From Streptomyces pactum (GTDB lineage: Bacteria; Actinomycetota; Actinomycetes; Streptomycetales; Streptomycetaceae): DNA of 64,000 bases. Under the pieces are notes generated by a model. The model saw only the letters and a list, made by a program, of their open reading frames with translations, was not told where the DNA came from and did no database searches. The first letter of the stretch is position 1; each line of letters starts with the position of its first letter. Both the position numbers and the translations under genes were made by a program. Below are positions 1-64,000 of the stretch, in pieces. The DNA lies in assembly GCF_002005225.1 (NCBI RefSeq), contig NZ_CP019724.1:6465501-6529500 (forward strand), given 5' to 3'.

Positions 1-1
1 C

Positions 2-1516
2 GGACTGCCGTATCTGCGCAAGCTCGGCGTGGACGGGATCTGGCTGAGCCCCTTCTACCCCTCGCCGCAGCACGACCACGGCTACGACGTCGCCGACTAC
101 CGGGGCGTCGACCCGCTCTTCGGCGACCTCGACGAGTTCGACGCGCTGGTCGCGGCGGCCCGGCGGCTGGGCGTCCGCGTCCTGCTGGACATCGTCCCCA
201 ACCACTGCTCCAGCGAACACCCGTGGTTCCGCGAGGCGCTGGCGTCACCGCCCGGCAGCCCGGCCCGTGCCCGCTTCCACTTCGCCGACGGCCGCGGACC
301 GGACGGCGACGAGCCGCCCAACAACTGGCACGCCATGTTCGGTGGACCGGCCTGGACCCGGGTGACGGAGGCCGACGGCCGCCCCGGCCAGTGGTACCTG
401 CACATGTTCACGCCCGAGCAGCCGGACTGGAACTGGCGCACCCCCGAGGTCGCCGCCGAGTTCGACCGGATACTCCGCTTCTGGCTCGACCGGGGCGTCG
501 ACGGCTTCCGCATCGACGTGGCCGCCGGCCTCTACAAGCACCCCGAACTGCCCGACTCCCCGGACCCGGAGGCCGACGCCCGCACCCGCGACTCGGTCAA
601 CCCGCTCGCCTGGAACCGGCCCGAGGTGCACGACGTGTGGCGGCACTGGCGCGCGGTCTGCGAGGAGTACACCGCCCGCGACGGCCGCGAACGCCTCCTG
701 GTCGGCGAGGTCTCGGTCCCCAGCGCCCGCGAACACGCCCGCTACGTCCGCCCCGACGAACTCCACCAGGCCTTCTTCTTCGACCTGCTCGGCGCGCCCT
801 GGGACCCCGACGCCTTCCGCAAGGTCATCTCCGAGGCCATGCAGGACATCGCCGGGACCGGCTCCACGGTCACCTGGGTCCTCAACAACCACGACCAGGT
901 CCGCACCGTCACCCGCTACGGCGAACCCGCCACCGAGGGCAGCGGCCTCGGCGCCGCCCGCGCCCGCGCCGCCGCGCTGCTGATGCTGGCGCTGCCGGGT
1001 GCCGCGTACATCTACCAGGGTGAGGAACTGGGCCTGCCCGAGGTCGTCGACCTGCCCGACGACGTGCTCACCGACCCGATCTTCCACCGCACCGGCAGCC
1101 GCGACCGCGTCCGCGACGGCTGCCGGGTGCCGCTGCCCTGGTCGGGACAGGCCTCCCCGTTCGGCTTCACCTGTGGCGACGGGAGCGCCAAACCCTGGCT
1201 GCCGCAGCCGGAGTACTTCGCCGAGTACGCCACCGACCGCGCCCTCGCCGACACCCGGTCCTTCTGGCACCTGTACCGCGACGGTCTGCAACTCCGCTCC
1301 GAACTGCCCCAGTTGGGCGAGGGCACCCTGCGCTGGCTCGACACCCCGCCCGGCGTCCTGGCCTTCGTCCGCGGCGACGGCCTGGTCTGCGCCGTCAACT
1401 TCGGCACCGCCCCCACGCCCGCGCCGGCCCCGGGCACCCCGCTGCTCACCAGCGGCCCCTGCCCGCCCGGCGTCCTGCCCGGCTCCACCGCCGCCTGGTG
1501 GATCGCCGACCTCTGA
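2..1516 (+). CDS. GH13 alpha-glucosidase (5' end outside window)
   Basis: Hydrolyses alpha-glucosidic bonds of oligosaccharides (maltose/isomaltose type), probably in the cytoplasm after import by the ABC system encoded just downstream. The reading frame is open to the first base of the window, so roughly the first 40-50 residues are missing. The four GH13 motifs are visible in order: DIVPNH; GVDGFRID with the nucleophile Asp; LVGEV with the acid/base Glu; and NNHDQ with the transition-state Asp. An HDHGYDVADYR segment near the start is typical of oligo-1,6-/alpha-glucosidases. The gene ends 32 bases before the binding-protein gene and probably shares its operon. Exact substrate (alpha-1,4 versus alpha-1,6) cannot be read from the sequence. 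Confidence 0.93.
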   Translation, partial: GLPYLRKLGVDGIWLSPFYPSPQHDHGYDVADYRGVDPLFGDLDEFDALVAAARRLGVRVLLDIVPNHCSSEHPWFREALASPPGSPARARFHFADGRGPDGDEPPNNWHAMFGGPAWTRVTEADGRPGQWYLHMFTPEQPDWNWRTPEVAAEFDRILRFWLDRGVDGFRIDVAAGLYKHPELPDSPDPEADARTRDSVNPLAWNRPEVHDVWRHWRAVCEEYTARDGRERLLVGEVSVPSAREHARYVRPDELHQAFFFDLLGAPWDPDAFRKVISEAMQDIAGTGSTVTWVLNNHDQVRTVTRYGEPATEGSGLGAARARAAALLMLALPGAAYIYQGEELGLPEVVDLPDDVLTDPIFHRTGSRDRVRDGCRVPLPWSGQASPFGFTCGDGSAKPWLPQPEYFAEYATDRALADTRSFWHLYRDGLQLRSELPQLGEGTLRWLDTPPGVLAFVRGDGLVCAVNFGTAPTPAPAPGTPLLTSGPCPPGVLPGSTAAWWIADL

Positions 1517-1548
1517 CCTTCCCGACCCAACCCTCCGAAGGGACATCA

Positions 1549-2880
1549 ATGATGATGCGACGACGTACCACCCTGCTCGCCGGCTGCACCACCCTCGTAC
1601 TCGCCCTCGGCGCGACCGCCTGCGGCGGTGGCGGACCCGTCACGGCCGGCGGCGGTGACAAGGCGCTCAGCGGGCAGTCCGTCACCGTGGCCGGCGTCTG
1701 GTCCGGCACCGAGCAGGAGAACTTCCAGAAGGTGCTGGACGCCTTCACCGAGAAGACCGGCGCCGAGACCTCCTTCGTCTCCACCGGCGACAACGTCTCC
1801 ACCGTCGTCGGCAGCAAGATCGAGGGCGGCAACGCCCCCGACGTCGTGATGGTCCCGCAGGTCGGCGTGCTCCAGCAGTTCGCCGGCAAGGGCTGGCTGA
1901 AGCCGCTGTCCAAGACGGCGCGGAAGTCCGTGGACTCCAACTTCGCGAACGTCTGGAAGTCGTACGGCAGCGTCGACGGCACCCTCTACGGCCTCTACTT
2001 CAAGGCCGCCCACAAGTCGACCGTCTGGTACAGCCCCGACGCCCTCGCCCAGGCCGGGGTCGAGCCGCCGAAGACGTACGACGAGATGCTGAAGGCCGGG
2101 CAGACCGTCTCCGACTCCGGGCTCGCCGCCTTCTCGGTCGCCGGGCAGGACGGCTGGACGCTGACCGACTGGTTCGAGAACGTCTACCTCTCCCAGGCGG
2201 GACCCGAGAAGTACGACGCCCTGGCCGCCCACGAACTGAAGTGGACCGACGCCAGCGTGGTCGAGGCGCTCACCACCCTCGGCAAGCTCTTCAAGGACAA
2301 GCAGCTCATCGAGGGCGGCCAGAAGGGCGCCCTGAACACCGACTTCCCGGGCTCGGTCGAGAAGGTCTTCGGCCCGAAGCCCGAGGCCGGCATGGTCTAC
2401 GAGGGCGACTTCGTCGCCGGGGTCGCCAAGGACCAGTTCGGCAAGAAGATCGGCGAGGACGCGAACTTCTTCCCGTTCCCGGCGGTCGACGGGGGCGAGG
2501 CACCGGTGGTCAGCGGCGGTGACGCGGCCGTCGTCCTGGAGGACGGCAAGAACTCCAAGGCCGGCATGGCGCTCCTGGAGTTCCTCGCGACGCCGGAGGC
2601 CGCGGCCGTGTGGGCCGAGGCGGGCGGCTTCCTCTCCCCGAACAGGAAGCTCGACCTCGCCTCCTACGGGAACGACGTCAGCCGGGCCACCGCCAAGTCC
2701 CTCGTGGACGCCGGCGACTCGGTCCGCTTCGACATGTCCGACCAGGCACCGGCGGCCTTCGGCGGCACCAAGGGCACGGGCGAGTGGAAGATCCTCCAGG
2801 ACTTCCTGCGCGACCCCTCCGACCCGAAGGCCACCGCCGCCGAGCTCGAGGCCGCGGCGGCCAAGGCCTACAAGGGCTGA
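1549..2880 (+). CDS. Alpha-glucoside ABC transporter substrate-binding lipoprotein
   Basis: Family 1 sugar solute-binding protein that captures alpha-glucosides outside the membrane and hands them to the two permeases encoded next. The start is the first of three consecutive ATG codons and follows a good ribosome site (AAGGGA). The N-terminus is a lipoprotein signal (RRR, hydrophobic stretch, lipobox ending in ATAC before a Gly-rich linker). About 443 residues, normal for the family. Alpha-glucoside specificity is inferred from the adjacent GH13 enzyme. No ATPase gene lies nearby; in Streptomyces a shared MsiK-type ATPase encoded elsewhere usually energises such importers. Confidence 0.92.
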   Translation: MMMRRRTTLLAGCTTLVLALGATACGGGGPVTAGGGDKALSGQSVTVAGVWSGTEQENFQKVLDAFTEKTGAETSFVSTGDNVSTVVGSKIEGGNAPDVVMVPQVGVLQQFAGKGWLKPLSKTARKSVDSNFANVWKSYGSVDGTLYGLYFKAAHKSTVWYSPDALAQAGVEPPKTYDEMLKAGQTVSDSGLAAFSVAGQDGWTLTDWFENVYLSQAGPEKYDALAAHELKWTDASVVEALTTLGKLFKDKQLIEGGQKGALNTDFPGSVEKVFGPKPEAGMVYEGDFVAGVAKDQFGKKIGEDANFFPFPAVDGGEAPVVSGGDAAVVLEDGKNSKAGMALLEFLATPEAAAVWAEAGGFLSPNRKLDLASYGNDVSRATAKSLVDAGDSVRFDMSDQAPAAFGGTKGTGEWKILQDFLRDPSDPKATAAELEAAAAKAYKG

Positions 2881-2886
2881 CGGGCC

Positions 2887-4251
2887 ATGACCTCGACCCT
2901 GGTGAAAGAGGCGAGTCCGCCCACCGCCCCCGGCCCGGCGCGCGTACGGCGCCCCCGGCGGCGCCGGGCGGCCGTCGCCCTGCTCTTCGTCCTCCCCGCG
3001 CTGCTCCTGCTGGGCGCGCTGGTCGTCTACCCCGTGCTGTTCTCCGTCGGGCGCAGCTTCTTCGACGCCTCGGGGACCCGCTTCGTGGGCGGCGACAACT
3101 ACACCGAGATGTTCCGCGACCCGGCCACCCTCAAGGCCGTCCGCAACACGGCCATCTGGGTCGTCATCGCGCCCACCCTGCTGACCGGCCTCGGCCTGAT
3201 CCTCGCCGTGCTGGTCGAGAAGGTGCGCTGGGCCACCGCCTTCAAGCTGCTCCTCTTCATGCCGATGGCGGTGTCCTTCCTCGCCGCCGGCATCATCTTC
3301 CGGCTCGCCTACGACCACGACCCGGACAAGGGCGTCCTCAACGCCGCCGTGACCGGCGTGCACGACGCCTTCGCCGGCACGTCGAGCTATCCGACCGCCC
3401 GGGCGCGCGAGGGGCTCGGCGGCGGCCTGACCAAGGGGGACGACGGCTCGTACCGGACGAGTACGAACGTGTCCCCGGGCGACACGGTGGCGCTCGGTCT
3501 GGTCGGGGTGCTCCCCGGCGACCTGCCGTCCGGCGCGAAGTCCGCGTACGACGCGGCGGGGCGCCAGGCCGCCGCCGGTGAGGTGAGCGGTGTCGTCTAC
3601 CTGGACTTCACGCCCGGCGGGGGAGGGGAGCAGGGCCGGGTCGACCGGCGCGAGAGCGGACTGCCCGAGATGACGGTCGAGGCCGTGCGCGACGGCCGTA
3701 CGGTCGCCACCACGGCCACCGCGGCCGACGGCTCCTTCCGCTTCGAGCAACTGGCCGAGGGCTCCTACGCCGTCGAGCTGCCCGCCTCGAACTTCGCCCC
3801 TCCCTACGAGGGCGTCTCCTGGCTCGGACCCGCGCTGGTCACCCCCGCGATCATCGGGGCGTACCTGTGGATCTGGACCGGGTTCGCGATGGTCCTGATC
3901 GGCGCCGGCCTGTCCTCCCTGCCGCGCGACGCGCTGGAGGCGGCGCGGATGGACGGCGCCGACGAGTGGCAGATCTTCCGGCGGATCACCGTGCCGCTGC
4001 TGGCTCCCGTGCTGACGGTCGTCTTCATCACCCTCGTGATCAACGTGATGAAGGTCTTCGACCTCGTCTACATCATCGCGCCCGGGCCCGTGCAGGAGGA
4101 CGCGACGGTGCTCGCGACGCAGATGTGGCTGGTGTCGTTCGGCGGCGGCAACAACCAGGGGCTCGGCAGCGCGCTGGGCGTGCTGCTCCTGCTGCTCGTC
4201 GTCCCGGCCATGGTCTTCAACGTCCGCCGCTTCAAGAGGAGTCAGCGATGA
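2887..4251 (+). CDS. Alpha-glucoside ABC permease, MalF type, with a large extracytoplasmic insert
   Basis: Membrane subunit of the sugar importer. Hydrophobic segments lie near residues 28-55, 85-110, 118-142, 315-340, 370-395 and 425-445. The EAA loop (DALEAARMDGADEW, about 348-361) that contacts the ATPase is intact. At 454 residues it is about 150 longer than a usual permease: residues about 143-312 form an insert between the third and fourth membrane segments. The last part of the insert (about 232-303) looks like a carboxypeptidase-regulatory/Cna-B prealbumin-like beta-sandwich (GLPEMTVEAV, ADGSFRFEQLAEGSYAVELP). Frame and codon use continue smoothly through it, so it is not a sequencing artefact. 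Its role is unknown. The gene starts 6 bases after the binding-protein stop. Confidence 0.9.
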   Translation: MTSTLVKEASPPTAPGPARVRRPRRRRAAVALLFVLPALLLLGALVVYPVLFSVGRSFFDASGTRFVGGDNYTEMFRDPATLKAVRNTAIWVVIAPTLLTGLGLILAVLVEKVRWATAFKLLLFMPMAVSFLAAGIIFRLAYDHDPDKGVLNAAVTGVHDAFAGTSSYPTARAREGLGGGLTKGDDGSYRTSTNVSPGDTVALGLVGVLPGDLPSGAKSAYDAAGRQAAAGEVSGVVYLDFTPGGGGEQGRVDRRESGLPEMTVEAVRDGRTVATTATAADGSFRFEQLAEGSYAVELPASNFAPPYEGVSWLGPALVTPAIIGAYLWIWTGFAMVLIGAGLSSLPRDALEAARMDGADEWQIFRRITVPLLAPVLTVVFITLVINVMKVFDLVYIIAPGPVQEDATVLATQMWLVSFGGGNNQGLGSALGVLLLLLVVPAMVFNVRRFKRSQR

Positions 4252-4264
4252 GGAGTCAGCGATG
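4237..4264 (+). repeat. 14-bp perfect tandem duplication of an RBS plus start codon
   Basis: AGGAGTCAGCGATG occurs twice head to tail (4237-4250 and 4251-4264). The first copy carries an ATG overlapping the permease stop but reads only five codons before a stop. The second copy supplies the functional ribosome site and ATG of the next permease. The duplication is visible base for base; that it arose by slippage is inference. Confidence 0.9.
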
Positions 4265-5101
4265 AACGCCGTGCGGCGCTACCTGGGCAACGGGATCGTC
4301 CAGGCCTTCCTCGTACTCGTCGGCCTGGTGTGGATGACACCGCTGGCCGGGCTGTTCCTGTCCTCGCTGCGGTCCGCCGAGGACACGGCCGAGGGCGGCT
4401 GGTGGACCGCGCTCGCCAGCCCCGGGCAACTCTCCCTCGACAACTACTCGGCGCTGCTGGGTAACTCGGGCATCACCCAGGCCTTCTGGAACACGGTGCT
4501 GATCTCCGTGCCGACGACCGTGCTCGTCGTGGTCGTCGGGGCGCTGGCCGGATACGCCTTCGCGTGGCTGGACTTCCCGGGGCGCGAGGCGGTCTTCCTG
4601 CTGGTCGTGGCGCTGCTGGTGGTGCCCGTGCAGATCGGGCTGCTGCCGGTCGCGAAGCTCTTCGGGCAGCTCGGACTGTTCGGGACCATCCCCGGTGTGG
4701 TGCTCTTCCACGTGGCGTACGGACTGCCGTTCGCGGTGTTCCTGCTGCGGAACTACTTCGCCGAGATGCCCAAGGAGATGCTGGAGGCCGCGCGGATGGA
4801 CGGCGGCAACGAGTGGCGGATCTTCACGCGGCTGGTGCTGCCGGTGGGGAAGCCGGCCCTCGCCAGCCTCGCCATCTTCCAGTTCCTGTGGGTGTGGAAC
4901 GACATGCTGGTGGCGCTGCTGTTCGCGGACAGTTCGTCGCAGCCGTTGACGGTGGAGCTCCAGTCGCAGATCCGGCAGTTCGGCAGCAACATCGACGTGC
5001 TGGCGCCCGGGGCGTTCCTCTCGCTCGTCGTGCCGGTGGTGGTCTTCTTCGCGTTCCAGCGGCACTTCGTGCAGGGGGTCATGGCGGGGTCGGTGAAGTG
5101 A
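4262..5101 (+). CDS. Alpha-glucoside ABC permease, MalG type
   Basis: Second membrane subunit of the alpha-glucoside importer. It is 279 residues with about six transmembrane segments and the EAA motif EMLEAARMDGGNEWRIFTRLV. The C-terminus (FQRHFVQGVMAGSVK) is characteristic of MalG-type permeases. The start at 4262 is chosen because AGGAG lies just upstream in the second copy of the 14-bp duplication. It is the last gene of the operon and converges on pgl. Confidence 0.93.
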   Translation: MNAVRRYLGNGIVQAFLVLVGLVWMTPLAGLFLSSLRSAEDTAEGGWWTALASPGQLSLDNYSALLGNSGITQAFWNTVLISVPTTVLVVVVGALAGYAFAWLDFPGREAVFLLVVALLVVPVQIGLLPVAKLFGQLGLFGTIPGVVLFHVAYGLPFAVFLLRNYFAEMPKEMLEAARMDGGNEWRIFTRLVLPVGKPALASLAIFQFLWVWNDMLVALLFADSSSQPLTVELQSQIRQFGSNIDVLAPGAFLSLVVPVVVFFAFQRHFVQGVMAGSVK

Positions 5102-5110
5102 CGGGTGGAC

Positions 5111-5142
5111 GGGGCAGGGAGGGTTTTCGCCCTCGCCGCCCC
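5111..5142 (+). terminator. Hairpin between converging permease and pgl genes
   Basis: GGGGC and GGAGGG pair with CCCTC and GCCCC around a TTTTCG loop ten bases after the permease stop. It could act in either direction, but there is no clean T-run, so it is a probable rather than certain terminator. Confidence 0.5.
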
Positions 5143-5251
5143 TTCCCGCTCCCGTTGCCTGGAGCTGCCGCCCCCGGACCTCCGCGTCGGCCCTGACCCG
5201 GCCTCGTCCCCGAACGCCGGACGGGCCGGACTGTTCCGACGCGGGCGGGAA

Positions 5252-6034
5252 CTATGCCGATGCGGGCGGATACAGCGACCTCGGCAATCGCGACGCCGCC
5301 GCCGTGTCCAGCAGCCACAGGGTCCGGGCCCGGCCCTGCGCGCCCGCCGCCGGGGCCTGGATCTCGCCCGTGCCGGAGAGGGCCATCGCGACCGCGTTCG
5401 CCTTGTCCTCGCCCGCCGCGAGCAGCCACACCTCACGGGCCGTGCGGATCGCGGGCAGGGTAAGGGAGACGCGGGTGGGCGGCGGCTTGGGGGCGCCGTG
5501 GACGCCGATCACCGTACGCTCCGTCTCCCGTACGCCCGGGTGCTCCGGGAAGAGCGAGGCCACGTGCGTGTCCGGGCCGACGCCCAGCAGCAGCACGTCG
5601 AAGGACGGCACCGCGGCGTGGTTCTCGGGGGCCGACGCCTCGGCCAGTTCCTGCGCGTAGGCAGCCGCGGCAGCCTCCACGTCCGAGCCGTGCGGGCCGT
5701 CCGACGCCGGCATCGCGTGCACCCGCTTCGGGTCCAGCGGCACCGAGTCGAGCAGCGCCTCGCGGGCCTGGGTGACGTTGCGCTCGGGGTCGCCCTCCGG
5801 CAGGAAGCGCTCGTCGCCCCACCACAGGTCCAGGCGGGCCCAGTCGATCGCGTCCCGGGCCGGGGACCCGGCGAGCGCCGCGAGCAGGCCGTTGCCGTTG
5901 CGTCCGCCGGTGAGGACCACGGAAGCGCTGCCCCGGGAGGCCTGCGCGTCCACGATCTTCGTGATCAGCCGGGCCGCCGCGGCCTCGGCCATCAGCTCCT
6001 TGTCGCGGTGCACGACCAGTTGGGGAGTGCTCAC
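5252..6034 (-). CDS. pgl: 6-phosphogluconolactonase
   Basis: Hydrolyses 6-phosphogluconolactone made by Zwf in the oxidative pentose phosphate pathway (cytoplasm). It is 260 residues of the Pgl/DevB family, with the conserved WWGDERFLP, GVGPDTHVASLFP and LTLPAI motifs. The start is a GTG whose last bases overlap the opcA TGA (GTGA), so it is translationally coupled as the last gene of the tkt operon. A longer upstream frame exists but would run far into opcA. Confidence 0.95.
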   Translation of the reverse strand: MSTPQLVVHRDKELMAEAAAARLITKIVDAQASRGSASVVLTGGRNGNGLLAALAGSPARDAIDWARLDLWWGDERFLPEGDPERNVTQAREALLDSVPLDPKRVHAMPASDGPHGSDVEAAAAAYAQELAEASAPENHAAVPSFDVLLLGVGPDTHVASLFPEHPGVRETERTVIGVHGAPKPPPTRVSLTLPAIRTAREVWLLAAGEDKANAVAMALSGTGEIQAPAAGAQGRARTLWLLDTAAASRLPRSLYPPASA

Positions 6035-7086
6035 TTCGCCGCCTTCTTCACCGGTGTCTTCTCCCGCGCCGCGTCCTCCGCGGGAGCTTTCGCAGCCGTC
6101 TCGACGGGAGCGGCGACCGCGACGGCACCGTCGCCGGAGTCCCCTTTGCCGGGGGTGTCCGGCGAGTTCAGCCTGTTGACCCCGTACCGCAGCGCCGAGG
6201 CATAGGTGTCGTCCGGGTCCAGGCGGCGCAGTTCCTCCGCGATCAGCTCGGCCGTCTCGCGGCGCTTGAGCGCCACCGCGCGGGACGGCTGGCCCTGGAT
6301 GGACAGGTTCGCCAGCGAGCCGTCGGCCCGGTCCAGCACGACCGGGCCGCAGTCGGTGTCCATCCGGACCGCCGTCAGACCCGGACCGTTCGACACCGAG
6401 CGCTGCACCGGTACGTCCAGCCGGTCCGCGAGCCACATCGCGAGCAGCTCACAGCTCGGGTTGTACTCCTCGCCCTCCACCTCGACCGCCTGCACCCGGC
6501 AGTCGACCTGGTCCAGGGCCGCCGCCAGCATCGAACGCCAGGGCGTGATGCGGGTCCAGGACAGGTCGGTGTCGCCGGGGGCGTAGGCGTCGGCGCGGGC
6601 GGCCAGCTCCCGTACCGGTTCCTCGCAGGCGTAGGTGTCGGTGACCCGGCGCTGGGCCAGCGCGCCCAGCGGGTCCTTGGCCGGGTCCAGCGGCGCGTTC
6701 ACCGGCCACCACACCACGACCGGCGCGTCCGGCAGCAGCAGCGGCAGGACCACCGACTGCGCGTGGTCGACGACGTCGCCGTACAGCCGCAGCACGATCG
6801 TCTCGCCGGTGCCCGCGTCGGCGCCGAGCCGCACCTCGGCGTCCAGCCGGGACTTCGTGCGGTCCCGGGGCGAGCGCGAGACGCGCTTGATGACGACGAG
6901 CGTGCGTGAGGGGTGCTCGTGCGCGGCGTCGCTCGCGGCCTTCAGCGCGTCGTAGGCGTTCTCCTCGTCGGTGACGATGACCAGCGTGAGCACCATGCCG
7001 ATGGCCGGCGTGCCAATCGCCCGCCGCCCCAGCACCAACGCTTTGTTGATCTTGCTGGCCGTGGTGTCCGTGAGGTCTGTCTTCAT
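6031..7086 (-). CDS. opcA: Glucose-6-phosphate dehydrogenase assembly protein OpcA
   Basis: Allosteric/assembly partner needed for full activity of actinobacterial and cyanobacterial G6P dehydrogenase. It is 351 residues beginning MKTDLTDTTASKINKAL, with an Ala/Lys-rich C-terminal tail unusual in a core enzyme (KAPAEDAAREKTPVKKAAK). The ATG overlaps the zwf stop (ATGA) and its own stop overlaps the pgl start. The position between zwf and pgl is the normal actinomycete order. Confidence 0.95.
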   Translation of the reverse strand: MKTDLTDTTASKINKALVLGRRAIGTPAIGMVLTLVIVTDEENAYDALKAASDAAHEHPSRTLVVIKRVSRSPRDRTKSRLDAEVRLGADAGTGETIVLRLYGDVVDHAQSVVLPLLLPDAPVVVWWPVNAPLDPAKDPLGALAQRRVTDTYACEEPVRELAARADAYAPGDTDLSWTRITPWRSMLAAALDQVDCRVQAVEVEGEEYNPSCELLAMWLADRLDVPVQRSVSNGPGLTAVRMDTDCGPVVLDRADGSLANLSIQGQPSRAVALKRRETAELIAEELRRLDPDDTYASALRYGVNRLNSPDTPGKGDSGDGAVAVAAPVETAAKAPAEDAAREKTPVKKAAK

Positions 7087-8606
7087 GGCCGGCGCCAGCT
7101 CCGTCCGTCTCGCTCGAGCATGTGGTCCGCCTCGACGGGTCCCCAGGTGCCGGCCGGGTACTGGGCCGGGGTGCCGTGCTCGTCCCAGTACTGCTCGATC
7201 GGGTCGAGGATCTTCCAGGACAGCTCGACCTCCTCGGTGCGCGGGAAGAGGTTGGCGTCGCCGAGCAGCACGTCCAGGATGAGGCGCTCGTACGCCTCCG
7301 GGCTGGACTCCGTGAAGGACTCGCCGTACGCGAAGTCCATGGACACGTCCCGGATCTCCATCGACGTGCCCGGCACCTTGGAGCCGAAGCGGACGGTGAC
7401 GCCCTCGTCGGGCTGGACGCGGACGACGATCGCGTTCGAGCCGAGTTCCTCGGTGGCCGTGGAGTCGAAGGGGGAGTGCGGGGCGCGCTGGAAGACGACC
7501 GCGATCTCGGTGACCCGGCGGCCCAGGCGCTTGCCGGTGCGCAGGTAGAAGGGGACGCCCGCCCAGCGGCGGTTGTCGATGCCGACCTTGATCGCGGCGT
7601 AGGTGTCGGTCTTCGACTTCGGGTCGATGCCGTCCTCTTCGAGGTAGCCGACGGCCTTCGCGCCGCCCTGCCACCCGGCCGTGTACTGGGCGTGCACGGT
7701 GTCCCGGCCCAGGTCCTTGGGGAGGCGGACCGCGCCGAGCACCTTGGTCTTCTCCGCGGCCAGCGCGTCCGCGTCGAAGGAGGCGGGCTCCTCCATCGCG
7801 GTCAGCGCGAGCAGTTGGAGGAGGTGGTTCTGGATGACGTCACGGGCGGCGCCGATGCCGTCGTAGTAGCCGGCCCGGCCGCCGATGCCGATGTCCTCGG
7901 CCATCGTGATCTGGATGTGGTCCACGTAGGACCGGTTCCAGATCGGCTCGAACATCGTGTTGGCGAAACGGAGCGCCAGGATGTTCTGGACGGTCTCCTT
8001 GCCCAGGTAGTGGTCGATGCGGAAGACCTGGTCCGGGGCGAATACCTCGTGGACGATCGCGTTGAGCTCCTCGGCCGACTTCAGGTCGTGGCCGAAGGGC
8101 TTCTCGATCACCGCGCGGCGCCAGGAGCCGCTCGACTGGTCGGCGAGCCGGTGCTTCTTGAGCTGCTGGATGACCACGGGGAAGGACTTGGGCGGCACCG
8201 ACAGGTAGAAGGCGAAGTTGCCGCCCGTGCCCTGCGCCTTGTCCAGCTCGTCGATGGTGCCGCGCAGCCGCTCGAACGCCTCGTCGTCGTCGAAGGTGCC
8301 CTGGACGAAGCGCATGCCCTGGCTGAGCTGCTGCCAGACCTCCTCGCGAAACGGCGTCCGCGAGTGCTCCTTGACGGCGTCGTGCACGACCTGGGCGAAG
8401 TCCTCGTGCTCCCAGTCGCGGCGGGCGAAACCGACGAGCGAGAAGCCCGGCGGCAGCAGACCCCGGTTGGCGAGGTCGTACACGGCGGGCATGAGCTTCT
8501 TGCGGGACAGATCGCCGGTGACGCCGAAAATGACCAGACCCGACGGCCCCGCGATACGCGGGAGCCGTCGGTCTGCGGGGTCACGCAGCGGATTGCTGCT
8601 CGACAA
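7083..8606 (-). CDS. zwf: Glucose-6-phosphate 1-dehydrogenase
   Basis: Oxidises glucose-6-phosphate to 6-phosphogluconolactone with NADP+, the entry step of the pentose phosphate pathway. It is 507 residues, the usual length, with the nucleotide fold GVTGDLSRKKL near the N-terminus and the catalytic RIDHYLGKE motif. The start is a TTG. It is preferred because GGAGGG lies about ten bases upstream and the gene begins four bases after the tal stop. Expression should follow tkt-tal. Confidence 0.96.
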   Translation of the reverse strand: MSSSNPLRDPADRRLPRIAGPSGLVIFGVTGDLSRKKLMPAVYDLANRGLLPPGFSLVGFARRDWEHEDFAQVVHDAVKEHSRTPFREEVWQQLSQGMRFVQGTFDDDEAFERLRGTIDELDKAQGTGGNFAFYLSVPPKSFPVVIQQLKKHRLADQSSGSWRRAVIEKPFGHDLKSAEELNAIVHEVFAPDQVFRIDHYLGKETVQNILALRFANTMFEPIWNRSYVDHIQITMAEDIGIGGRAGYYDGIGAARDVIQNHLLQLLALTAMEEPASFDADALAAEKTKVLGAVRLPKDLGRDTVHAQYTAGWQGGAKAVGYLEEDGIDPKSKTDTYAAIKVGIDNRRWAGVPFYLRTGKRLGRRVTEIAVVFQRAPHSPFDSTATEELGSNAIVVRVQPDEGVTVRFGSKVPGTSMEIRDVSMDFAYGESFTESSPEAYERLILDVLLGDANLFPRTEEVELSWKILDPIEQYWDEHGTPAQYPAGTWGPVEADHMLERDGRSWRRP

Positions 8607-8610
8607 TGTC

Positions 8611-9729
8611 TTAGCCCTCCGAGGGGGCGAGGCGCTTCAGCTCCGCCTCGGTCGACTTCAGCAGGTCGGTCCAGGAGTCCTCGAACTTGTCGACGCCCTC
8701 CTTCTCCAGCAACCGGACCACCTCGTCGTAGCCGATCCCGAGCTTCTCGACCGCGTCGAGGTCGGCGCGGGCCTGCTCGTAGGTGCCGGCGACGGTGTTG
8801 CCGGTGATCTCGCCGTGGTCCTCGGTGGCGAACAGCGTCGCCTCCGGCATGGTGTTCACCGTGTTGGGTGCGACCAGGTCGGTGACGTACATGGTGTCGC
8901 TGTACGCCTTGTCCTTCACACCGGTGGAGGCCCACAGCGGACGCTGCTTGTTGGCGCCGGCCTTCTCCAGGGCGTTCCAGCGGTCGGAGGAGAAGACCTC
9001 CTCGTACGCCTGGTAGGCGAGGCGGGCGTTGGCGACGGCGGCCTTGCCGCGCAGGGCCTTGGCCTCGTCGGTGCCGAGCGCGTCGATCCGCTTGTCGATC
9101 TCGGTGTCCACGCGGGACACGAAGAAGGACGCCACGGAGTGGATCTGCGAGAGGTCCAGACCGCGCTCCCTGGCCTTCTCCAGGCCGGTCAGGAAGGCGT
9201 CCATGACCAGTCGGTAGCGCTCCAGCGAGAAGATCAGCGTGACGTTGACGCTGATGCCCAGGCCGATGGTCTCGGCGATCGCCGGGATACCGGCCTCCGT
9301 CGCCGGGATCTTGATGAGCGTGTTGGGCCGGTCCACCAGCCAGGCGAGCTGCTTGGCCTCGGCGACCGTCGCCTTGGTGTTGTGCGCCAGGCGCGGGTCG
9401 ACCTCGATGGAGACCCGGCCGTCCTTGCCGCCGGTGGCGTCGAAGACGGGGCGCAGGATGTCGGCGGCGTCGCGGACGTCCGCCGTGGTGATCATGCGGA
9501 TGGCCTCTTCGACCGTGACCTTGCGGAAGGCGAGGTCGGAGAGCTGCTGGTCGTAGCCGTCGCCCTGGGAGATCGCCTTCTGGAAGATCGACGGGTTGGT
9601 GGTGACGCCCACGACGTGCTGCTGGTCGATCAGCTCGGCGAGATTGCCGGACGTGATCCGCTTGCGCGACAGGTCGTCCAGCCAGATCGCCACGCCTTCA
9701 TCGGAGAGGCGCTTGAGTGCGTCTGTCAT
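8611..9729 (-). CDS. tal: Transaldolase
   Basis: Transfers a dihydroxyacetone unit between sugar phosphates in the non-oxidative pentose phosphate branch. It is 372 residues, of the longer actinobacterial transaldolase subfamily; [12 protein letters not shown] and the Schiff-base lysine in LIKIPAT are visible. It lies 34 bases downstream of tkt and 4 bases before zwf, in the same operon. Confidence 0.96.
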
Positions 9730-9763
9730 GGAAAATGCATCTCCTACGTGTCGTGTACGGGCG

Positions 9764-11866
9764 TCAGCGCTGGGCCGCGGCGATCGATTCCCGCGCGGCG
9801 GATGCGACGTTCTCGGCGGTGAAGCCGAACTCGCGGAAGAGCACCTTGCCGTCGGCCGAAGCACCGAAGTGCTCCAGGGAAACGATGCGGCCGGCGTCCC
9901 CGACGTACTTGTGCCAGGTGAGACCGATCCCGGCCTCGACCGCGACACGGGCCTTCACGGACGGGGGCAGGACGCTGTCCCGGTACCCCTGGTCCTGCTG
10001 CTCGAACCACTCCACGCACGGCATGGACACCACTCGGGTCGGCACACCGTCGGCCTGGAGCTGCTCGCGTGCCTCAACGGCGACGTGCACCTCGGAACCG
10101 GTGGCGATGAGGACGACCTCGGCCTCGGTGCTCTGCCCTTCGGGCCCTTCCGCCTCGAACAGGACGTAGCCGCCCTTGACCGCGTCCTCGTTGGCCTCGT
10201 ACGTCGGCACGCCCTGGCGGGTGAGGGCGAGGCCGTGCGGCTGGCCCTTGCCGAACTCCTTCGTCCAGCGCCGCAGGATCTCGCGCCAGGCGATCGCGGT
10301 CTCGTTGGCGTCCGCCGGGCGGACCACGTTCAGACCCGGGATGGCACGCAGCGCGGCGAGGTGCTCGACGGGCTGGTGGGTCGGGCCGTCCTCGCCCAGA
10401 CCGATGGAGTCGTGCGTCCACACGTACGTCACCGGCAGGTGCATCAGCGCCGACAGCCGCACGGCGTTGCGCATGTAGTCGGAGAAGACCAGGAACGTTC
10501 CGCCGTAGACGCGGGTGTTGCCGTGCAGCGCGATGCCGTTCATCTCGGCGGCCATCGCGTGCTCGCGGATGCCGAAGTGAATCGTGCGGCCGTACGGGTC
10601 CGCCTCGGGCAGCGGGTTGTCCGCCGGGAGGAAGGACGACGTCTTGTCGATCGTCGTGTTGTTCGAGCCGGCCAGGTCGGCCGAGCCGCCCCACAGCTCC
10701 GGGACGACCGCGCCGAGCGCCTGGAGCACCTTGCCGGACGCGGCGCGGGTGGCGACACCCTTGCCCGTCTCGAAGACCGGGATCTTCTCCTCCCAGCCCA
10801 CCGGGAGCTCGCCCCTGGCGACGCGGTCGTACTCGGCGGCGCGCTCCGGGTTGTTGTCCCGCCACTGCTGGAAGGCCTTCTCCCACACGGCGCGGGCCGC
10901 CTGGCCCTTCTCCAGCGCCTTGCGGGTGTGGCCGATGACCTCGTCGGAGACCTCGAAGGTCTTCTCCGGGTCGAAGCCCAGGACCCGCTTGGTCGCCGCG
11001 ACCTCGTCGTCGCCGAGGGCCGAGCCGTGCGCGGCCTCGGTGTTCTGGGCGTTCGGGGCGGGCCAGGCGATGATGGAGCGCATGGCGATGAAGGACGGCC
11101 GGTCGGTGACCTTCTTCGCCGCCTCGACCGCGTCGTAGAGCGCGTTCGGGTCCAGGTCGCCGTCCGGCTTCGGGGCGACGCGCTGCACGTGCCAGCCGTA
11201 CGCCTCGTAGCGCTTGCAGGTGTCCTCGGAGACGGCGGTCTCGGTGTCGCCCTCGATCGAGATGTGGTTGTCGTCCCACAGCAGGACCAGGTTGCCGAGC
11301 TTCTGGTGGCCCGCGAGGGAGGAGGCCTCGGCGGAGATGCCCTCCTGGAGGCAGCCGTCACCGGCGATGCAGTAGATGAAGTGGTCGAACGGGGACTCGC
11401 CCTCGGCGGCCTCGGGGTCGAACAGACCGCGCTCGTAGCGGGCGGCCATCGCCATGCCCACCGCGTTGGCGACACCCTGGCCCAGCGGGCCGGTCGTCGT
11501 CTCCACGCCCGTGGTGTGCCCGTACTCCGGGTGGCCGGGGGTCTTGGAACCCCACGTCCGGAAGGACTCCAGGTCCGCCAGCTCCAGGCCGAAGCCGGCC
11601 AGGTAGAGCTGGGTGTAGAGGGTCAGGGAAGAGTGGCCGGCGGACAGCACGAAGCGGTCGCGCCCGACCCAGTCCGCGTCGGCGGGGTCGTGCCGCATCA
11701 CCTTCTGGAAGAGGGTGTAGGCGGCGGGCGCCAGGCTCATCGCCGTACCCGGATGGCCGTTGCCAACCTTCTGTACGGCATCGGCGGCCAGGACGCGGGC
11801 GGTGTCCACGGCCCGCTGGTCCAGTTCGGTCCACTCGAGGTCTGTGGTGGTCGGCTTGGTGCTCAC
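9764..11866 (-). CDS. tkt: Transketolase
   Basis: Thiamine-diphosphate enzyme moving two-carbon units in the pentose phosphate pathway. It is 700 residues, full length, with [11 protein letters not shown], the ThDP motif GDGCLQEG, and FGIREHAM near the pyrimidine-domain Glu. It starts with GTG; a GAGGAG lies upstream. It is the first gene of the minus-strand operon tkt-tal-zwf-opcA-pgl, so the promoter should be in the divergent gap before ctaB. Confidence 0.96.
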
Positions 11867-12225
11867 CCTGAGTCAGGGCTCCTCTCCACATGTCGGATGC
11901 CGGTGCACGTGGGCGCCCACCGGCTGCCGGCGCGTCCGTGAGTCGGCCGGCCGTTGTTGAGCCTACCCCCGTGAGTACGTGCGTTTTTCCGCTGGAAACC
12001 AGAGTGCCGGGACTCTTCACGATCCGCCTGCCGACTGGGTGAAACCGCATTCGGCAAGTGAATACGGAGCCGCTCATCTGACCGCTCAATCGACTGCCCG
12101 AACGCACGTCGGAGCACCCCCTTCAACACGAGCCCACCCCCGCGAAGGCCGAGGTACGGGCAACGTCTAAAGTGGCGTGGTACGCGCGAGCCTTTACCGC
12201 CACTTCACAGGGAGGGCTCGCTGGG
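11867..12225. other. Divergent intergenic region between tkt and ctaB
   Basis: About 360 bases with no convincing gene. It must contain the promoters of both flanking operons. No -35/-10 pair of good quality could be picked by eye. A GGAGGG ribosome site for ctaB sits at 12211-12216. Confidence 0.6.
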
Positions 12226-13227
12226 ATGTCTCTGTCAGGGGTGTGCGTGACGGCCGTTGAATCCCGTCCTGCGGGTGGGGGTACCTCCCATGCCCTTAAG
12301 GCAATGGGGGATATCGGGACGAGCCAGAGCCCGAGTCACCGGCCGTTCGGGGCCCGTGTCAAGGCGTTCGTGGCGCTGACCAAGCCGCGGATCATCGAGC
12401 TTCTGCTGATCACCACCGTTCCGGTGATGTTCCTCGCCGAGCAGGGTGTGCCGGACCTGACGCTGGTGCTGCTGACCTGCGTCGGCGGTTACCTGTCGGC
12501 CGGCGGCGCCAACGCGCTGAACATGTACATCGACCGCGACATCGACGCGCTGATGGACCGGACCTCGCAGCGACCGCTGGTGACCGGCATGGTCAGTCCG
12601 GCCGAATGCCTCGTCTTCGGCATCGCCCTGGCCGTCGTCTCGACGCTGCTGTTCGGCTTCACCGTCAACTGGCTGTCGGCCTGGCTCTCGCTCGGCGCAC
12701 TCCTCTTCTACGTCGTCGTCTACACGATGATCCTCAAGCGCCGCACCTCGCAGAACATCGTCTGGGGCGGCATCGCCGGCTGTCTGCCGGTGCTCATCGG
12801 CTGGTCGGCCGTGACCAACTCGATGTCCTGGGCGCCGGTCATCCTCTTCGGCGTCATGTTCTTCTGGACGCCGCCGCACTACTGGCCGCTGTCCATGAAG
12901 GTCAAGGAGGACTACGCGCGCGTCGGCGTGCCGATGCTCCCGGTCATCGCCTCCAACAAGGTCGTCGCCCGGCAGATCGTCATCTACAGCTGGGTGATGG
13001 TCGTGGTGTCGCTGCTGCTGCAGCCGCTGGGCTACACCGGCTGGTTCTACACGGCGGTCGCCCTGGCGGCCGGCGGCATGTGGCTGTGGGAGGCGCACGG
13101 GCTGCAGAACCGCGCCAAGGCCGAGGTGACGGGCGGCAAGCTCAAGGAGATGCGGCTCTTCCACTGGTCGATCACCTATGTGTCGGTGCTGTTCCTGGCG
13201 ATCGCGGTGGATCCCTTCCTGCGCTGA
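12226..13227 (+). CDS. ctaB: Protoheme IX farnesyltransferase (heme O synthase)
   Basis: Membrane prenyltransferase that adds a farnesyl group to heme B, giving heme O for cytochrome oxidase maturation; ctaA, which converts heme O to heme A, is 1.7 kb away. The UbiA-family Asp motif is present ([17 protein letters not shown]), with about eight membrane spans. The start is uncertain: ATG 12226 has GGAGGG at ideal spacing, but GTG 12247 gives the [10 protein letters not shown] beginning I recall for Streptomyces CtaB. An in-frame repeat-like element follows at 12276-12311 and offers a third start, ATG 12304. Confidence 0.93.
12276..12311 (+). repeat. Palindromic repeat element inside the ctaB N-terminal coding region
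   Basis: TGGGGGTACCTCCCA is followed by CCCATGCC-CTTAA-GGCAATGGG, a hairpin with one bulge. The GGGGGTACCTCCC core resembles a short palindrome that, from memory, recurs between Streptomyces genes. Here it is read in frame ([13 protein letters not shown]). Confidence 0.55.
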
Positions 13228-13311
13228 GTGCCTCCGGGGCGGGCGGGGGGTGGTCAAGGCCACGTACCCCGCCCGTCGCCGTTTGATCTACCCGTCGGTA
13301 GCATCCTGGTC

Positions 13312-13665
13312 ATGGCAGACACGCAGCAGGTTGACACGAAGGCCGGGTGGGCCGAGCGGTGGGCCGAGTACCGGCTGACCCGGCTGACCGGGCGGATCGA
13401 CGCCTTCTCCAAGGCGCACGGCGGCGCCGAGGCCCAGGTGGCCTACCTCGGCGAGCGCGGCGCCCGGATCGTGCTGGTGGGCGAGGACGGCGCCTGGGGC
13501 GACCTGGTGGCGCGCTCCTACGCGACCGCTCAGCAGGCGGTGGAGAGGTCCGGGATCACCGTCCACGAGGAATTCGACGGCGAGTTCGCGGCCAAGGTGG
13601 AGACCGGCCCCTACGAGTGGTCGCGCATGGCGGGCATCCAGGTGGGCGGCCCGAGCAACACCTGA
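13312..13665 (+). CDS. Conserved hypothetical protein, 117 aa
   Basis: Small soluble protein beginning MADTQQVDTKAGWAERW, with no signal peptide or membrane segment. I recognise no functional domain. Codon use and the ATG at 13312 support it as a real gene; the open frame continues upstream but without a better start. It sits between ctaB and an amidohydrolase gene. Function unknown. Confidence 0.75.
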   Translation: MADTQQVDTKAGWAERWAEYRLTRLTGRIDAFSKAHGGAEAQVAYLGERGARIVLVGEDGAWGDLVARSYATAQQAVERSGITVHEEFDGEFAAKVETGPYEWSRMAGIQVGGPSNT

Positions 13666-13731
13666 GGCGGAGTTCACCCGTTAGGACCGTAGGAAGCCGC
13701 GAGGCGCACGGTCCCAGCACGGGGAGTCCGG

Positions 13732-14838
13732 ATGATCGAAACGCCGTCCCTGGTGGATCAGTACTGCCACGGCGTCCTGAGAAAGGAGCTGGGCCTCGGT
13801 ACATTCGAGGCCCAGTTGGTCCGCACCGAGGGCCCGCCCGCACCGGGCACCACCCTCTTCGACACCCAGACCGGCTTCGCGGTACGCCGCTGGTGCCCGC
13901 CCCTGCTCGGCCTGGAACCGCACTGCCCGCCCGCCCGCTACCTGGCCCGTCGCCGCGAACTCGGCGTCCTCGAGTCCGACCGCCGGCTGCTGCGCGGCAG
14001 CGGCATCACGACCTACCTGGTCGACACCGGGCTGCCCGGCGATCTCACCGGACCCGAGGAGATGGCATCCGCCGCGGCCGCCGACGCCCACGAGATCGTG
14101 CGCCTGGAACTGCTGGCCGAGCAGGTCGCCGACACCTCCGGCACCGTCGAGTCCTTCCTCGCCAACCTCGCGGAGGCCGTACACGGCGCCGCCGCGAACG
14201 CCGTGGCCTTCACCTCCGTCGCCGGCGTACGGCACGGTTCGGCGCTCGCACCGGAGCCGCCCGGCCCGGGCGAGGTACGCGGAGCCGCCGCCCGCTGGCT
14301 GACGGGACGCGAGGTCGGGGGCGAGCTGAGCGACCCGGTCCTCCTGCGGCACCTGCTGTGGATCGCCCTCGCCTCGGGGCTGCCGCTCCAACTGCACGCG
14401 GGGCTCGGCGAGCCGGGCCTGCGCATCGACCACACCGACCCGGTCCTGCTGACCGACTTCGTGCGGGCCACCGCCGGGCTGGGTACCGACCTGGTCCTGC
14501 TGCACGGCTACCCGTACCACCGCCACGCCGCCCACCTCGCCGGCGTCTTCCCGCACGTCTACGCCGACTCGGGCGCCGCCCTGGTGCGAGCCGGCGCCCG
14601 GGCCGCGACGGTCCTCGCGGAGATCCTTGTGCTGGCCCCCTTCGGCAAGATCCTGTTCTCCAGCGGGGCCCAGGGCCTGCCCGAGCTGCACGTGGTCGCC
14701 GCCCGCCTGTTCCGCGAGGCCCTGGGCCGGGTGCTGGGCACCTGGGTGGCCGAGGGGGCGTGGTCCCAGGGGGACGCGCGGCGGGTGGCGGGGATGATCG
14801 CGGCGGGGAACGCGGGGCGGGTCTACGGACTGCGCTGA
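13732..14838 (+). CDS. Amidohydrolase-like protein (metal-dependent hydrolase fold)
   Basis: 368 residues resembling amidohydrolase family 2 TIM-barrel enzymes: VDQYCHG near the N-terminus in place of the usual H-x-H, LQLHAGLGE, LLHGYPYHRHAAHLA, and VYADSGAA in the C-terminal half. The first metal motif is degenerate (QYCH), so catalytic competence is not certain. GGGGAG eight bases upstream supports the ATG. Substrate unknown; no operon partner is obvious. Confidence 0.75.
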   Translation: MIETPSLVDQYCHGVLRKELGLGTFEAQLVRTEGPPAPGTTLFDTQTGFAVRRWCPPLLGLEPHCPPARYLARRRELGVLESDRRLLRGSGITTYLVDTGLPGDLTGPEEMASAAAADAHEIVRLELLAEQVADTSGTVESFLANLAEAVHGAAANAVAFTSVAGVRHGSALAPEPPGPGEVRGAAARWLTGREVGGELSDPVLLRHLLWIALASGLPLQLHAGLGEPGLRIDHTDPVLLTDFVRATAGLGTDLVLLHGYPYHRHAAHLAGVFPHVYADSGAALVRAGARAATVLAEILVLAPFGKILFSSGAQGLPELHVVAARLFREALGRVLGTWVAEGAWSQGDARRVAGMIAAGNAGRVYGLR

Positions 14839-14879
14839 GCGACCCGGGCCGGGCCCGGTGCCGTGGTGCCTGCCCGGAG

Positions 14880-15902
14880 CTACCGGGGGCCGGCCGTCGC
14901 CACGCCAGTGGACTCGTACTCCTGGGCCGGCAGCGCGGGCGCCGTCTCCTCCGGCCGCTCGCGCAGCGCCAGGAACACCCTCAGCGTCGCGATCCACACC
15001 AGGCACGAGCCGAACATGTGCAGCCCGACCAGGACCTCGGGGAGGTCGGTGAAGTACTGGACGTAGCCGATGACGCCCTGGGCGAGCAGCACCAGGAACA
15101 GGTCGCGGGTGCGCGCCAGGGGACCACCCGGCGCGTCGACGGCCTTCAGTACGAACCACAGGGCGAAGGCCAGTGTCACGACGACCCACGCCAGGACGGC
15201 GTGCGCCTTGCTCACCGTCTCCCAGTCGATCGGCATCCGTTCGACCTCGCTGGAGTCGCCCGCGTGCGGGCCCGCGCCGGTGACCACCGTGCCCACCGCG
15301 ATCAGCAGTGCGGAGACGGCGATCATCACCCACACGAGCTGCTGGACGGACCTGCCGACCAGGGGGCGCGGCGCCGTGTCGCCCTCCCGGGTGCGCTGCC
15401 ACATCACGGTCGCGACCGCGATCAGCGCGGTCGACAGCAGGAAGTGCGCCGCGACGGTGTACGGGTTGAGGCCGACGAGGACCACGATGCCGCCGAGGAT
15501 CGCGTTGCCCATCACGATCCAGAACTGCGCCCAGCCCAGCCGCGTCAGGCTGCGCCGGTACGGCTTCTGAGACCGCGCGGCGATGATCGCCCAGCCGACC
15601 GCGGCGCACAGCACGTAGGTCAGCAAGCGGTTGCCGAACTCGATGACGCCGTGGAAGCCCATCTCGCTGGTGGTGGTCAGCGAGTCGTCGGTGCACTTGG
15701 GCCAGGTCGGGCAGCCGAGGCCCGAGCCGGTCAGGCGCACCGCGCCACCGGTGATCACGATGACCACCGACATGGCGAGCGCGACGAGGGCCGCCCGCTG
15801 AACCGTCCGGGGGTCCGGGGTCCAGCGCGCGGCGATGAAGGCGAGCGGGTTGCGCACGGCGGCTGCGGCGTCGGCACGGGTCACGTTTGGCACGCCGTCC
15901 AT
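14880..15902 (-). CDS. ctaA: Heme A synthase (COX15/CtaA)
   Basis: Integral membrane monooxygenase converting heme O to heme A for aa3-type cytochrome oxidase. About 340 residues with eight predicted membrane spans. GGAVRLTGSGLGCPTWPKC (conserved Cys pair), FHGVIEFGNRLLTYVL (heme His) and HMFGSCLVW are typical. Start chosen at ATG 15902; ATG 15923 and GTG 15893 are possible. Works with ctaB upstream on the other strand. Confidence 0.93.
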   Translation of the reverse strand: MDGVPNVTRADAAAAVRNPLAFIAARWTPDPRTVQRAALVALAMSVVIVITGGAVRLTGSGLGCPTWPKCTDDSLTTTSEMGFHGVIEFGNRLLTYVLCAAVGWAIIAARSQKPYRRSLTRLGWAQFWIVMGNAILGGIVVLVGLNPYTVAAHFLLSTALIAVATVMWQRTREGDTAPRPLVGRSVQQLVWVMIAVSALLIAVGTVVTGAGPHAGDSSEVERMPIDWETVSKAHAVLAWVVVTLAFALWFVLKAVDAPGGPLARTRDLFLVLLAQGVIGYVQYFTDLPEVLVGLHMFGSCLVWIATLRVFLALRERPEETAPALPAQEYESTGVATAGPR

Positions 15903-15956
15903 CGTAGGCGCCCGCTTGTGCACGCTTTCACGAGGGTCCGGTCCGGGCCCGCGCGG

Positions 15957-16730
15957 CTACTCCCAGCGGAAGAACTTCCCGGCCGCCGCGAGCCCCGCGA
16001 CCGCCCACACGGCGAGGATCCCCATCTCGCCCCAGGGCATCCCGGCCCCGTGCTGGAGCACGTCCCGCAGCCCGTCCGACAGCGCGGAGACCGGCAGCAG
16101 CCCCAGCACGCTCTGCGCCGCGTCCGGGAACTCGTCCAGCGGCACGATCACTCCGCCGCCCACGAGCAGCAGCAGGAAGACCAGGTTGGCGGCGGCGAGT
16201 GTGGCCTCCGCCCTCAACGTGCCCGCCATGAGCAGCCCGAGCCCCGAGAAGGCGGCCGTACCGAGGACCAGGAGCAGCAGCGCGGCGAACGGGTTGCCGT
16301 GCGGAGACCAGCCCAGCGCGAAGGCGATCACGGTCAGCAGGACGATCTGGAACACCTCGGTGACCAGCACGGACACCGTCTTGGCGGTCATCAGTCCCCA
16401 GCGCGGCAGCGGCGAGGCGGCCAGCCGCTTCAGCACCCCGTACCGGCGTTCGAAGCCGGTGGCGATGGCCTGTCCGGTGAACGCCGTCGACAGCACGGCG
16501 AGCGCGAGAACGCCGGGGGCGAGGAAGTCGACGGCCTCCCCGGCGCCGGTGTCGATGATGTCCACGGTGCTGAACAGGACGAGCAGCAGCGTCGGGATGA
16601 TCACCGTCAGCAGGAGCTGCTCGCCGTTGCGCAGCAGCATCTTCGTCTCCAGCGCCGCCTGGGCCGCGATCATGCGGCCGAGCGGCGCGGCACCGGGCTT
16701 CGGCGTGTACGTGCCGGTGGTCGTCGTCAT
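15957..16730 (-). CDS. ABC-2 type exporter permease
   Basis: 257 residues with six membrane segments. It is the membrane partner of the ATPase encoded just upstream, and the two together form an ABC-2 export system (drug/lipid type). The ATG overlaps the ATPase stop (ATGA). Sequence such as FERRYGVLKRLAASPLPRW between the second and third spans is typical of DrrB/ABC-2 permeases. Substrate unknown. The pair sits directly upstream of ctaA on the same strand, an arrangement seen in actinomycetes. Confidence 0.9.
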   Translation of the reverse strand: MTTTTGTYTPKPGAAPLGRMIAAQAALETKMLLRNGEQLLLTVIIPTLLLVLFSTVDIIDTGAGEAVDFLAPGVLALAVLSTAFTGQAIATGFERRYGVLKRLAASPLPRWGLMTAKTVSVLVTEVFQIVLLTVIAFALGWSPHGNPFAALLLLVLGTAAFSGLGLLMAGTLRAEATLAAANLVFLLLLVGGGVIVPLDEFPDAAQSVLGLLPVSALSDGLRDVLQHGAGMPWGEMGILAVWAVAGLAAAGKFFRWE

Positions 16731-17650
16731 GAGCGCAGCTCCCTGCCGGTCAGCTCCAAAAAAACGTCCTCCAGGGTGTGCCGTTCCACCGAGATGCGGT
16801 CCGGCAGCACGCCGTGCTGGGCGCACCAGGAGGTCACCGTCGCGAGTAGCTGCGGGTCGACCTTGCCGTCGACGCGGTAGGAGCCCGGGGTCGGCTCGGC
16901 GGCCGCGGAGTCCGCGGGCAGCGCCTTGAGCAGGGAGGCGACGTCCAGTCCCGGCCGGCCGGAGAACCGCAGGGTGTTCTCGGCGCCACCGCGGCACAGC
17001 TCCTCGGGGGAGCCCTGCGCGATGACCCGTCCGGCGTCGATGATGGCGACGTCGTCGGCGAGCTGCTCGGCCTCGTCCATGTGGTGGGTGGTGAGGATGA
17101 CGGACACGCCGTCGGTGCGCAGATCCCGGACCAGGTCCCAGGTGGCGCGGCGGGCCTGCGGGTCCAGGCCGGCGGTCGGCTCGTCCAGGAACACCAGCTC
17201 GGGACGGCCGACCACGGCCATCGCGAGGGCGAGGCGCTGCTGCTGGCCGCCGGAGAGCCTGCGGTACGTCGTCCGGCCGCACGAACCGAGTCCCAGCCGC
17301 TCGATCAGCGCGTCGACGTCCAGCGGGTGGGCGTGCAGTCTCGCCACGTGGCGCAGCATCTCGTCCGCGCGGGCGCCGGAGTAGACGCCGCCGGACTGGA
17401 GCATCACGCCGATCCGGGTCCGCAGCTCGGAGCCCTGCCCCACCGGGTCGAGGCCCAGCACGCGCACCGTGCCGGAGTCCGGGGTGCGGTACCCCTCGCA
17501 GGTCTCGACCGTGGTCGTCTTGCCCGCCCCGTTGGGGCCGAGCACGGCGGTGACACCCGCCCGGGCCGCCAGGTCGAGGCCGTCCACCGCGGTCTTCGTG
17601 CCGTACCGCTTCACCAGGGCCTGGACCTGGACCACGGGCTCGCTTCGCAT
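16727..17650 (-). CDS. ABC-2 type exporter ATPase
   Basis: 307 residues: Walker A GPNGAGKTT, signature LSGGQQQR, Walker B LVFLDEPTAGLD, H-loop TTHHMDEAE. It couples ATP hydrolysis to export through the ABC-2 permease encoded downstream. The C-terminal extension (about 80 residues, ending DVFLELTGRELRS) is the DrrA-like tail common in this family. Starts ATG 17650. Confidence 0.94.
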   Translation of the reverse strand: MRSEPVVQVQALVKRYGTKTAVDGLDLAARAGVTAVLGPNGAGKTTTVETCEGYRTPDSGTVRVLGLDPVGQGSELRTRIGVMLQSGGVYSGARADEMLRHVARLHAHPLDVDALIERLGLGSCGRTTYRRLSGGQQQRLALAMAVVGRPELVFLDEPTAGLDPQARRATWDLVRDLRTDGVSVILTTHHMDEAEQLADDVAIIDAGRVIAQGSPEELCRGGAENTLRFSGRPGLDVASLLKALPADSAAAEPTPGSYRVDGKVDPQLLATVTSWCAQHGVLPDRISVERHTLEDVFLELTGRELRS

Positions 17651-18235
17651 GGGTCACGAGTCTAGGTACGCGGGCCGGGGCCCGGGCGCGGGGGTGCGGG
17701 AACTCCTCCGCGGGGGTGGCGGTACGGGGCGCACGGCAGGGGCGGGCGGTCGTCGCGTACGGGGCCGGCGTACGGCGCGCGGGACGGCTTCCGCGGGTGT
17801 GTGGCGTGCGGGACGGCTTCCGCGGGTGTGTGGCGTGCGGGACGGCTTCCGCGGGTGTGTGGCGTGCGGGACGGTTTCCGCGGGTGTGTGGCGTGCGGGA
17901 CGGCTTCCGCGGGTGTGTGGCGTGCGGGACGGCTTCCGCGGGTGTGTGGCGTGCGGGACCGCTTCCGCGGGTGTGTGGCGCGCGGGACCGCTCCCGCCGG
18001 TGACCGCCCGAGCGGGACCGCCGGACCGCCCCCGCGCGGGCGGTCACGGGGACGGCGTACGGCGCTCCCGGGCCCGCCCGCGCGGGTTCGGCACCCGGGC
18101 GGTGCTTTGCGGAGGCCGTGCGGGTCCCGCGGGTCCGTGCGCGGTCGTTCACGGGACCGGTCACGCGAACGGCGTACGGCCCGGCCACGGTCCTCCGCTC
18201 GCGCCGCTACTCAGGGACCCTGGGCACCCGCACCG
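17651..18235. other. Gene-free gap holding a minisatellite
   Basis: 585 bases between two minus-strand genes. The central part is the 29-bp tandem array described separately. The rest is GC-rich sequence with scattered TACGGCG/CGGGAC words and no credible gene or clear promoter. Confidence 0.7.
17778..17990. repeat. 29-bp tandem repeat, about seven units
   Basis: The unit GGCTTCCGCGGGTGTGTGGC plus GTGCGGGAC repeats with an exact 29-base period. The A of each CGGGAC falls at 17784, 17813, 17842, 17871, 17900, 17929, 17958 and 17987. Units are nearly identical, with single changes (TTTCC, ACCGC, CGCG) towards the right end. Because 29 is not a multiple of 3, the array is not a coding repeat. 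Confidence 0.95.
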
Positions 18236-19024
18236 TCACTCGCGGGGCCGGTGCACCGGCAGCCACCGCTCCGCGTAGGCGACCGCGTCCGCCAGCGGGA
18301 ACAGCCGCGTGACGGCGGCGCCGACCCGGCCCCGCACGACGGGCCGGTCCCGTTCGAAGTCCTGGCCCAGCTCGTCGAACCGGTCCGAGGTGATCGACAC
18401 CTCGGTCACCCGCTCCCAGCCCACCGCACCCGGACGGCCCACCTCCACCAGCGGGGACGGGATCCGGTACTCGGCGAGGTGGAAGGCCGTGCAGGCCTCG
18501 AAGCCCGCGCCGAGCAGCAGCACCCGCGCCGCCAGCCGTTCCAGGACCGCCAGGGGACTGCGCTCGCCCAGCCGGCAGTCGGGCGCGTGGCCGGCGACCA
18601 CCTCGGCGGCGCGTGCGCCGAGGGCCGCGAAGGACGTCTGCGGGTGGGCGCTGCGCAGGGCGCCCGGCCAGGTGCGCACGGTCTCGGGGACCACCCCGAC
18701 CCCGCGTGAGGGCGTGATCAGCGGGTCGTAGGCGGGCATCGCGGCGCGGACGGTGTCCCACCACTCCTCGGGCACCGGCGGGCTCCGCCACAGGGCCGGG
18801 TCGGAGAGGTCGCCGGTCTGGGTGGGGACCACCAGGGTGCCGTCCGGGCCGAGCGCGTCGAGCAGCCCCTGGACGACCGCGACGGGGCCTCCGCAGACCC
18901 AGCCGAGGGAGCTGAGGGAGGAGTGCACGAGGAGGGTGTCGTCGGACCGCACACCCAGCTCGCGCAGCCCGGCGGCGATGGTCCCGCGGGTGACGAGTGG
19001 GCCGGTGGGAGGCGGTGTGGGCAT
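18236..19024 (-). CDS. Aminoglycoside N(3)-acetyltransferase family protein
   Basis: 262 residues of the antibiotic NAT/AAC(3) fold, using acetyl-Co[17 protein letters not shown] near residue 30, GTLVVPT, and [10 protein letters not shown] with the catalytic-region His are the family hallmarks. Members include true aminoglycoside resistance enzymes and acyltransferases of unknown substrate, so resistance is not proven. It is divergent from sufR across a 160-base gap containing a TTAGGT/ACCTAA palindrome. Confidence 0.88.
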
Positions 19025-19098
19025 GCCGGGGAGTGTCCCGCAGGCTTGCCCGGGACGCCACCGGATTGATCGATCAAAGATCGTTTTCGCAGGTCAGA

Positions 19099-19112
19099 TT
19101 AGGTAAACCTAA
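19099..19112 (+). promoter_or_regulatory. TTAGGT-AA-ACCTAA inverted repeat upstream of sufR
   Basis: Two perfect 6-base half-sites separated by 2 bases, 73 bases before the sufR start. The half-sites match those of DtxR/IdeR/DmdR iron boxes, but those boxes use a longer spacing, so assignment to an iron regulator is only a suggestion. Confidence 0.45.
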
Positions 19113-19171
19113 GTGACGCAGGGCACCGTGCGAAGATCCGGACCCGGCTTGCCCGCCCCGGAGGAATTACG

Positions 19172-19185
19172 CAACAATGGCGTTG
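19172..19185 (+). promoter_or_regulatory. Probable SufR operator CAAC-N6-GTTG
   Basis: CAACAATGGCGTTG matches the CAAC-N6-GTTG palindrome reported for Streptomyces SufR. Its last base is the first base of the sufR GTG start codon, so bound repressor would block the start of its own operon. Confidence 0.75.
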
Positions 19186-19943
19186 TGAAAAACGTTGGCG
19201 AGGCTCCGCAGGAGGAACTCGCGACCGGTGAGCGGTCCACCCGCAACCGTGTCGCGCGCTCCATCCTGGACCACGGGCCGTCGACCGTCGCCGAGCTCGC
19301 CGGGCGTCTGGGCCTCACCCAGGCCGCCGTCCGGCGCCACCTCGACGCGCTGGTCGCCGACGACGTGGTCGAAGCCCGTGAGCAGCGGGTCTACGGCACG
19401 CGCACGCGCGGGCGGCCCGCCAAGGTCTTCGCGCTCACCGACTGCGGCCGGGACGCCTTCGACCAGTCGTACGACCAACTGGCCGCGGACGCCCTGCGCT
19501 GGATCGGCCGGCAGGAGGGCGGGGAGCAGGCGATCGCCGCTTTCGCCCGCGCCCGGATCGCCGCCCAGGCGGGCGCGTACCGCAAGGCGGTCGAGTCCGC
19601 CGCCCCCGACAAGCGCACAGAAGCACTGGCCAAAGCCCTCAGCGCGGACGGGTACGCTGCTACCGCGCGGAGCGCACCCCACCCCCAGCAGGGCGAGCAG
19701 CTCTGCCAGCACCACTGCCCGGTCGCCCACGTCGCAGAGCAGTTTCCGCAACTGTGCGAGGCGGAGACGGAATTTTTCGCCGAGCTGCTCGGTACGCATG
19801 TACAGCGGCTCGCGACCATCGCGCACGGCGACGGGGTCTGCACCACGTTCATTCCGAAGACTTCGCACGCGCCGCCCACGGCGCAGGCGCCCACGAACAC
19901 CGCTAACGCATCCGCAAGCACGGCCGGGAGGAACCCCGCATGA
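19185..19943 (+). CDS. sufR: SUF operon transcriptional repressor, Fe-S sensing
   Basis: Winged-helix regulator that represses the Fe-S assembly operon when it carries its own cluster. It is 252 residues: N-terminal HTH ([21 protein letters not shown], about 34-54), then a wing containing [14 protein letters not shown]. Cluster-ligand cysteines lie at about 174, 178 and 191 (CQHHC then C13 later), with C-terminal HGDGVC. The GTG start at 19185 gives MKNVGEAP; there is no ribosome site at normal distance (GGAGGA is 20 bases away), suggesting unusual initiation. The stop overlaps sufB (ATGA). Confidence 0.92.
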
Positions 19944-21361
19944 CTCTCCCCACGGAGACTGCTCACCCTGAGCTCGAGGGCCTGGGCAAGTACGAATACG
20001 GCTGGGCCGACTCCGACACGGCCGGCGCCTCTGCCAAGCGCGGCATCAACGAGGACGTCGTCCGCGACATCTCCGCGAAGAAGAACGAGCCGGAGTGGAT
20101 GACCAAGCTCCGCCTCAAGGGCCTGCGCCTCTTCGAGAAGAAGCCCATGCCGAACTGGGGCTCGGACCTGTCGGGCATCGACTTCGACAACATCAAGTAC
20201 TTCGTGCGCTCCACGGAGAAGCAGGCGGAGTCCTGGGAGGACCTGCCCGAGGACATCAAGAACACGTACGACAAGCTCGGCATCCCCGAGGCGGAGAAGC
20301 AGCGCCTCGTCGCCGGTGTCGCGGCCCAGTACGAGTCGGAGGTCGTCTACCACCAGATCCGTGAGGACCTGGAGGAGCAGGGCGTCATCTTCCTGGACAC
20401 CGACACGGCGCTGAAGGAGCACCCGGAGCTCTTCAAGGAGTACTTCGGGACCGTCATCCCCGTCGGTGACAACAAGTTCGCGTCGCTGAACAGCGCGGTG
20501 TGGTCCGGCGGCTCCTTCATCTACGTGCCGAAGGGCGTGCACGTCGAGATCCCGCTCCAGGCCTACTTCCGTATCAACACGGAGAACATGGGCCAGTTCG
20601 AGCGGACCCTGATCATCGTCGACGAGGGCGCCTACGTGCACTACGTCGAGGGCTGCACCGCCCCGATCTACAAGTCGGACTCGCTGCACTCCGCGGTCGT
20701 CGAGATCATCGTCAAGAAGAACGCCCGCTGCCGCTACACGACCATCCAGAACTGGTCGAACAACGTCTACAACCTGGTCACCAAGCGCGCCGTGGCCTAC
20801 GAGGGCGCGACCATGGAGTGGATCGACGGCAACATCGGCTCCAAGGTGACGATGAAGTACCCGGCCGTCTACCTGATGGGCGAGCACGCCAAGGGCGAGA
20901 CCCTGTCCATCGCCTTCGCGGGCGAGGGCCAGCACCAGGACGCCGGCTCCAAGATGGTCCACATGGCGCCGAACACCTCCTCCAACATCGTCTCGAAGTC
21001 CGTGGCGCGCGGCGGCGGCCGTACGTCCTACCGCGGTCTCGTCGAGATCGGCGAGGGCGCCCACGGCTCCAAGTCGAACGTGCTCTGCGACGCGCTGCTC
21101 GTCGACACGATCTCCCGCTCCGACACGTACCCGTACGTGGACGTCCGAGAGGACGACGTGTCCATGGGCCACGAGGCGACCGTCTCCAAGGTCTCCGAGG
21201 ACCAGCTCTTCTACCTGATGAGCCGCGGTCTGAGCGAGTTCGAGGCGATGGCGATGATCGTGCGCGGCTTCGTCGAGCCGATCGCCAAGGAGCTGCCGAT
21301 GGAGTACGCCCTCGAGCTCAACCGGCTGATCGAGCTGCAGATGGAAGGCGCGGTCGGTTAA
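19940..21361 (+). CDS. sufB: Fe-S cluster assembly protein SufB
   Basis: Scaffold subunit of the SufBC(2)D complex, on which Fe-S clusters are built in the cytoplasm. It is 473 residues of full length. Conserved segments include [22 protein letters not shown] and [25 protein letters not shown]. The C-terminal beta-helix end carries the [20 protein letters not shown] motif. In actinobacteria SUF is the main Fe-S machinery. The start is coupled to the sufR stop. Confidence 0.97.
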
Positions 21362-21421
21362 GACCCGCCGCCCGAAGCAGTCGCCAGATTTCTGACGTAG
21401 GAAGAGAGCAGACCGACAGCC

Positions 21422-22606
21422 ATGGCTGAGGCTCAGAACATCCCCGTGGGGTCCACCACCGCGGGCCAGATCGCGGTGGCCGCCGAGTCGACCGTCGCCA
21501 CGCGCATGAGCGCACCCGCGTCCTTCGACGTGGCGGACTTCCCGGTCCCCCACGGCCGCGAGGAGGAGTGGCGGTTCACGCCGCTGGAGCGGCTGCGGGG
21601 GCTGCACGACGGCACCGCGGTCGCCACCGGCGACGGCGTGAAGGTCGACATCGACGCGCCCGAGGGCGTCGTCGTCGAGACCGTCGGCCGCGGTGACGCG
21701 CGCATCGGCAGGGCGGGCACCCCGGTGGACCGGGTCGCCGCCCAGGCCTACTCGGCGTTCGAGAAGGCGGGTGTGATCACCGTCCCCAAGGAGACGGTCC
21801 TCACCGAGCCGATCCGCATCGCCGTGCACGGCGAGGGCGGCACCGCCTACGCCCACCAGGTCGTCGAGCTGGGTGCCTTCGCCGAGGCCGTGGTCGTCAT
21901 CGACCACACCGGTGACGCGGTGCTCGCCGCCAACGTCGACTACGTCCTGGGCGACGGCGCCAAGCTGACCGTCGTCTCCGTCCAGGACTGGGACGACAAG
22001 GCGGTGCACGTCGGCCAGCACAACGCGCTGATCGGCCGGGACGCCGGCTTCAAGTCGTTCGTGGTCACCTTCGGCGGCGACCTCGTCCGGCTGCACCCGC
22101 GCGTCGCCTACGCCGGACCCGGCGGCGAGGCCGAGCTGTTCGGTCTGTACTTCACCGACCAGGGCCAGCACCAGGAGCACCGCCTCCTGGTCGACCACAA
22201 CGTCCCGCACTGCAAGTCCAACGTCGTCTACAAGGGCGCGCTGCAGGGCGACGACGCGCACGCGGTCTGGATCGGCGACGTGCTCATCGAGGCCAAGGCC
22301 GAGGGCACCGACACCTACGAGATGAACCGCAACCTCGTCCTCACGGACGGCGCGCGGGTCGACTCCGTGCCGAACCTGGAGATCGAGACCGGTGAGATCG
22401 TCGGCGCCGGTCACGCCTCCGCCACCGGCCGCTTCGACGACGAGCAGCTCTTCTACCTGATGGCGCGCGGCATCCCCGAGATCGACGCCCGCCGCCTGGT
22501 GGTCCGCGGCTTCTTCGCCGAGCTGGTCCAGCAGATCGGCGTCGCGGACATCGAGGAGCGTCTGCTCGCCAAGATCGACGAGGAGCTGGAGGCGTCGGTC
22601 GCATGA
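21422..22606 (+). CDS. sufD: Fe-S cluster assembly protein SufD
   Basis: SufB paralogue completing the SufBC(2)D scaffold. It is 394 residues; FYLMARGIPEIDARRLVVRGFF near the C-terminus is the SufD signature, and VDHNVPHCKSNVVYKGAL is present in the beta-helix. It begins 60 bases after sufB. Its stop overlaps the Rieske gene by ATGA. Confidence 0.96.
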   Translation: MAEAQNIPVGSTTAGQIAVAAESTVATRMSAPASFDVADFPVPHGREEEWRFTPLERLRGLHDGTAVATGDGVKVDIDAPEGVVVETVGRGDARIGRAGTPVDRVAAQAYSAFEKAGVITVPKETVLTEPIRIAVHGEGGTAYAHQVVELGAFAEAVVVIDHTGDAVLAANVDYVLGDGAKLTVVSVQDWDDKAVHVGQHNALIGRDAGFKSFVVTFGGDLVRLHPRVAYAGPGGEAELFGLYFTDQGQHQEHRLLVDHNVPHCKSNVVYKGALQGDDAHAVWIGDVLIEAKAEGTDTYEMNRNLVLTDGARVDSVPNLEIETGEIVGAGHASATGRFDDEQLFYLMARGIPEIDARRLVVRGFFAELVQQIGVADIEERLLAKIDEELEASVA

Positions 22607-22920
22607 CCTTCGTACGCGTCTGTGGAGCGGACGAGCTGGAGGAGGACACCCCGAAGCGGGTGGAACTCGACGGCACGCCGATCTCCGTCGTGCGGACCGA
22701 GGGCGAGCTGTTCGCGATCCACGACATCTGCTCGCACGCCAACGTCTCCCTCGCCGAGGGCGAGGTCGACGACTGCCACATCGAGTGCTGGCTGCACGGC
22801 TCGCGCTTCGACCTCCGTTCCGGCAAGCCCGACAGTCTTCCGGCGACGCGCCCCGTCCCCGTATACCCCGTAAAGATCGAAGGGGACGACGTGCTCGTCT
22901 CCCTCACCCAGGAGTCCTGA
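22603..22920 (+). CDS. Rieske [2Fe-2S] ferredoxin within the suf operon
   Basis: 105-residue Rieske protein with ligands CSH...CWLH (C-x-H, 16 residues, C-x2-H), which bind a [2Fe-2S] cluster. It resembles the small ferredoxin subunits of aromatic dioxygenases, but its fixed place between sufD and sufC in actinomycetes suggests an electron-transfer role in cluster assembly. Not experimentally assigned here. Confidence 0.93.
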   Translation: MTFVRVCGADELEEDTPKRVELDGTPISVVRTEGELFAIHDICSHANVSLAEGEVDDCHIECWLHGSRFDLRSGKPDSLPATRPVPVYPVKIEGDDVLVSLTQES

Positions 22921-22927
22921 GGCACCC

Positions 22928-23688
<761 letters not shown>

Positions 23689-23692
<4 letters not shown>

Positions 23693-24945
23693 CACAGTTG
23701 CCGGGCCTCCTCGACACCGAGGCGATCCGCAAGGACTTCCCCATCCTGGACCGTCAGGTCCACGACGGCCGGAAGCTCGTCTACCTGGACAACGCGGCGA
23801 CCTCGCAGAAGCCGCGCCAGGTGCTGGACGCGCTCAGCGAGTACTACGAGCGCTACAACGCCAACGTCCACCGTGGCGTGCACGTCCTCGCCGAGGAGGC
23901 CACGGCACTGTACGAGGGCGCGCGGGACAAGGTCGCGGAGTTCATCAACGCGCCCTCCCGCGACGAGGTGATCTTCACCAAGAACGCCTCGGAGTCCCTC
24001 AACCTCGTCGCGAACATGCTGGGCTGGGCCGACGACCCCTACCGTGTGGACGCCGACACCGAGATCGTCATCACGGAGATGGAGCACCACTCCAACATCG
24101 TGCCGTGGCAGTTGCTCGCGCAGCGCACCGGTGCGAAGCTCCGCTGGTTCGGCCTCACGGACGACGGCCGCCTGGACCTCTCGAACATCGAGGAGGTCAT
24201 CACGGAGAAGACGAAGATCGTCTCCTTCGTGCTGGTCTCCAACATCCTGGGCACCCACAACCCGGTCGAGGCGATCGTGCGCCGTGCTCAGGAGGTCGGT
24301 GCGCTCGTCTGCATCGACGCCTCCCAGGCCGCGCCGCACATGCCGATGGACGTACAGGCCCTCCAGGCCGACTTCGTGGCCTTCACCGGCCACAAGATGT
24401 GCGGCCCGACGGGCATCGGCGTCCTGTGGGGCCGCCAGGAGCTGCTGGAGGACCTCCCGCCGTTCCTCGGCGGCGGCGAGATGATCGAGACGGTCTCGAT
24501 GCACTCCTCGACCTACGCACCGGCGCCCCACAAGTTCGAGGCCGGCACGCCTCCGGTCGCGCAGGCGGTCGGTCTGGGCGCGGCGATCGACTACCTCAAC
24601 TCGATCGGCATGGACAAGGTCCTGGCCCACGAGCACGCGCTCACCGAGTACGCGGTGAAGCGGCTGCTGGAGGTGCCCGACCTGCGCATCATCGGCCCGA
24701 CGACGGCCGAGGAGCGCGGCGCGGCGATCAGCTTCGCGCTCGGCGACATCCACCCGCACGACGTGGGCCAGGTCCTCGACGAGCAGGGCATAGCGGTCCG
24801 GGTCGGCCACCACTGCGCCCGCCCCGTCTGCCTGCGCTACGGAATTCCTGCGACCACGCGAGCGTCGTTCTATCTGTACTCCACGCCGGCCGAGATCGAC
24901 GCGCTGGTCGACGGCTTGGAGCACGTACGGAACTTCTTCGGCTGA
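23689..24945 (+). CDS. sufS: Cysteine desulfurase SufS
   Basis: PLP enzyme that removes sulfur from cysteine for Fe-S assembly. It is 418 residues; the PLP lysine is in FTGHKMCGPTGIG, the active-site Cys in RVGHHCARP, and ATSQKP lies near the N-terminus. It starts with GTG overlapping the sufC stop (GTGA). It partners with SufU encoded next, which accepts the persulfide in Gram-positive SUF systems. Confidence 0.97.
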
Positions 24946-24962
24946 CGGGACGAGCGACGAGC

Positions 24963-25433
24963 ATGAAGCTGGACTCCATGTACCAGGAAGTCATCCTGGA
25001 CCACTACAAGAACCCGCACGGGCGTGGTCTGAGGGACGGCGACGCCGAGGTGCACCACGTCAATCCGACATGCGGCGACGAGATCACGCTGCGCGTGAAG
25101 TACGACGGCACGACGATCAGCGACGTCAGTTACGAGGGCCAGGGCTGCTCGATCAGCCAGGCGAGCGCCTCGGTGCTGAACGACCTGCTGGTCGGCAAGG
25201 ACCTCGCCCAGGCGCAGCGGATCCAGGAGACCTTCCTGGAGCTGATGCAGTCCAAGGGCAGGATCGAGCCGGACGACGCGATGGAGGAGATCCTGGAGGA
25301 CGCGGTCGCGTTCGCCGGGGTCTCGAAGTACCCGGCCCGGGTCAAGTGCGCCCTGCTGAGCTGGATGGCCTGGAAGGACGCGACGGCCCAGGCACTGGAC
25401 GGCGCCGACGCCGAGAAGGAGACGACGGCATGA
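24963..25433 (+). CDS. sufU: Sulfur-transfer protein SufU
   Basis: Zinc-containing sulfurtransferase that takes persulfide sulfur from SufS. It is 156 residues with the three ligand Cys in NPTCGDEI, GQGCSISQASAS and ARVKCALLSW, and the Asp in CGDE. ATG 24963 is 17 bases after sufS and matches the usual MKLDSMYQEVILDHYKNP start; a longer frame upstream overlaps sufS and is not credible. Confidence 0.96.
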   Translation: MKLDSMYQEVILDHYKNPHGRGLRDGDAEVHHVNPTCGDEITLRVKYDGTTISDVSYEGQGCSISQASASVLNDLLVGKDLAQAQRIQETFLELMQSKGRIEPDDAMEEILEDAVAFAGVSKYPARVKCALLSWMAWKDATAQALDGADAEKETTA

Positions 25434-25762
25434 GCGAGACCGTGGAAATGAAGCCGGCCTCGGAAGAGGAGGTCCGCGAGGCGCTGCTGGACGTCGTGGA
25501 CCCCGAGCTGGGCATCGACGTCGTCAACCTGGGCCTGATCTACGGCGTCCACATCGACGACGCGAACATCGCGACCATCGACATGACCCTGACGTCGGCG
25601 GCCTGTCCGCTGACGGACGTGATCGAGGACCAGGCCAAGTCCGCCACGGACGGCATCGTCAACGAGCTGCGCATCAACTGGGTCTGGATGCCGCCGTGGG
25701 GCCCGGACAAGATCACGGACGACGGCCGCGAGCAGTTGCGCGCGCTCGGGTTCAACGTCTGA
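25430..25762 (+). CDS. MIP18/DUF59 metal-sulfur cluster assembly factor (SufT-like)
   Basis: 110 residues of the MIP18/PaaD (DUF59) family: VVDPELGIDVVNLGLIYG and LTSAACPLTDV with the conserved Cys. Members help load Fe-S clusters into target proteins. It starts by ATGA overlap with the sufU stop and is the last gene before a strong terminator, so it belongs to the suf operon. Confidence 0.94.
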   Translation: MSETVEMKPASEEEVREALLDVVDPELGIDVVNLGLIYGVHIDDANIATIDMTLTSAACPLTDVIEDQAKSATDGIVNELRINWVWMPPWGPDKITDDGREQLRALGFNV

Positions 25763-25782
25763 GCACACCCCGCACCACTGCA

Positions 25783-25822
25783 CGGAAACGGCGACGCCCA
25801 TCGGGCGCCGCCGTTCTCCGTT
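25783..25822 (+). terminator. Terminator of the suf operon
   Basis: AACGGCG (25787-25793) pairs with CGCCGTT (25809-25815), with inner ACGCCC/GGGCG pairing, followed by a T-rich tail (CTCCGTTTTCC). It starts 20 bases after the last suf stop. Confidence 0.8.
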
Positions 25823-25849
25823 TTCCGAGTCCGCACCCGGGCGCCGTTA

Positions 25850-25863
25850 TGTACGCTAGTACA
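25850..25863 (+). promoter_or_regulatory. TGTAC-GCTA-GTACA operator at the SMR gene start
   Basis: Perfect 5-base inverted repeat ending one base before the ATG. It overlaps the likely -10 (TACGCT) of a leaderless promoter. It is a good candidate site for the TetR protein encoded in the same operon. Confidence 0.6.
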
Positions 25864-25864
25864 C

Positions 25865-26185
25865 ATGGGATATCTGCTCCTGGCCGGAGCCATCGCCGCC
25901 GAGGTCGCCGGCACCACCGCCATGAAGTACAGCGAGGGGTTCAGCAGGCTGGGGCCCTCACTGCTGACGGCACTCGCGTACGTGCTGTCCTTCGCGCTGC
26001 TCGCCCAGACCCTGAAGGTCCTCGCCGTGGGCACGGCGTACGCCATCTGGGCCGGCGTGGGCACGGCCGCCATCGCCGCGATCGGAGTGATGTTCATGGG
26101 TGAGGGGATGACCGTGACCAAGGCCGCCGGCATCGCACTGATCATCATCGGCGTGGTGGTCCTGAACCTGGGCGGCGCGCACTGA
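25865..26185 (+). CDS. Small multidrug resistance (SMR) efflux protein
   Basis: 106 residues, four membrane spans, with the SMR Glu in the first span (AGAIAAEVAGTTAMKYSEGF) and YAIWAGVGTA in the third. It acts as a dimer and exchanges protons for cationic drugs or guanidinium-type compounds in the inner membrane. There is no ribosome site; the ATG appears to be at or near the transcript start. It overlaps the regulator gene by one base. Confidence 0.93.
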   Translation: MGYLLLAGAIAAEVAGTTAMKYSEGFSRLGPSLLTALAYVLSFALLAQTLKVLAVGTAYAIWAGVGTAAIAAIGVMFMGEGMTVTKAAGIALIIIGVVVLNLGGAH

Positions 26186-26724
26186 TGTCCCGGCGCTACG
26201 ATCCCGAGCGACGCCAGCGCATCATCGACGCGGCGATCCGGGTGGTCGGGCGCAAGGGCATCGCCGGCCTCAGCCACCGCACCGTCGCCGCCGAGGCGGA
26301 CGTGCCCCTCGGCTCGACGACGTATCACTTCGCGACCCTGGACGAGCTCCTGGTCGCCGCCCTGCGCCAGGCCAACGAGGGCTTCGCGAAGGTGGTCGCC
26401 GCGCACCCCGCCCTGTCCGACCCCGACGCCGACGTGCCCGCCGAACTCGCCCGCGTCCTCGGCGAGTGGCTGGCCGGCGACCGCAACGGCGTGGAGCTGG
26501 AGTACGAGCTGTACCTGGCCGCCCTGCGCCGCCCCGCCCTGCGCCCGGTCGCCGCGGAGTGGGCCGAGGACGTCGCGGCCCTCCTCGCGTCCCGCACCGA
26601 CCCGGCGACGGCCCGGGCGCTGGTCGCCCTGCTGGACGGCATCTGCCTCCAGGTGCTGCTGACGGGGGTGCCGTACGACGAGGGGTTCGCGAGGGAGGCG
26701 CTGGGGCGGGTACTGGGCCGGTGA
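26185..26724 (+). CDS. TetR-family regulator of the SMR gene
   Basis: 179 residues with an N-terminal TetR HTH (RQRIIDAAIRVVGRKGIAGLSHRTVAAEADVPLGSTTYHF is the spacing and pattern). Its start overlaps the SMR stop by one base (TGATG), so the two are co-translated. It probably autoregulates the pair through the palindrome at 25850-25863. The ligand is unknown. Confidence 0.9.
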   Translation: MSRRYDPERRQRIIDAAIRVVGRKGIAGLSHRTVAAEADVPLGSTTYHFATLDELLVAALRQANEGFAKVVAAHPALSDPDADVPAELARVLGEWLAGDRNGVELEYELYLAALRRPALRPVAAEWAEDVAALLASRTDPATARALVALLDGICLQVLLTGVPYDEGFAREALGRVLGR

Positions 26725-26821
26725 CCGGGGCGAACCTCGCGGGCGGTGCCGGAGCGGGCCCGCAGCGCCCGGCACGCGAGACGGCCGCGGGGTCGGCTCG
26801 CTTCCGCGGGCGACGGCCGGT

Positions 26822-26827
26822 TAGGTT
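26822..26827 (+). promoter_or_regulatory. Likely -10 box of a leaderless dapD transcript
   Basis: TAGGTT lies seven bases before the dapD ATG, which has no ribosome site. This spacing is typical of Streptomyces leaderless mRNAs. No good -35 hexamer is visible. Confidence 0.4.
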
Positions 26828-26833
26828 GCCCTC

Positions 26834-27835
26834 ATGACCGACACGACTGCTCCCCGCACCACCGGCGCCGTGGCCGCCGGCCTCGCCACGATCGCCGCCG
26901 ACGGCACCGTTCTCGACACCTGGTTCCCCGCCCCCGAACTCGTCGCCGCGACTGCCGATGGCCCTGGCCCGTCCGGCACCGAGCGGCTCACGGCCGAACA
27001 GGCCGCCGAACTCCTCGGCGGCGGCGCGACCGCGGCGGTCGGTCCGGACGCCCGGCGCGGCGTCGAGGTGGTCGCGGTCCGCACGGTCATCGCCTCGCTG
27101 GACGAGAAGCCGGTCGACACCCACGACGTCTACCTGCGCCTGCACCTGCTCTCCCACCGCCTGGTCGAGCCGCACGGCCAGAACCTGGACGGCATCTTCG
27201 CCCACCTCGCCAACGTCGCCTGGACCTCGCTGGGTCCGGTCGCCGTCGACGACATCGAGAAGGTCCGCCTCAACGCCCGCGCCGAGGGCCTGCACCTCCA
27301 GGTGACCTCGGTCGACAAGTTCCCGCGCATGACGGACTACGTCGCCCCCAAGGGCGTCCGCATCGCCGACGCCGACCGCGTGCGGCTCGGCGCGCACCTC
27401 TCCGCGGGCACCACGGTCATGCACGAGGGCTTCGTCAACTTCAACGCGGGCACGCTCGGCACCTCGATGGTCGAGGGACGCATCTCCGCGGGCGTCGTCG
27501 TCGGCGACGGCTCCGACATCGGCGGCGGCGCCTCCACCATGGGCACCCTCTCCGGTGGCGGCAACGTGCGCATCACCATCGGCGAGCGCTGCCTGGTCGG
27601 CGCCGAGGCGGGCGTGGGCATCGCGCTCGGCGACGAGTGCGTGGTCGAGGCCGGCCTCTACGTCACCGCCGGCACCCGCGTGACGATGCCCGACGGCCAG
27701 ATCGTCAAGGCCCGGGAGCTCTCCGGCGCCTCCAACATCCTCTTCCGCCGCAACTCGGTCACGGGAACGGTCGAGGCCCGCCCGAACAACGCGGTGTGGG
27801 GCGGCCTGAACGACGTCCTGCACAGCCACAACTGA
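26834..27835 (+). CDS. dapD: 2,3,4,5-tetrahydropyridine-2,6-dicarboxylate N-succinyltransferase
   Basis: Succinylates tetrahydrodipicolinate in lysine/diaminopimelate synthesis. It is 333 residues with an actinobacterial N-terminal domain and a C-terminal left-handed beta-helix of hexapeptide repeats ([26 protein letters not shown]). Ends HSHN. A dapA paralogue lies 0.6 kb downstream on the opposite strand. The upstream region suggests leaderless translation. Confidence 0.95.
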
Positions 27836-27859
27836 CGCCACGGCCGGTCGCCGAGCCGT

Positions 27860-27894
27860 CCTCCCGGCGTGCCCCTGCCGGGCCCGCCGGGAGG
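27860..27894. terminator. Bidirectional hairpin between dapD and a convergent small gene
   Basis: CCTCCCGGCG (27860-27869) pairs perfectly with CGCCGGGAGG (27885-27894). It lies between two converging stops and can serve both. Confidence 0.75.
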
Positions 27895-27898
27895 GCGT

Positions 27899-28087
27899 TC
27901 AGCGTTTCAGGGCCCGGTACCGCCTCAGCAGCGCGGTGACGCGTGTGTGGTCGGCGGGTCCGTTCAGCTCGGTCAGGAGGTCGTCGGGGCACAGCTCGTA
28001 GAGGTCGCCCCACCAGCGGCGGCCCCGGTTGTCCCAGATCCGGTAGCCGCCCGGCACGCCCCGGGCCACATAGCGTCTTCTGCTCAT
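27899..28087 (-). CDS. Small conserved hypothetical protein, 62 aa
   Basis: Basic, Arg- and Trp-rich protein starting MSRRRYVARGVPGGYRIWDN and ending YRALKR. No signal peptide or membrane span. An upstream extension of the frame has poor sequence character, so ATG 28087 is chosen. Function unknown. Confidence 0.65.
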   Translation of the reverse strand: MSRRRYVARGVPGGYRIWDNRGRRWWGDLYELCPDDLLTELNGPADHTRVTALLRRYRALKR

Positions 28088-28258
28088 CGGGTGACCGTAG
28101 ACGTAAGGGGGCGCGTCCCGCTGGCGGAACGAGGGTGCGTGCTCCGAGCGCCCCCGCACGTACGGATGACTCCGCGTGACCTTCCGGTGGTCTCGGCGGA
28201 TGAAACCGGTGGACGCAGAGTCCGATCACACGCCGATCAGACGAAACGAGGGCCTGAT

Positions 28259-28489
28259 ATGACGAACGAGCGGGTGGGGACCGTGGCGCGTTGGCTGGCC
28301 GGGGCGGGCGCCGCGGTGCTGGTGTGCTGGGTCCCGGCAGGTGCCGCGCACGCGGACGAGACCACGTCGGGTTCGCACAACGGCCCCCGGGTCGGCCTCC
28401 TCAACGTCAACGTGGGGCAGATCGACGACCCGGCGGAGGACGTGCTGGAGCACACGCTGCTGTTCGGGGACGGCTACGCCTGGAGCTGA
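28259..28489 (+). CDS. Small secreted protein, 76 aa
   Basis: Sec signal peptide (hydrophobic GAGAAVLVCWVPAGAAHA, cleavage expected after AHA) leaving a mature peptide of about 42 residues with the segment VGLLNVNVGQIDDPAEDVLEHT. GAGGG upstream of ATG supports the start. Its last 16 bases overlap the end of the convergent dapA-like gene. Function unknown; short exported proteins like this are common in Streptomyces. Confidence 0.75.
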   Translation: MTNERVGTVARWLAGAGAAVLVCWVPAGAAHADETTSGSHNGPRVGLLNVNVGQIDDPAEDVLEHTLLFGDGYAWS

Positions 28490-29400
28490 CCCGCGTCGGC
28501 GGTCAGCTCCTCGTACGTCGCCACCAGCCTGTCGGTCGTCTCGCGGTCCGCGGGGCGCAGCGGTGCGCGGACCGGTCCCGCGGGCAGGTCCAGCGCGCCG
28601 AGGAGGGCCTTCGTGGTGACCGTGCCGGGCAGGCCCGCCGCCATCATCAGCTCGACGAGCGGGATCGCCCGCCGCTGGAGCAGGGCGGCCCGCCCGGTGT
28701 CGCCCGCGTCGAAGGCGTCGAGGACGGCCCGGAACAGGTCCGGCACCACGTTCGCGACCGTGCTGACGTACCCCGCCGCGCCGATCGAGTACAGGGCGAG
28801 GACCTGCTCGTCGCAGCCCGCGTAGTACGCCAGATCCGTGCGGGACAGCACCTTCTGGGTGCCGAGGAGGTCGTAGGAACAGTCCTTGACGGCGGCGATC
28901 CGCGGGTGCCCGGCGAGGCGCACGAGGGTGTCGGGCTCGATGCGGGTGCCGGTGCGGCCAGGGATGTCGTAGAGGGCGAGCGGCAGTCCGCAGGCGTCCG
29001 CGACCTCGAGGAAGTGCGCCTCCAGGGCGTCCTGCGGGGGCCTGCTGTAGTACGGCGCGACCACGAGCAGTCCGTCCGCGCCCGCCTTCTCCGCGGCCCG
29101 CGCCAGCTCCACCGTGTGCCGGGTGTCGGCCGTGCCCACCCCGGCGACGAGGGACACCCGGTCCCCGACCGCCTCCCGCACCGCCGTGACCAGCGCCGCC
29201 TTCTCGGCGTCCGTGGTGGTCGGCGACTCACCCGTGGTGCCGGACAGCACCAGGCCGTCACAGCCCCGCGACACCAGCCGGTCGGCGAGCCGCTGGGCAC
29301 CGTCGACATCGAGCGCGCCGGTCCCGGTGAAGGGCGTGATCATGGCGCACAGGGCACGGCCGAAGGGCGTGGGGCGGGGGCGGTCGTCGATGGTGGTCAT
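28474..29400 (-). CDS. dapA: 4-hydroxy-tetrahydrodipicolinate synthase family protein
   Basis: TIM-barrel aldolase condensing pyruvate with aspartate semialdehyde in the lysine branch, if a true DapA. It is 308 residues: GTTGESPT (pyruvate-binding Thr pair), YYSRPPQ with Tyr, YDIPGRTGT, and the Schiff-base lysine in AAVKDCS. All match genuine DapA better than the sugar-acid aldolases encoded later in this window. Proximity to dapD fits. The start at ATG 29400 is preferred over an upstream extension. Confidence 0.85.
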   Translation of the reverse strand: MTTIDDRPRPTPFGRALCAMITPFTGTGALDVDGAQRLADRLVSRGCDGLVLSGTTGESPTTTDAEKAALVTAVREAVGDRVSLVAGVGTADTRHTVELARAAEKAGADGLLVVAPYYSRPPQDALEAHFLEVADACGLPLALYDIPGRTGTRIEPDTLVRLAGHPRIAAVKDCSYDLLGTQKVLSRTDLAYYAGCDEQVLALYSIGAAGYVSTVANVVPDLFRAVLDAFDAGDTGRAALLQRRAIPLVELMMAAGLPGTVTTKALLGALDLPAGPVRAPLRPADRETTDRLVATYEELTADAGQLQA

Positions 29401-29478
29401 GGAAGTAGTGTCGGCGGCCCGATGGCGTAGCTCCACTTAATTCCGCTACGAGATATCTGTAAGAGATGCTTCTTTGTC

Positions 29479-29557
29479 GGCGAGGGCGAGGGCGAGGGCG
29501 AGGGCGAGGGTGAGGGTGAGGGCGAGGGTGAGGGCGAGGGCGAGGGCGAGGGCAGGG
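29479..29557. repeat. GGCGAG hexamer array, about 13 copies
   Basis: Short tandem repeat GGCGAG with a few GGTGAG variants, ending in GGCAGG. It lies in the divergent gap between the dapA-like gene and the holin-like gene, 58 bases before the latter's start. Confidence 0.95.
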
Positions 29558-29614
29558 GTAGTGCCGGTCGGCCGGGGGTACCCGGGGTGCTCCGAACCGA
29601 GAGGAGGCGGAACC

Positions 29615-30034
29615 GTGACCGGGACCATGCACACCAGGCCTGTGCACGACGAACAGCACTCCGTGGGCGAACTGGTCGGTCAGGCCACCGAACAGCTCTC
29701 CCGGCTCGTGCGCCAGGAAGTGGCCCTCGCCAAGATGGAGCTGGCCGAGAAGGGCAAGCGGGCCGGGCGTGGCGGCGGGATGCTGGGCGCCGCGGGCGCC
29801 ATCGCGTACGTCGGCCTGTTCGCCCTGGCCGGAACGGCCACCGCCGCGCTCTCGCTGGCGCTGCCCGTCTGGGCCGCGGCGCTCATCGTGACGGCGGTGC
29901 TCTTCGTGATCGCGGGCGTACTGGCCATGATGGGCCGCGCCCAGCTCCGCCGCGCCGTGCCGCCGAAACCCGAGGCGACCCTCGGCAGCGTCAAGACCGA
30001 CGTGGACGTGATCAGGGAAAGGGCGCATCGATGA
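29615..30034 (+). CDS. Phage-holin-3-6 (DUF1469) family membrane protein
   Basis: 139 residues with two membrane segments (about 60-85 and 90-112) after an N-terminal helix (VGELVGQATEQLSRLVRQEVALAKMEL) typical of the actinobacterial Phage_holin_3_6 family. These are not phage lysis proteins; they are membrane proteins of unknown role often paired with DUF3618 genes, as here. GTG start with GAGGAGG seven bases upstream. The stop overlaps the next gene (ATGA). Confidence 0.88.
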   Translation: MTGTMHTRPVHDEQHSVGELVGQATEQLSRLVRQEVALAKMELAEKGKRAGRGGGMLGAAGAIAYVGLFALAGTATAALSLALPVWAAALIVTAVLFVIAGVLAMMGRAQLRRAVPPKPEATLGSVKTDVDVIRERAHR

Positions 30035-30561
30035 CCGACGCGACAAGCGGTGACGGCACGAGGTCCGGCTCCACCGCGCAGCCGATCGGCGGGGCCAAGG
30101 GGCCCGACGAGCTGCGGCAGCAGATCGAACAGACCCGCGGCCAGCTCGGCGACACGGTGGAGGAGCTGGCCGGGAAGGCGGACGTGAAGGGCCGCGCCAA
30201 GGCCCGGGCCGCCGACCTCAGGGACAAGGCCGGTGCCATGACCGTGCAACTGCGCAGTTCCGCCGCGCAGGCCGGCCACACCGTGCAGGACAAGGCGAGC
30301 CGGGCCGGCCACACCGCGCAGGGCAAGGCGGGCAGGGCCGGACATGCCGTGCAGGACAAGGCGAGCCGGGCCGGCCACACCGCGCAGGACAAGGCGGGCA
30401 GGGCCGGACACGCCGCGGAGCGGCACGTGCCGGGACGGGTGCGCGGTGCGGTCCAGGCCGGACTCAGGCATCCCCGCGCGGTACTGATCGCCGGGGCTGC
30501 GGCGGGCGCGGTGGTCGCGGCGGGTGTGCTGCGCCGCCGCCACGGGCACGGGTCCTGCTGA
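30031..30561 (+). CDS. DUF3618 domain protein with an 11-residue repeat
   Basis: 176 residues: N-terminal DUF3618 (GPDELRQQIEQTRGQLGDTVEELAGKADVKGRAKARA), then four 11-residue repeats of the form AGH-T/A-V/A-Q-D/G-KA-S/G-R (about residues 81-124), then a membrane segment (VLIAGAAAGAVVAAGVL) and a basic tail. It is coupled to the holin-like gene. Probably a cell-envelope protein; function unknown. Confidence 0.85.
   Translation: MTDATSGDGTRSGSTAQPIGGAKGPDELRQQIEQTRGQLGDTVEELAGKADVKGRAKARAADLRDKAGAMTVQLRSSAAQAGHTVQDKASRAGHTAQGKAGRAGHAVQDKASRAGHTAQDKAGRAGHAAERHVPGRVRGAVQAGLRHPRAVLIAGAAAGAVVAAGVLRRRHGHGSC
30271..30402 (+). repeat. 33-bp coding repeat (4 units; 66-bp higher-order copies)
   Basis: Four 33-base units within the DUF3618 gene. 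Units 1+2 and 3+4 are near-identical 66-base blocks, indicating a recent duplication that keeps the reading frame. Confidence 0.9.
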
Positions 30562-30570
30562 GCACGCGAC

Positions 30571-30604
30571 GCGACGAGGGGCCCGGATCCGGACCCCTCG
30601 TCGC
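30571..30604 (+). terminator. Terminator after the DUF3618 gene
   Basis: GCGACGAGGGG (30571-30581) pairs perfectly with CCCCTCGTCGC (30594-30604) around a loop that is itself CCGGATCCGG. It lies nine bases after the stop. Confidence 0.8.
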
Positions 30605-30655
30605 GCCGTGCCGTACGGATACCGGCGGGTCGAGGCCGCGGAAACCGGGCGGCAC

Positions 30656-30686
30656 TTGACCTCAACCTTGGTCGAGGCCGGAGGGT
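30656..30686 (+). promoter_or_regulatory. SoxR box in a MerR-type promoter
   Basis: CCTCAACCTTGGTCGAGG (30660-30677) is an 18-base near-palindrome matching the SoxR operator, with one mismatch. It overlaps a TTGACC -35 (30656-30661) and is followed, after a 19-base spacer, by a weak -10 (GAGGGT, 30681-30686). The long spacer is typical of MerR-family activated promoters. Confidence 0.8.
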
Positions 30687-30758
30687 GGTGCGTGCACCGG
30701 GGTGCGGCCGGAGCGCACCCCGCCCGCACCCGACGACCACCGACCAGTGGAGGCCGGC

Positions 30759-31469
30759 ATGACCCGCCGTACCGACGCCCACCCCGAACTCGTCCGCCCC
30801 GACGTCCAGGCGCCCTTCTTCAGCACCTGGCGGGTGGGCACCCCCGAGCGGCAGCGGCAGACCGTGGACGCGATCGCCCGGACCTGGGAGCGCCGCCCCT
30901 GGCCCGCCGACGACCTGCTGGGCTACCACGTCTACACCGGCCACGACGGCAGCACCCTGCTCCACCACTCGCAGTGGGCGAGCGAGCAGGCGTACGAGTC
31001 CTTCGCCAAGACCCGCCGGCAGGAGCGCGTCGACGAGATCGACACCGCCGTGCCGGGCATCGAACGGCTGGGGCTCGGCAGGTACCGGCGCTACCGCAGC
31101 AGCACCCGTGCGAACAACGGGACGGCGCCCGTCCCGGGGTGCATCGTGCTCGTCGACGTCGAGTTCGAGGGGCCCGACCCCGAGCGGCAGCGCGCCTGGG
31201 TGGACGCCGTCTTCGAGGCCCTGGAGAGCGAGCCGGAGCCGCACCCCGGCGGCATCTCCGCCCACTTCCACCTCAGTACCGACGGCACCCGCGTCCTCAA
31301 CTACGCCGAGTGGGAGAGCGCCCAGGCCCACATCGACGCCCTGGCCGCACCGGGCGACGGTGTCGGCTCGGCGACGGCGCAGTGGGAGCGGGTGCAGAAC
31401 TGGCCGGGTATGACCAGCGGCGGCGGGGTCAGCCGTTATGAGCACGCCCTCGGCCTCGTGCCCCGCTGA
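30759..31469 (+). CDS. Antibiotic biosynthesis monooxygenase (ABM) family protein, SoxR-regulated
   Basis: 236 residues containing two ferredoxin-like ABM repeats (about 15-105 and 120-225), each with an F/L-x-H-x-S/L-x-D-G pattern and QWASEQAYESF or EWESAQAHIDAL. Such proteins oxidise quinone-like or polyketide substrates, or quench redox-active compounds, without cofactor. A GGAGG ribosome site precedes ATG 30759. The SoxR box upstream suggests induction by redox-cycling compounds; a monooxygenase is a known SoxR-regulon member in S. coelicolor. Confidence 0.88.
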   Translation: MTRRTDAHPELVRPDVQAPFFSTWRVGTPERQRQTVDAIARTWERRPWPADDLLGYHVYTGHDGSTLLHHSQWASEQAYESFAKTRRQERVDEIDTAVPGIERLGLGRYRRYRSSTRANNGTAPVPGCIVLVDVEFEGPDPERQRAWVDAVFEALESEPEPHPGGISAHFHLSTDGTRVLNYAEWESAQAHIDALAAPGDGVGSATAQWERVQNWPGMTSGGGVSRYEHALGLVPR

Positions 31470-31491
31470 ACCCGCCCCCAACGGCGTCCGG

Positions 31492-33318
31492 CTACGGACG
31501 GAACCGCAGCACCTGCGGGTCGTGGTCGCTGATCTGGTCGTGGAACTCGGCGTTGACGTGCACGCTGTCGTACGACAGGTGCCCGCCGCGCCGGACCGAC
31601 GGGCTGACCAGGATCTGGTCCAGGACCTGGCTGTTGCCCTGGTAGACGTACGAGTAACGCTCGCCGCGCGGCAGCGACCTGACCGCCGACCACAGCGCGC
31701 CGTCGTCCTCCAGGATGCGGGTCGTCCGCGAGAACTCGAAGTCGTTGATGTCGCCGAGGACGACGACGTCCGCGTTCTTCTGGGTGGCGAGGACGTCCTT
31801 GACGAAGGTGTTCACGACCTTCGCCTGGAGGTGCCGCTGGGTCTCCGAGCCGCGCGACGGCGGCTGGTACTGGGCGGACAGGCTCTGGTCGCCGCCCTTG
31901 GAGTTGAAGTGGTTGGCGACGACCACGACCGTGCGGCCGCGGAAGACGAACTCGCCGGCCAGTGGCTTGCGGCTGTCCTCCCAGGCGGCGTTCGCCGGGT
32001 CGACGCGGCCGGGGGAGTGGGTGAGCGCCGCCTTGCCGCGGATCTTCGTCACCCCGGTCGCGGTGGTCGCGTCGCCGGCCCCGCGGTCGGTGAAGGAGAC
32101 TCGGTCCGGGTTGAACAGGAACGCCTGGCGGATGTTGCCGCCGGGCTGGCCGCCGTCCTCGCCGTCGGCCGGGTCGACGCCGCGCCAGTCGTAGCGCGGG
32201 CCGCCGGCCGCGACGATGGCGTCGATCAGCTTGCCGACCGTCGCGTCGGCGGCCACCGTGCCGTCGTTCGCGGCGCCGCTGTTGTCCTGGATCTCCTCAA
32301 GGGACACGATGTCGGGCGCCTTGAGATGGTGCACGATCGTTTCGGCGTGCGCGGCGAAGGTGTCGTCGGACGGGTCGAGGTTCTCGACGTTGTACGTCGC
32401 CACCGCCAGCTCGCGGTTGCTCTGCGGGCGCGTGGACTCGCGCTCCAGGCCCCCGCTCCGAAGGGTGCCGATCTCGCTCGCGACCAGCGTGTAGCCGCCG
32501 TACTGGCTGTAGTCCAGCGGGCCCGCGGTGGTCCCGGCGAGGGTGTCGCCCACGTTGGCGTCGGGGAAGTCGGCCGGCTCGCCCAGGGACTGGATCTGGA
32601 GCCGGCCGGTGTTCTGGGAGTCGTAGGAGCCGTACACCGTGCCGCCGCGGCGGTTGGCGTTCTCCCAGGGTTTCACCGTGACCCACAGCTCGGTGTACGG
32701 GTCGGTGGCGCCGACCACGCGGGCGTCGGAGACCCGGACGTTCATGCCCTCCAGGGACTCGTAGAAGTCCAGGGCGTACTCGTCCGGCCGCAGCGGCAGG
32801 CCGTTGACCGATCCGTTCGCGGCCTCGTCGCCCTCGGGGGCGTACGCGCGCGGCACGGACCGGGCGGAGACGGTCGTGGCGGCCGGGAGCGCGTTGCCGC
32901 CGGAGACCACGGTGACCGTCGGGCGGGTGATCTCGGTCAGCGACTGGTTGCCGGAGGAGGTGCCGCCCGGCACGTACTCCGAGACCGTGCCGGAGACCTC
33001 GACCGCGTCACCGACGGCGACCTTCGGGGCGGAGCCGGTGAAGACGAAGACGCCCTCGCTGGTGGCCGGGTCGGCGTCCGGCCGCTGGTCCTGGATCCAG
33101 AAGCCCTTGGAGTTGCCGTAGCCGCGGACGCCGGTGACGATTCCGGCCACGTCCGTGACCTGCTTGCCCGCGTACGGCGACAGCCGGGTGCTGCCCTGGA
33201 TGTCGTGGACGCGCACGGAGTCGGCGTGCGCGGGTGAGGTGAGGACGACGGTGGACGCCGCCGAGCAGACTGCGGCGACGGTGAGCGCGGCGAGGCGCGC
33301 GGAGGACTTGCTGGCCAA
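31492..33318 (-). CDS. Secreted endonuclease/exonuclease/phosphatase family nuclease
   Basis: 608 residues with a Sec signal peptide (LAALTVAAVCSAASTVVLTSPAHA). An N-terminal OB-fold-like region (about 35-130) is of the type found in extracellular nucleases. The C-terminal EEP domain (about 295-608) has ATYNVENL, VSLEEIQDN, NHFNSKGGD, VLGDINDFE and a final SDHDP. It probably degrades extracellular DNA for phosphate or nitrogen. TTG start, chosen because GGAGGGA lies six bases upstream. Confidence 0.9.
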   Translation of the reverse strand: MASKSSARLAALTVAAVCSAASTVVLTSPAHADSVRVHDIQGSTRLSPYAGKQVTDVAGIVTGVRGYGNSKGFWIQDQRPDADPATSEGVFVFTGSAPKVAVGDAVEVSGTVSEYVPGGTSSGNQSLTEITRPTVTVVSGGNALPAATTVSARSVPRAYAPEGDEAANGSVNGLPLRPDEYALDFYESLEGMNVRVSDARVVGATDPYTELWVTVKPWENANRRGGTVYGSYDSQNTGRLQIQSLGEPADFPDANVGDTLAGTTAGPLDYSQYGGYTLVASEIGTLRSGGLERESTRPQSNRELAVATYNVENLDPSDDTFAAHAETIVHHLKAPDIVSLEEIQDNSGAANDGTVAADATVGKLIDAIVAAGGPRYDWRGVDPADGEDGGQPGGNIRQAFLFNPDRVSFTDRGAGDATTATGVTKIRGKAALTHSPGRVDPANAAWEDSRKPLAGEFVFRGRTVVVVANHFNSKGGDQSLSAQYQPPSRGSETQRHLQAKVVNTFVKDVLATQKNADVVVLGDINDFEFSRTTRILEDDGALWSAVRSLPRGERYSYVYQGNSQVLDQILVSPSVRRGGHLSYDSVHVNAEFHDQISDHDPQVLRFRP

Positions 33319-33670
33319 CGGAATCCCTCCGGGGACGAGACAGAGCGCCGGGACGATGGTGGGCGGACGACGGTGGGGCGGACGGGGGTGAGGGTGAGGC
33401 AGGCGGAGCGAGGGGCGGCGCTACGGGATGAGAGTGGGACACGAGGGGCCACAGGGCACAGGTGACCTGAGTGAACACTTGTCCCCCCGCCTTCTACGCG
33501 CGTCAATCTCCTGCTTGGCCACGTCAGTTGTCAAGGTTTCGGCCATGTACTCCACCCGACGGGGAGATGAACCGGGCGGCATGGGTGGAAACCCGTCTAG
33601 GCTGAGCTGTTGAGCGGTACGGCGTCCGGATGGCCGTACGGCGGTCCAGGCGCCCGAGGAGAAACAGCCG
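33319..33670. other. Divergent intergenic region
   Basis: 352 bases between the secreted nuclease and a hypothetical gene. No gene seen. A single GTTCACTCAGG, resembling one unit of a PHO box, lies at 33466-33476 on the minus strand, but a second unit is lacking. Confidence 0.55.
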
Positions 33671-35098
33671 ATGTCAGACAGCTCCACCCTGCCGCCCGCC
33701 CGGCTGCGTCCCGAAGCGGAACTGGCCCGCGACGCGCTGTCCGCGCCGGTGCTCGCCCGGGCCGCCCGGCTGGCCCGCTGGGCCGGACCGGACACCCGCG
33801 TCGACGCCGGGGGCGGACTCGTCGAGGAGCAGTTGCCGGCGGCGGCCGAGGAGCTCGGGCTGAGCGGGGACGACGCCGCGGCGTACGCGAGCGAGGCTTG
33901 GCGGATCGCCGTGGACACCGGGCTCGTCGAGGTCACCGACGAGGAGGCGGGCACCGTCGCGGCGGGCGGGGACCTCGCCCTGCTCACCGGTGGATCCCCG
34001 CAGGACGTGCTCGGACTGTGGCTCACCGCCCTGGAGGCGCTGCTCGCCGACGCGAGCGTGCCCGACCTCGACGACCTGGTCGACGCGATGGCCGAGGGCG
34101 GCGAGGTCGACCTGTCGTCCCTCGACTGGAACCCGGAGGCCGAGGCGGAGTTCCTCGACGGCGTGCTCGGCAACCTCTACCTGCTCACGGTCGGCGAGGA
34201 CCGCCCCGGCGACGCCTCGGTGCCGCTGCCCGCGCTGGCGGCGTCCGTGATCGTCCCCAGCGACATGGGCGAGCCCACCAACGACGTGCTGGAGCAGGTG
34301 TCCGACGCGATGATGCGGCTGGACGACCAGTTCCGGCTGCTCGAACCCATCGGCCTCGTCGAGTACCAGCCGGTCGACGAGGACCTGATGACCGACGCGG
34401 ACGAGGAGCCCGCGGCGCCCGTCGACGAGACCGACGTCGCCCGCTACGGCATGGTGCGGCTCACCCCGCTCGGCCTGTACGGCCTGCGCGCCCGGCTCCT
34501 GGAGGCCGGTTTCGACGCCCCCGCCGTCGGCGACCTCTCCGACAAGGGCGCCGACGCGCTGCTCGACGGCACGGCGCCCTTCCCGCCGGCCGCGGCCCAC
34601 GCGGAGACCGAGCTGTGGCTGGCCGGGCGGAGCCCCCTCACCGCGGCCCGCGAACTGCTGGCGGCGGCACGTGGCTCGGACACCGGCGCGCCCCTGCGCC
34701 GGCTGCGCTGCCAGCAGGCGCTGTCCCTGGTCGGCGCCGAGGCGGAGCCCGCGCTGCGGGAGGTCCTCGACGACGCCGAACTGGGCGGGCTGGCCAGGGT
34801 CTGGCTGACCGAGCACGGCGCCCGGGACGTTCCCGCCCCGCCGCAGGAGATGGTCTTCTGGCTGACCATCGACACCGTGGCGGCACAGCTCGCCGCCGAG
34901 GGGAACTCCGAGGAGCTGCGTGCCCTGGTGGAGGGGCTGGCCCGGCAGCACAGCGGGTTCTTCGACACGGTGTGGCGGGTCGCCCATCCGGCCACGCCGG
35001 ACGTGCTGGAGGCGATGGGGCGGCTGCATCCCGACAAGAAGGTCGCCAAGGAAGCCCGCAAGGCGGCGTTCAAGGCCCGGTCGCAGCAAGGCGGCTGA
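33671..35098 (+). CDS. Conserved hypothetical protein, 475 aa, acidic
   Basis: Large soluble acidic protein, strongly helical and Ala/Leu/Glu-rich, starting MSDSSTLPPARLRPEAEL. The N-terminal half carries winged-helix-like segments; the C-terminal 150 residues are helical-repeat-like (ALREVLDDAELGGLARVWL, LEAMGRLHPDKKVAKEARKAAFKAR). No signal, membrane span or catalytic motif was recognised. GAGGAG upstream supports the ATG. Function unknown. Confidence 0.8.
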   Translation: MSDSSTLPPARLRPEAELARDALSAPVLARAARLARWAGPDTRVDAGGGLVEEQLPAAAEELGLSGDDAAAYASEAWRIAVDTGLVEVTDEEAGTVAAGGDLALLTGGSPQDVLGLWLTALEALLADASVPDLDDLVDAMAEGGEVDLSSLDWNPEAEAEFLDGVLGNLYLLTVGEDRPGDASVPLPALAASVIVPSDMGEPTNDVLEQVSDAMMRLDDQFRLLEPIGLVEYQPVDEDLMTDADEEPAAPVDETDVARYGMVRLTPLGLYGLRARLLEAGFDAPAVGDLSDKGADALLDGTAPFPPAAAHAETELWLAGRSPLTAARELLAAARGSDTGAPLRRLRCQQALSLVGAEAEPALREVLDDAELGGLARVWLTEHGARDVPAPPQEMVFWLTIDTVAAQLAAEGNSEELRALVEGLARQHSGFFDTVWRVAHPATPDVLEAMGRLHPDKKVAKEARKAAFKARSQQGG

Positions 35099-35181
35099 CG
35101 GCGGGCGGCGCCGGGGAAACGGCGCTCCGCCGCCGGACGCGGGCGGTGGCGCGGCCCGGCGCCGGCGGGGTGCCGCCGGGC

Positions 35182-35495
35182 CCTTCCGTCCGGTTGGGCC
35201 CTCCGGTGCAGCGGTCTTCGGTGGCTCGTGTGTGCCGTCGGGGTTGGTGTGCGGCTCGGTGTGGCTGGAGGGGTTGGTGTGCGGCTCGGCGCGGGCGGGG
35301 TGGGGTCGGGTCCTTCCGTCCGGTTGGGCCCTCCGGTGCAGCGGTCTTCGGTGGCGCGTGTGTGGGCCGTCGGGGTTGGTGTGCGGCTCGGTGTGGCTGG
35401 AGGGGTTGGTGTGCGGCTCGGCGCGGGCGGGGTGGGGTCGGGTCCTTCCGTCCGGCTGGGCCCTCCGGTGCAGCGGTCCTGGGTGGCGCGTGTGT
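35182..35495. repeat. Tandem repeat of about 130-132 bp, 2.4 copies
   Basis: CCTTCCGTCCGGYTGGGCCC begins units at 35182, 35312 and 35444 (periods 130 and 132). Each full unit also contains two copies of GGGGTTGGTGTGCGGCTCGG. The third copy is truncated. The units differ by only a few bases. Confidence 0.9.
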
Positions 35496-35517
35496 GGGCC
35501 CTCGCGGCCGGAAGTTC

Positions 35518-35597
35518 GGCCAGGCATATCCGGAGCGGCCAGGCATATCCGGAGCGGCCAGGCATGATCGGAGTGGCCCGGCATGACAGGAGCGGCC
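35518..35597. repeat. 19-bp tandem repeat, about four units
   Basis: GGCCAGGCATATCCGGAGC repeats at 35518 and 35537. Diverging copies follow at 35556 and 35575 and a partial one at 35594, always in a 19-base period. Confidence 0.9.
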
Positions 35598-35750
35598 CGG
35601 CGACCGGCGGGCGGACCGGCGTCGCGGTGTGCCGGGTGTGGGAGGTGGCGGCCCGGCGCCGGCGGGGTGCCGCCGCCTCCTTCCGTGCCGCCGCGCCCCC
35701 ACCCTGGAACGTCCGCGGTTGCGCGGGCTGCCCCGTAGGCGCCGCGCTCA

Positions 35751-35772
35751 GTTCAACCGGCGTTCAGCCGCG
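35751..35772 (+). promoter_or_regulatory. PHO box (PhoP binding site)
   Basis: Two contiguous 11-base direct repeats, GTTCAACCGGC and GTTCAGCCGCG. They match the Streptomyces PHO-box unit GTTCAYYYRGS and lie 69 bases before the phosphatase start. Confidence 0.8.
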
Positions 35773-35840
35773 GGCGCAACCGTGGCGCCGGACAGAGGTC
35801 CGCCACCCTCCACGGCACGCCCACCGTCACAGGAGACTCC

Positions 35841-37310
35841 ATGTCGCTCACCCGCAGGGACTTCGCCAGCCGATCCGCGCTCACCGGCGCCGGAGTCGTG
35901 CTGGCGGGCAGCGTCGGCGCCCTCGCCACCGCCCCGAACGCCCTCGCGTCCACGGACACCGAGAGCGCGGGGGAGGAGCACGACCGGGGCCGCGGACGCG
36001 GGCACGACCACGGTGGGGTCGGTTACGGACCACTGGTCCCCGACCCGGACGGCATCCTCGCCCTGCCCGCCGGCTTCCGGTACGAGATCATCACCTACTG
36101 CGGCCGGACCAGGCTGGAGTCGGGCGAGTACACCCCCTCCAACCACGACGGCACCGCGGCCTTCGACGGCCCGCGCGGCACCACCCTCCTGGTTAACAAC
36201 CACGAACTGGGCGGCCACCGCGACGACTGGGCCCACCCCGTCCCGCTCGCCGAGGGCCTCGTCTACGACCCGGCCGCGGCCGGCGGCTGCACGGTCGTCG
36301 AGGTCCGCCGCGGCGGCCACGTCGCCGAGTGGGTCGGCATCGCCGGTACCGCCCAGAACTGCGCGGGCGGCAGCACCCCGTGGGGCACCTGGCTGACCTG
36401 CGAGGAGACCGAGGACAAGGCCGGCGAGGAGGGGATGACCAAGGACCACGGCTACGTCTTCGAGGTCGACCCCGAGGACCGGCGCGCCAACCGCGACCCC
36501 GAGCCGATCAAGGCGCTCGGCCGCTACGCCCACGAGGCCGTCGTCGTCGACCCCAAGCGGGGCCACCTCTACCTCACCGAGGACGCCTCCGGCCCCAACG
36601 GCCTCTTCTACCGCTGGGCCCCGCCGGAGGGCTTCCGGCACGGCCGCGGCCGACTGCGCACCCTCGCCGACGACGCCGGGGTCCTCCAGGCCTTCAAGTG
36701 CTTCGACTCCGGCGGCAAGTTCGTCGACGACCTCTCCCGCGCGACGAGGACCGGCACGGTCTACGGCGTCGACTGGGTCGACGTCCCCGACCGCGACGCG
36801 GAGAACACCTCCGTGCGCAGGCAGTTCACCGACGGACAGGTCACCCGCGCCCGCAAGCTGGAGGGCATGTGGTGGGCCGACGGCGGCGCGTACATCGTCT
36901 CCTCCTTCGCCCGTGACGAGAGCCCCGGCCGGCCGCACGACGGCCAGGTCTGGTTCTACGACCCGGGGCGCCGCACCCTCACGCTCAAAGTCCTCCTCGG
37001 CGTCAACCCCGACCCGTCGGCGGACGGCGCCTTCGACGGTCCCGACAACATCACCGTCTCGCCGTACGGCGGCCTCGTCATCGCCGAGGACGGCGACGGC
37101 GTCCAGCACCTGTTCGGCGCCACGGACAGCGGCCGCACCTACCCCATCGCCCGCAACGACCTGAACGTCGGCAGCGAAGACGATCCCGAGTACAGCGAGT
37201 TCGCCGGCGTCACCTTCTCGCCCGACGGGAAGACCCTCTACGCCAATATCCAGGACCCCGGCATCATGGTGGCCATCACCGGGCCCTGGAAGCGGCAGAA
37301 GCGCCGGTGA
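35841..37310 (+). CDS. PhoX-type (DUF839) secreted alkaline phosphatase
   Basis: 489 residues with a Tat signal (LTRRDFASRSALTGAGVVLAG) and a DUF839/PhoX beta-propeller: LLVNNHELGGH, GTWLTCEETED, GRYAHEAVVVD, LTEDASGPNGLFYRW, GPDNITVSPYGGLVIAEDG. PhoX enzymes are calcium/iron phosphatases exported by Tat that release phosphate from organic esters. The PHO box upstream indicates induction under phosphate limitation through PhoRP. A hairpin terminator follows directly. Confidence 0.9.
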   Translation: MSLTRRDFASRSALTGAGVVLAGSVGALATAPNALASTDTESAGEEHDRGRGRGHDHGGVGYGPLVPDPDGILALPAGFRYEIITYCGRTRLESGEYTPSNHDGTAAFDGPRGTTLLVNNHELGGHRDDWAHPVPLAEGLVYDPAAAGGCTVVEVRRGGHVAEWVGIAGTAQNCAGGSTPWGTWLTCEETEDKAGEEGMTKDHGYVFEVDPEDRRANRDPEPIKALGRYAHEAVVVDPKRGHLYLTEDASGPNGLFYRWAPPEGFRHGRGRLRTLADDAGVLQAFKCFDSGGKFVDDLSRATRTGTVYGVDWVDVPDRDAENTSVRRQFTDGQVTRARKLEGMWWADGGAYIVSSFARDESPGRPHDGQVWFYDPGRRTLTLKVLLGVNPDPSADGAFDGPDNITVSPYGGLVIAEDGDGVQHLFGATDSGRTYPIARNDLNVGSEDDPEYSEFAGVTFSPDGKTLYANIQDPGIMVAITGPWKRQKRR

Positions 37311-37317
37311 TTAATTC

Positions 37318-37344
37318 GCTCGCCCGAGCGACGGCCGCCCTTTT
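37318..37344 (+). terminator. Terminator of the PhoX gene
   Basis: CGCTCG pairs with CGAGCG across a CC loop, starting 8 bases after the stop. A downstream TTTT (37341-37344) lies just before the first Y RNA. Confidence 0.6.
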
Positions 37345-37349
37345 AGAGT

Positions 37350-37497
37350 GATGAACGTCCAGGTGCGAAGGCAGGACCTACTTCCACTCATAATGGGGCG
37401 GTCACGGGTTCGAGTCCCGTCACCGGCACAACACGCCGGTGTAGCTCAGGGGGCAGAGCACCTTGTCGGTTCCGCCGACCTGAACTCTGGACGCTCA
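37350..37497 (+). ncRNA. Bacterial Y RNA 1, with permuted tRNA-like domain
   Basis: Ro60-partner RNA. The outer stem is CGTCCAG (37356-37362) with CTGGACG (37487-37493). The 5' strand has the motif GGTGCGAAGGC, six bases, TACTTC (37362-37384), and the 3' strand has GAACTCTGG, both shared with the other two Y RNAs. The distal part is a circularly permuted tRNA: T-arm ACGGG-TTCGAGT-CCCGT (37404-37420), acceptor 3' strand CACCGGC, a 7-base loop, acceptor 5' strand GCCGGTG (37435-37441), then TA and the D-arm GCTC-AGGGGGCA-GAGC (37444-37459). The anticodon-stem equivalent is weak. Exact ends are unknown. Confidence 0.85.
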
Positions 37498-37507
37498 GAA
37501 CTTCATG

Positions 37508-37584
37508 CACCTCCCGGTGCGCGGGCCGCGGCTACTTCGTTGTCATCGAATCCGACGCCGCGGCCGTCTTGATCTCGGGAGGCG
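37508..37584 (+). ncRNA. Bacterial Y RNA 2, short, no tRNA-like domain
   Basis: The outer stem is CCTCCCG (37510-37516) with CGGGAGG (37576-37582). It carries the same 5' motif GGTGCGCGGGC, six bases, TACTTC (37516-37538) and 3' motif GATCTCGGG (37571-37579). GGCCGCGGC (37524-37532) pairs with GCCGCGGCC (37557-37565), closing a simple stem-loop. About 75-80 nt. The same-spacing motif in all three units argues for a real Ro-binding RNA, but transcription is not shown. Confidence 0.7.
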
Positions 37585-37596
37585 CGGCAGATGGTG

Positions 37597-37734
37597 GGTG
37601 CCCGGTGCGCAGGCGGCGGATACTTCCTTGACCGGACGTTGCGGGGTTCGAATCCTCGTCACCGACTTCGGGTCGGTGCAGCTCAATGGCAGAGCATCCG
37701 GATGTTCCCGTCGCCGATTCGGACCTCGGGCACC
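37597..37734 (+). ncRNA. Bacterial Y RNA 3, with a complete permuted tRNA-like domain
   Basis: The outer stem GGTGCCCG (37597-37604) pairs perfectly with CGGGCACC (37727-37734). Motif GGTGCGCAGGC, six bases, TACTTC (37604-37626); 3' motif GACCTCGGG. The tRNA mimic, in permuted order: anticodon-stem 3' strand CCGGA (37632-37636), 5-base variable loop, T-arm CGGGG-TTCGAAT-CCTCG (37642-37658), acceptor CACCGAC (37660-37666), loop TTCGG, acceptor GTCGGTG (37672-37678), CA, D-arm GCTC-AATGGCA-GAGC (37681-37695), one base, anticodon-stem 5' strand TCCGG (37697-37701). It lies 48 bases before rsr. Confidence 0.88.
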
Positions 37735-37781
37735 CTCCTTCCGCCGTGCCTCCCTCCGAAACGAATTCGGGGGAATTCACC

Positions 37782-39365
37782 ATGGCGCGATTCAACACCA
37801 AGGCCGCGAAGGCGCAGCCCACCTCGCGCGTGACGTCGACGGGCCGCGTGCTGCGCACCTACGAGGGCGGCCGGGGCCGCGAGCGCGACCCGCGTTCCGA
37901 ACTCTTCCTCCTCGCGGTCGCCAACCTCGTGTCGCAGCAGACCTTCTACGAGTCCGGCGCGGCCCGCGACGACCGGTTCGCCGCGCTCGTGCGCGAGCTC
38001 GCCGTCTCCGACCCGTCGTGGACGGCCGGCCTGCTGGGCTGGCTGCGCGGCGAGGGCAACCTGCGCACCGCCTCCGTCGTCGGCGCCGCCGAGTACGTCA
38101 AGGCCCGTCTCGACGCCGGTGCCACCGACGGCCCGGCCAACCGGCAGGTCGTCGCCTCAGTCCTCCAGCGGCCCGACGAGCCCGGCGAGCTGCTCGCGTA
38201 CTGGACCGCGACGTACGGGCGCGCCGTGCCGAAGCCGGTCAAGCGGGGGATCGCCGACGCCGTACGCCGGCTCTACCACGGCAAGTCGCTGCTGAAGTAC
38301 GACACCGCGTCCAAGGGGTACCGCTTCGGCGACATCCTCAACCTGGTGCACGCGGCGCCGGACCCGGACAAGCCGTGGCAGGGCGAGCTGTTCCAGTACG
38401 CCCTCGACCGCCGGCACAACCCGGACACGGCGGTGCCGCCCGCCTCGAACCGCGTCCTCACCGCGCACCGCGAGCTGATGGCGCTGCCCGTCGGCCGGCG
38501 GCGGGCGGTCGTCACCGCGCCCGACGGTGCCGAGCGGCTCGCGGCGGCGGGCATCACGTGGGAGATGCTGGCCGGCTGGCTCCAGGGGCCGATGGACAAG
38601 GCGGCCTGGGAGGCCGTGATCCCGTCCATGGGGGCCATGGCGCTCGTCCGCAACCTGCGCAACTTCGACGAGGCCGGCGTGTCCGACGAGGTCGCGGCGC
38701 GGGTGGCGGCGCGGATCAGCGACCCGGACCAGGTGGCGCGCTCGCGGCAGTTCCCCTTCCGCTACCTCGCCGCGTACCGGCACGCGCCGTCGCTGCGCTG
38801 GTCGTACCCGCTGGAGCGGGCGCTCGGCCACTCGCTGGCCAACGTGCCCGCGCTGCCCGGCCGGACGCTGGTCCTCGTGGACCGCTCGGGCTCGATGTTC
38901 TACTCGCGGATGTCGGACCGTTCGGAGCTCAGCCGGGCCGACGCGGCGGCGGTCTTCGGCACGGCGCTCGCGCTGCGGGCGGCCGACGCGGACCTCGTCG
39001 AGTTCGGTACGTCGAGCAACCGCGTGAAGTACCGCGAGGGCGAGTCGGTGCTGAAGATCCTGGAGCGCTTCGGCGACCTGGGCGGCACCGACACGACCGA
39101 CGCGGTCCGCCGGCACTACAGGAAGCACGACCGGGTGCTGATCGTCACCGACGAGCAGTACGCGTACAACCGGCACGGCGACCCGACCGAGCAGGTCCCG
39201 GAGCACGTGCCGGTCTACACCTGGAACCTGGCCGGGTACCGGGCGGGCCACGGCCCGTCGGGCAAGGCGGACCGGCACACCTTCGGCGGGCTCTCGGACG
39301 CGGCCTTCCGGATGGTTCCCCTGCTCGAAGCCGCCCGGGACGCCGACTGGCCCTGGGCGGCCTGA
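37782..39365 (+). CDS. rsr: Ro60 orthologue (TROVE domain RNA-binding protein, Rsr)
   Basis: 527 residues. An N-terminal HEAT-like TROVE domain (about 20-350; SELFLLAVANLVSQQTFYES, LLGWLRGEGNLRTASVV) forms the RNA-binding ring. A C-terminal von Willebrand A-like domain has an intact MIDAS motif DRSGS at 367-371. In other bacteria Rsr binds Y RNAs, which tether it to nucleases such as PNPase for structured RNA degradation, stress survival and rRNA maturation. ATG 37782 is chosen because GGGGGA lies seven bases upstream; an upstream extension would read through Y RNA 3. The Y RNA genes immediately precede it. Confidence 0.93.
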   Translation: MARFNTKAAKAQPTSRVTSTGRVLRTYEGGRGRERDPRSELFLLAVANLVSQQTFYESGAARDDRFAALVRELAVSDPSWTAGLLGWLRGEGNLRTASVVGAAEYVKARLDAGATDGPANRQVVASVLQRPDEPGELLAYWTATYGRAVPKPVKRGIADAVRRLYHGKSLLKYDTASKGYRFGDILNLVHAAPDPDKPWQGELFQYALDRRHNPDTAVPPASNRVLTAHRELMALPVGRRRAVVTAPDGAERLAAAGITWEMLAGWLQGPMDKAAWEAVIPSMGAMALVRNLRNFDEAGVSDEVAARVAARISDPDQVARSRQFPFRYLAAYRHAPSLRWSYPLERALGHSLANVPALPGRTLVLVDRSGSMFYSRMSDRSELSRADAAAVFGTALALRAADADLVEFGTSSNRVKYREGESVLKILERFGDLGGTDTTDAVRRHYRKHDRVLIVTDEQYAYNRHGDPTEQVPEHVPVYTWNLAGYRAGHGPSGKADRHTFGGLSDAAFRMVPLLEAARDADWPWAA

Positions 39366-39502
39366 GCCCGGACCCGGTCCGGGGCCGGAGCGGACCCGGA
39401 CCCGGACCCGGACCTGGACCGGGTTCGGATCCCGGAGCGGACCGGGCCCGGCCCCGGACGCCGGGCCCGGCCCGCCGTCCGTCGTGGCCCGCCGTCCGTC
39501 GT

Positions 39503-39530
39503 GGCCCGCACCTGTGCGCAGGTGCGGGCC
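39503..39530 (+). terminator. Strong hairpin after rsr
   Basis: GGCCCGCACCTG pairs with CAGGTGCGGGCC, a perfect 12-base stem with a TGCG loop. The 130 bases before it are degenerate CCCGGA-rich repeats without a gene. Confidence 0.75.
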
Positions 39531-39562
39531 GCACTCTTGTGGCCCCGGGGATCTGACATCTA

Positions 39563-39574
39563 ACATTTCAATGT
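39563..39574 (+). promoter_or_regulatory. ACATT-TC-AATGT operator over the GntR start codon
   Basis: A 5-base inverted repeat in an unusually AT-rich patch. Its right half-site contains the GTG start of the GntR gene. It is probably an autoregulatory site, perhaps with a leaderless transcript. Confidence 0.5.
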
Positions 39575-40220
39575 GGAGACCATCCGACCCGTACCCCGCA
39601 CCCTGCTCCGCGACCGCGCCTACGAAGCCATCCGGGACGCCATCGTGGCCGGGGAGATCGAACCAGGCGCCGTCGTGCGGGACGCCGACCTGGCCGAGCG
39701 ACTGGGGCTGTCCCGGGCCCCGGTGCGCGAGGCGTTCTCCCGGCTCGTGGACGAGGGTCTGCTGGAGAGCAAGCCGCAGAGCTACACCCGGGTCACCCCG
39801 GTCGTGGCCGCCGACGTGCGAGACGCCGCCGCCGTCGTCGGCGCCGTGCACGAACTGGTCACGCGGGTCGCCGTGCCCCGGCTGAGGCAGGCGGACCTCG
39901 ACGCGATGCGCGCGGCCAACGAACGGTTCGCGGCGGCCGTCCACGCGGGCGACGTCGACGGTGCCCTGCGCGCCGACGACGAGCTGCACCACGTCCTCGT
40001 CCGCGCCGCCGCCAACCGGGCCGCCGCCGCCACCGTCGCCCGCTACACCCCGCTCATCCGCCGGCTGGAGCGCCGCCGCTTCGGCGAGGGCGGCACCTGT
40101 CGTTCGGCCGGGCTGCACGAGCAGCTCATCGCGGCCTGCGCGGCAGGTGACACGGAGACGGCGCTCCGTGTGACGGCGGACATCTGGCGGGGCCTCGAAG
40201 AGCTCGCCGACCCCGACTGA
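39573..40220 (+). CDS. GntR-family (FCD) regulator next to ACC deaminase
   Basis: 215 residues: N-terminal winged HTH ([42 protein letters not shown] pattern) and an all-helical FCD ligand-binding domain. The GTG start has no ribosome site and lies inside a palindrome. It ends 23 bases before acdS on the same strand; GntR regulators beside acdS are a recurring actinobacterial arrangement. The effector could be ACC or a related amino acid. Confidence 0.88.
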
Positions 40221-40243
40221 TCCGGCCCGACCCGGGAGGAACC

Positions 40244-41260
40244 GTGTCCCTTTCCTCGTACGAGCGCTACCCGCTGCTCCTCGGACCTTCGCCGGTGCAC
40301 CGGCTGGAACGCCTCACCGAGCACCTCGGTGGAGCCTCGCTCTGGGCCAAGCGGGAGGACCTGAACTCCGGCATCGCCTACGGCGGCAACAAGACCCGAA
40401 AGCTGGAGTACCTCGTCGCCGACGCGCTCGCCCGTGGCTGCGACACCCTCGTCTCGATCGGCGGCGTGCAGTCCAACCACACCCGCCAGGTCGCGGCCGT
40501 CGCCGCCCGGGCGGGCCTCGGCTGCGTGCTCGTGCAGGAGAGCTGGGTGGACTGGCCCGACGCCGTGTACGACAAGGTGGGCAACATCCTGATCTCCCGG
40601 CTCGCCGGGGCCGATGTGCGGCTGGTGCGGGCCGGGTTCGGCATCGGCTTCAAGGAGAGCTGGGAGCAGGCGCTCAAGGAGGTCGAGGACGCGGGCGGCA
40701 AGCCGTACGCCATTCCGGCGGGCGCCTCCGACCATCCGCTCGGCGGGCTGGGCTTCGCCGGCTGGGCCCACGAGGTCGCCGAGCAGGAACGGGAACTGGG
40801 CGTCTTCTTCGACACCGTCGTCGTCTGCTCGGTGACCGGGTCGACCCAGGCCGGCATGGTCGCCGGCTTCCGCGCCCTGGAGGAGGCGGGTGGCCGGCCC
40901 CGGCGGGTGATCGGCGTCGACGCGTCCGCGGAGCCCGCCCGCACCCGGGCGCAGATCGCCCGGATCGCGCACCGCACGGGGCAGCTCATCGGCGTGACGC
41001 AGGAACTGACGGAGGCGGACGTCGAACTGGACGAGCGGTACCACGCGGGTACGTACGGCGTCCCCGACGCCACCACGCTCGCCGCGATGCGGCTCGCCGC
41101 CCGGACCGAGGGAATGGTCACCGACCCGGTCTACGAGGGGAAGTCGATGGCGGGGCTGATCGACCTGGTCGCGCGCTCGGAGATCGGCGGCGACGCCACC
41201 GTGCTCTACGCCCACCTCGGCGGGCAGCCGGCGCTGAACGCGTACAGCGCCCTGTTCTGA
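40244..41260 (+). CDS. acdS: 1-aminocyclopropane-1-carboxylate deaminase
   Basis: PLP enzyme cleaving ACC, the plant ethylene precursor, to 2-oxobutyrate and ammonia. It is 338 residues, exactly typical. The PLP lysine lies in YGGNKTRK (about residue 50). The segment [16 protein letters not shown], the DPVYEGKSM motif with the Tyr-Glu pair, and [13 protein letters not shown] with the Leu that separates ACC deaminases from D-cysteine desulfhydrases are all present. A GGAGG ribosome site lies upstream. It suggests a plant- or rhizosphere-associated lifestyle. Confidence 0.93.
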
Positions 41261-41508
41261 GCCGGCGTCGGCCCGCCGGGCGCGGACCGGCGCGCGTCGC
41301 ACCGAGCGGCCTCGCCGGCCGCCTACCGCGCGAACACCGGCGACACCGAGGTCATCGTCGACGGGCAGGAGATCCGGCCCGCACGGAAGGGGCTCCCCTC
41401 CCGTCCGGGCGGGCCGTTCGCGCGGGCAGGGCAGGGCAGGGCACGGCAGTGGCGCGCGGGCGCGCGGTAGGGTGCGGCGAGAATCCTCTGTGGGCAGGGA
41501 GTAGTGGG

Positions 41509-42087
41509 ATGGCGCAGGTCAGGCCCATGCGCGCGGATGCCCGCCGAAACCACGAGCGGTTGCTGGAAGCCGCGGCGGTGGCGTTCGGGGAGCACGGGGA
41601 GGGTGCCTCCCTGGACGACATCGCCAAGCGGGCGGGAGTCGGGACCGGCACGCTGTACCGGCATTTCCCGACGCGGCAGGCGTTGCTGGAGGCCGCCTAC
41701 CTGGACCGGATCGAGGCGATCGCGGCGCGGGCCGACCTGATCGCGGCTGAACGGGCGCCGGGCGACGCGTTGCTGGAGTGGCTGAACGAACTCGCGGCCG
41801 GGATGATCCAGGTGCGCGGGATGAAAGCCCTGCTGGGCACCGCCGTGACGGCCGGTGGCTCGGCGGTGGACACGGCCTGCGGCGACTGTGTGCGGGGCGC
41901 GGCCGGCCGGCTGGTGCGGGCGGCGCGGGACGCGGGGGCGCTGCGGCGGGACGTCGAGCCGATCGAGGTGCTGCGGCTGGTGCACGGGGTGGTGACGGCG
42001 TCCGAGTCGGCCGAGGGGGCGGCCGGGGGCGACGGGGAGTCCGTACGCCGGCTTCTGTCGCTGGTGTGGGGCGGGTTGCGGGCGTAG
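41509..42087 (+). CDS. TetR-family transcriptional regulator
   Basis: 192 residues with a TetR HTH (RLLEAAAVAFGEHGEGASLDDIAKRAGVGTGTLYRHF pattern) and a C-terminal domain of the SbtR-like type. ATG 41509 follows AGGGAG. The target is unknown: the upstream neighbour acdS has its own regulator, and the downstream TerD gene is convergent. Confidence 0.88.
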   Translation: MAQVRPMRADARRNHERLLEAAAVAFGEHGEGASLDDIAKRAGVGTGTLYRHFPTRQALLEAAYLDRIEAIAARADLIAAERAPGDALLEWLNELAAGMIQVRGMKALLGTAVTAGGSAVDTACGDCVRGAAGRLVRAARDAGALRRDVEPIEVLRLVHGVVTASESAEGAAGGDGESVRRLLSLVWGGLRA

Positions 42088-42095
42088 ACGGCCGC

Positions 42096-42129
42096 GGTGG
42101 GGCGCCCGCAGTGCCGGGGGCGCCCCACC
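42096..42129. terminator. Bidirectional terminator between TetR and TerD genes
   Basis: GGTGGGGCGCCC (42096-42107) pairs perfectly with GGGCGCCCCACC (42118-42129), between two converging stops. Confidence 0.8.
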
Positions 42130-42140
42130 GAACCGGCCGC

Positions 42141-43358
42141 TTACAGCGCCTTTGCCGACGGCTTCACCATGCCCCGGACCGTGCGGGACTTGACGAAGTC
42201 GCCCATGGCGGTCATCTCCCACTCGCCGGAGTACTGGCGGATCAGCTTCGCCATCATCACGCCGGTCTGCGGCTCGGCGCTGGTGAGGTCGAAGCGGACC
42301 AGTTCCTCGCCGGTCGCGGCGTCCATGAGGCGGCAGTAGGCCTTGGCGACCTCGGTGAACTTCTGACCGGAGAAGGAGTTGACCGTGAAGACCAGGCCGC
42401 TGACCTCCTGCGGAAGCCGGCCGAGGTCGACGGTGATCACCTCGTCGTCACCGCCGCCCTCGCCGGTGAGGTTGTCGCCGGAGTGCTTGACGGCGCCGCC
42501 GACGATGGACAGCTTGCCGAAGTAGCAACTGTCGATGTGGTTGCGCTGCGGGCCGTAGGCGATGACCGAGGCGTCCAGGTCGATGTCCTTGCCGCGGTAC
42601 GCCGGCTCCCAGCCGAGGCCCATCTTGACCTGGGAGAGCATCGGGCGGCCGCCCTTGACGAGGGAGACGGTCTGGTTCTTCTGGAGGCTGACCCGGCCCT
42701 TGTCGAGGTTGATCTTCCCGGCGCCCGGGGCGGGGGCCGGCGGGGCGGCCGGCGCCGTCGGGGGAGCGGAGGGCATCGTGGGCGCGGCGGCGGGCGGGGG
42801 CGGCGGGGTGACCGCCTGGGGCTGCGGCGGGGCAGGCTGGGCGGCCGGGGCGGCGGGCTCCTCCACCGTGACGCCGAAGTCCGTCGCGATGCCGGCCAGT
42901 CCGTTGGAGTAGCCCTGGCCGACCGCGCGGGCCTTCCAGACGCCGTTGCGCAGGTAGACCTCCACGATCACCAGCGCGGTCTCGCTGCCGAGCTGCGGGG
43001 GCGTGAAGGTGGCGAGGACGGAGTTGTCGTCCGCGTTGCGGACGGTGGCGGTCGGTTCGACGCCCTGGAAGGTCTGCCCGGCGGCGTCCGGGCTGGCGGT
43101 GACGACGATCTTCTCGATGCCCGGCGGCACGGCGGAGGTGTCGACCACGATCGCGTCCGGGGCGGTGCCGCCGCCGGAGCGGTAGGTCACGCCCTGGCCG
43201 GTGGGCTGGTTGTAGAAGATGAAGTCGTCGTCGGAGCGCACCTTGCCGTCGGCGGTGAGCAGCAGGCCCGATACGTCGAGCCGCACGGGCGCGGCGACGT
43301 CCACCGTCACGCGGGCGGCGGAGAGGGGGATGTTCGAGCCGGGGGTCATAGCTGTCAT
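42141..43358 (-). CDS. Tandem TerD-domain protein
   Basis: 405 residues: two TerD (calcium-binding, tellurite-resistance/stress) domains, about 1-180 and 215-405, joined by a Pro/Ala-rich linker of about 45 residues. The C-terminal copy is the more canonical (VSLQKNQTVSLVKGG, MGLGWEPA, DASVIAYG, GDNLTGEGGGDDEVITVDLGRLP). TerD proteins act in stress, membrane or differentiation pathways in Streptomyces. The start is ATG 43358 or 43349. Confidence 0.92.
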   Translation of the reverse strand: MTAMTPGSNIPLSAARVTVDVAAPVRLDVSGLLLTADGKVRSDDDFIFYNQPTGQGVTYRSGGGTAPDAIVVDTSAVPPGIEKIVVTASPDAAGQTFQGVEPTATVRNADDNSVLATFTPPQLGSETALVIVEVYLRNGVWKARAVGQGYSNGLAGIATDFGVTVEEPAAPAAQPAPPQPQAVTPPPPPAAAPTMPSAPPTAPAAPPAPAPGAGKINLDKGRVSLQKNQTVSLVKGGRPMLSQVKMGLGWEPAYRGKDIDLDASVIAYGPQRNHIDSCYFGKLSIVGGAVKHSGDNLTGEGGGDDEVITVDLGRLPQEVSGLVFTVNSFSGQKFTEVAKAYCRLMDAATGEELVRFDLTSAEPQTGVMMAKLIRQYSGEWEMTAMGDFVKSRTVRGMVKPSAKAL

Positions 43359-43433
43359 GCCGGGTGAACGAGCGAGGGCGTTTTACCGTTCCCTTACCCG
43401 GCCGCCAATCGGGTCAGGGCCCGGGCGGTGCGG

Positions 43434-43655
43434 TCAGCGGCGGTTGCGGGGGTGGTTTCGCGCGGTGCGTTCGTTGCCGTGTTTGTAGTTGCCCGTCCAG
43501 CGGGCCATCACCAGTTGGGGGTCGCCGGTGGCGACCTCTTCGAGGAAGCGGGCGGCGCGGGGGCCGTTCAGTGTGGTGGCGGAGTGCTGGTGGTGGGTGA
43601 TGTGGACGGTGCCGTTCGCGGTGGCGGTGTAGGCGAAGCCATGGGGTCGGGGCAT
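43434..43655 (-). CDS. Small conserved hypothetical protein, 73 aa
   Basis: Starts MPRPHGFAYTATANGTVHI and ends in a basic tail. It is directly upstream of the TerD gene on the same strand. No recognised domain. The pairing with TerD and its coding character support it as a real gene; function unknown. Confidence 0.7.
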   Translation of the reverse strand: MPRPHGFAYTATANGTVHITHHQHSATTLNGPRAARFLEEVATGDPQLVMARWTGNYKHGNERTARNHPRNRR

Positions 43656-44151
43656 GCGGGGATCGTAGGAGGGGCGGGGGCGGCGGGCCCAGGGGTTTTC
43701 GCCCGCGCCGCCTCCTTCCCGTCCCCGTCTCCGGGGGCCGACCGGGCGGGTGGCGGCCGGGAGGCCCGGCGGGCCCGGGCGAGGAACCACGCGCCGGGAG
43801 CGGTGCACCGCACCCGTCTCCGGTGCCGGCGGTTGCGTCCCTGGCGCGGTGTGCGCCGGGCGGCGCCCCCACACCCCGCGTGCACGGTCCGGTCGGCGCC
43901 CTGACCGGTGCGCCGACCGAAGTGCGCAGGTCGGAAGGTGTCCGCCGGCTTTTCGCCTCCCCACGCCACCCCCCTTCGATTCCGACGAAGGCGGCCGGCA
44001 GCGCGCATGCCGCCCCGTTCAGGCCCTTTGAGGTCTGTTGATATGACTTGTGCCGGACGTCTTGTCCGCGTCACGCGCCGCCCCGCTAGCTGGTGACACC
44101 GCCGCCGGCCGAAAGGAAGACCGACGGCACCACTCACATCGAGGTGATGGC
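43656..44151. other. Intergenic region upstream of the lasso peptide cluster
   Basis: 496 bases without a credible gene. A weak promoter-like pair, TTCAGG (44018-44023) and TATGAC (44042-44047) with an 18-base spacer, lies about 100 bases before the precursor gene. The leader contains a GAAAGGAAGA purine patch. Confidence 0.5.
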
Positions 44152-44262
44152 ATGAAGAAGGCGTACGAGGCCCCGACGCTCGTCCGGCTGGGGTCGTTCC
44201 GGCAGAAGACCGGGCTGCTGCAGCGCAACGGCAACGACCGTCTGATCCTCAGCAAGAACTGA
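44152..44262 (+). CDS. Lasso peptide precursor (A), citrulassin type
   Basis: 36 residues. The leader (21 residues) has the YxxP recognition motif YEAP that the RRE protein binds, and the penultimate Thr of lasso leaders (KTG). The core is LLQRNGNDRLILSKN: Leu1 amine to Asp8 side chain would give an eight-residue ring. Arg9 sits where citrulassin A carries citrulline, and the tail RL(I/V)LSKN is shared with citrulassin A. GAGGTG is five bases upstream of the ATG. Genes C, B1, B2 and D follow. Confidence 0.93.
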   Translation: MKKAYEAPTLVRLGSFRQKTGLLQRNGNDRLILSKN

Positions 44263-44286
44263 CGGCGGCCGGCACGTAGCGATTTC

Positions 44287-46143
44287 ATGTCCGAAGTGCA
44301 CGAGAGTGCGGAACCGGGCCGCGGCGACGCCCACTTCGCGGTCCTTCCCGACTGCGAGGAGGCGGCCGCCGCGGCCCGCTTCTTCCGCCGACCCGGTACC
44401 CGCGTCCTGGCCCACGCCTCGGGCCGGCCCTGGCTGATCGGCCGTTGGTCCGGCACGGAGATCACCACGGCCCGGGCCGGCCGAACGGCCCTCGCCACCG
44501 TCGGGTGGTGCCCGGCCGACCGACAGCGGCTCGAACGCCAGGCCGCCCGAATGCGCGACCTCACCGAACTCGACGCCCTGGCCCGGTCCCTGCCGGGCAG
44601 TTTCCACCTGGTGGCCACCCACGACGGGCAGCTCAGGATGCAGGGCACCGCCTCCGGGCTGCGGCTGGTCTTCCACGCGCGGATCGGCGGTGTCCACGTG
44701 GCCGCGACCAGCGCGGACCTGCTCGCCACGGCCCTGGGCAGCCGGCCGGACACCGGTCGACTGGCAGTCCGGCTCCTGTGGCCGGTGCCGCATCCGCTGT
44801 ACGAGACCTCGGTCTGGGAGGGAGTCGACGCGGTCTCCCCGGAGGAGGCCCTGATCGTCTCCGCGGACGGACACCGGGTCCGCAGGTCACGCTGGTGGCG
44901 GCCCCCGGAGCCGACCCGCACCCTGGCGCAGGGCGCGCCGGCCGTCCGCGAGGCGCTGGCCGAGGCCGTGGACGTCCGGACCCGGCCGGGCGGCGTGGTG
45001 AGCTGCGACCTGTCCGGCGGACTGGACTCCACCTCCGTCTGCTTCCTGGCCGCCCGCTCCGACGCCTCCGTGGTGGCCGCGACCTGGCCCGGACGGGACC
45101 CCGCGGACACCGACCTGGCCTGGGCCCGGCAGGCGGCGGAGCACCTGCCGAAGGTCGACCACGTGGTCTGGGACGCGGAGGGGTCCGCCCTGGTCTACTC
45201 GGACCTGCTCGGCATCGACGACCTGCTCGACGAGCCGACCATCGGGGTGATGGACCGCTCACGCGTCCTGCAGCACCTGCCGTGGCTGGCCGCACGCGGC
45301 AGCCGGGTGCACCTCACCGGCATCGGCGGCGACCACGTCGCCTGGTGCTCGGAGGCGTACTACCACGGACTGCTGCGTACCCGCCCGCTGTTCGCGATGC
45401 GCCAGTTGCGGGGCTTTCGCGCCCTGTGGAACTGGCCGCTCGGCGCGACGGCGCGTGCCCTCGCCGACTCCCGCGCCTACCCGGACTGGCTGGCGCACTC
45501 CGCCGGCCGGCTGCGCGCCCCCATGCCGGAGACCTCGGTGACCGCGGGTCTCGGCTGGGGGATGTCCCCCCGCCTGTTCCCCTGGATGACCTCCGAGGCG
45601 GAGCGGCTGGCCCGCCGAGCCCTGCTGGACGCGGCCGCGCGGGCCGAGCCGCTGCACGCGGACCGGGGCCTGCACACCGACCTGGAGCTGATCCGCACCT
45701 GCACGCGCATCATCCGCCAGTGGGAGCGGATGGCGGCCCGGGCGGGACTCCCGATGGCGTCGCCGTACCTGGACGACCGCGTGATCGAGGCCTGCCTCGC
45801 GGTGCGGCCGGACGAGCGCGTCACGCCGTGGCGGTACAAACCGCTGCTCACCGAGGCGATGCGCGGTGTCGTCCCGGAGGAGTGCCTGCGGCGTGCCAAC
45901 AAGGCCGAGGCGTCGATGGACGCGTCGGACGGACTGCGTCGCCACCGGGGCGACCTGATGACTCTGTGGACCGGTTCCCACCTGGAAGGCCTCGGCCTGG
46001 TGGACGGCGGGGAACTGCGCCGGCTCGCGCAGCGGCCCTCCGCGCCGGGCCTGCGGGACGCGATCCTCTACTCGACCATCGCCTGCGAGGTGTGGCTGCG
46101 CTCCCGGGACCGCGCGGCGCATCCCGGAGCCGCCGTCGGATGA
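44287..46143 (+). CDS. Lasso cyclase (C), asparagine-synthetase-like
   Basis: 618 residues. It activates the core Asp8 side chain by adenylation and closes the macrolactam with Leu1 while the tail is threaded. The N-terminal half is an inactive glutaminase-like domain; the C-terminal synthetase domain has the PP-loop SGGLDST at 243-249, TGIGGDHVAW and the final ATP-site segment RANKAEASMDA. It starts 24 bases after the precursor stop. Confidence 0.95.
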   Translation: MSEVHESAEPGRGDAHFAVLPDCEEAAAAARFFRRPGTRVLAHASGRPWLIGRWSGTEITTARAGRTALATVGWCPADRQRLERQAARMRDLTELDALARSLPGSFHLVATHDGQLRMQGTASGLRLVFHARIGGVHVAATSADLLATALGSRPDTGRLAVRLLWPVPHPLYETSVWEGVDAVSPEEALIVSADGHRVRRSRWWRPPEPTRTLAQGAPAVREALAEAVDVRTRPGGVVSCDLSGGLDSTSVCFLAARSDASVVAATWPGRDPADTDLAWARQAAEHLPKVDHVVWDAEGSALVYSDLLGIDDLLDEPTIGVMDRSRVLQHLPWLAARGSRVHLTGIGGDHVAWCSEAYYHGLLRTRPLFAMRQLRGFRALWNWPLGATARALADSRAYPDWLAHSAGRLRAPMPETSVTAGLGWGMSPRLFPWMTSEAERLARRALLDAAARAEPLHADRGLHTDLELIRTCTRIIRQWERMAARAGLPMASPYLDDRVIEACLAVRPDERVTPWRYKPLLTEAMRGVVPEECLRRANKAEASMDASDGLRRHRGDLMTLWTGSHLEGLGLVDGGELRRLAQRPSAPGLRDAILYSTIACEVWLRSRDRAAHPGAAVG

Positions 46144-46171
46144 CGGACGACAGCAGAAAGGCGCCGACGCC

Positions 46172-46426
46172 ATGACACTCCGATTCGACACCGACGTCGC
46201 CACCGCGGAGACCGAGTACGGAACCGTGCTCCTCGACCAGCGCAGCGGTGAGTACTGGGAACTCAACCCCACGGGCGCGCTGGTGGTGAGAACCCTCCTG
46301 GACGGCGGCGACGAGGCCGCCGCCGTCACGGCGCTCGTCGCGCGGTTCGAGATCGACCGCGACCGCGCGGAGCAGGACGTGACGGCACTGGTGGGCGACC
46401 TCCGGGCCGCGGGGCTGGTCTCATGA
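46172..46426 (+). CDS. Lasso leader-recognition protein (B1, RRE/PqqD-like)
   Basis: 84 residues of the PqqD-like RiPP recognition element: VLLDQRSGEYWELNPTGALVVRTLLDG, then helices ending DLRAAGLVS. It binds the YxxP leader motif and presents the precursor to the peptidase B2 and cyclase C. Coupled to B2 by an ATGA overlap. Confidence 0.94.
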   Translation: MTLRFDTDVATAETEYGTVLLDQRSGEYWELNPTGALVVRTLLDGGDEAAAVTALVARFEIDRDRAEQDVTALVGDLRAAGLVS

Positions 46427-46857
46427 CCACGCCCAGCGCCCTGGACCGGCCCACCGGAGTCCCCCTCGCCCGGCGGCTTGCCGCCCGCCTCGTCCTCGTC
46501 CCCGCGCTGGCCCTGTCGTTCCTGCCGCCGCGGCACATCCGCGCCGTACTGGAACGGGTGCGCCGTGGCGCGCGGCCCGCCACCCCGGCACAGGCGGCGG
46601 CGGCCCGGGAGGCGCTGTGCGCGGTGAGCCTGCGCTGCGCCGGGCCGCGGGGCTGTCTGCCGCGGTCGCTGGGGGCAGCCCTGCTGTGCCGGCTGCACGG
46701 CGTCTGGCCCACCTGGTGCACCGGGGTGCGCAAAGTGCCGCCGTTCTCCGCCCACGCCTGGATCGAGGCCGGCGGCCGACCCGTCGGGGAGGGCGTCCCG
46801 GACGACTACTTCGCGCGGTTGGTGACGGTGGCCGCGGTGCGGCGGGCGGGGCCGTGA
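46423..46857 (+). CDS. Lasso leader peptidase (B2, transglutaminase-like)
   Basis: 144 residues. It cleaves the leader before core Leu1. Catalytic Cys78 in GCLPRSL and His111 in SAHAWIE, followed by a Gly/Asp segment (PVGEGVPDDYF), match the B2 Cys-His-Asp protease family. The split B1/B2 organisation is typical of actinobacterial lasso clusters. The stop overlaps the D start (GTGA). Confidence 0.95.
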   Translation: MTTPSALDRPTGVPLARRLAARLVLVPALALSFLPPRHIRAVLERVRRGARPATPAQAAAAREALCAVSLRCAGPRGCLPRSLGAALLCRLHGVWPTWCTGVRKVPPFSAHAWIEAGGRPVGEGVPDDYFARLVTVAAVRRAGP

Positions 46858-48713
46858 GCGACACGGTCGTCGCGGACGACGCCCCGGCCGGCACCGGCCC
46901 GGCAGGCCGCGGGGCGCAGCCTTCCGCGCCGTCCGCGAGTCGGACGACGAGGGGCTCGGTCGCCTCCTTGTTCCGTCTGACGTCCGGTCACCGGCCCGGC
47001 ATCGCCGTGGCGACCGGGCTGACCCTGGCCGCGTCGGCGCTGGGACTCGCCCAGCCGCTCGTCGCCAAGCACGTCGTGGACTCCAGCGTCCGCGGCGAGG
47101 TGCTGTGGCCGTTCCTGCTGCTCCTGTCCGGGCTCTTCGTCGCCGAGGCCGCCGCGGGAGCGACCGGCCGGTTCCTGCTGGACCGCATGGGCGAGGACGT
47201 GATCCGCATGGTGCGTCACGGACTCGTCTCGCGGCTGCTGCGGCTGGAGATGCGGGAGGCGGACCGGCGCCGCCGCGGCGACCTGGTCTCCCGGGTCACC
47301 GCCGACACCACCCTGCTGCGGGACGTCGTGTCACAGGCACTGGTCGACCTCCTCACCGGCTGTCTGGTGTCGGCCGGGGCGCTGCTGCTGATGCTGTGGC
47401 TGGACCCCCTGCTGCTGCTCCTCGTCGTGGTGACGGTCGCCCTCGCCGCGGTCGTCGTCAGCACGCTCCTGAAAGGCATGCGGGCGGCGTCGGAGCAGAT
47501 GCAGTCCTCCGTGGGCACCATCGCCGCGGAACTGGAGCGCGCCCTCGGCGCCCTGCCGGTGGTGCGGGTGTACCGGGCCGAGGAGCGCGAGGCGCGCCGC
47601 ATCGGCGAGCGGGTGGACTCGGCCCACCGGTCGGGCGTCCGGGCGGCGAAACTGGCCGCGGTCATGAGCAGCGCCGTCGAACTCGCGGTCCAGGGCTCCT
47701 TCCTGCTCGTCCTGGTCGTGGGCGGCATGCGGGTCGGGAGCGGGGGAGCGGACTCCCTCGGAGACCTGGTCGCCTTCCTGCTGTACGCGTCGTACCTGGT
47801 CATGCCCTTGTCGTCGGTGTTCCGCGCCATCGGCCTGATCCAGCGCGGCGCGGGTGCCTACCTGCGGATCGACGAAGCCCTCGCCCTTCCCCAGGAACCC
47901 GCGCAGGAGCCCGGCCCGGCGCTCCCCGGCACACCGCCGGCCACCCCGCGGTCCCCGGCCCACGCGCTGGAACTGACCGACATCCGCTTCGCCTACGTCC
48001 CGGACCGGCCGGTCCTGCGCGGGGCGACCTTCACCGTGCCGCACCACGGACTCGTGGCCCTCGTCGGCCGCTCGGGAGCCGGCAAGAGCACTCTCTTCTC
48101 ACTGATCGCGCGCCTCTACGACCCCGACGCCGGGAGCATCCGGTTCGACGGCCGCCCGGCGACGGCCCTGACCCGCCGGCAGTGCCGCGCGGGCATCGCC
48201 CTCGTGGACCAGAACACCCACGTACTGGAGGGCACGCTCCGGGAGAACATCACCTACGCGGTCCCCGACGCCACCGACGACGACATCCTCCGCGTCGTAC
48301 GGCTGACCCGCCTCGAGCACGTGGTGCGGCGGCTGCCCGGGGGGCTGGACGGCAGGCTGGGCGATCAAGGCGGCACGCTCTCCGCGGGAGAACGCCAGCG
48401 CGTCGCCCTGGCCCGTGCCCTGCTCGCCCGTCCGCGGCTGCTCCTGCTCGACGAACACACCTCGCACCTGGACGCCGTCAACGAGACGGCACTCACCCGG
48501 ACGCTGAGCGACGTCACCCGGGACTGCGCGGTCCTCGTCATCGCGCACCGCCTCTCCACGGTGCGGCACGCCGACCGGATCGTCGTCCTCGAAGACGGCC
48601 GCACGGTGGCCTCCGGCCGGCACGACCGGCTTCTCGCCACCAGCGCGGCCTACCGCGAACTGGCCGCCACACACGTCCTGCACGGCCGCGTCCCCGAGAA
48701 CGGCGAGCGGTGA
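46854..48713 (+). CDS. Lasso peptide ABC exporter (D)
   Basis: 619-residue half-transporter exporting the lasso peptide and giving self-immunity. A six-span membrane domain (about 35-330) is followed by an ATPase with Walker A GRSGAGKST, signature LSAGERQR, Walker B LLLLDEHTS and H-loop IAHRLSTV. The GTG start overlapping the B2 stop is chosen; an upstream start in the same frame would overlap B2 deeply. It ends the cluster, which is followed by a large hairpin. Confidence 0.94.
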   Translation: MSDTVVADDAPAGTGPAGRGAQPSAPSASRTTRGSVASLFRLTSGHRPGIAVATGLTLAASALGLAQPLVAKHVVDSSVRGEVLWPFLLLLSGLFVAEAAAGATGRFLLDRMGEDVIRMVRHGLVSRLLRLEMREADRRRRGDLVSRVTADTTLLRDVVSQALVDLLTGCLVSAGALLLMLWLDPLLLLLVVVTVALAAVVVSTLLKGMRAASEQMQSSVGTIAAELERALGALPVVRVYRAEEREARRIGERVDSAHRSGVRAAKLAAVMSSAVELAVQGSFLLVLVVGGMRVGSGGADSLGDLVAFLLYASYLVMPLSSVFRAIGLIQRGAGAYLRIDEALALPQEPAQEPGPALPGTPPATPRSPAHALELTDIRFAYVPDRPVLRGATFTVPHHGLVALVGRSGAGKSTLFSLIARLYDPDAGSIRFDGRPATALTRRQCRAGIALVDQNTHVLEGTLRENITYAVPDATDDDILRVVRLTRLEHVVRRLPGGLDGRLGDQGGTLSAGERQRVALARALLARPRLLLLDEHTSHLDAVNETALTRTLSDVTRDCAVLVIAHRLSTVRHADRIVVLEDGRTVASGRHDRLLATSAAYRELAATHVLHGRVPENGER

Positions 48714-48731
48714 TCCACCGAGCCGGCCGGC

Positions 48732-48788
48732 GGCCGCCGCGTCCCCGGGCCGCGACGGCGCGTGCCGCGGCCAGGGGACGCGGCGGCC
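48732..48788. terminator. Large bidirectional hairpin closing the lasso cluster
   Basis: GGCCGCCGCGTCCCC (48732-48746) pairs perfectly over 15 bases with GGGGACGCGGCGGCC (48774-48788), with an inner GGCCGCG/CGCGGCC stem. It separates two converging operons. Confidence 0.85.
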
Positions 48789-48802
48789 CTACCGGGCACT
48801 CC

Positions 48803-49792
48803 TCACGGGAGTACGACGATCTTCCTGCCGACGCCGGAGGCGAACTGCTCCAGTGCCTGCGGATACCGGTCGAGGGGCAGCCGGTCGCTGATGAAGACGT
48901 CCGGGTCGAGGACGCCGTTCGCGAAGAGCTCGGCCGCGCGCTCGTAGCTGTGCAGGACGGCCATGGAGCCCGTGATGGTGATCTCCTGGTTGTAGATGCG
49001 GTACGGGTCGATCTGCACGCGCGTCGCGTAGTCGGCCACGCCGAACTGGAGGAACGTGCCCGCCTTGGCGACCCGCCCCAGGCCGTCCTGGATGGCCGCC
49101 GCGTTGCCCGTCGCGTCGATGACGAGGTCCCAGCCCTGGGGGCGGTCCAGTTCGTCCGGGTTCGCGGCCGACGCGGAGACGCCGAGGGCGCGGGCCGTCT
49201 CCAGGCGGGCCGGGTTGACGTCGACCATGTCGACGCCGGCCGCGCCGGTCCGCTTGGCCAGCTCCAGCATCATCAGGCCCATCGTGCCGGAGCCGTAGAT
49301 CAGGACGTGCGCGCCGAGGCGGGACTGGAGGACGTCGTAGCCGCGGACCGCGCAGGACAGGGGCTCGATCAGGGCGGCGTCCTGGGTGCGGACGTGCTCG
49401 GGGAGCTTCACGCAGTTCGCCACCGGCGCCACCGCGTACTTCGCGGCGCCGCCCGCCGTCGTCACACCGATGGCCGCCCAGCGTTCGCAGAGGTTGTTGT
49501 GGCCGGTGCGGCATTGGCGGCACTCGTAGCAGTAGAGGGAGGGGTCCACCGCGACCTGGTCGCCGAGCGACACCTCCGTGACCTGGGCGCCGACGCCGAC
49601 CACCTCGCCGGCGAACTCGTGGCCCGGCACGATCGGGAGCTTGGGCGCGAACTCGCCCTGGAGGATGTGCAGGTCCGTGCCGCACAGGCCGCAGGCGGCG
49701 ACCTCCACGACGACCTCGCGCGGCCCTGGCGTCGGGTCCGGGACCTCGGTGACGACGGCGCGGCCCACGGACTCGATGACGGCGGCCTTCAT
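48803..49792 (-). CDS. Zinc-dependent medium-chain dehydrogenase (polyol/sorbitol type)
   Basis: 329 residues of the MDR superfamily: catalytic zinc Cys in CGLCGTDLHI, GHEFAGEV, the structural-zinc Cys cluster CYECRQCRTGHNNLC, and the NAD fold YGSGTMGLMMLELAK. It probably oxidises the polyol brought in by the ABC transporter of the same operon (sorbitol, mannitol or arabitol). Its ATG overlaps the permease stop. The substrate is inferred from context only. Confidence 0.88.
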   Translation of the reverse strand: MKAAVIESVGRAVVTEVPDPTPGPREVVVEVAACGLCGTDLHILQGEFAPKLPIVPGHEFAGEVVGVGAQVTEVSLGDQVAVDPSLYCYECRQCRTGHNNLCERWAAIGVTTAGGAAKYAVAPVANCVKLPEHVRTQDAALIEPLSCAVRGYDVLQSRLGAHVLIYGSGTMGLMMLELAKRTGAAGVDMVDVNPARLETARALGVSASAANPDELDRPQGWDLVIDATGNAAAIQDGLGRVAKAGTFLQFGVADYATRVQIDPYRIYNQEITITGSMAVLHSYERAAELFANGVLDPDVFISDRLPLDRYPQALEQFASGVGRKIVVLP

Positions 49793-50682
49793 TTCACGGC
49801 TCCCAACGACAGGCCCTGGACCAGTTTGTCCTGGGCGGCGAACCCCGCGGCGAGCACCGGCAGGGAGATGACGAGCGACGCGGCGCACACCTTGGCCAGG
49901 AAGAGGCCCTGGCTGGTGATGAAGCCGGTCAGGAAGACGGGGGCGGTCTCGGCGACCACGCCCGTCAGCACCCGGGCGAAGAGCAGTTCGTTCCAACTGA
50001 AGATGAAGCAGATGAGCGAGGTCGCGGCGATGCCGGGGAGGGCGATCGGGGCGACCACCCGCGCCAGGATCGTCGGCAGCCTCGCGCCGTCCACCCGGGC
50101 CGCCTCGATGATCGCGACCGGGACCTCGGCCAGGAAGGACTGCATCATCCAGACCGCGATCGGCAGGTTCATCGAGGTGTAGAGGAGGACCAGCAGCCAG
50201 ATGTTGTCCAGCATGTCCGTGTTCTTGGCGAACAGGTAGATCGGCAGCAGGCCCGCCACCACCGGCAGCATCTTGGTGGAGAGGAAGAAGAACAGGACGT
50301 CCGTCCACTTCTTCACCGGGCGGATGGACAGGGCGTACGCGGCGGGCAGGGCCAGGACCAGGACGAAGAGGGTCGAGGCGATGGACGCCACCGCCGAGTT
50401 GATCAGCGCCGGCCAGGGGCTCGCGCCACCGCCCGCGCCGAAGAACTCGCGGTAGCCGTCCAGGGTGAGGGAGGCCGCGAAGGACGGCGGGTTGGTGGCC
50501 GCGTCCTCCTCCGAGTGGAAGGAGGTCAGCGCCATCCACGCGATCGGCAGGAAGAAGACGATGCCGGCCAGCCAGGCCACCAGGCCCAGTCCGGCCCCCG
50601 CCTTGCGGCGGGCTCGTGCGGGCTTGGCGCCGGTGGTGCCGGTGGTGGCGGTGGTGGCGGGTCGTACGGCGGTGGCACTCAT
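49789..50682 (-). CDS. Polyol ABC transporter permease (MalG/SmoG type)
   Basis: 297 residues with six spans and the EAA loop PVAIIEAARVDGARLPTILARVV. A Thr/Ala-rich cytoplasmic N-terminus precedes the first span. It overlaps the upstream permease and downstream dehydrogenase by ATGA junctions. It is a subunit of a carbohydrate importer related to mannitol/sorbitol systems. Confidence 0.92.
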   Translation of the reverse strand: MSATAVRPATTATTGTTGAKPARARRKAGAGLGLVAWLAGIVFFLPIAWMALTSFHSEEDAATNPPSFAASLTLDGYREFFGAGGGASPWPALINSAVASIASTLFVLVLALPAAYALSIRPVKKWTDVLFFFLSTKMLPVVAGLLPIYLFAKNTDMLDNIWLLVLLYTSMNLPIAVWMMQSFLAEVPVAIIEAARVDGARLPTILARVVAPIALPGIAATSLICFIFSWNELLFARVLTGVVAETAPVFLTGFITSQGLFLAKVCAASLVISLPVLAAGFAAQDKLVQGLSLGAVK

Positions 50683-51623
50683 GCGCGGCCAACCTCCTCG
50701 CGGAACAGGGACGACACCACGCGCAGCGCGAAGGTGGCGATGATGATCGAGCCGATGACCACCAGGACGCCCGCGGCCGAGGCGAGGCCGTTCTCGTGGG
50801 CCTGGTAGAAGCTCTGGTAGACGGTGTAGGGCAGGTTGGCCGTGCCCAGGCCGCCGGACGTGATCGTGAAGACCGCGTCGAAGTTCTGGACGATGTAGAT
50901 CGAGCCGAGCAGGGCGCCGAGTTCCAGGTAGCGGCGCAGGTGGGGGAGGGTGAGGTGGACGAAGATCTGCCAGTCGCTCGCGCCGTCCACCCGGGCGGCC
51001 TCGATCTGCTGCTGGTCCCGGCTCTGCAGCCCGGCCAGCAGGATGAGCATCATGAAGGGCGTCCACTGCCACACCAGTGAGGCCTCGACCGCGAGCAGCG
51101 GGGTGTTGGATATCCAGTCCGGCTGCGGGCCGCCGACGTAGTGCAACAGGCCGTTGAGCAGGCCGTACTCGGGGTTGTAGAGGACGTGCTTCCACAGGAG
51201 CGCCGCCGCCACCGGGACCACCAGGAACGGGGCGATCAGCAGGGTGCGCACCACGCCCCGGCCCTTGAACCTGCGGTCCAGCAGCAGGGCGAGTGCCAGG
51301 CCGAGGACCAGGCTGGCCAGGACCACCCCCACCGTCAGCAGGATCGTCGTCCACACCGACTTGCGCAGGGCCGGGTCGGACAGGACGTCGCCGTAGTTGC
51401 CGAATCCGGTGAAGTGCCGGGCGTCCGGGTAGAGGGCGTTCCAGTCGAAGAAGGAGATCACCAGGGTCGCCACGAAGGGGAGCTGGGTGACCACGATCAT
51501 GAAGATCAGGGCGGGGAGGAGGGGGGCCCGGGTGGCCCAGCCCTTCAGCCGGGAGGACGGCGGGCGGACGGTGGGGCGGGTGTGATCGGGTGCGGCCGAG
51601 GGGGCCGTTGTGGTGGCGGTCAT
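50679..51623 (-). CDS. Polyol ABC transporter permease (MalF/SmoF type)
   Basis: 314 residues, about six spans; EAA loop QQIEAARVDGASDWQIFVHLTLP. LIFMIVVTQLPFVATLVISFFDWN at the first span is typical of sorbitol/mannitol permeases. Coupled to the binding-protein stop and to the second permease start. Confidence 0.92.
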   Translation of the reverse strand: MTATTTAPSAAPDHTRPTVRPPSSRLKGWATRAPLLPALIFMIVVTQLPFVATLVISFFDWNALYPDARHFTGFGNYGDVLSDPALRKSVWTTILLTVGVVLASLVLGLALALLLDRRFKGRGVVRTLLIAPFLVVPVAAALLWKHVLYNPEYGLLNGLLHYVGGPQPDWISNTPLLAVEASLVWQWTPFMMLILLAGLQSRDQQQIEAARVDGASDWQIFVHLTLPHLRRYLELGALLGSIYIVQNFDAVFTITSGGLGTANLPYTVYQSFYQAHENGLASAAGVLVVIGSIIIATFALRVVSSLFREEVGRA

Positions 51624-52990
51624 CGTCCCTCGTACTCCTCGGAGATCTTCTCGGCGAGCTGCTGGGACTTCTTCAGGGCCTCCTCGACGGACTGACGTCC
51701 GGCGATGGCCGCGCTGATCTCCTGGGAGACCTTGGTGCCGAGGTCGGTGAACTCGGGGATGCCGACGAACTGGATGCCGGGCGCGGGGCGCGGCTGCACG
51801 CCCGGATCACCGGGCCTGGCGCCCTCGATGGCCTCCCGGGTCATCTCCTGGAAGGCGGCGGCCTCTTCGCGGTAGGCCGGGTTCTCGTACGTCGACGCGC
51901 GCTTGCCGGCCGGCACGTTGGACCAGCCGATCTCGTCGCCGACGAGCTGCTCGTACTCCTTGCTGGACGCCCAGGAGACGAACTCCCACGCCTTGTCGGC
52001 GTTGCGGGAGGCCTTCTGGATGCCCCAGGCCCAGGTGTAGAGCCAGCCGGAGGACTCGGTCTTCTCCACGGGGGCGGGCGCGTAGCCCATCTTGCCCTTG
52101 ACGGGGGAGTTGGCCGACTCCAGGGATCCGGCGGCGGAGGTGGCGTCGTACCACATGGCGACGTTGCCCTGCGTCATGTTGTTCAGGCACTCGGCGAAAC
52201 CTGACTGGGCGGCGCCGGACTGGCCGTGCTCGCGGACGAGGTCGACGTAGAACTTCGTCGCCTTCTGCCACTCGGGGGAGTCCAGTCGCGCCTGCCAGTC
52301 CGTGTCGAACCAGGTGCCGCCGAAGGTGTTCACGACCGTCGTCAGGGGCGCCATCAGCTCGCCCCAGCCGGGCAGGCCGCGCAGGCAGATGCCCTTCATG
52401 TCCGGCTGGGCCCCGTCGAGCTTCTCGGCGAGGTCGGCCACCTGGGTCCAGGTGGGGTGCTCGGGCATCGTCAGGCCCTCTTGGGCGAACACGTCCTTGC
52501 GGTACATCAGGAAGGAGGACTCGCCGTAGAAGGGCTGGCCGTAGAGCTTGCCGTCGTCCCCGGTGAGGGACTCGCGCATCGGCCCCAGGATGTCCTTCTC
52601 GTCGTACGCCGGGTCCTCGGCGACGTAGGAGTCCATCGGCTGCAGCCACTCGTTGCGGGCGTAGATCGGTATCTCGTAGTTGGAGAGGGTGGCGACGTCG
52701 TACTGGCCCGCCTGGTTGGCGAAGTCCTGGCTGATCTTGTCGCGGACGTCGTTCTCCGGCAGGACGGTGAAGTTCACCTTGATGCCGGTCTCTTCGGTGA
52801 AGTGGTCCGCGGTGAGCTTTTGCAGCTCGACCATCTGCGGGTTGTTGACCATCAGGACGTTGATGGCGTTGCCGCCGGACCCGGCGCCGCCCGCCCCGAC
52901 CCAGCAGCCGGAGAGCAGCGGGGCGAGCAGCGTCCCTGCGGCGGCCATGGCGAGCGTGGCTCGCGGCCTCCATCGGCTCTGGGTTCGCAT
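51620..52990 (-). CDS. Polyol ABC transporter substrate-binding lipoprotein
   Basis: 456 residues; lipobox LLSGC near residue 29 after a hydrophobic signal. Family 1 binding protein (VLMVNNPQMVELQKLTADHFTEETGIKVNFTVLPENDVRDKI) of the type found with polyol systems. AGGAG nine bases upstream of the ATG. It is the first gene of the operon; four 10-base direct repeats lie just upstream and may be its operator. No ATPase gene is present, implying a shared one. Confidence 0.92.
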   Translation of the reverse strand: MRTQSRWRPRATLAMAAAGTLLAPLLSGCWVGAGGAGSGGNAINVLMVNNPQMVELQKLTADHFTEETGIKVNFTVLPENDVRDKISQDFANQAGQYDVATLSNYEIPIYARNEWLQPMDSYVAEDPAYDEKDILGPMRESLTGDDGKLYGQPFYGESSFLMYRKDVFAQEGLTMPEHPTWTQVADLAEKLDGAQPDMKGICLRGLPGWGELMAPLTTVVNTFGGTWFDTDWQARLDSPEWQKATKFYVDLVREHGQSGAAQSGFAECLNNMTQGNVAMWYDATSAAGSLESANSPVKGKMGYAPAPVEKTESSGWLYTWAWGIQKASRNADKAWEFVSWASSKEYEQLVGDEIGWSNVPAGKRASTYENPAYREEAAAFQEMTREAIEGARPGDPGVQPRPAPGIQFVGIPEFTDLGTKVSQEISAAIAGRQSVEEALKKSQQLAEKISEEYEGR

Positions 52991-53010
52991 GGATCGCTCC
53001 TGAACATGTG

Positions 53011-53050
53011 GGGAAGTAATGGGGAGTGAAGGGGAGTTATCGGGAGTTAT
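53011..53050 (-). promoter_or_regulatory. Four 10-bp phased direct repeats upstream of the polyol operon
   Basis: GGGAAGTAAT, GGGGAGTGAA, GGGGAGTTAT and CGGGAGTTAT lie head to tail in exact 10-base register, 20 bases before the binding-protein start. One-helical-turn phasing suits a multimeric regulator such as the adjacent DeoR protein. Confidence 0.55.
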
Positions 53051-53099
53051 GGGGCAGGGGTGGGCGCGTGGGTGCCCTCCAGTGACGTGGTTCGGCCCG

Positions 53100-53870
53100 T
53101 CAGACGCGGATGACCTGCGGGCCGAGCAGGGAGTAGCGGTGGGCCTCGGCCGTGGGCAGCAGCGTGCTGGTCACGATCGCCTCCAGGGCGCCGACCTCGG
53201 CGAACCGGCAGAAGCTGACCGCCCCGAACTTGGTGTGCGTGCCCGCGAACACGGTGCGGCGGGCGGCGCGGATCGCCTGGGTCTTGACCTCGCTGACCGC
53301 CGGGTCGGGTGTGGTGAGGCCGTGTTCCCGGGAGATGCCGTTGGCACCGATGTACGCCAGGTCGATGACGAAACCGGCCAGCATCTTGGTCGTCCAGTGG
53401 TCGACGGTGGCGAGCGTGCCCGAGCGGACCCGGCCGCCGAGCAGCAGGACGGAGGTGTCGCCGGCCTCGGCGAGCGCGCCGGCGACCGGCAGGGAGGCGG
53501 TGACCACGGTCAGCGGCCGGTCCCTGGGCAGTGCCTCGGCGATGAGCTGGGGGGTGAAGCCCTCGTCGACGAAGACCGTCTCCGCGTCACCGAGCAGTTC
53601 GGCCGCCGCGGCGGCGATCCGGCGCTTCTCGGGCACCTGGCTGGTGGCGCGGAAGGCGAGCGTGGTCTCGAACCCGGCGCTCTCCACGGGGTAGGCGCCT
53701 CCGTGGGTGCGGCGGACCAGGCCGTGGTCCTCCAGGGCGCGCAGGTCGCGTCGTACGGTCTCCTTGGCGACGCCCAGGTCGGCCGCGAGCGCGGTGACGT
53801 CGACCGAGCCGGTGGCGCGGGCGACCCGCACGATCTCGCGCTGGCGTTCCTCCGCCGTCCTCGTGCCCAT
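53100..53870 (-). CDS. DeoR-family regulator of the polyol operon
   Basis: 256 residues: N-terminal DeoR HTH (RQREIVRVARATGSVDVTALAADLGVAKETVRRDL pattern, with R-T-H-G-G-A after it) and a C-terminal sugar-phosphate-isomerase-like sensor (VFVDEGFT, DLAYIGANGIS, TKFGAVSF). ATG 53870 gives the usual length; a longer frame upstream is less likely. It lies just upstream of and co-directional with the transporter operon and probably represses it. Confidence 0.9.
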   Translation of the reverse strand: MGTRTAEERQREIVRVARATGSVDVTALAADLGVAKETVRRDLRALEDHGLVRRTHGGAYPVESAGFETTLAFRATSQVPEKRRIAAAAAELLGDAETVFVDEGFTPQLIAEALPRDRPLTVVTASLPVAGALAEAGDTSVLLLGGRVRSGTLATVDHWTTKMLAGFVIDLAYIGANGISREHGLTTPDPAVSEVKTQAIRAARRTVFAGTHTKFGAVSFCRFAEVGALEAIVTSTLLPTAEAHRYSLLGPQVIRV

Positions 53871-54142
53871 GCCGAACACCTGCCTCACCGCCTCGTCGCC
53901 GCGTTCTTGCCCGTTCGGGCCCGTGGGGCCCATGGGGGAAGTTCTACAGCGGCCGTGCGGCACTGACCAGGCCTGTTGCGGACCCGATACTGCCCGATTG
54001 TGCCCGTTGTGGCCGGCGGGCGCCCGTCGCGGACCTGGCAGTCAGCGGTGCGGCGCGTGAGAACGGGCAGTGCGGATGCCCGTATACCGAAGCGGGCGGG
54101 CCCGTTCGGTGCCCGCCCCGCCTCGTGATCGACCGGATCCGG

Positions 54143-54952
54143 TCAGTACGGCCAGATCGGGGGGTCGGTCACGAAGTGGCCGCCGAGGCGGGCGTGCGCC
54201 GGGTTGTCCGGGTCGAGGTCGCCCTGCTCGGCGATGAGCTTCTCGGCGTACGGCTCCGAGTCGTCCCGGGGTTCGTAACCGAGCGCCCGCGCGGAGGTGA
54301 GGTCCCACCACAGCCGGGTGTTGGCGGAGGAACCGTGGACGACGGTGTGCCCGACGTTCTCGGCGGTCAGGGCGGCGTGGAAGAGACGGGCGCCGTCGGC
54401 CGGGCTCATCCACACCGAGAGCATGCGCACGCTGGTCGGCTCGGGGAAGCAGGAGCCGATGCGGACCGAGACGGTCTCCATGCCGTGCTTGTCCCAGTAG
54501 AACTGGGCGAGGTCCTCGCCGAAGGACTTGGACAGGCCGTAGAAGGTGTCCGGGCGGCGCGGGGTGTCGACCGGGATGAGGGGGTCGTCGCCCCCAGGGC
54601 GCGGGGTGTAGCCGACGGCGTGGTTGGAGGAGGCGAAGACGATACGTCCGACGCCTTCCTCGCGGGCGGCCTCGTAGAGGTTGTACGTCCCCTCGATGTT
54701 GGCCTTCAGGATCTTCTCGAAGGGGGCTTCCAGGGAGATGCCCGCCAGGTGGATGATCGCGTCGACGCCCCGGACCGCCTCGCGCACGGCGGCCCGGTCG
54801 GCGAGGTCGGCGACGACGGCGTCCGGCTCGCCCTCGATCGGGCGCAGGTCGAGCAGGCGCAGCGTGTACCCGTGGTCGGGCAGCAGGTCCCGCATCAGGG
54901 TGCCGAGGCCGCCGGCGGCGCCGGTGAGCAGGACGGTGCGGGGAGCGGGCAT
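54143..54952 (-). CDS. udh: Uronate dehydrogenase (NAD-dependent)
   Basis: 269-residue SDR oxidising D-glucuronate or D-galacturonate to the aldarolactone. Visible: TGAAGGLG nucleotide motif, IIHLAGIS, FASSNHAVGY with catalytic Ser, YGLSKSFGED with Tyr-x3-Lys, and VRIGSCFPEPTSVRMLSVWMS, a strong Udh signature. It is divergent from a 5-dehydro-4-deoxyglucarate dehydratase, so the pair covers the start and a late step of oxidative uronate catabolism. Confidence 0.88.
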   Translation of the reverse strand: MPAPRTVLLTGAAGGLGTLMRDLLPDHGYTLRLLDLRPIEGEPDAVVADLADRAAVREAVRGVDAIIHLAGISLEAPFEKILKANIEGTYNLYEAAREEGVGRIVFASSNHAVGYTPRPGGDDPLIPVDTPRRPDTFYGLSKSFGEDLAQFYWDKHGMETVSVRIGSCFPEPTSVRMLSVWMSPADGARLFHAALTAENVGHTVVHGSSANTRLWWDLTSARALGYEPRDDSEPYAEKLIAEQGDLDPDNPAHARLGGHFVTDPPIWPY

Positions 54953-55063
54953 CCTCGGGACTCCTAGGTCTCCTGTGGGTCCGGCTGAACGTCTGGAGGT
55001 CCGCCGAATCGGCGGCCGTGTGTCAGCCGTATGTGTGAGCGGCTGGCGTTCATATGCGTGGAC

Positions 55064-55092
55064 ACGCTAAAGAACCGGTGGTCACCCGTCAA
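55064..55092 (-). promoter_or_regulatory. Promoter for udh (minus strand)
   Basis: Read on the minus strand: TTGACG (complement of 55087-55092), 17-base spacer, TAGCGT (complement of 55064-55069). Mirror image of the plus-strand promoter 12 bases away. Confidence 0.75.
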
Positions 55093-55104
55093 GAGGCGGC
55101 CTGC

Positions 55105-55133
55105 TTGACGGTGTTCGCGGGGCGGCTTAGCGT
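55105..55133 (+). promoter_or_regulatory. Promoter for the dehydratase operon (plus strand)
   Basis: TTGACG (55105-55110), 17-base spacer, TAGCGT (55128-55133), the same hexamers as the divergent promoter. Downstream ATATGGACACAG and AATATGACACAG repeats (55148-55178) may be operator half-sites. Confidence 0.75.
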
Positions 55134-55204
55134 GGTCGCGTTCAGAAATATGGACACAGATCATGAATATGACACAGACCATGGATATGGAATGGGGAGC
55201 GCCC

Positions 55205-56164
55205 GTGACCTCAGCCCCTCTCGCCGCCCGGCTCACCAGACCCGGCGGACCGCTGTTCTTCCCCGTCACGGCCTACGGCCCCGGCGGTGAGACCGACCTC
55301 GACGCCTACCGCGCGCACGTGCGCCGAGGGGTCGAGGCCGGGGCCGCCGCCGTGTTCGCCTGCTGCGGCACGGGCGAGTTCCACGCGCTCACCCCCGAGG
55401 AGTTCCAGGCCTGCGTCCGGGCGGCCGTCGAGGAGACCGCGGGGCGGGTGCCCGTCCTGGCGGGCGCGGGCTACGGCACCGCCCTCGCCGTGCGCTACGC
55501 CCGCCTCGCCGAGGAGGCCGGGGCCGACGGACTGCTCGCCATGCCGCCGTACCTGGTGCTGGCCGGCCAGGAGGGGCTGCTGCGGCACTACCGGGAGGTG
55601 GCCGCGGCGACCTCCCTGCCCGTGGTCGTCTACCAGCGCGACAACGCCGTGTTCACACCGGAGAGCGTGGTCGAACTGGCCCGCACCGACCGGATCGTCG
55701 GCCTCAAGGACGGGCTCGGCGACCTCGACCTCATGCAGCGGATCATCAGCGCCGTGCGCACCGAGGCCCCCGGCGGCGACTTCCTCTACTTCAACGGGCT
55801 GCCGACCGCCGAGCAGACCCAGCTCTCCTACCGCGCGCTCGGCGTCACCCTCTACTCGTCCGCCGCGTTCTGCTTCGCCCCCGAGATCGCCCTCGCCTTC
55901 CACCGGGCGCTGCGCTCGGGCGACGAGGCCACCGTGCACCGCCTGCTGGACGGCTTCTACCGGCCGTTCGTCGAACTCCGCGCGCGGGGCCGCGGGTACG
56001 CCGTCGCCCTGGTCAAGGCGGGCGTACGGCTGCGCGGCCTGGACGTGGGGGAGGTGCGGCCGCCGTTGCAGGAGCCGACCGAGGAGCATGTCAAGCAGCT
56101 CGCCCAGGTGATCGAGCGGGGTTACGCGCTGCTCGACGGCGTGGCCGAGGAGGGCGCCGAGTGA
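55205..56164 (+). CDS. kdgD: 5-dehydro-4-deoxyglucarate dehydratase
   Basis: DapA-superfamily enzyme converting 5-dehydro-4-deoxy-D-glucarate to 2-oxoglutarate semialdehyde and CO2. About 319 residues; GPLFFPVTAY, CGTGEFHALTPEEF, MPPYLV, YQRDNAVFTPE and the Schiff-base lysine in VGLKDGLGD match KdgD rather than true DapA. The GTG at 55205 is preferred because GGGGAG lies five bases upstream; an ATG 42 bases earlier is possible. Coupled to the following gene. Confidence 0.9.
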   Translation: MTSAPLAARLTRPGGPLFFPVTAYGPGGETDLDAYRAHVRRGVEAGAAAVFACCGTGEFHALTPEEFQACVRAAVEETAGRVPVLAGAGYGTALAVRYARLAEEAGADGLLAMPPYLVLAGQEGLLRHYREVAAATSLPVVVYQRDNAVFTPESVVELARTDRIVGLKDGLGDLDLMQRIISAVRTEAPGGDFLYFNGLPTAEQTQLSYRALGVTLYSSAAFCFAPEIALAFHRALRSGDEATVHRLLDGFYRPFVELRARGRGYAVALVKAGVRLRGLDVGEVRPPLQEPTEEHVKQLAQVIERGYALLDGVAEEGAE

Positions 56165-57327
56165 AGACGTCGGCATTCGTCTACCCCTGGGACGTCAACG
56201 GCGACCCGGACGCGCCCGCGTCCGTCGCGGGGCTCGGCGTCGAGCAGGTGACGCTCGCCGCCGCCTACCACTCCACCCGGGCCCTCACCCCCCGCCACCC
56301 GCGCCACCGCGTCGTCACCGCCGAGTACGCCGCCGTCCTCTACCCGCCGGACGCCCGCTGGCGGGGACGGGAGCCGCGCCCGTACGAGGCCGGTGACTGG
56401 GCGCCCGGCGACGCGTGGGGCGAGGCCGCCGCCGCCCTCGCGGACGCCGGGCTGGAAGTGCACACCTGGGTCGTCCTCGCCCACAACTCCCGCCTCGGCG
56501 CCGAGCATCCGCACACCTCGGTCGTCAACGCCTACGGCGACCGCTACCCCTGGGCGCCCTGTATCGCGCAGCCCGCCACGCGCGCGTACCTCACCGACCT
56601 GGCCGCCGAGGCGGCGGTGCGGCCCGGGGCGCGCGGCACCGAGCTGGAGTCCCTCGGCTGGTACGGGCTCGCCCACCTGCACGCCCACGACAAGACCGGC
56701 GGGGTCGGCCTCGGGGACGCCGGGCAGTACCTGATGTCGCTGTGCTTCTGCCCCGACTGCCGGGCCGGCTACGGCGGACAGGGCCTCGACGCCGGCGAAC
56801 TGGCCGCCGCCGTACGCGCCGCGCTCGAGCCGGTCTGGCGGGGCACGGCGCCGTCGGACGGGGGCTGGGCGGGCGTGTCGAAGCTGCTCGGCGAGACGCC
56901 GGCGAACGCCACGCGCGCGTGGCGCGACCAGACCGCCCGCACCCTCCAGGAGGCGGCGGTCGCGGCCGTACGCGCCGCCGCGCCCGACGGCTTCCAGGTC
57001 CTGCTGCACGCCGACCCCGTCTCGTACCACTGCGGCGCCAACGCCGGCGTCGACCCGGCGCACATCCTGTCCGTCGCGGACGGTGTGGTCGTGCCCTGCA
57101 CGGGCGGCGCGGGCCTGCTCACGCCCTTCGCCGAGCAGCGCCGCCCCGGGGCGGTCCTGGCCGCCAACCTCACCGTGGTCGCGGGCATGGGCGGCCGTCC
57201 GGACACCCTCGCCGGGGACGCGGCCCGCGCCCGCGCACTGGGCGCGACGGAACTGCGCCTGTATCACGCCGGGTTGGCGTCGGACGGTGACCTCGAGGCG
57301 GTGCGGTCGGGGCTTGCGGGGCGGTGA
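56161..57327 (+). CDS. Hypothetical protein of the uronate operon, 388 aa
   Basis: Starts at a GTG overlapping the dehydratase stop (GTGA), so it is translationally tied to uronate catabolism. It is soluble with alternating beta/alpha character suggesting a TIM barrel (YPWDVNGDP, VEQVTLAAAYH, VHTWVVLAHNSRLG, LESLGWYGLAHLHAHDK, VLLHADPVSYHCGANAG, ELRLYHAGLA). A C-x-C-x2-C motif (CFCPDC) could bind metal. Several conserved-looking His residues suggest an enzyme. Not recognised; possibly a sugar-acid hydrolase or isomerase. Confidence 0.75.
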   Translation: MKTSAFVYPWDVNGDPDAPASVAGLGVEQVTLAAAYHSTRALTPRHPRHRVVTAEYAAVLYPPDARWRGREPRPYEAGDWAPGDAWGEAAAALADAGLEVHTWVVLAHNSRLGAEHPHTSVVNAYGDRYPWAPCIAQPATRAYLTDLAAEAAVRPGARGTELESLGWYGLAHLHAHDKTGGVGLGDAGQYLMSLCFCPDCRAGYGGQGLDAGELAAAVRAALEPVWRGTAPSDGGWAGVSKLLGETPANATRAWRDQTARTLQEAAVAAVRAAAPDGFQVLLHADPVSYHCGANAGVDPAHILSVADGVVVPCTGGAGLLTPFAEQRRPGAVLAANLTVVAGMGGRPDTLAGDAARARALGATELRLYHAGLASDGDLEAVRSGLAGR

Positions 57328-57396
57328 GAGCGGGGTGGTGTGGAAGCGGTGCGGTGCGTCGGGTGCCGCGCGGTGGGTAAGGCGGGCCTCGGGAGT

Positions 57397-57679
57397 CTCA
57401 TGCCGGGCCCGTGGCGGGTCGGTGGGCTGACGGGGCGCGCGCCTCGTGCCGGGTGGGTGGGGCCGGCGCGGTGCGGGGGGTTCATGCCGGGCGGGTGGTC
57501 GACGGGGCGCGGGCGTCCGCACGATGTCGCAGGCCTGCACGGCGCCGGTGCCGACGGGGCGCGGGAACCTCATGCCGGGTGGGTGGCTGACGGGGGAGCG
57601 GGCGCCTCATGCCGGGTCGGTGGGCCGACGGGCCCCGGGATCCTCATGCCGGGTCGGTGGCCGACGGTGCCCGCCGGGC
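57397..57679. repeat. Degenerate 37-bp repeat family, about six copies
   Basis: Units begin CTCATGCCGGGTSGGTGGSCGACGG-like at 57397, 57443, 57480, 57569, 57606 and 57643. The last three, and the second to third, are exactly 37 bases apart. Confidence 0.8.
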
Positions 57680-57724
57680 GAGGCCGTCGGTGGTGGCCGG
57701 TCGTCGGGCGAGCGGTATCACCGG

Positions 57725-57932
57725 CGCCAGCGAGCCCGCACAGGGCCGCGAGTCCGTCCGAGCCGGTGAGGTCCTTGACCCGGACGCCGGACGCCGGCCA
57801 CAGCGCCGAGGCGCCGAAGCCGGACACCACCACGCCCGCGAGATACAGGCCCGCGTTGCGGTCGCGCAGGACACGGGTCGCGGGCCAGGCCCCGCCCGTC
57901 GTCTTCCTCGTCCGCGTGTTCCTTGGCGTCAT
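57725..57932 (-). pseudogene. Truncated MFS transporter (N-terminal remnant)
   Basis: The minus-strand frame from ATG 57932 reads RVLRDRNAGLYLAGVVVSGF and WPASGVRVKDLTGSDGLAALC, which looks like the first membrane segment and loop of a major-facilitator drug exporter. After about 65 residues the similarity stops at the repeat family. The rest of the gene (about 350 residues) is missing. It is a deletion remnant. Confidence 0.7.
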
Positions 57933-58072
57933 GCCTGGTCATCGTGGGTCTAAGGCACGAGGGCCGGCATCGGGCGGATGCCGTGGAAGCGGGCCCGGCG
58001 GCCGATGAGTTCCGCGGCCGTGATCGGTCTACCTCCCGACAGAGCCTGCCACGCCCTCCCGAGGAGCAACCG

Positions 58073-58672
58073 ATGACCCACGACACCACCACCCTCGACC
58101 TCGGACCGCAGGCGCGAGTCCTCGCGCGCCTGGCCGAGTCAGTGAGCGACGCGCGGCTCGAGGACCCGACACCGTGCCCGGACATGGCGGTCCGCAATCT
58201 GCTCGGCCATCTGACCGGCCTCGCCGCGGCCTTCCGCGACGCCGCGCGCAAGGACCTGGGCCCCACCACCGACACCAGCCCCGAAGCGACCGTGCCGGAC
58301 ATCGGCCCCGGTTGGCGCGAGGAGCTCCCGAAGGTGCTCGGCGAACTCGCCGAGGCATGGCGCGAGCCGCGGGCCTGGACCGGCATGACCCGGGCGGGCG
58401 GCGTCGACCTGCCCGGCGAGGTGGCCGGCGCCGTCGCCGCCGACGAACTGGTGATCCACGGCTGGGACCTGGCCCGCGCGACCGGCCAGGAGTACGAACC
58501 CGACCCGGCCGCCCTCCAGGTGTCGTACGGCCTGCTCGCGGCTTCCGCCGAGGAGTCCGAACGGGACGCGGGCATGTTCGGCCCCGTCGTCCCCGTCCCC
58601 GCCGGCGCCCCGCTGCTGGACCGGGCGGTCGGACTGAGCGGGCGCGACCCCGCCTGGACGCGGCCCGCGTAG
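58073..58672 (+). CDS. TIGR03086-type DinB-like metal-binding protein
   Basis: 199 residues of the DinB/mycothiol-dependent maleylpyruvate isomerase superfamily: TPCPDMAVRNLLGHL near residue 35 with the metal His, and AADELVIHGWDLARATGQ with the two further His-region ligands. Members bind zinc or nickel and may use mycothiol. GAGGAG six bases before the ATG sets the start. Role unknown. Confidence 0.88.
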   Translation: MTHDTTTLDLGPQARVLARLAESVSDARLEDPTPCPDMAVRNLLGHLTGLAAAFRDAARKDLGPTTDTSPEATVPDIGPGWREELPKVLGELAEAWREPRAWTGMTRAGGVDLPGEVAGAVAADELVIHGWDLARATGQEYEPDPAALQVSYGLLAASAEESERDAGMFGPVVPVPAGAPLLDRAVGLSGRDPAWTRPA

Positions 58673-58718
58673 GGCGGTCGGCGAGCGGCTGAAGCACGCG
58701 CTTACGGCCCGCGCCGCG

Positions 58719-58744
58719 GCAAGCGCTTACAGCAAGCGCTTACA
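58719..58744 (+). promoter_or_regulatory. Tandem LacI/CRE-like boxes
   Basis: GCAAGCGCTTACA is repeated exactly twice head to tail, each with the palindromic core AAGCGCTT typical of LacI-family operators. A weaker copy (ACGCGCTTAC) lies 25 bases upstream. They sit about 40 bases before the -35 of the next operon. Confidence 0.65.
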
Positions 58745-58783
58745 ACAAGCGGCGAACAACCTCGACTTCCTCTGTCAGAAGCA

Positions 58784-58812
58784 TTGACGTGGCCGTGCGC
58801 CCCTCTTACCTT
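58784..58812 (+). promoter_or_regulatory. Promoter of the sugar-acid operon
   Basis: TTGACG (58784-58789), 17-base spacer, TACCTT (58807-58812). The downstream leader has ATATATGA and two GAGATCGGATATC repeats (58856-58883) that could bind the GntR product. Confidence 0.65.
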
Positions 58813-58922
58813 CAACGCGTCGTACTCCGTACGTCATATATGAGACGCGATACGCGAGATCGGATATCAGAGATCGGATATCCGAGGTCCGCGCATCCGA
58901 CGCGAGATTCCGAGAGGCGCGC

Positions 58923-59591
58923 ATGACCTCTGTGCCCACGCCGATCCCCTCCCGCACGCAGTACGTGCTGGAGGAGATCAAACGCCGCATCCTCACCGGC
59001 CGGCTCACCCCCGGCCAGGCCCTGGTCGAGACCGACCTCGCCGCACAGTTCGGGGTGTCCAAGACACCGGTGCGCGAGGCGCTCAAGACGCTGGCCGGTA
59101 CCGGACTGGTCGTGATGAGCCAGTACAAGGGCGTCACGGTGCGCATGGTGGACGCGGACATGGCGCGCGAGGTCTACGACGTCCGGCTGCTCCTGGAGCC
59201 CGAGGCGCTCAAGCGCGCCGTGCGCCGCGGCGCCTCCCTGGACGCCGCCCGTGACGCGCTGACCCGCGCCGACCAGGCCACGGACACCGCCGAACGGTCC
59301 CTCGCCAACCGGGAGTTCCACCGCGCCCTGTACGTGCCGTGCGGCAACCCGCTGCTCGGCCGGATGCTCGACGAGGTCCGGGACCAGGCGGCCCTCGTCT
59401 CCGCCGTCGCCTGGGCCGCCGACCCCTCCTGGGAGCGGGAGGCCGGCGAGCACCAGGAGATCCTGCGCCTCGCCCTCGCCGGTGACGCGGACGGTGCCGC
59501 CCGCGCGCTGCACGCGCACATCGCGTCGTTCGTCGAGCGGGCCTTTCCCGAAACGGGAGCCCGGGCCCAGGAAGAGGACGGTCAGGCATGA
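58923..59591 (+). CDS. GntR-family (FCD) regulator of the sugar-acid operon
   Basis: 222 residues: winged HTH (LEEIKRRILTGRLTPGQALVETDLAAQFGVSKTPVREAL pattern) and FCD ligand domain (REVYDVRLLLEPEALKRAVRRG). First gene of an operon with an aldolase, a dehydratase and ABC permeases; ATGA overlap with the next gene. FCD GntR regulators often sense sugar acids. Confidence 0.9.
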   Translation: MTSVPTPIPSRTQYVLEEIKRRILTGRLTPGQALVETDLAAQFGVSKTPVREALKTLAGTGLVVMSQYKGVTVRMVDADMAREVYDVRLLLEPEALKRAVRRGASLDAARDALTRADQATDTAERSLANREFHRALYVPCGNPLLGRMLDEVRDQAALVSAVAWAADPSWEREAGEHQEILRLALAGDADGAARALHAHIASFVERAFPETGARAQEEDGQA

Positions 59592-60496
59592 CAGCGACGT
59601 TCGAGACCCAGCGGGCGGCCCTGGCCGACGTGGTGGCGATCCCGGTGACGCCGTTCGCCGCGGACGGCACCGTCGACCCCGCCACCTACCGGGCCCTGCT
59701 GCGTCGTCTCCTCGACGGTGGCGTCACGACCCTCACCCCGAACGGCAACACCGGCGAGTTCTACGCCCTCACACCGGCCGAGCGCCGCCTCGTCACCGAG
59801 CTGACCGTCGAGGAGGCCGGCGACCGCGCGGCCGTCCTGGTCGGCGTCGGCCACGACGTGCCGACCGCGGTCGCCTCCGCGCGGCACGCCCGCGACCTGG
59901 GCGCCTCGATGGTGATGGTCCACCAGCCCGTCCACCCCTACGTCTCCCAGGGCGGCTGGGTCGACTACCACCGCGCCATCGCCGAGGCCGTGCCCGCGCT
60001 GGGCGTCGTGCCCTACCTCCGCAACCCCCAGCTCACCGGCGCCCGCCTCGCCGAACTCGCCGACGCCTGCCCCAACGTCATCGGCGTGAAGTACGCCGTC
60101 CCGGACGCCGCCAGGTTCGCCGCCTTCGCCCGCGACGCCGGCCTCGACCGCTTCGTCTGGGTCGCGGGGCTGGCCGAGCCGTACGCGCCCTCGTACTTCT
60201 CCGCGGGCGCCACCGGCTTCACCTCGGGGCTGGTCAACGTCGCCCCGGCCGTTTCGCTGAACATGATCGAAGCACTTCGTGCCGGCGACTACGCGGGGGC
60301 CATGAAGGTCTGGGAGCAGATCCGCCGCTTCGAGGAACTGCGTGCCGCCAACGGCTCCGCCAACAACGTCACCGTGGTCAAGGAGGCCCTCGCCTCACTC
60401 GGCCTGTGCCGCAGGGAGGTCCGCCCGCCGAGCAAGCCGCTGCCCGAGGACGAGCGAGCCGAGGTCGCCGCCATCGCCGCGGGGTGGTCGATATGA
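59588..60496 (+). CDS. DapA-family sugar-acid lyase/dehydratase
   Basis: 302-residue DHDPS-superfamily aldolase: PVTPFAADG, NGNTGEFYALTP, HQPVHPYVSQGGW, and the Schiff-base lysine in GVKYAVPD. The HQPVHPY segment in place of the DapA Tyr region and the operon context point to a 2-keto-3-deoxy sugar acid substrate rather than lysine synthesis. It would act on the product of the adjacent IlvD/Edd dehydratase. Exact reaction uncertain. Confidence 0.85.
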   Translation: MTATFETQRAALADVVAIPVTPFAADGTVDPATYRALLRRLLDGGVTTLTPNGNTGEFYALTPAERRLVTELTVEEAGDRAAVLVGVGHDVPTAVASARHARDLGASMVMVHQPVHPYVSQGGWVDYHRAIAEAVPALGVVPYLRNPQLTGARLAELADACPNVIGVKYAVPDAARFAAFARDAGLDRFVWVAGLAEPYAPSYFSAGATGFTSGLVNVAPAVSLNMIEALRAGDYAGAMKVWEQIRRFEELRAANGSANNVTVVKEALASLGLCRREVRPPSKPLPEDERAEVAAIAAGWSI

Positions 60497-62241
60497 CGGG
60501 CACACCGGGCAAGGCCGCCCGCAAGCGCCCCGAGGACCTCCGCAGCCACCAGTGGTACGGCACGGACGGCCTGCGCTCCTTCAGCCACCGCGCCCGCACC
60601 CGCCAGCTCGGCTACCTGCCCGAGGAGCACCTCGGCAAGCCCGTCATCGCGATCCTCAACACCTGGTCCGACATCAACCCCTGCCACGTCCACCTGCGCG
60701 ACCGCGCCCAGGCGGTCAAGCGGGGGGTGTGGCAGGCGGGCGGCTTCCCGCTGGAGTTCCCGGTCTCCACGCTCAGCGAGACCTTCCAGAAGCCGACCCC
60801 GATGCTCTACCGCAACCTGCTCGCCATGGAGACCGAGGAGCTGCTGCGCTCGTACCCGGTCGACGGTGCCGTCCTGATGGGCGGCTGCGACAAGTCCACG
60901 CCCGCCCTGCTCATGGGCGCCGCCAGCGTCGACCTGCCCGCCGTCTTCGTACCCGCCGGACCCATGCTCCCCGGTCACTGGCGCGGCGCGACCCTCGGCT
61001 CCGGCACCGACATGTGGAAGTACTGGGACGACAAGCGGGCCGGACTCATCGGCGACTGCGAGATGCAGGAGCTGGAGAGCGGCCTGGCGCGCTCGCCCGG
61101 CCACTGCATGACGATGGGTACGGCGTCCACGCTGACCGCCGCCGCCGAGGCCCTCGGCGTCACGGTCCCGGGCGCGTCCAGCATCCCGGCCGTCGACTCC
61201 GGTCACGACCGGATGGCGGCGGCGGCCGGTCTGCGCATCGTCGAGCTGGTCCACGAGGACCGGAAGCTGAGCGACATCCTCACGGCCGACGCCTTCGAGG
61301 ACGCCGTCACCACGGTCCTCGGCCTCGGCGGCTCCACCAACGCCGTGATCCACCTGATCGCCATGGCGGGCCGCGCGGGCGTCGCCCTCACCCTGGACGA
61401 CTTCGACCGCGTCGCGCGCACGGTCCCGGTGCTGGCCAACGTCCGGCCCGGCGGACAGACGTACCTGATGGAGGACTTCCACTTCGCCGGCGGACTGCCC
61501 GGCTTCCTCTCCCGCATCCCCGACCTGCTCCACCTGGACCGGCCCACCGTCTCGCACGACACCATGCGCGAGCAGCTCGAAGGCGCCCTCGTCCACCACG
61601 ACGACGTCATCCGCACCCGGGACAACCCCGTCGCGGACGAGGGCGGGGTCGCCGTCCTGCGCGGCAACCTCTGCCCCGACGGCGCCGTCATCAAGCACAT
61701 CGCCGCCGAGCCGCACCTGCTCAAGCACACCGGGCCCGCGGTCGTCTTCGACGACTACCGGACCATGCAGCGCACCATCAACGACCCGGCACTGGGCATC
61801 ACCGCGGACAGCGTGCTGGTGCTGCGCAACGCCGGGCCCAAGGGCGGTCCCGGCATGCCCGAGTACGGGATGCTGCCCATCCCCGACCACCTGCTCAAGC
61901 AAGGGGTGCGGGACATGGTCCGGATCTCCGACGCCCGGATGAGCGGCACGAGTTACGGCGCGTGCGTGCTGCACGTGGCCCCCGAGTCGTACGTCGGCGG
62001 ACCGCTCGCCCTGGTGCGCACCGGCGACTCGATCACCCTCGACGTCGAGGCGCGCTCCCTCCGGCTCAACGTGGACGACGAAGAGCTGGAACGCCGCAGG
62101 GCCGACTGGACACCGCCGCCCGCCCGCTACGAACGCGGCTACGGCGCGCTCTACAACGAACAGATCACCCAGGCCGACACCGGCTGCGACTTCGAGTTCC
62201 TGGCCCGGCCGGGCAAGGTGCGCGACCCGTACGCCGGCTGA
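60493..62241 (+). CDS. IlvD/Edd-family aldonate dehydratase (L-arabonate dehydratase-like)
   Basis: 582 residues. Fe-S dehydratase removing water from a sugar acid to a 2-keto-3-deoxy acid. Ligand and active-site segments: NTWSDINPCHVH, GGCDKSTPALLMG, GHCMTMGTAST, SDARMSGTSYGA with the catalytic Ser. The N-terminus (RSHQWYGTDGLRSFSHR) is typical of arabonate/xylonate dehydratases, not IlvD. ATG 60493 overlaps the aldolase stop. It would depend on the SUF system for its cluster. Confidence 0.9.
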   Translation: MTGTPGKAARKRPEDLRSHQWYGTDGLRSFSHRARTRQLGYLPEEHLGKPVIAILNTWSDINPCHVHLRDRAQAVKRGVWQAGGFPLEFPVSTLSETFQKPTPMLYRNLLAMETEELLRSYPVDGAVLMGGCDKSTPALLMGAASVDLPAVFVPAGPMLPGHWRGATLGSGTDMWKYWDDKRAGLIGDCEMQELESGLARSPGHCMTMGTASTLTAAAEALGVTVPGASSIPAVDSGHDRMAAAAGLRIVELVHEDRKLSDILTADAFEDAVTTVLGLGGSTNAVIHLIAMAGRAGVALTLDDFDRVARTVPVLANVRPGGQTYLMEDFHFAGGLPGFLSRIPDLLHLDRPTVSHDTMREQLEGALVHHDDVIRTRDNPVADEGGVAVLRGNLCPDGAVIKHIAAEPHLLKHTGPAVVFDDYRTMQRTINDPALGITADSVLVLRNAGPKGGPGMPEYGMLPIPDHLLKQGVRDMVRISDARMSGTSYGACVLHVAPESYVGGPLALVRTGDSITLDVEARSLRLNVDDEELERRRADWTPPPARYERGYGALYNEQITQADTGCDFEFLARPGKVRDPYAG

Positions 62242-62281
62242 ACCACACGGCAGACCGGGGGTACGCCCCTGCCCGTCGAGA

Positions 62282-62289
62282 AAGCGCTT
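62282..62289 (+). promoter_or_regulatory. Single AAGCGCTT box before the ABC permease genes
   Basis: GAAAGCGCTTCCC has the same palindromic core as the tandem boxes at 58719-58744, 43 bases before the permease start. It suggests an internal, co-regulated promoter. Confidence 0.5.
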
Positions 62290-62331
62290 CCCGCAAGACC
62301 CACGCACGACGTACCAGAACGGAGAACTGTC

Positions 62332-63267
62332 ATGGCCCAAGCCGCAGCCGTGGCGAAACCGCCCGCGCCACCCCGGCGGCGCCGTGCCTCCGCCACGCCG
62401 CGCAGGCTCCCGTACCTGCTGATCGGGCCGGCCGCCCTGCTGATGCTGGGCTTCATCGCCTACCCGGTCATCAGCGTCTTCTACTACAGCCTGCAGGAGT
62501 ACAACCCCACCAAGCCGTGGCGGAACGGCTTCGCGGGCTTCGACAACTTCGTCAAGATCTTCACCGACGACCCGGTCTTCTGGGACACCCTCGTCTTCAG
62601 CGCCAAGTGGGTCTTCGTCGAGGTCGGACTGCAACTGCTCTTCGGTCTGGCCCTGGCGCTCATCGTCAACCAGACCTTCGTGGGCCGGGGTATCGGGCGC
62701 GCCCTGGTCTTCTCCCCGTGGGCCGTCTCCGGCGTGCTGACCTCCGCTATCTGGGTGCTGCTCTACAACTCCCAGACGGGCATCACCCGCTACCTCGCCG
62801 ACATGGGCATCGGCGACTACGGCACGAGCTGGCTGTCGGACACCTCGACCGTGTTCTCGGCGGCGGTCGTCGCCGACCTGTGGCGAGGCGTCCCCTTCTT
62901 CGCGATCCTCATCCTCGCCGACCTCCAGTCCGTCTCGAAGGACCTGTACGAGGCCGCCGAGGTCGACGGGGCGAGCCGGTTCAAGCAGTTCTGGCACATC
63001 ACGCTGCCGCACCTGAAGGACGCCATCATCCTGTCCACGCTGCTGCGCGCGGTGTGGGAGTTCAACAACGTCGACCTGCTCTACACCCTCACCGGCGGCG
63101 GACCCGCGGGAGTGACCACGACACTGCCGCTGTACATCGCCAACACCAGCGTCGACGCCCACGACTTCGGCTACGCGTCGGCCCTCACCACGGTCGCGTT
63201 CGTGATCCTGCTCTTCTGCTCGATCGTCTATCTGCGGCTGAGCAAGTTCGGAGGCGAGAACAAGTGA
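62332..63267 (+). CDS. Sugar/sugar-acid ABC permease, MalF type
   Basis: 311 residues with six spans (first at about 27-50) and the EAA loop DLYEAAEVDGASRFKQFWHITLP. GGAG upstream of ATG. Follows the dehydratase by 90 bases with its own candidate operator. Its binding protein is not in the window and is likely beyond the right edge. Confidence 0.92.
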   Translation: MAQAAAVAKPPAPPRRRRASATPRRLPYLLIGPAALLMLGFIAYPVISVFYYSLQEYNPTKPWRNGFAGFDNFVKIFTDDPVFWDTLVFSAKWVFVEVGLQLLFGLALALIVNQTFVGRGIGRALVFSPWAVSGVLTSAIWVLLYNSQTGITRYLADMGIGDYGTSWLSDTSTVFSAAVVADLWRGVPFFAILILADLQSVSKDLYEAAEVDGASRFKQFWHITLPHLKDAIILSTLLRAVWEFNNVDLLYTLTGGGPAGVTTTLPLYIANTSVDAHDFGYASALTTVAFVILLFCSIVYLRLSKFGGENK

Positions 63268-64000
63268 TCACCAAGGAGGCCCCCGCGCCCGCCCCCGCGC
63301 CCGCGCCGGCCGGCCACGAACCGCCGCGGCAGGCGAAGAAGCACCGCCCCGCCTGGGACGAGGTCCCCCGCTGGCAGATCTACCTGCCGCTCGGCGTCTA
63401 CCTGGTCTTCACCCTGATCCCGTTCTACTGGATCCTGCTCTTCGCGCTGCGCCCGGCCGGCTCGACCTCGCTCGTGCCCTGGCCGATGACCTTCGACCAC
63501 TTCGAGAAGGTGTGGACCGACCGCGCCTTCGGCACCTTCTTCGAGAACAGCGTGTACGTCGGCCTCGCGACCCTGGTGATGACCACCCTCGTCGCCCTGG
63601 CCGGCGGATACGCCCTCGCCCGGTTCGACTTCAAGATCAAGCGGGCCTTCATGCTCGCCCTGCTGTGCTCCCAGTTCGTGCCCGGCGCGCTGCTGCTGGT
63701 CCCGCTCTTCGAGATCTTCGCCGAACTCCAGATGATCAACTCGCTGGGCAGCGTCATCATCGCCGAGACGGTCTTCCAGCTCCCCCTGTCGATGATCCTG
63801 ATCAGCAACTTCATCAAGAACGTGCCGTACTCCCTGGAGGAGGCCGCCTGGGTCGACGGCTGCGGCCGGATGCGGGCCTTCCTGGTCGTCGTCCTCCCGC
63901 TGCTGCGGCCGGGCCTGATCGCCGTCGGCTCCTTCGCCTTCGTGCACTCCTGGAACCACTTCCTGTTCGCCCTGATGTTCCTCAACAACCAGGACAAGCA
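63264..64000 (+). CDS. Sugar/sugar-acid ABC permease, MalG type (3' end outside window)
   Basis: GTG start overlapping the previous stop (GTGA). The N-terminus has a run of alternating Ala-Pro (PAPAPAPAPA) before the first span (IYLPLGVYLVFTLIPFYWILLF). The EAA loop SLEEAAWVDGCGRMRAFLVVVLP is present. About 245 residues are in the window; the last span and C-terminus are cut off by the window end. Confidence 0.92.
   Translation, partial: MITKEAPAPAPAPAPAGHEPPRQAKKHRPAWDEVPRWQIYLPLGVYLVFTLIPFYWILLFALRPAGSTSLVPWPMTFDHFEKVWTDRAFGTFFENSVYVGLATLVMTTLVALAGGYALARFDFKIKRAFMLALLCSQFVPGALLLVPLFEIFAELQMINSLGSVIIAETVFQLPLSMILISNFIKNVPYSLEEAAWVDGCGRMRAFLVVVLPLLRPGLIAVGSFAFVHSWNHFLFALMFLNNQDK

Follow-up and report, generated by a model that had tools for sequence, protein, structure and literature searches.

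We report that the interval directly upstream of rsr in Streptomyces pactum probably encodes three Y RNAs, which would dock on the Rsr protein through a constant stem and carry exchangeable tRNA-like modules as a tether of the PNPase type; we put the probability of this reading, which is drawn from sequence comparison, at about 75%. The DNA analysed, called the window here, is a stretch of 64,000 nucleotides (contig NZ_CP019724.1, positions 6,465,501 to 6,529,500). An earlier note on this DNA had proposed three Y RNAs, two of them tRNA-like and one short, and the proposal is supported by covariation, by strict co-occurrence with rsr and by linkage to rsr in other sequence collections. Judged by analogy, the RNAs of the array would work like Y RNAs, and in how they mimic tRNA they seem to be an unusual variant among the bacterial Y RNAs already described.

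A pattern scan located GGTGCG-N2-GGC-N6-TACTTC exactly at 37362, 37516 and 37604, as had been described, with no further match on either strand of the window. The 3' strands, read off the sequence, agree with the description as well (GAACTCTGG from 37482, GATCTCGGG from 37571 and GACCTCGGG from 37722), and so do the closing terminal stems, which are 7 bp in units 1 and 2 and 8 bp in unit 3, or 9 bp if the pair 37596-37735 is counted. The looser pattern GTGCGNNGRCNNNNNNTACTTC gave four matches in the 8.55-Mb genome, namely the three in the array plus a minus-strand match at 1628275-1628296; the reversed pattern gave none. Alignments of related loci revealed a plan common to all units, consisting of terminal stem, loop A, a nine-position helix, loop B and an insert (Table 1). 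Loop A is asymmetric, its 5' strand reading GTGCG and its 3' strand GANCT, and is invariant or nearly so; loop B is TACTTC, again invariant or nearly so. The helix consists of GGC and six variable bases, and its pairs covary. Because the alignments give this plan, the N2 of the original pattern is part of loop A and the N6 is the variable part of the helix. At position 4 of the helix most rows have no pair: 25 of 31 for unit 1, 57 of 75 for unit 2 and 48 of 63 for unit 3. In the alignments and the covariation counts, the terminal stem is conserved and covarying, and it goes together with the invariant, asymmetric loop A. Folding z-scores were -2.3, -2.7 and -2.8 for units 1, 2 and 3, and for each unit 2 of 200 shuffles scored at least as well. 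The sequence GUGCGAAGG of unit 1 may be set beside hY GUCCGAAGG. The lower stem of vertebrate Y RNAs, as described in PMC4726728, is a terminal helix whose Ro60 site is bulged and conserved in sequence; the likeness is one of description, and no homology is claimed.

Table 1. Features of the locus in window coordinates
Feature	Position	Strand	Basis
Conserved promoter-like block	37311-37349	+	Consensus of 93 distinct upstream stretches of unit 1 loci
Block element TTAATTCGCTCGCCC	37311-37325	+	Same 93-stretch consensus
Block element, -10-like TAGAGT	37344-37349	+	Same 93-stretch consensus
Unit 1, predicted Y RNA with permuted tRNA module	37353-37496	+	R2 model, covariation
Unit 1 terminal stem	37356-37362/37487-37493	+	
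Unit 1 loop A	37363-37369/37477-37486	+	
Unit 1 helix	37370-37378/37468-37476	+	
Unit 1 loop B	37379-37384	+	
Unit 1 anticodon-arm-like hairpin CCA-CTCATAA-TGG	37384-37396	+	Two of three stem pairs change on both sides; loop tally; shuffle control
Unit 1 remaining tRNA-like module	37404-37459	+	Rfam YrlA positions 24-84 align, 32.9 bits; pairs
Unit 1 T arm	37404-37420	+	
Unit 1 acceptor, loop-closed	37421-37427/37435-37441	+	
Unit 1 D arm	37444-37459	+	
Unit 2, predicted short Y RNA	37510-37582	+	R1 model, covariation
Unit 2 terminal stem	37510-37516/37576-37582	+	
Unit 2 helix	37524-37532/37557-37565	+	
Unit 2 small hairpin with T-loop-like ATCGAATCC	37536-37539/37547-37550	+	
Unit 3, predicted Y RNA with permuted tRNA module	37596-37735	+	Rfam YrlA, R2, covariation
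Unit 3 terminal stem	37597-37604/37727-37734	+	
Unit 3 helix	37612-37619/37708-37715	+	
Unit 3 broken anticodon stem	37632-37636/37697-37701	+	
Unit 3 T arm	37642-37658	+	
Unit 3 acceptor	37660-37665/37673-37678	+	
Unit 3 D arm	37681-37695	+	
rsr, Ro60 orthologue	37782-39365	+	TROVE PF05731 above cut-off

The units had been placed between a phoX terminator and rsr. The genes were right, phoX lying upstream and rsr downstream, but a scan of 37200-37850 returned no phoX terminator and no other terminator, including between the units and rsr. The promoter-like block ahead of unit 1 has CCtccTAgAGTGaTG as its conserved end and, going by this conservation, may act as the promoter; a simple sigma-70 scan of 37200-37850 gave no site within it. 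The identification of rsr as a Ro60 orthologue is supported by the TROVE domain PF05731 (E 1e-13, 51.7 bits, cut-off 23). The vWA models VWA_2 (16.6 bits) and vWA_Ro60 (12.7 bits) each stayed under their own cut-off, and relatives of Rsr among the solved TROVE structures are 9l5y and 9kop. The end of rsr falls in a GC-rich repetitive stretch (39362-39451) with chance matches to microRNA families. Imperfect direct repeats at about 35200-35560 of the window show as repeated peptide strings in overlapping frames.

Covariation in homologous loci, which had been proposed as a check, was found above shuffles in all three units. The unit 1 alignment, thinned to 31 sequences out of 98 loci, had 12 pairs that changed on both sides, compared with 2.5 in shuffles and a count reached by 0 of 500; both the pairs and the cells changed on both sides exceeded all 500 shuffles. 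Unit 2 was represented by 75 of the 76 sequences thinned from 128, L153 being omitted for its long insert, and gave 38 both-sides-changed cells against 18.2 in shuffles (reached by 0 of 500) and six such pairs against 3.6 (5 of 500 shuffles got as high); the number of further pair types did not exceed that in shuffles, 418 of 500 reaching it. For unit 3, 63 of the 84 sequences thinned from 131 were used, the other 21 being omitted solely for list length, and the counts were 20 pairs (10.1 in shuffles) and 163 cells (41.4 in shuffles), values that 0 of 500 shuffles reached; in this count the odd T stem of the window was misaligned, and the helix was 52% paired.

The Rsr protein search of 121 genomes of the genus gave matches in 75 at E 1e-3, and removal of six weak partial matches (E 8e-10 or worse) left 69 rsr genomes, which include one remnant (G066) and two broken copies (G005 and G081). 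The unit 2 model, R1, matched 66 of these 69 genomes and 0 of the 52 without rsr. The rsr genomes without an R1 match are G044, G059 and G081, and unit 1 is present in the first two. Among 296 genomes of the class, 23 matched R1, nine of them outside the genus; rsr, 52-60% identical, was located just downstream in eight of these nine loci, and none was found downstream in the ninth (L252). The window's own units 1 and 2 scored 165.4 bits with R2 (over 37350-37497) and 92.2 bits with R1, unit 1 being among the 31 sequences behind R2 and unit 2 having contributed to R1; unit 3 scored 77.7 bits with R2.

A triple array had been called unusual, which it turned out not to be: at least two units were recognised by pattern in 139 of 150 Streptomyces rsr loci (a set that is not de-duplicated). 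All three units were recognised in 75 loci, units 2 and 3 only in 42, units 1 and 3 only in 13, units 1 and 2 only in nine, a single unit in four and none in seven, and those seven match R1. In other actinobacteria, five of nine loci carry three to five units; L250 and L254 have five before rsr, including a first short one recognised by eye. Multi-unit arrays are the norm at these rsr loci.

Scanning of 2.9 million viral contigs, so classified by their source collection, with the 5'-arm pattern alone returned 81 stretches, of which 80 were kept as loci. A relative of rsr was present in 63 of the 80 and was downstream on the same strand in 62, and the nearest motif lay 124-1190 bases (median 179) from the rsr start. 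Of the 17 viral loci in which no rsr was detected, ten extend less than 1.1 kb downstream and seven at least 2 kb; in one viral locus (L300) rsr lies elsewhere. The recurrence of such a cassette in related bacteria and among viral sequences is why the array is regarded as real. A plasmid search gave no match. A blastn comparison with named phages was set aside as uninformative, its matches covering only the tRNA-like parts of the query; among the matches listed (20 of 52 records), eight were annotated tRNA genes, 11 were unannotated and one was a hypothetical protein.

A covariance-model search, also suggested beforehand, brought no support from the Rfam YrlA model (RF02553), with which the window scored 33.1 bits (37613-37720, unit 3) and 32.9 bits, far under the cut-off of 69. 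None of the 61 genus genomes searched with the model, of which 39 carry rsr, gave a match above the cut-off (best score 59.0), and its best match in the genome of the window, at 36.5 bits, was a tandem tRNA-Asn pair (L001). A match to this model was rejected as proof and proves little alone, because the window scores below the cut-off and the tRNA-Asn pair reaches 36.5 bits. Partial R2 matches (positions 35-111) occurred, among the matches listed, in many genomes of the genus, whether or not these have rsr, and the one examined, in L001, spans both tRNA-Asn genes; only full-length R2 matches were counted. ARAGORN predicted 0 tRNA genes in the window, and RF00005 gave 19.7 bits at 37359-37428, under its cut-off of 29.

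The permuted order of T arm, acceptor and D arm is present in units 1 and 3 and absent from unit 2. In unit 1, the T arm, the 7-bp loop-closed acceptor and the D arm are 100% paired in 31 rows, and a hairpin with a 7-base loop sits between loop B and the T arm. Across 98 loci, the loop of this hairpin holds C32, U33 and A38 in 97 each, U36 in 96 and A37 in 86, while positions 34-35 vary (CA, GA, CT, GT, GC and others); its stem is CCA/TGG in 88, CGA/TCG in six, CCG/CGG in two and another in two. The anatomy suggests that in unit 1 the docking stem interrupts the anticodon stem within its 5' strand, and that in unit 3 it takes the place of the anticodon loop. By pattern, the unit 3 D arm is class-I-like in 65 and Leu-like in 45 of 110 loci, and unit 3 has a long variable arm in some loci.

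On the rsr DNA tree, the unit 3 module type changed 20 times (shuffled mean 35.1, minimum 29), the presence of unit 1 14 times (27.1 shuffled) and that of unit 2 eight times (11.5), counts of a kind that tree error can inflate. The DNA tree was used in place of a protein-based rsr tree, which gave 24 module changes and had no shuffle control. The unit traits follow descent yet change often, since the change counts are high but under the shuffled means. Single loci also departed from the common arrangement: L150 and L151 carry a unit-1-like module in unit 3, and L153 has a T arm in unit 2 and a unit 3 that has lost its own T arm. In the isotype comparison, in which five misparsed rows were kept (L128, L138, L125, L134 and L121), the scores of the halves were close between isotypes, and only the split between Leu-like and class-I-like and clear single cases, such as L023 with both halves scoring best to Arg-ACG, were relied on; labels such as Glu-like and Asn-like were given by eye against a tRNA panel. 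Wide module exchange is supported by these observations. At the tandem tRNA-Asn junction of L001 (5887031-5887143 in the genome of the window), tandem tRNA genes were seen to resemble a permuted tRNA, and the modules may have arisen from such genes.

The lower stem of bacterial Y RNAs is reported to bind Rsr, and DrY to tether Rsr to PNPase (PMC4726728). In the reading preferred here, Rsr, as the product of the next gene, would serve as the dock for all three RNAs. The common docking stem would comprise the terminal helix, loop A as the presumed Rsr site, the nine-position helix and loop B, and whatever lies beyond loop B would be an exchangeable effector module. The cargo would be a permuted tRNA with an anticodon-arm-like hairpin in unit 1, a small hairpin in unit 2, and in unit 3 a permuted tRNA whose anticodon loop is replaced by the docking stem. 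One promoter probably drives a precursor RNA running into rsr, which is probably then processed, with the units stabilised by Rsr. By analogy with Deinococcus RYPER, the tRNA-like modules probably link Rsr to a partner that binds tRNA, be it PNPase or another, and the short unit 2 RNA probably serves mainly to gate or fill the Rsr surface.

The modules, above all those with a hairpin, might instead bait anticodon nucleases or tRNA-modifying enzymes while on Rsr, phages in this way countering tRNA-cleaving defences; we consider this unlikely. Anticodon-arm-like hairpins (at least three pairs, G-U allowed) were found in 56 of 195 distinct segments from all collected units, compared with a mean of 1.5 and a maximum of six in 200 mononucleotide shuffles. 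When only Watson-Crick pairs were counted, 54 segments had at least three pairs, 23 at least four and six at least five, and among the viral units with a hairpin 35 of 40 have stems of 5-6 pairs, G-U allowed. Choosing hairpins by geometry only favoured 7-base loops (34 segments, against 6-19 for each other size) and recovered C32, U33 and A38. This excess of hairpins speaks for a bait, as do the fixed loop frame around variable positions 34-35, the occurrence of cassettes in viral contigs and the possibility, raised by the Salmonella authors in PMC7790460, that YrlA competitively inhibits an anticodon nuclease. However, 139 of the 195 segments lack a hairpin by the same test, unit 3 of the window is among the hairpin-less module types, no nuclease is linked to the locus, and a PNPase tether already explains the tRNA-like domains. 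Similarly doubtful is the broader joint claim in which Rsr cassettes act as exchangeable racks that present whole, permuted tRNA mimics on a constant docking stem. Their cargo would have been taken again and again from among the tRNAs (Lys-, Met-, Arg-, Leu-, Glu- and Asn-like, judged by anticodon loop or D arm), an anticodon arm, often present, would leave the reading bases free to vary, and host or phage would set the mimics out as baits for anticodon nucleases or tRNA-binding proteins; the observations support the wide module exchange in this claim but not the bait function.

It is quite improbable that the three structures form a 5' leader that regulates rsr, for example through feedback by Rsr binding. 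The units do stand 5' of rsr on the same strand, with no terminator found before rsr in the window scan, and their position is constant across the rsr loci compared; such a leader and a stable RNA are also compatible with each other. A unit is not merely an rsr leader, however, because solitary copies stand far from rsr. A fourth predicted Y RNA of the same genome (L258, G000:C1:1628164-1628309, minus strand) is solitary and far from the genome's only rsr. By eye, it has a Glu-like D arm and an anticodon-arm-like hairpin, and similar copies occur in eight other genomes (L259-L266); a terminator scan at L258 returned none, and a GC-rich hairpin after the unit was seen by eye. In nine other genomes (L215-L223), units lie away from rsr and upstream of a PriA-like gene, which starts downstream on the same strand in nine of nine and is 72-100% identical over its first 200 residues; L217, L219 and L221 have a second unit. 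Two further arrangements were observed. L214 (G065:C1:8071319-8071569) is an array of two units at a distance from the rsr of its genome, and the stretch analysed around it has no PriA-like gene; L225 (G066) is a full-length unit 2 beside an rsr remnant matching residues 449-527 only, in which rsr was lost and the RNA left behind.

That the units are permuted tRNA genes or tRNA pseudogenes, meaning rearranged genuine tRNAs or decayed copies, is very improbable. When the halves of unit 1 were rejoined across the Y stem, ARAGORN called a cloverleaf in 30 of the 31 rows, and in 0 of 31 when the halves were left in the order found. ARAGORN is permissive, however: shuffling the D half still gave 18 of 31 on average and shuffling the anticodon half 26.5 of 31, and 8 of 31 aligned whole unit 1 sequences were called unaltered. 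The acceptor is closed by a loop and so lacks a free CCA at the 3' end, the anticodon is free to vary, the docking-stem loops A and B show no or almost no variation, and covariation speaks against decay. The fixed-join ARAGORN test discriminates weakly, and a version with free join points, which called 191 of 213 distinct units tRNA and 0 when reversed, was discarded because the control with a shuffled D half gave 183 of 213.

Y RNAs have already been reported in bacteria and mycobacteriophages (Chen 2014 as cited in PMC12282133). YrlA (RF02553) of Salmonella and relatives, for which modification by DusA and TruB is reported, resembles the units described here in its Rsr-binding basal stem, its tRNA-like domain of T, acceptor and D arms and its position adjoining rsr (PMC8394870). 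Unlike YrlA, the Streptomyces units score below the Rfam cut-off in 61 genus genomes and have two invariant loops split by a nine-position helix; some bear an anticodon-arm-like hairpin or a long variable arm, and one short unit has no tRNA-like domain. DrY in the RYPER of Deinococcus radiodurans, likened by description, is an Rsr-associated RNA with a PNPase tether (PMC4726728), as in the reading preferred here. The Salmonella operon rsr-yrlBA-rtcBA likewise has more than one Y RNA with rsr, namely two (PMC7790460); going by the operon name, these follow rsr and rtcBA is present, whereas in Streptomyces three RNAs precede rsr, and Pfam searches of five neighbouring genes gave no RtcA or RtcB. 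The Y RNAs proposed for Listeria phage CKA15 are three highly transcribed regions at most 2 kb upstream of an Rsr-like gene and in the same direction; the account in PMC12282133 leaves the identity of these RNAs open, and the likeness to the array is by description.

Among the open-licence papers listed on Y RNA, permuted tRNA and Ro60 or TROVE proteins in Streptomyces, none describes such an array in its title or in the opening of its abstract. What seems to be new is the two-loop docking stem with its nine-position spacer, the retained anticodon arms, the repeated exchange of tRNA cargo and the breadth of occurrence in viral contigs. The docking-stem model finds units in nearly all rsr genomes, where the Rfam model passes its cut-off in 0 of 61, and gives one to five units per rsr locus, with like units in viral contigs. 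It tells apart a constant handle, which presumably binds protein, and a tRNA-like cargo that varies. Because handle and cargo are separated in this way, and units with and without the module or the anticodon arm can be compared within one array, the role of the tRNA-like domain becomes directly testable.
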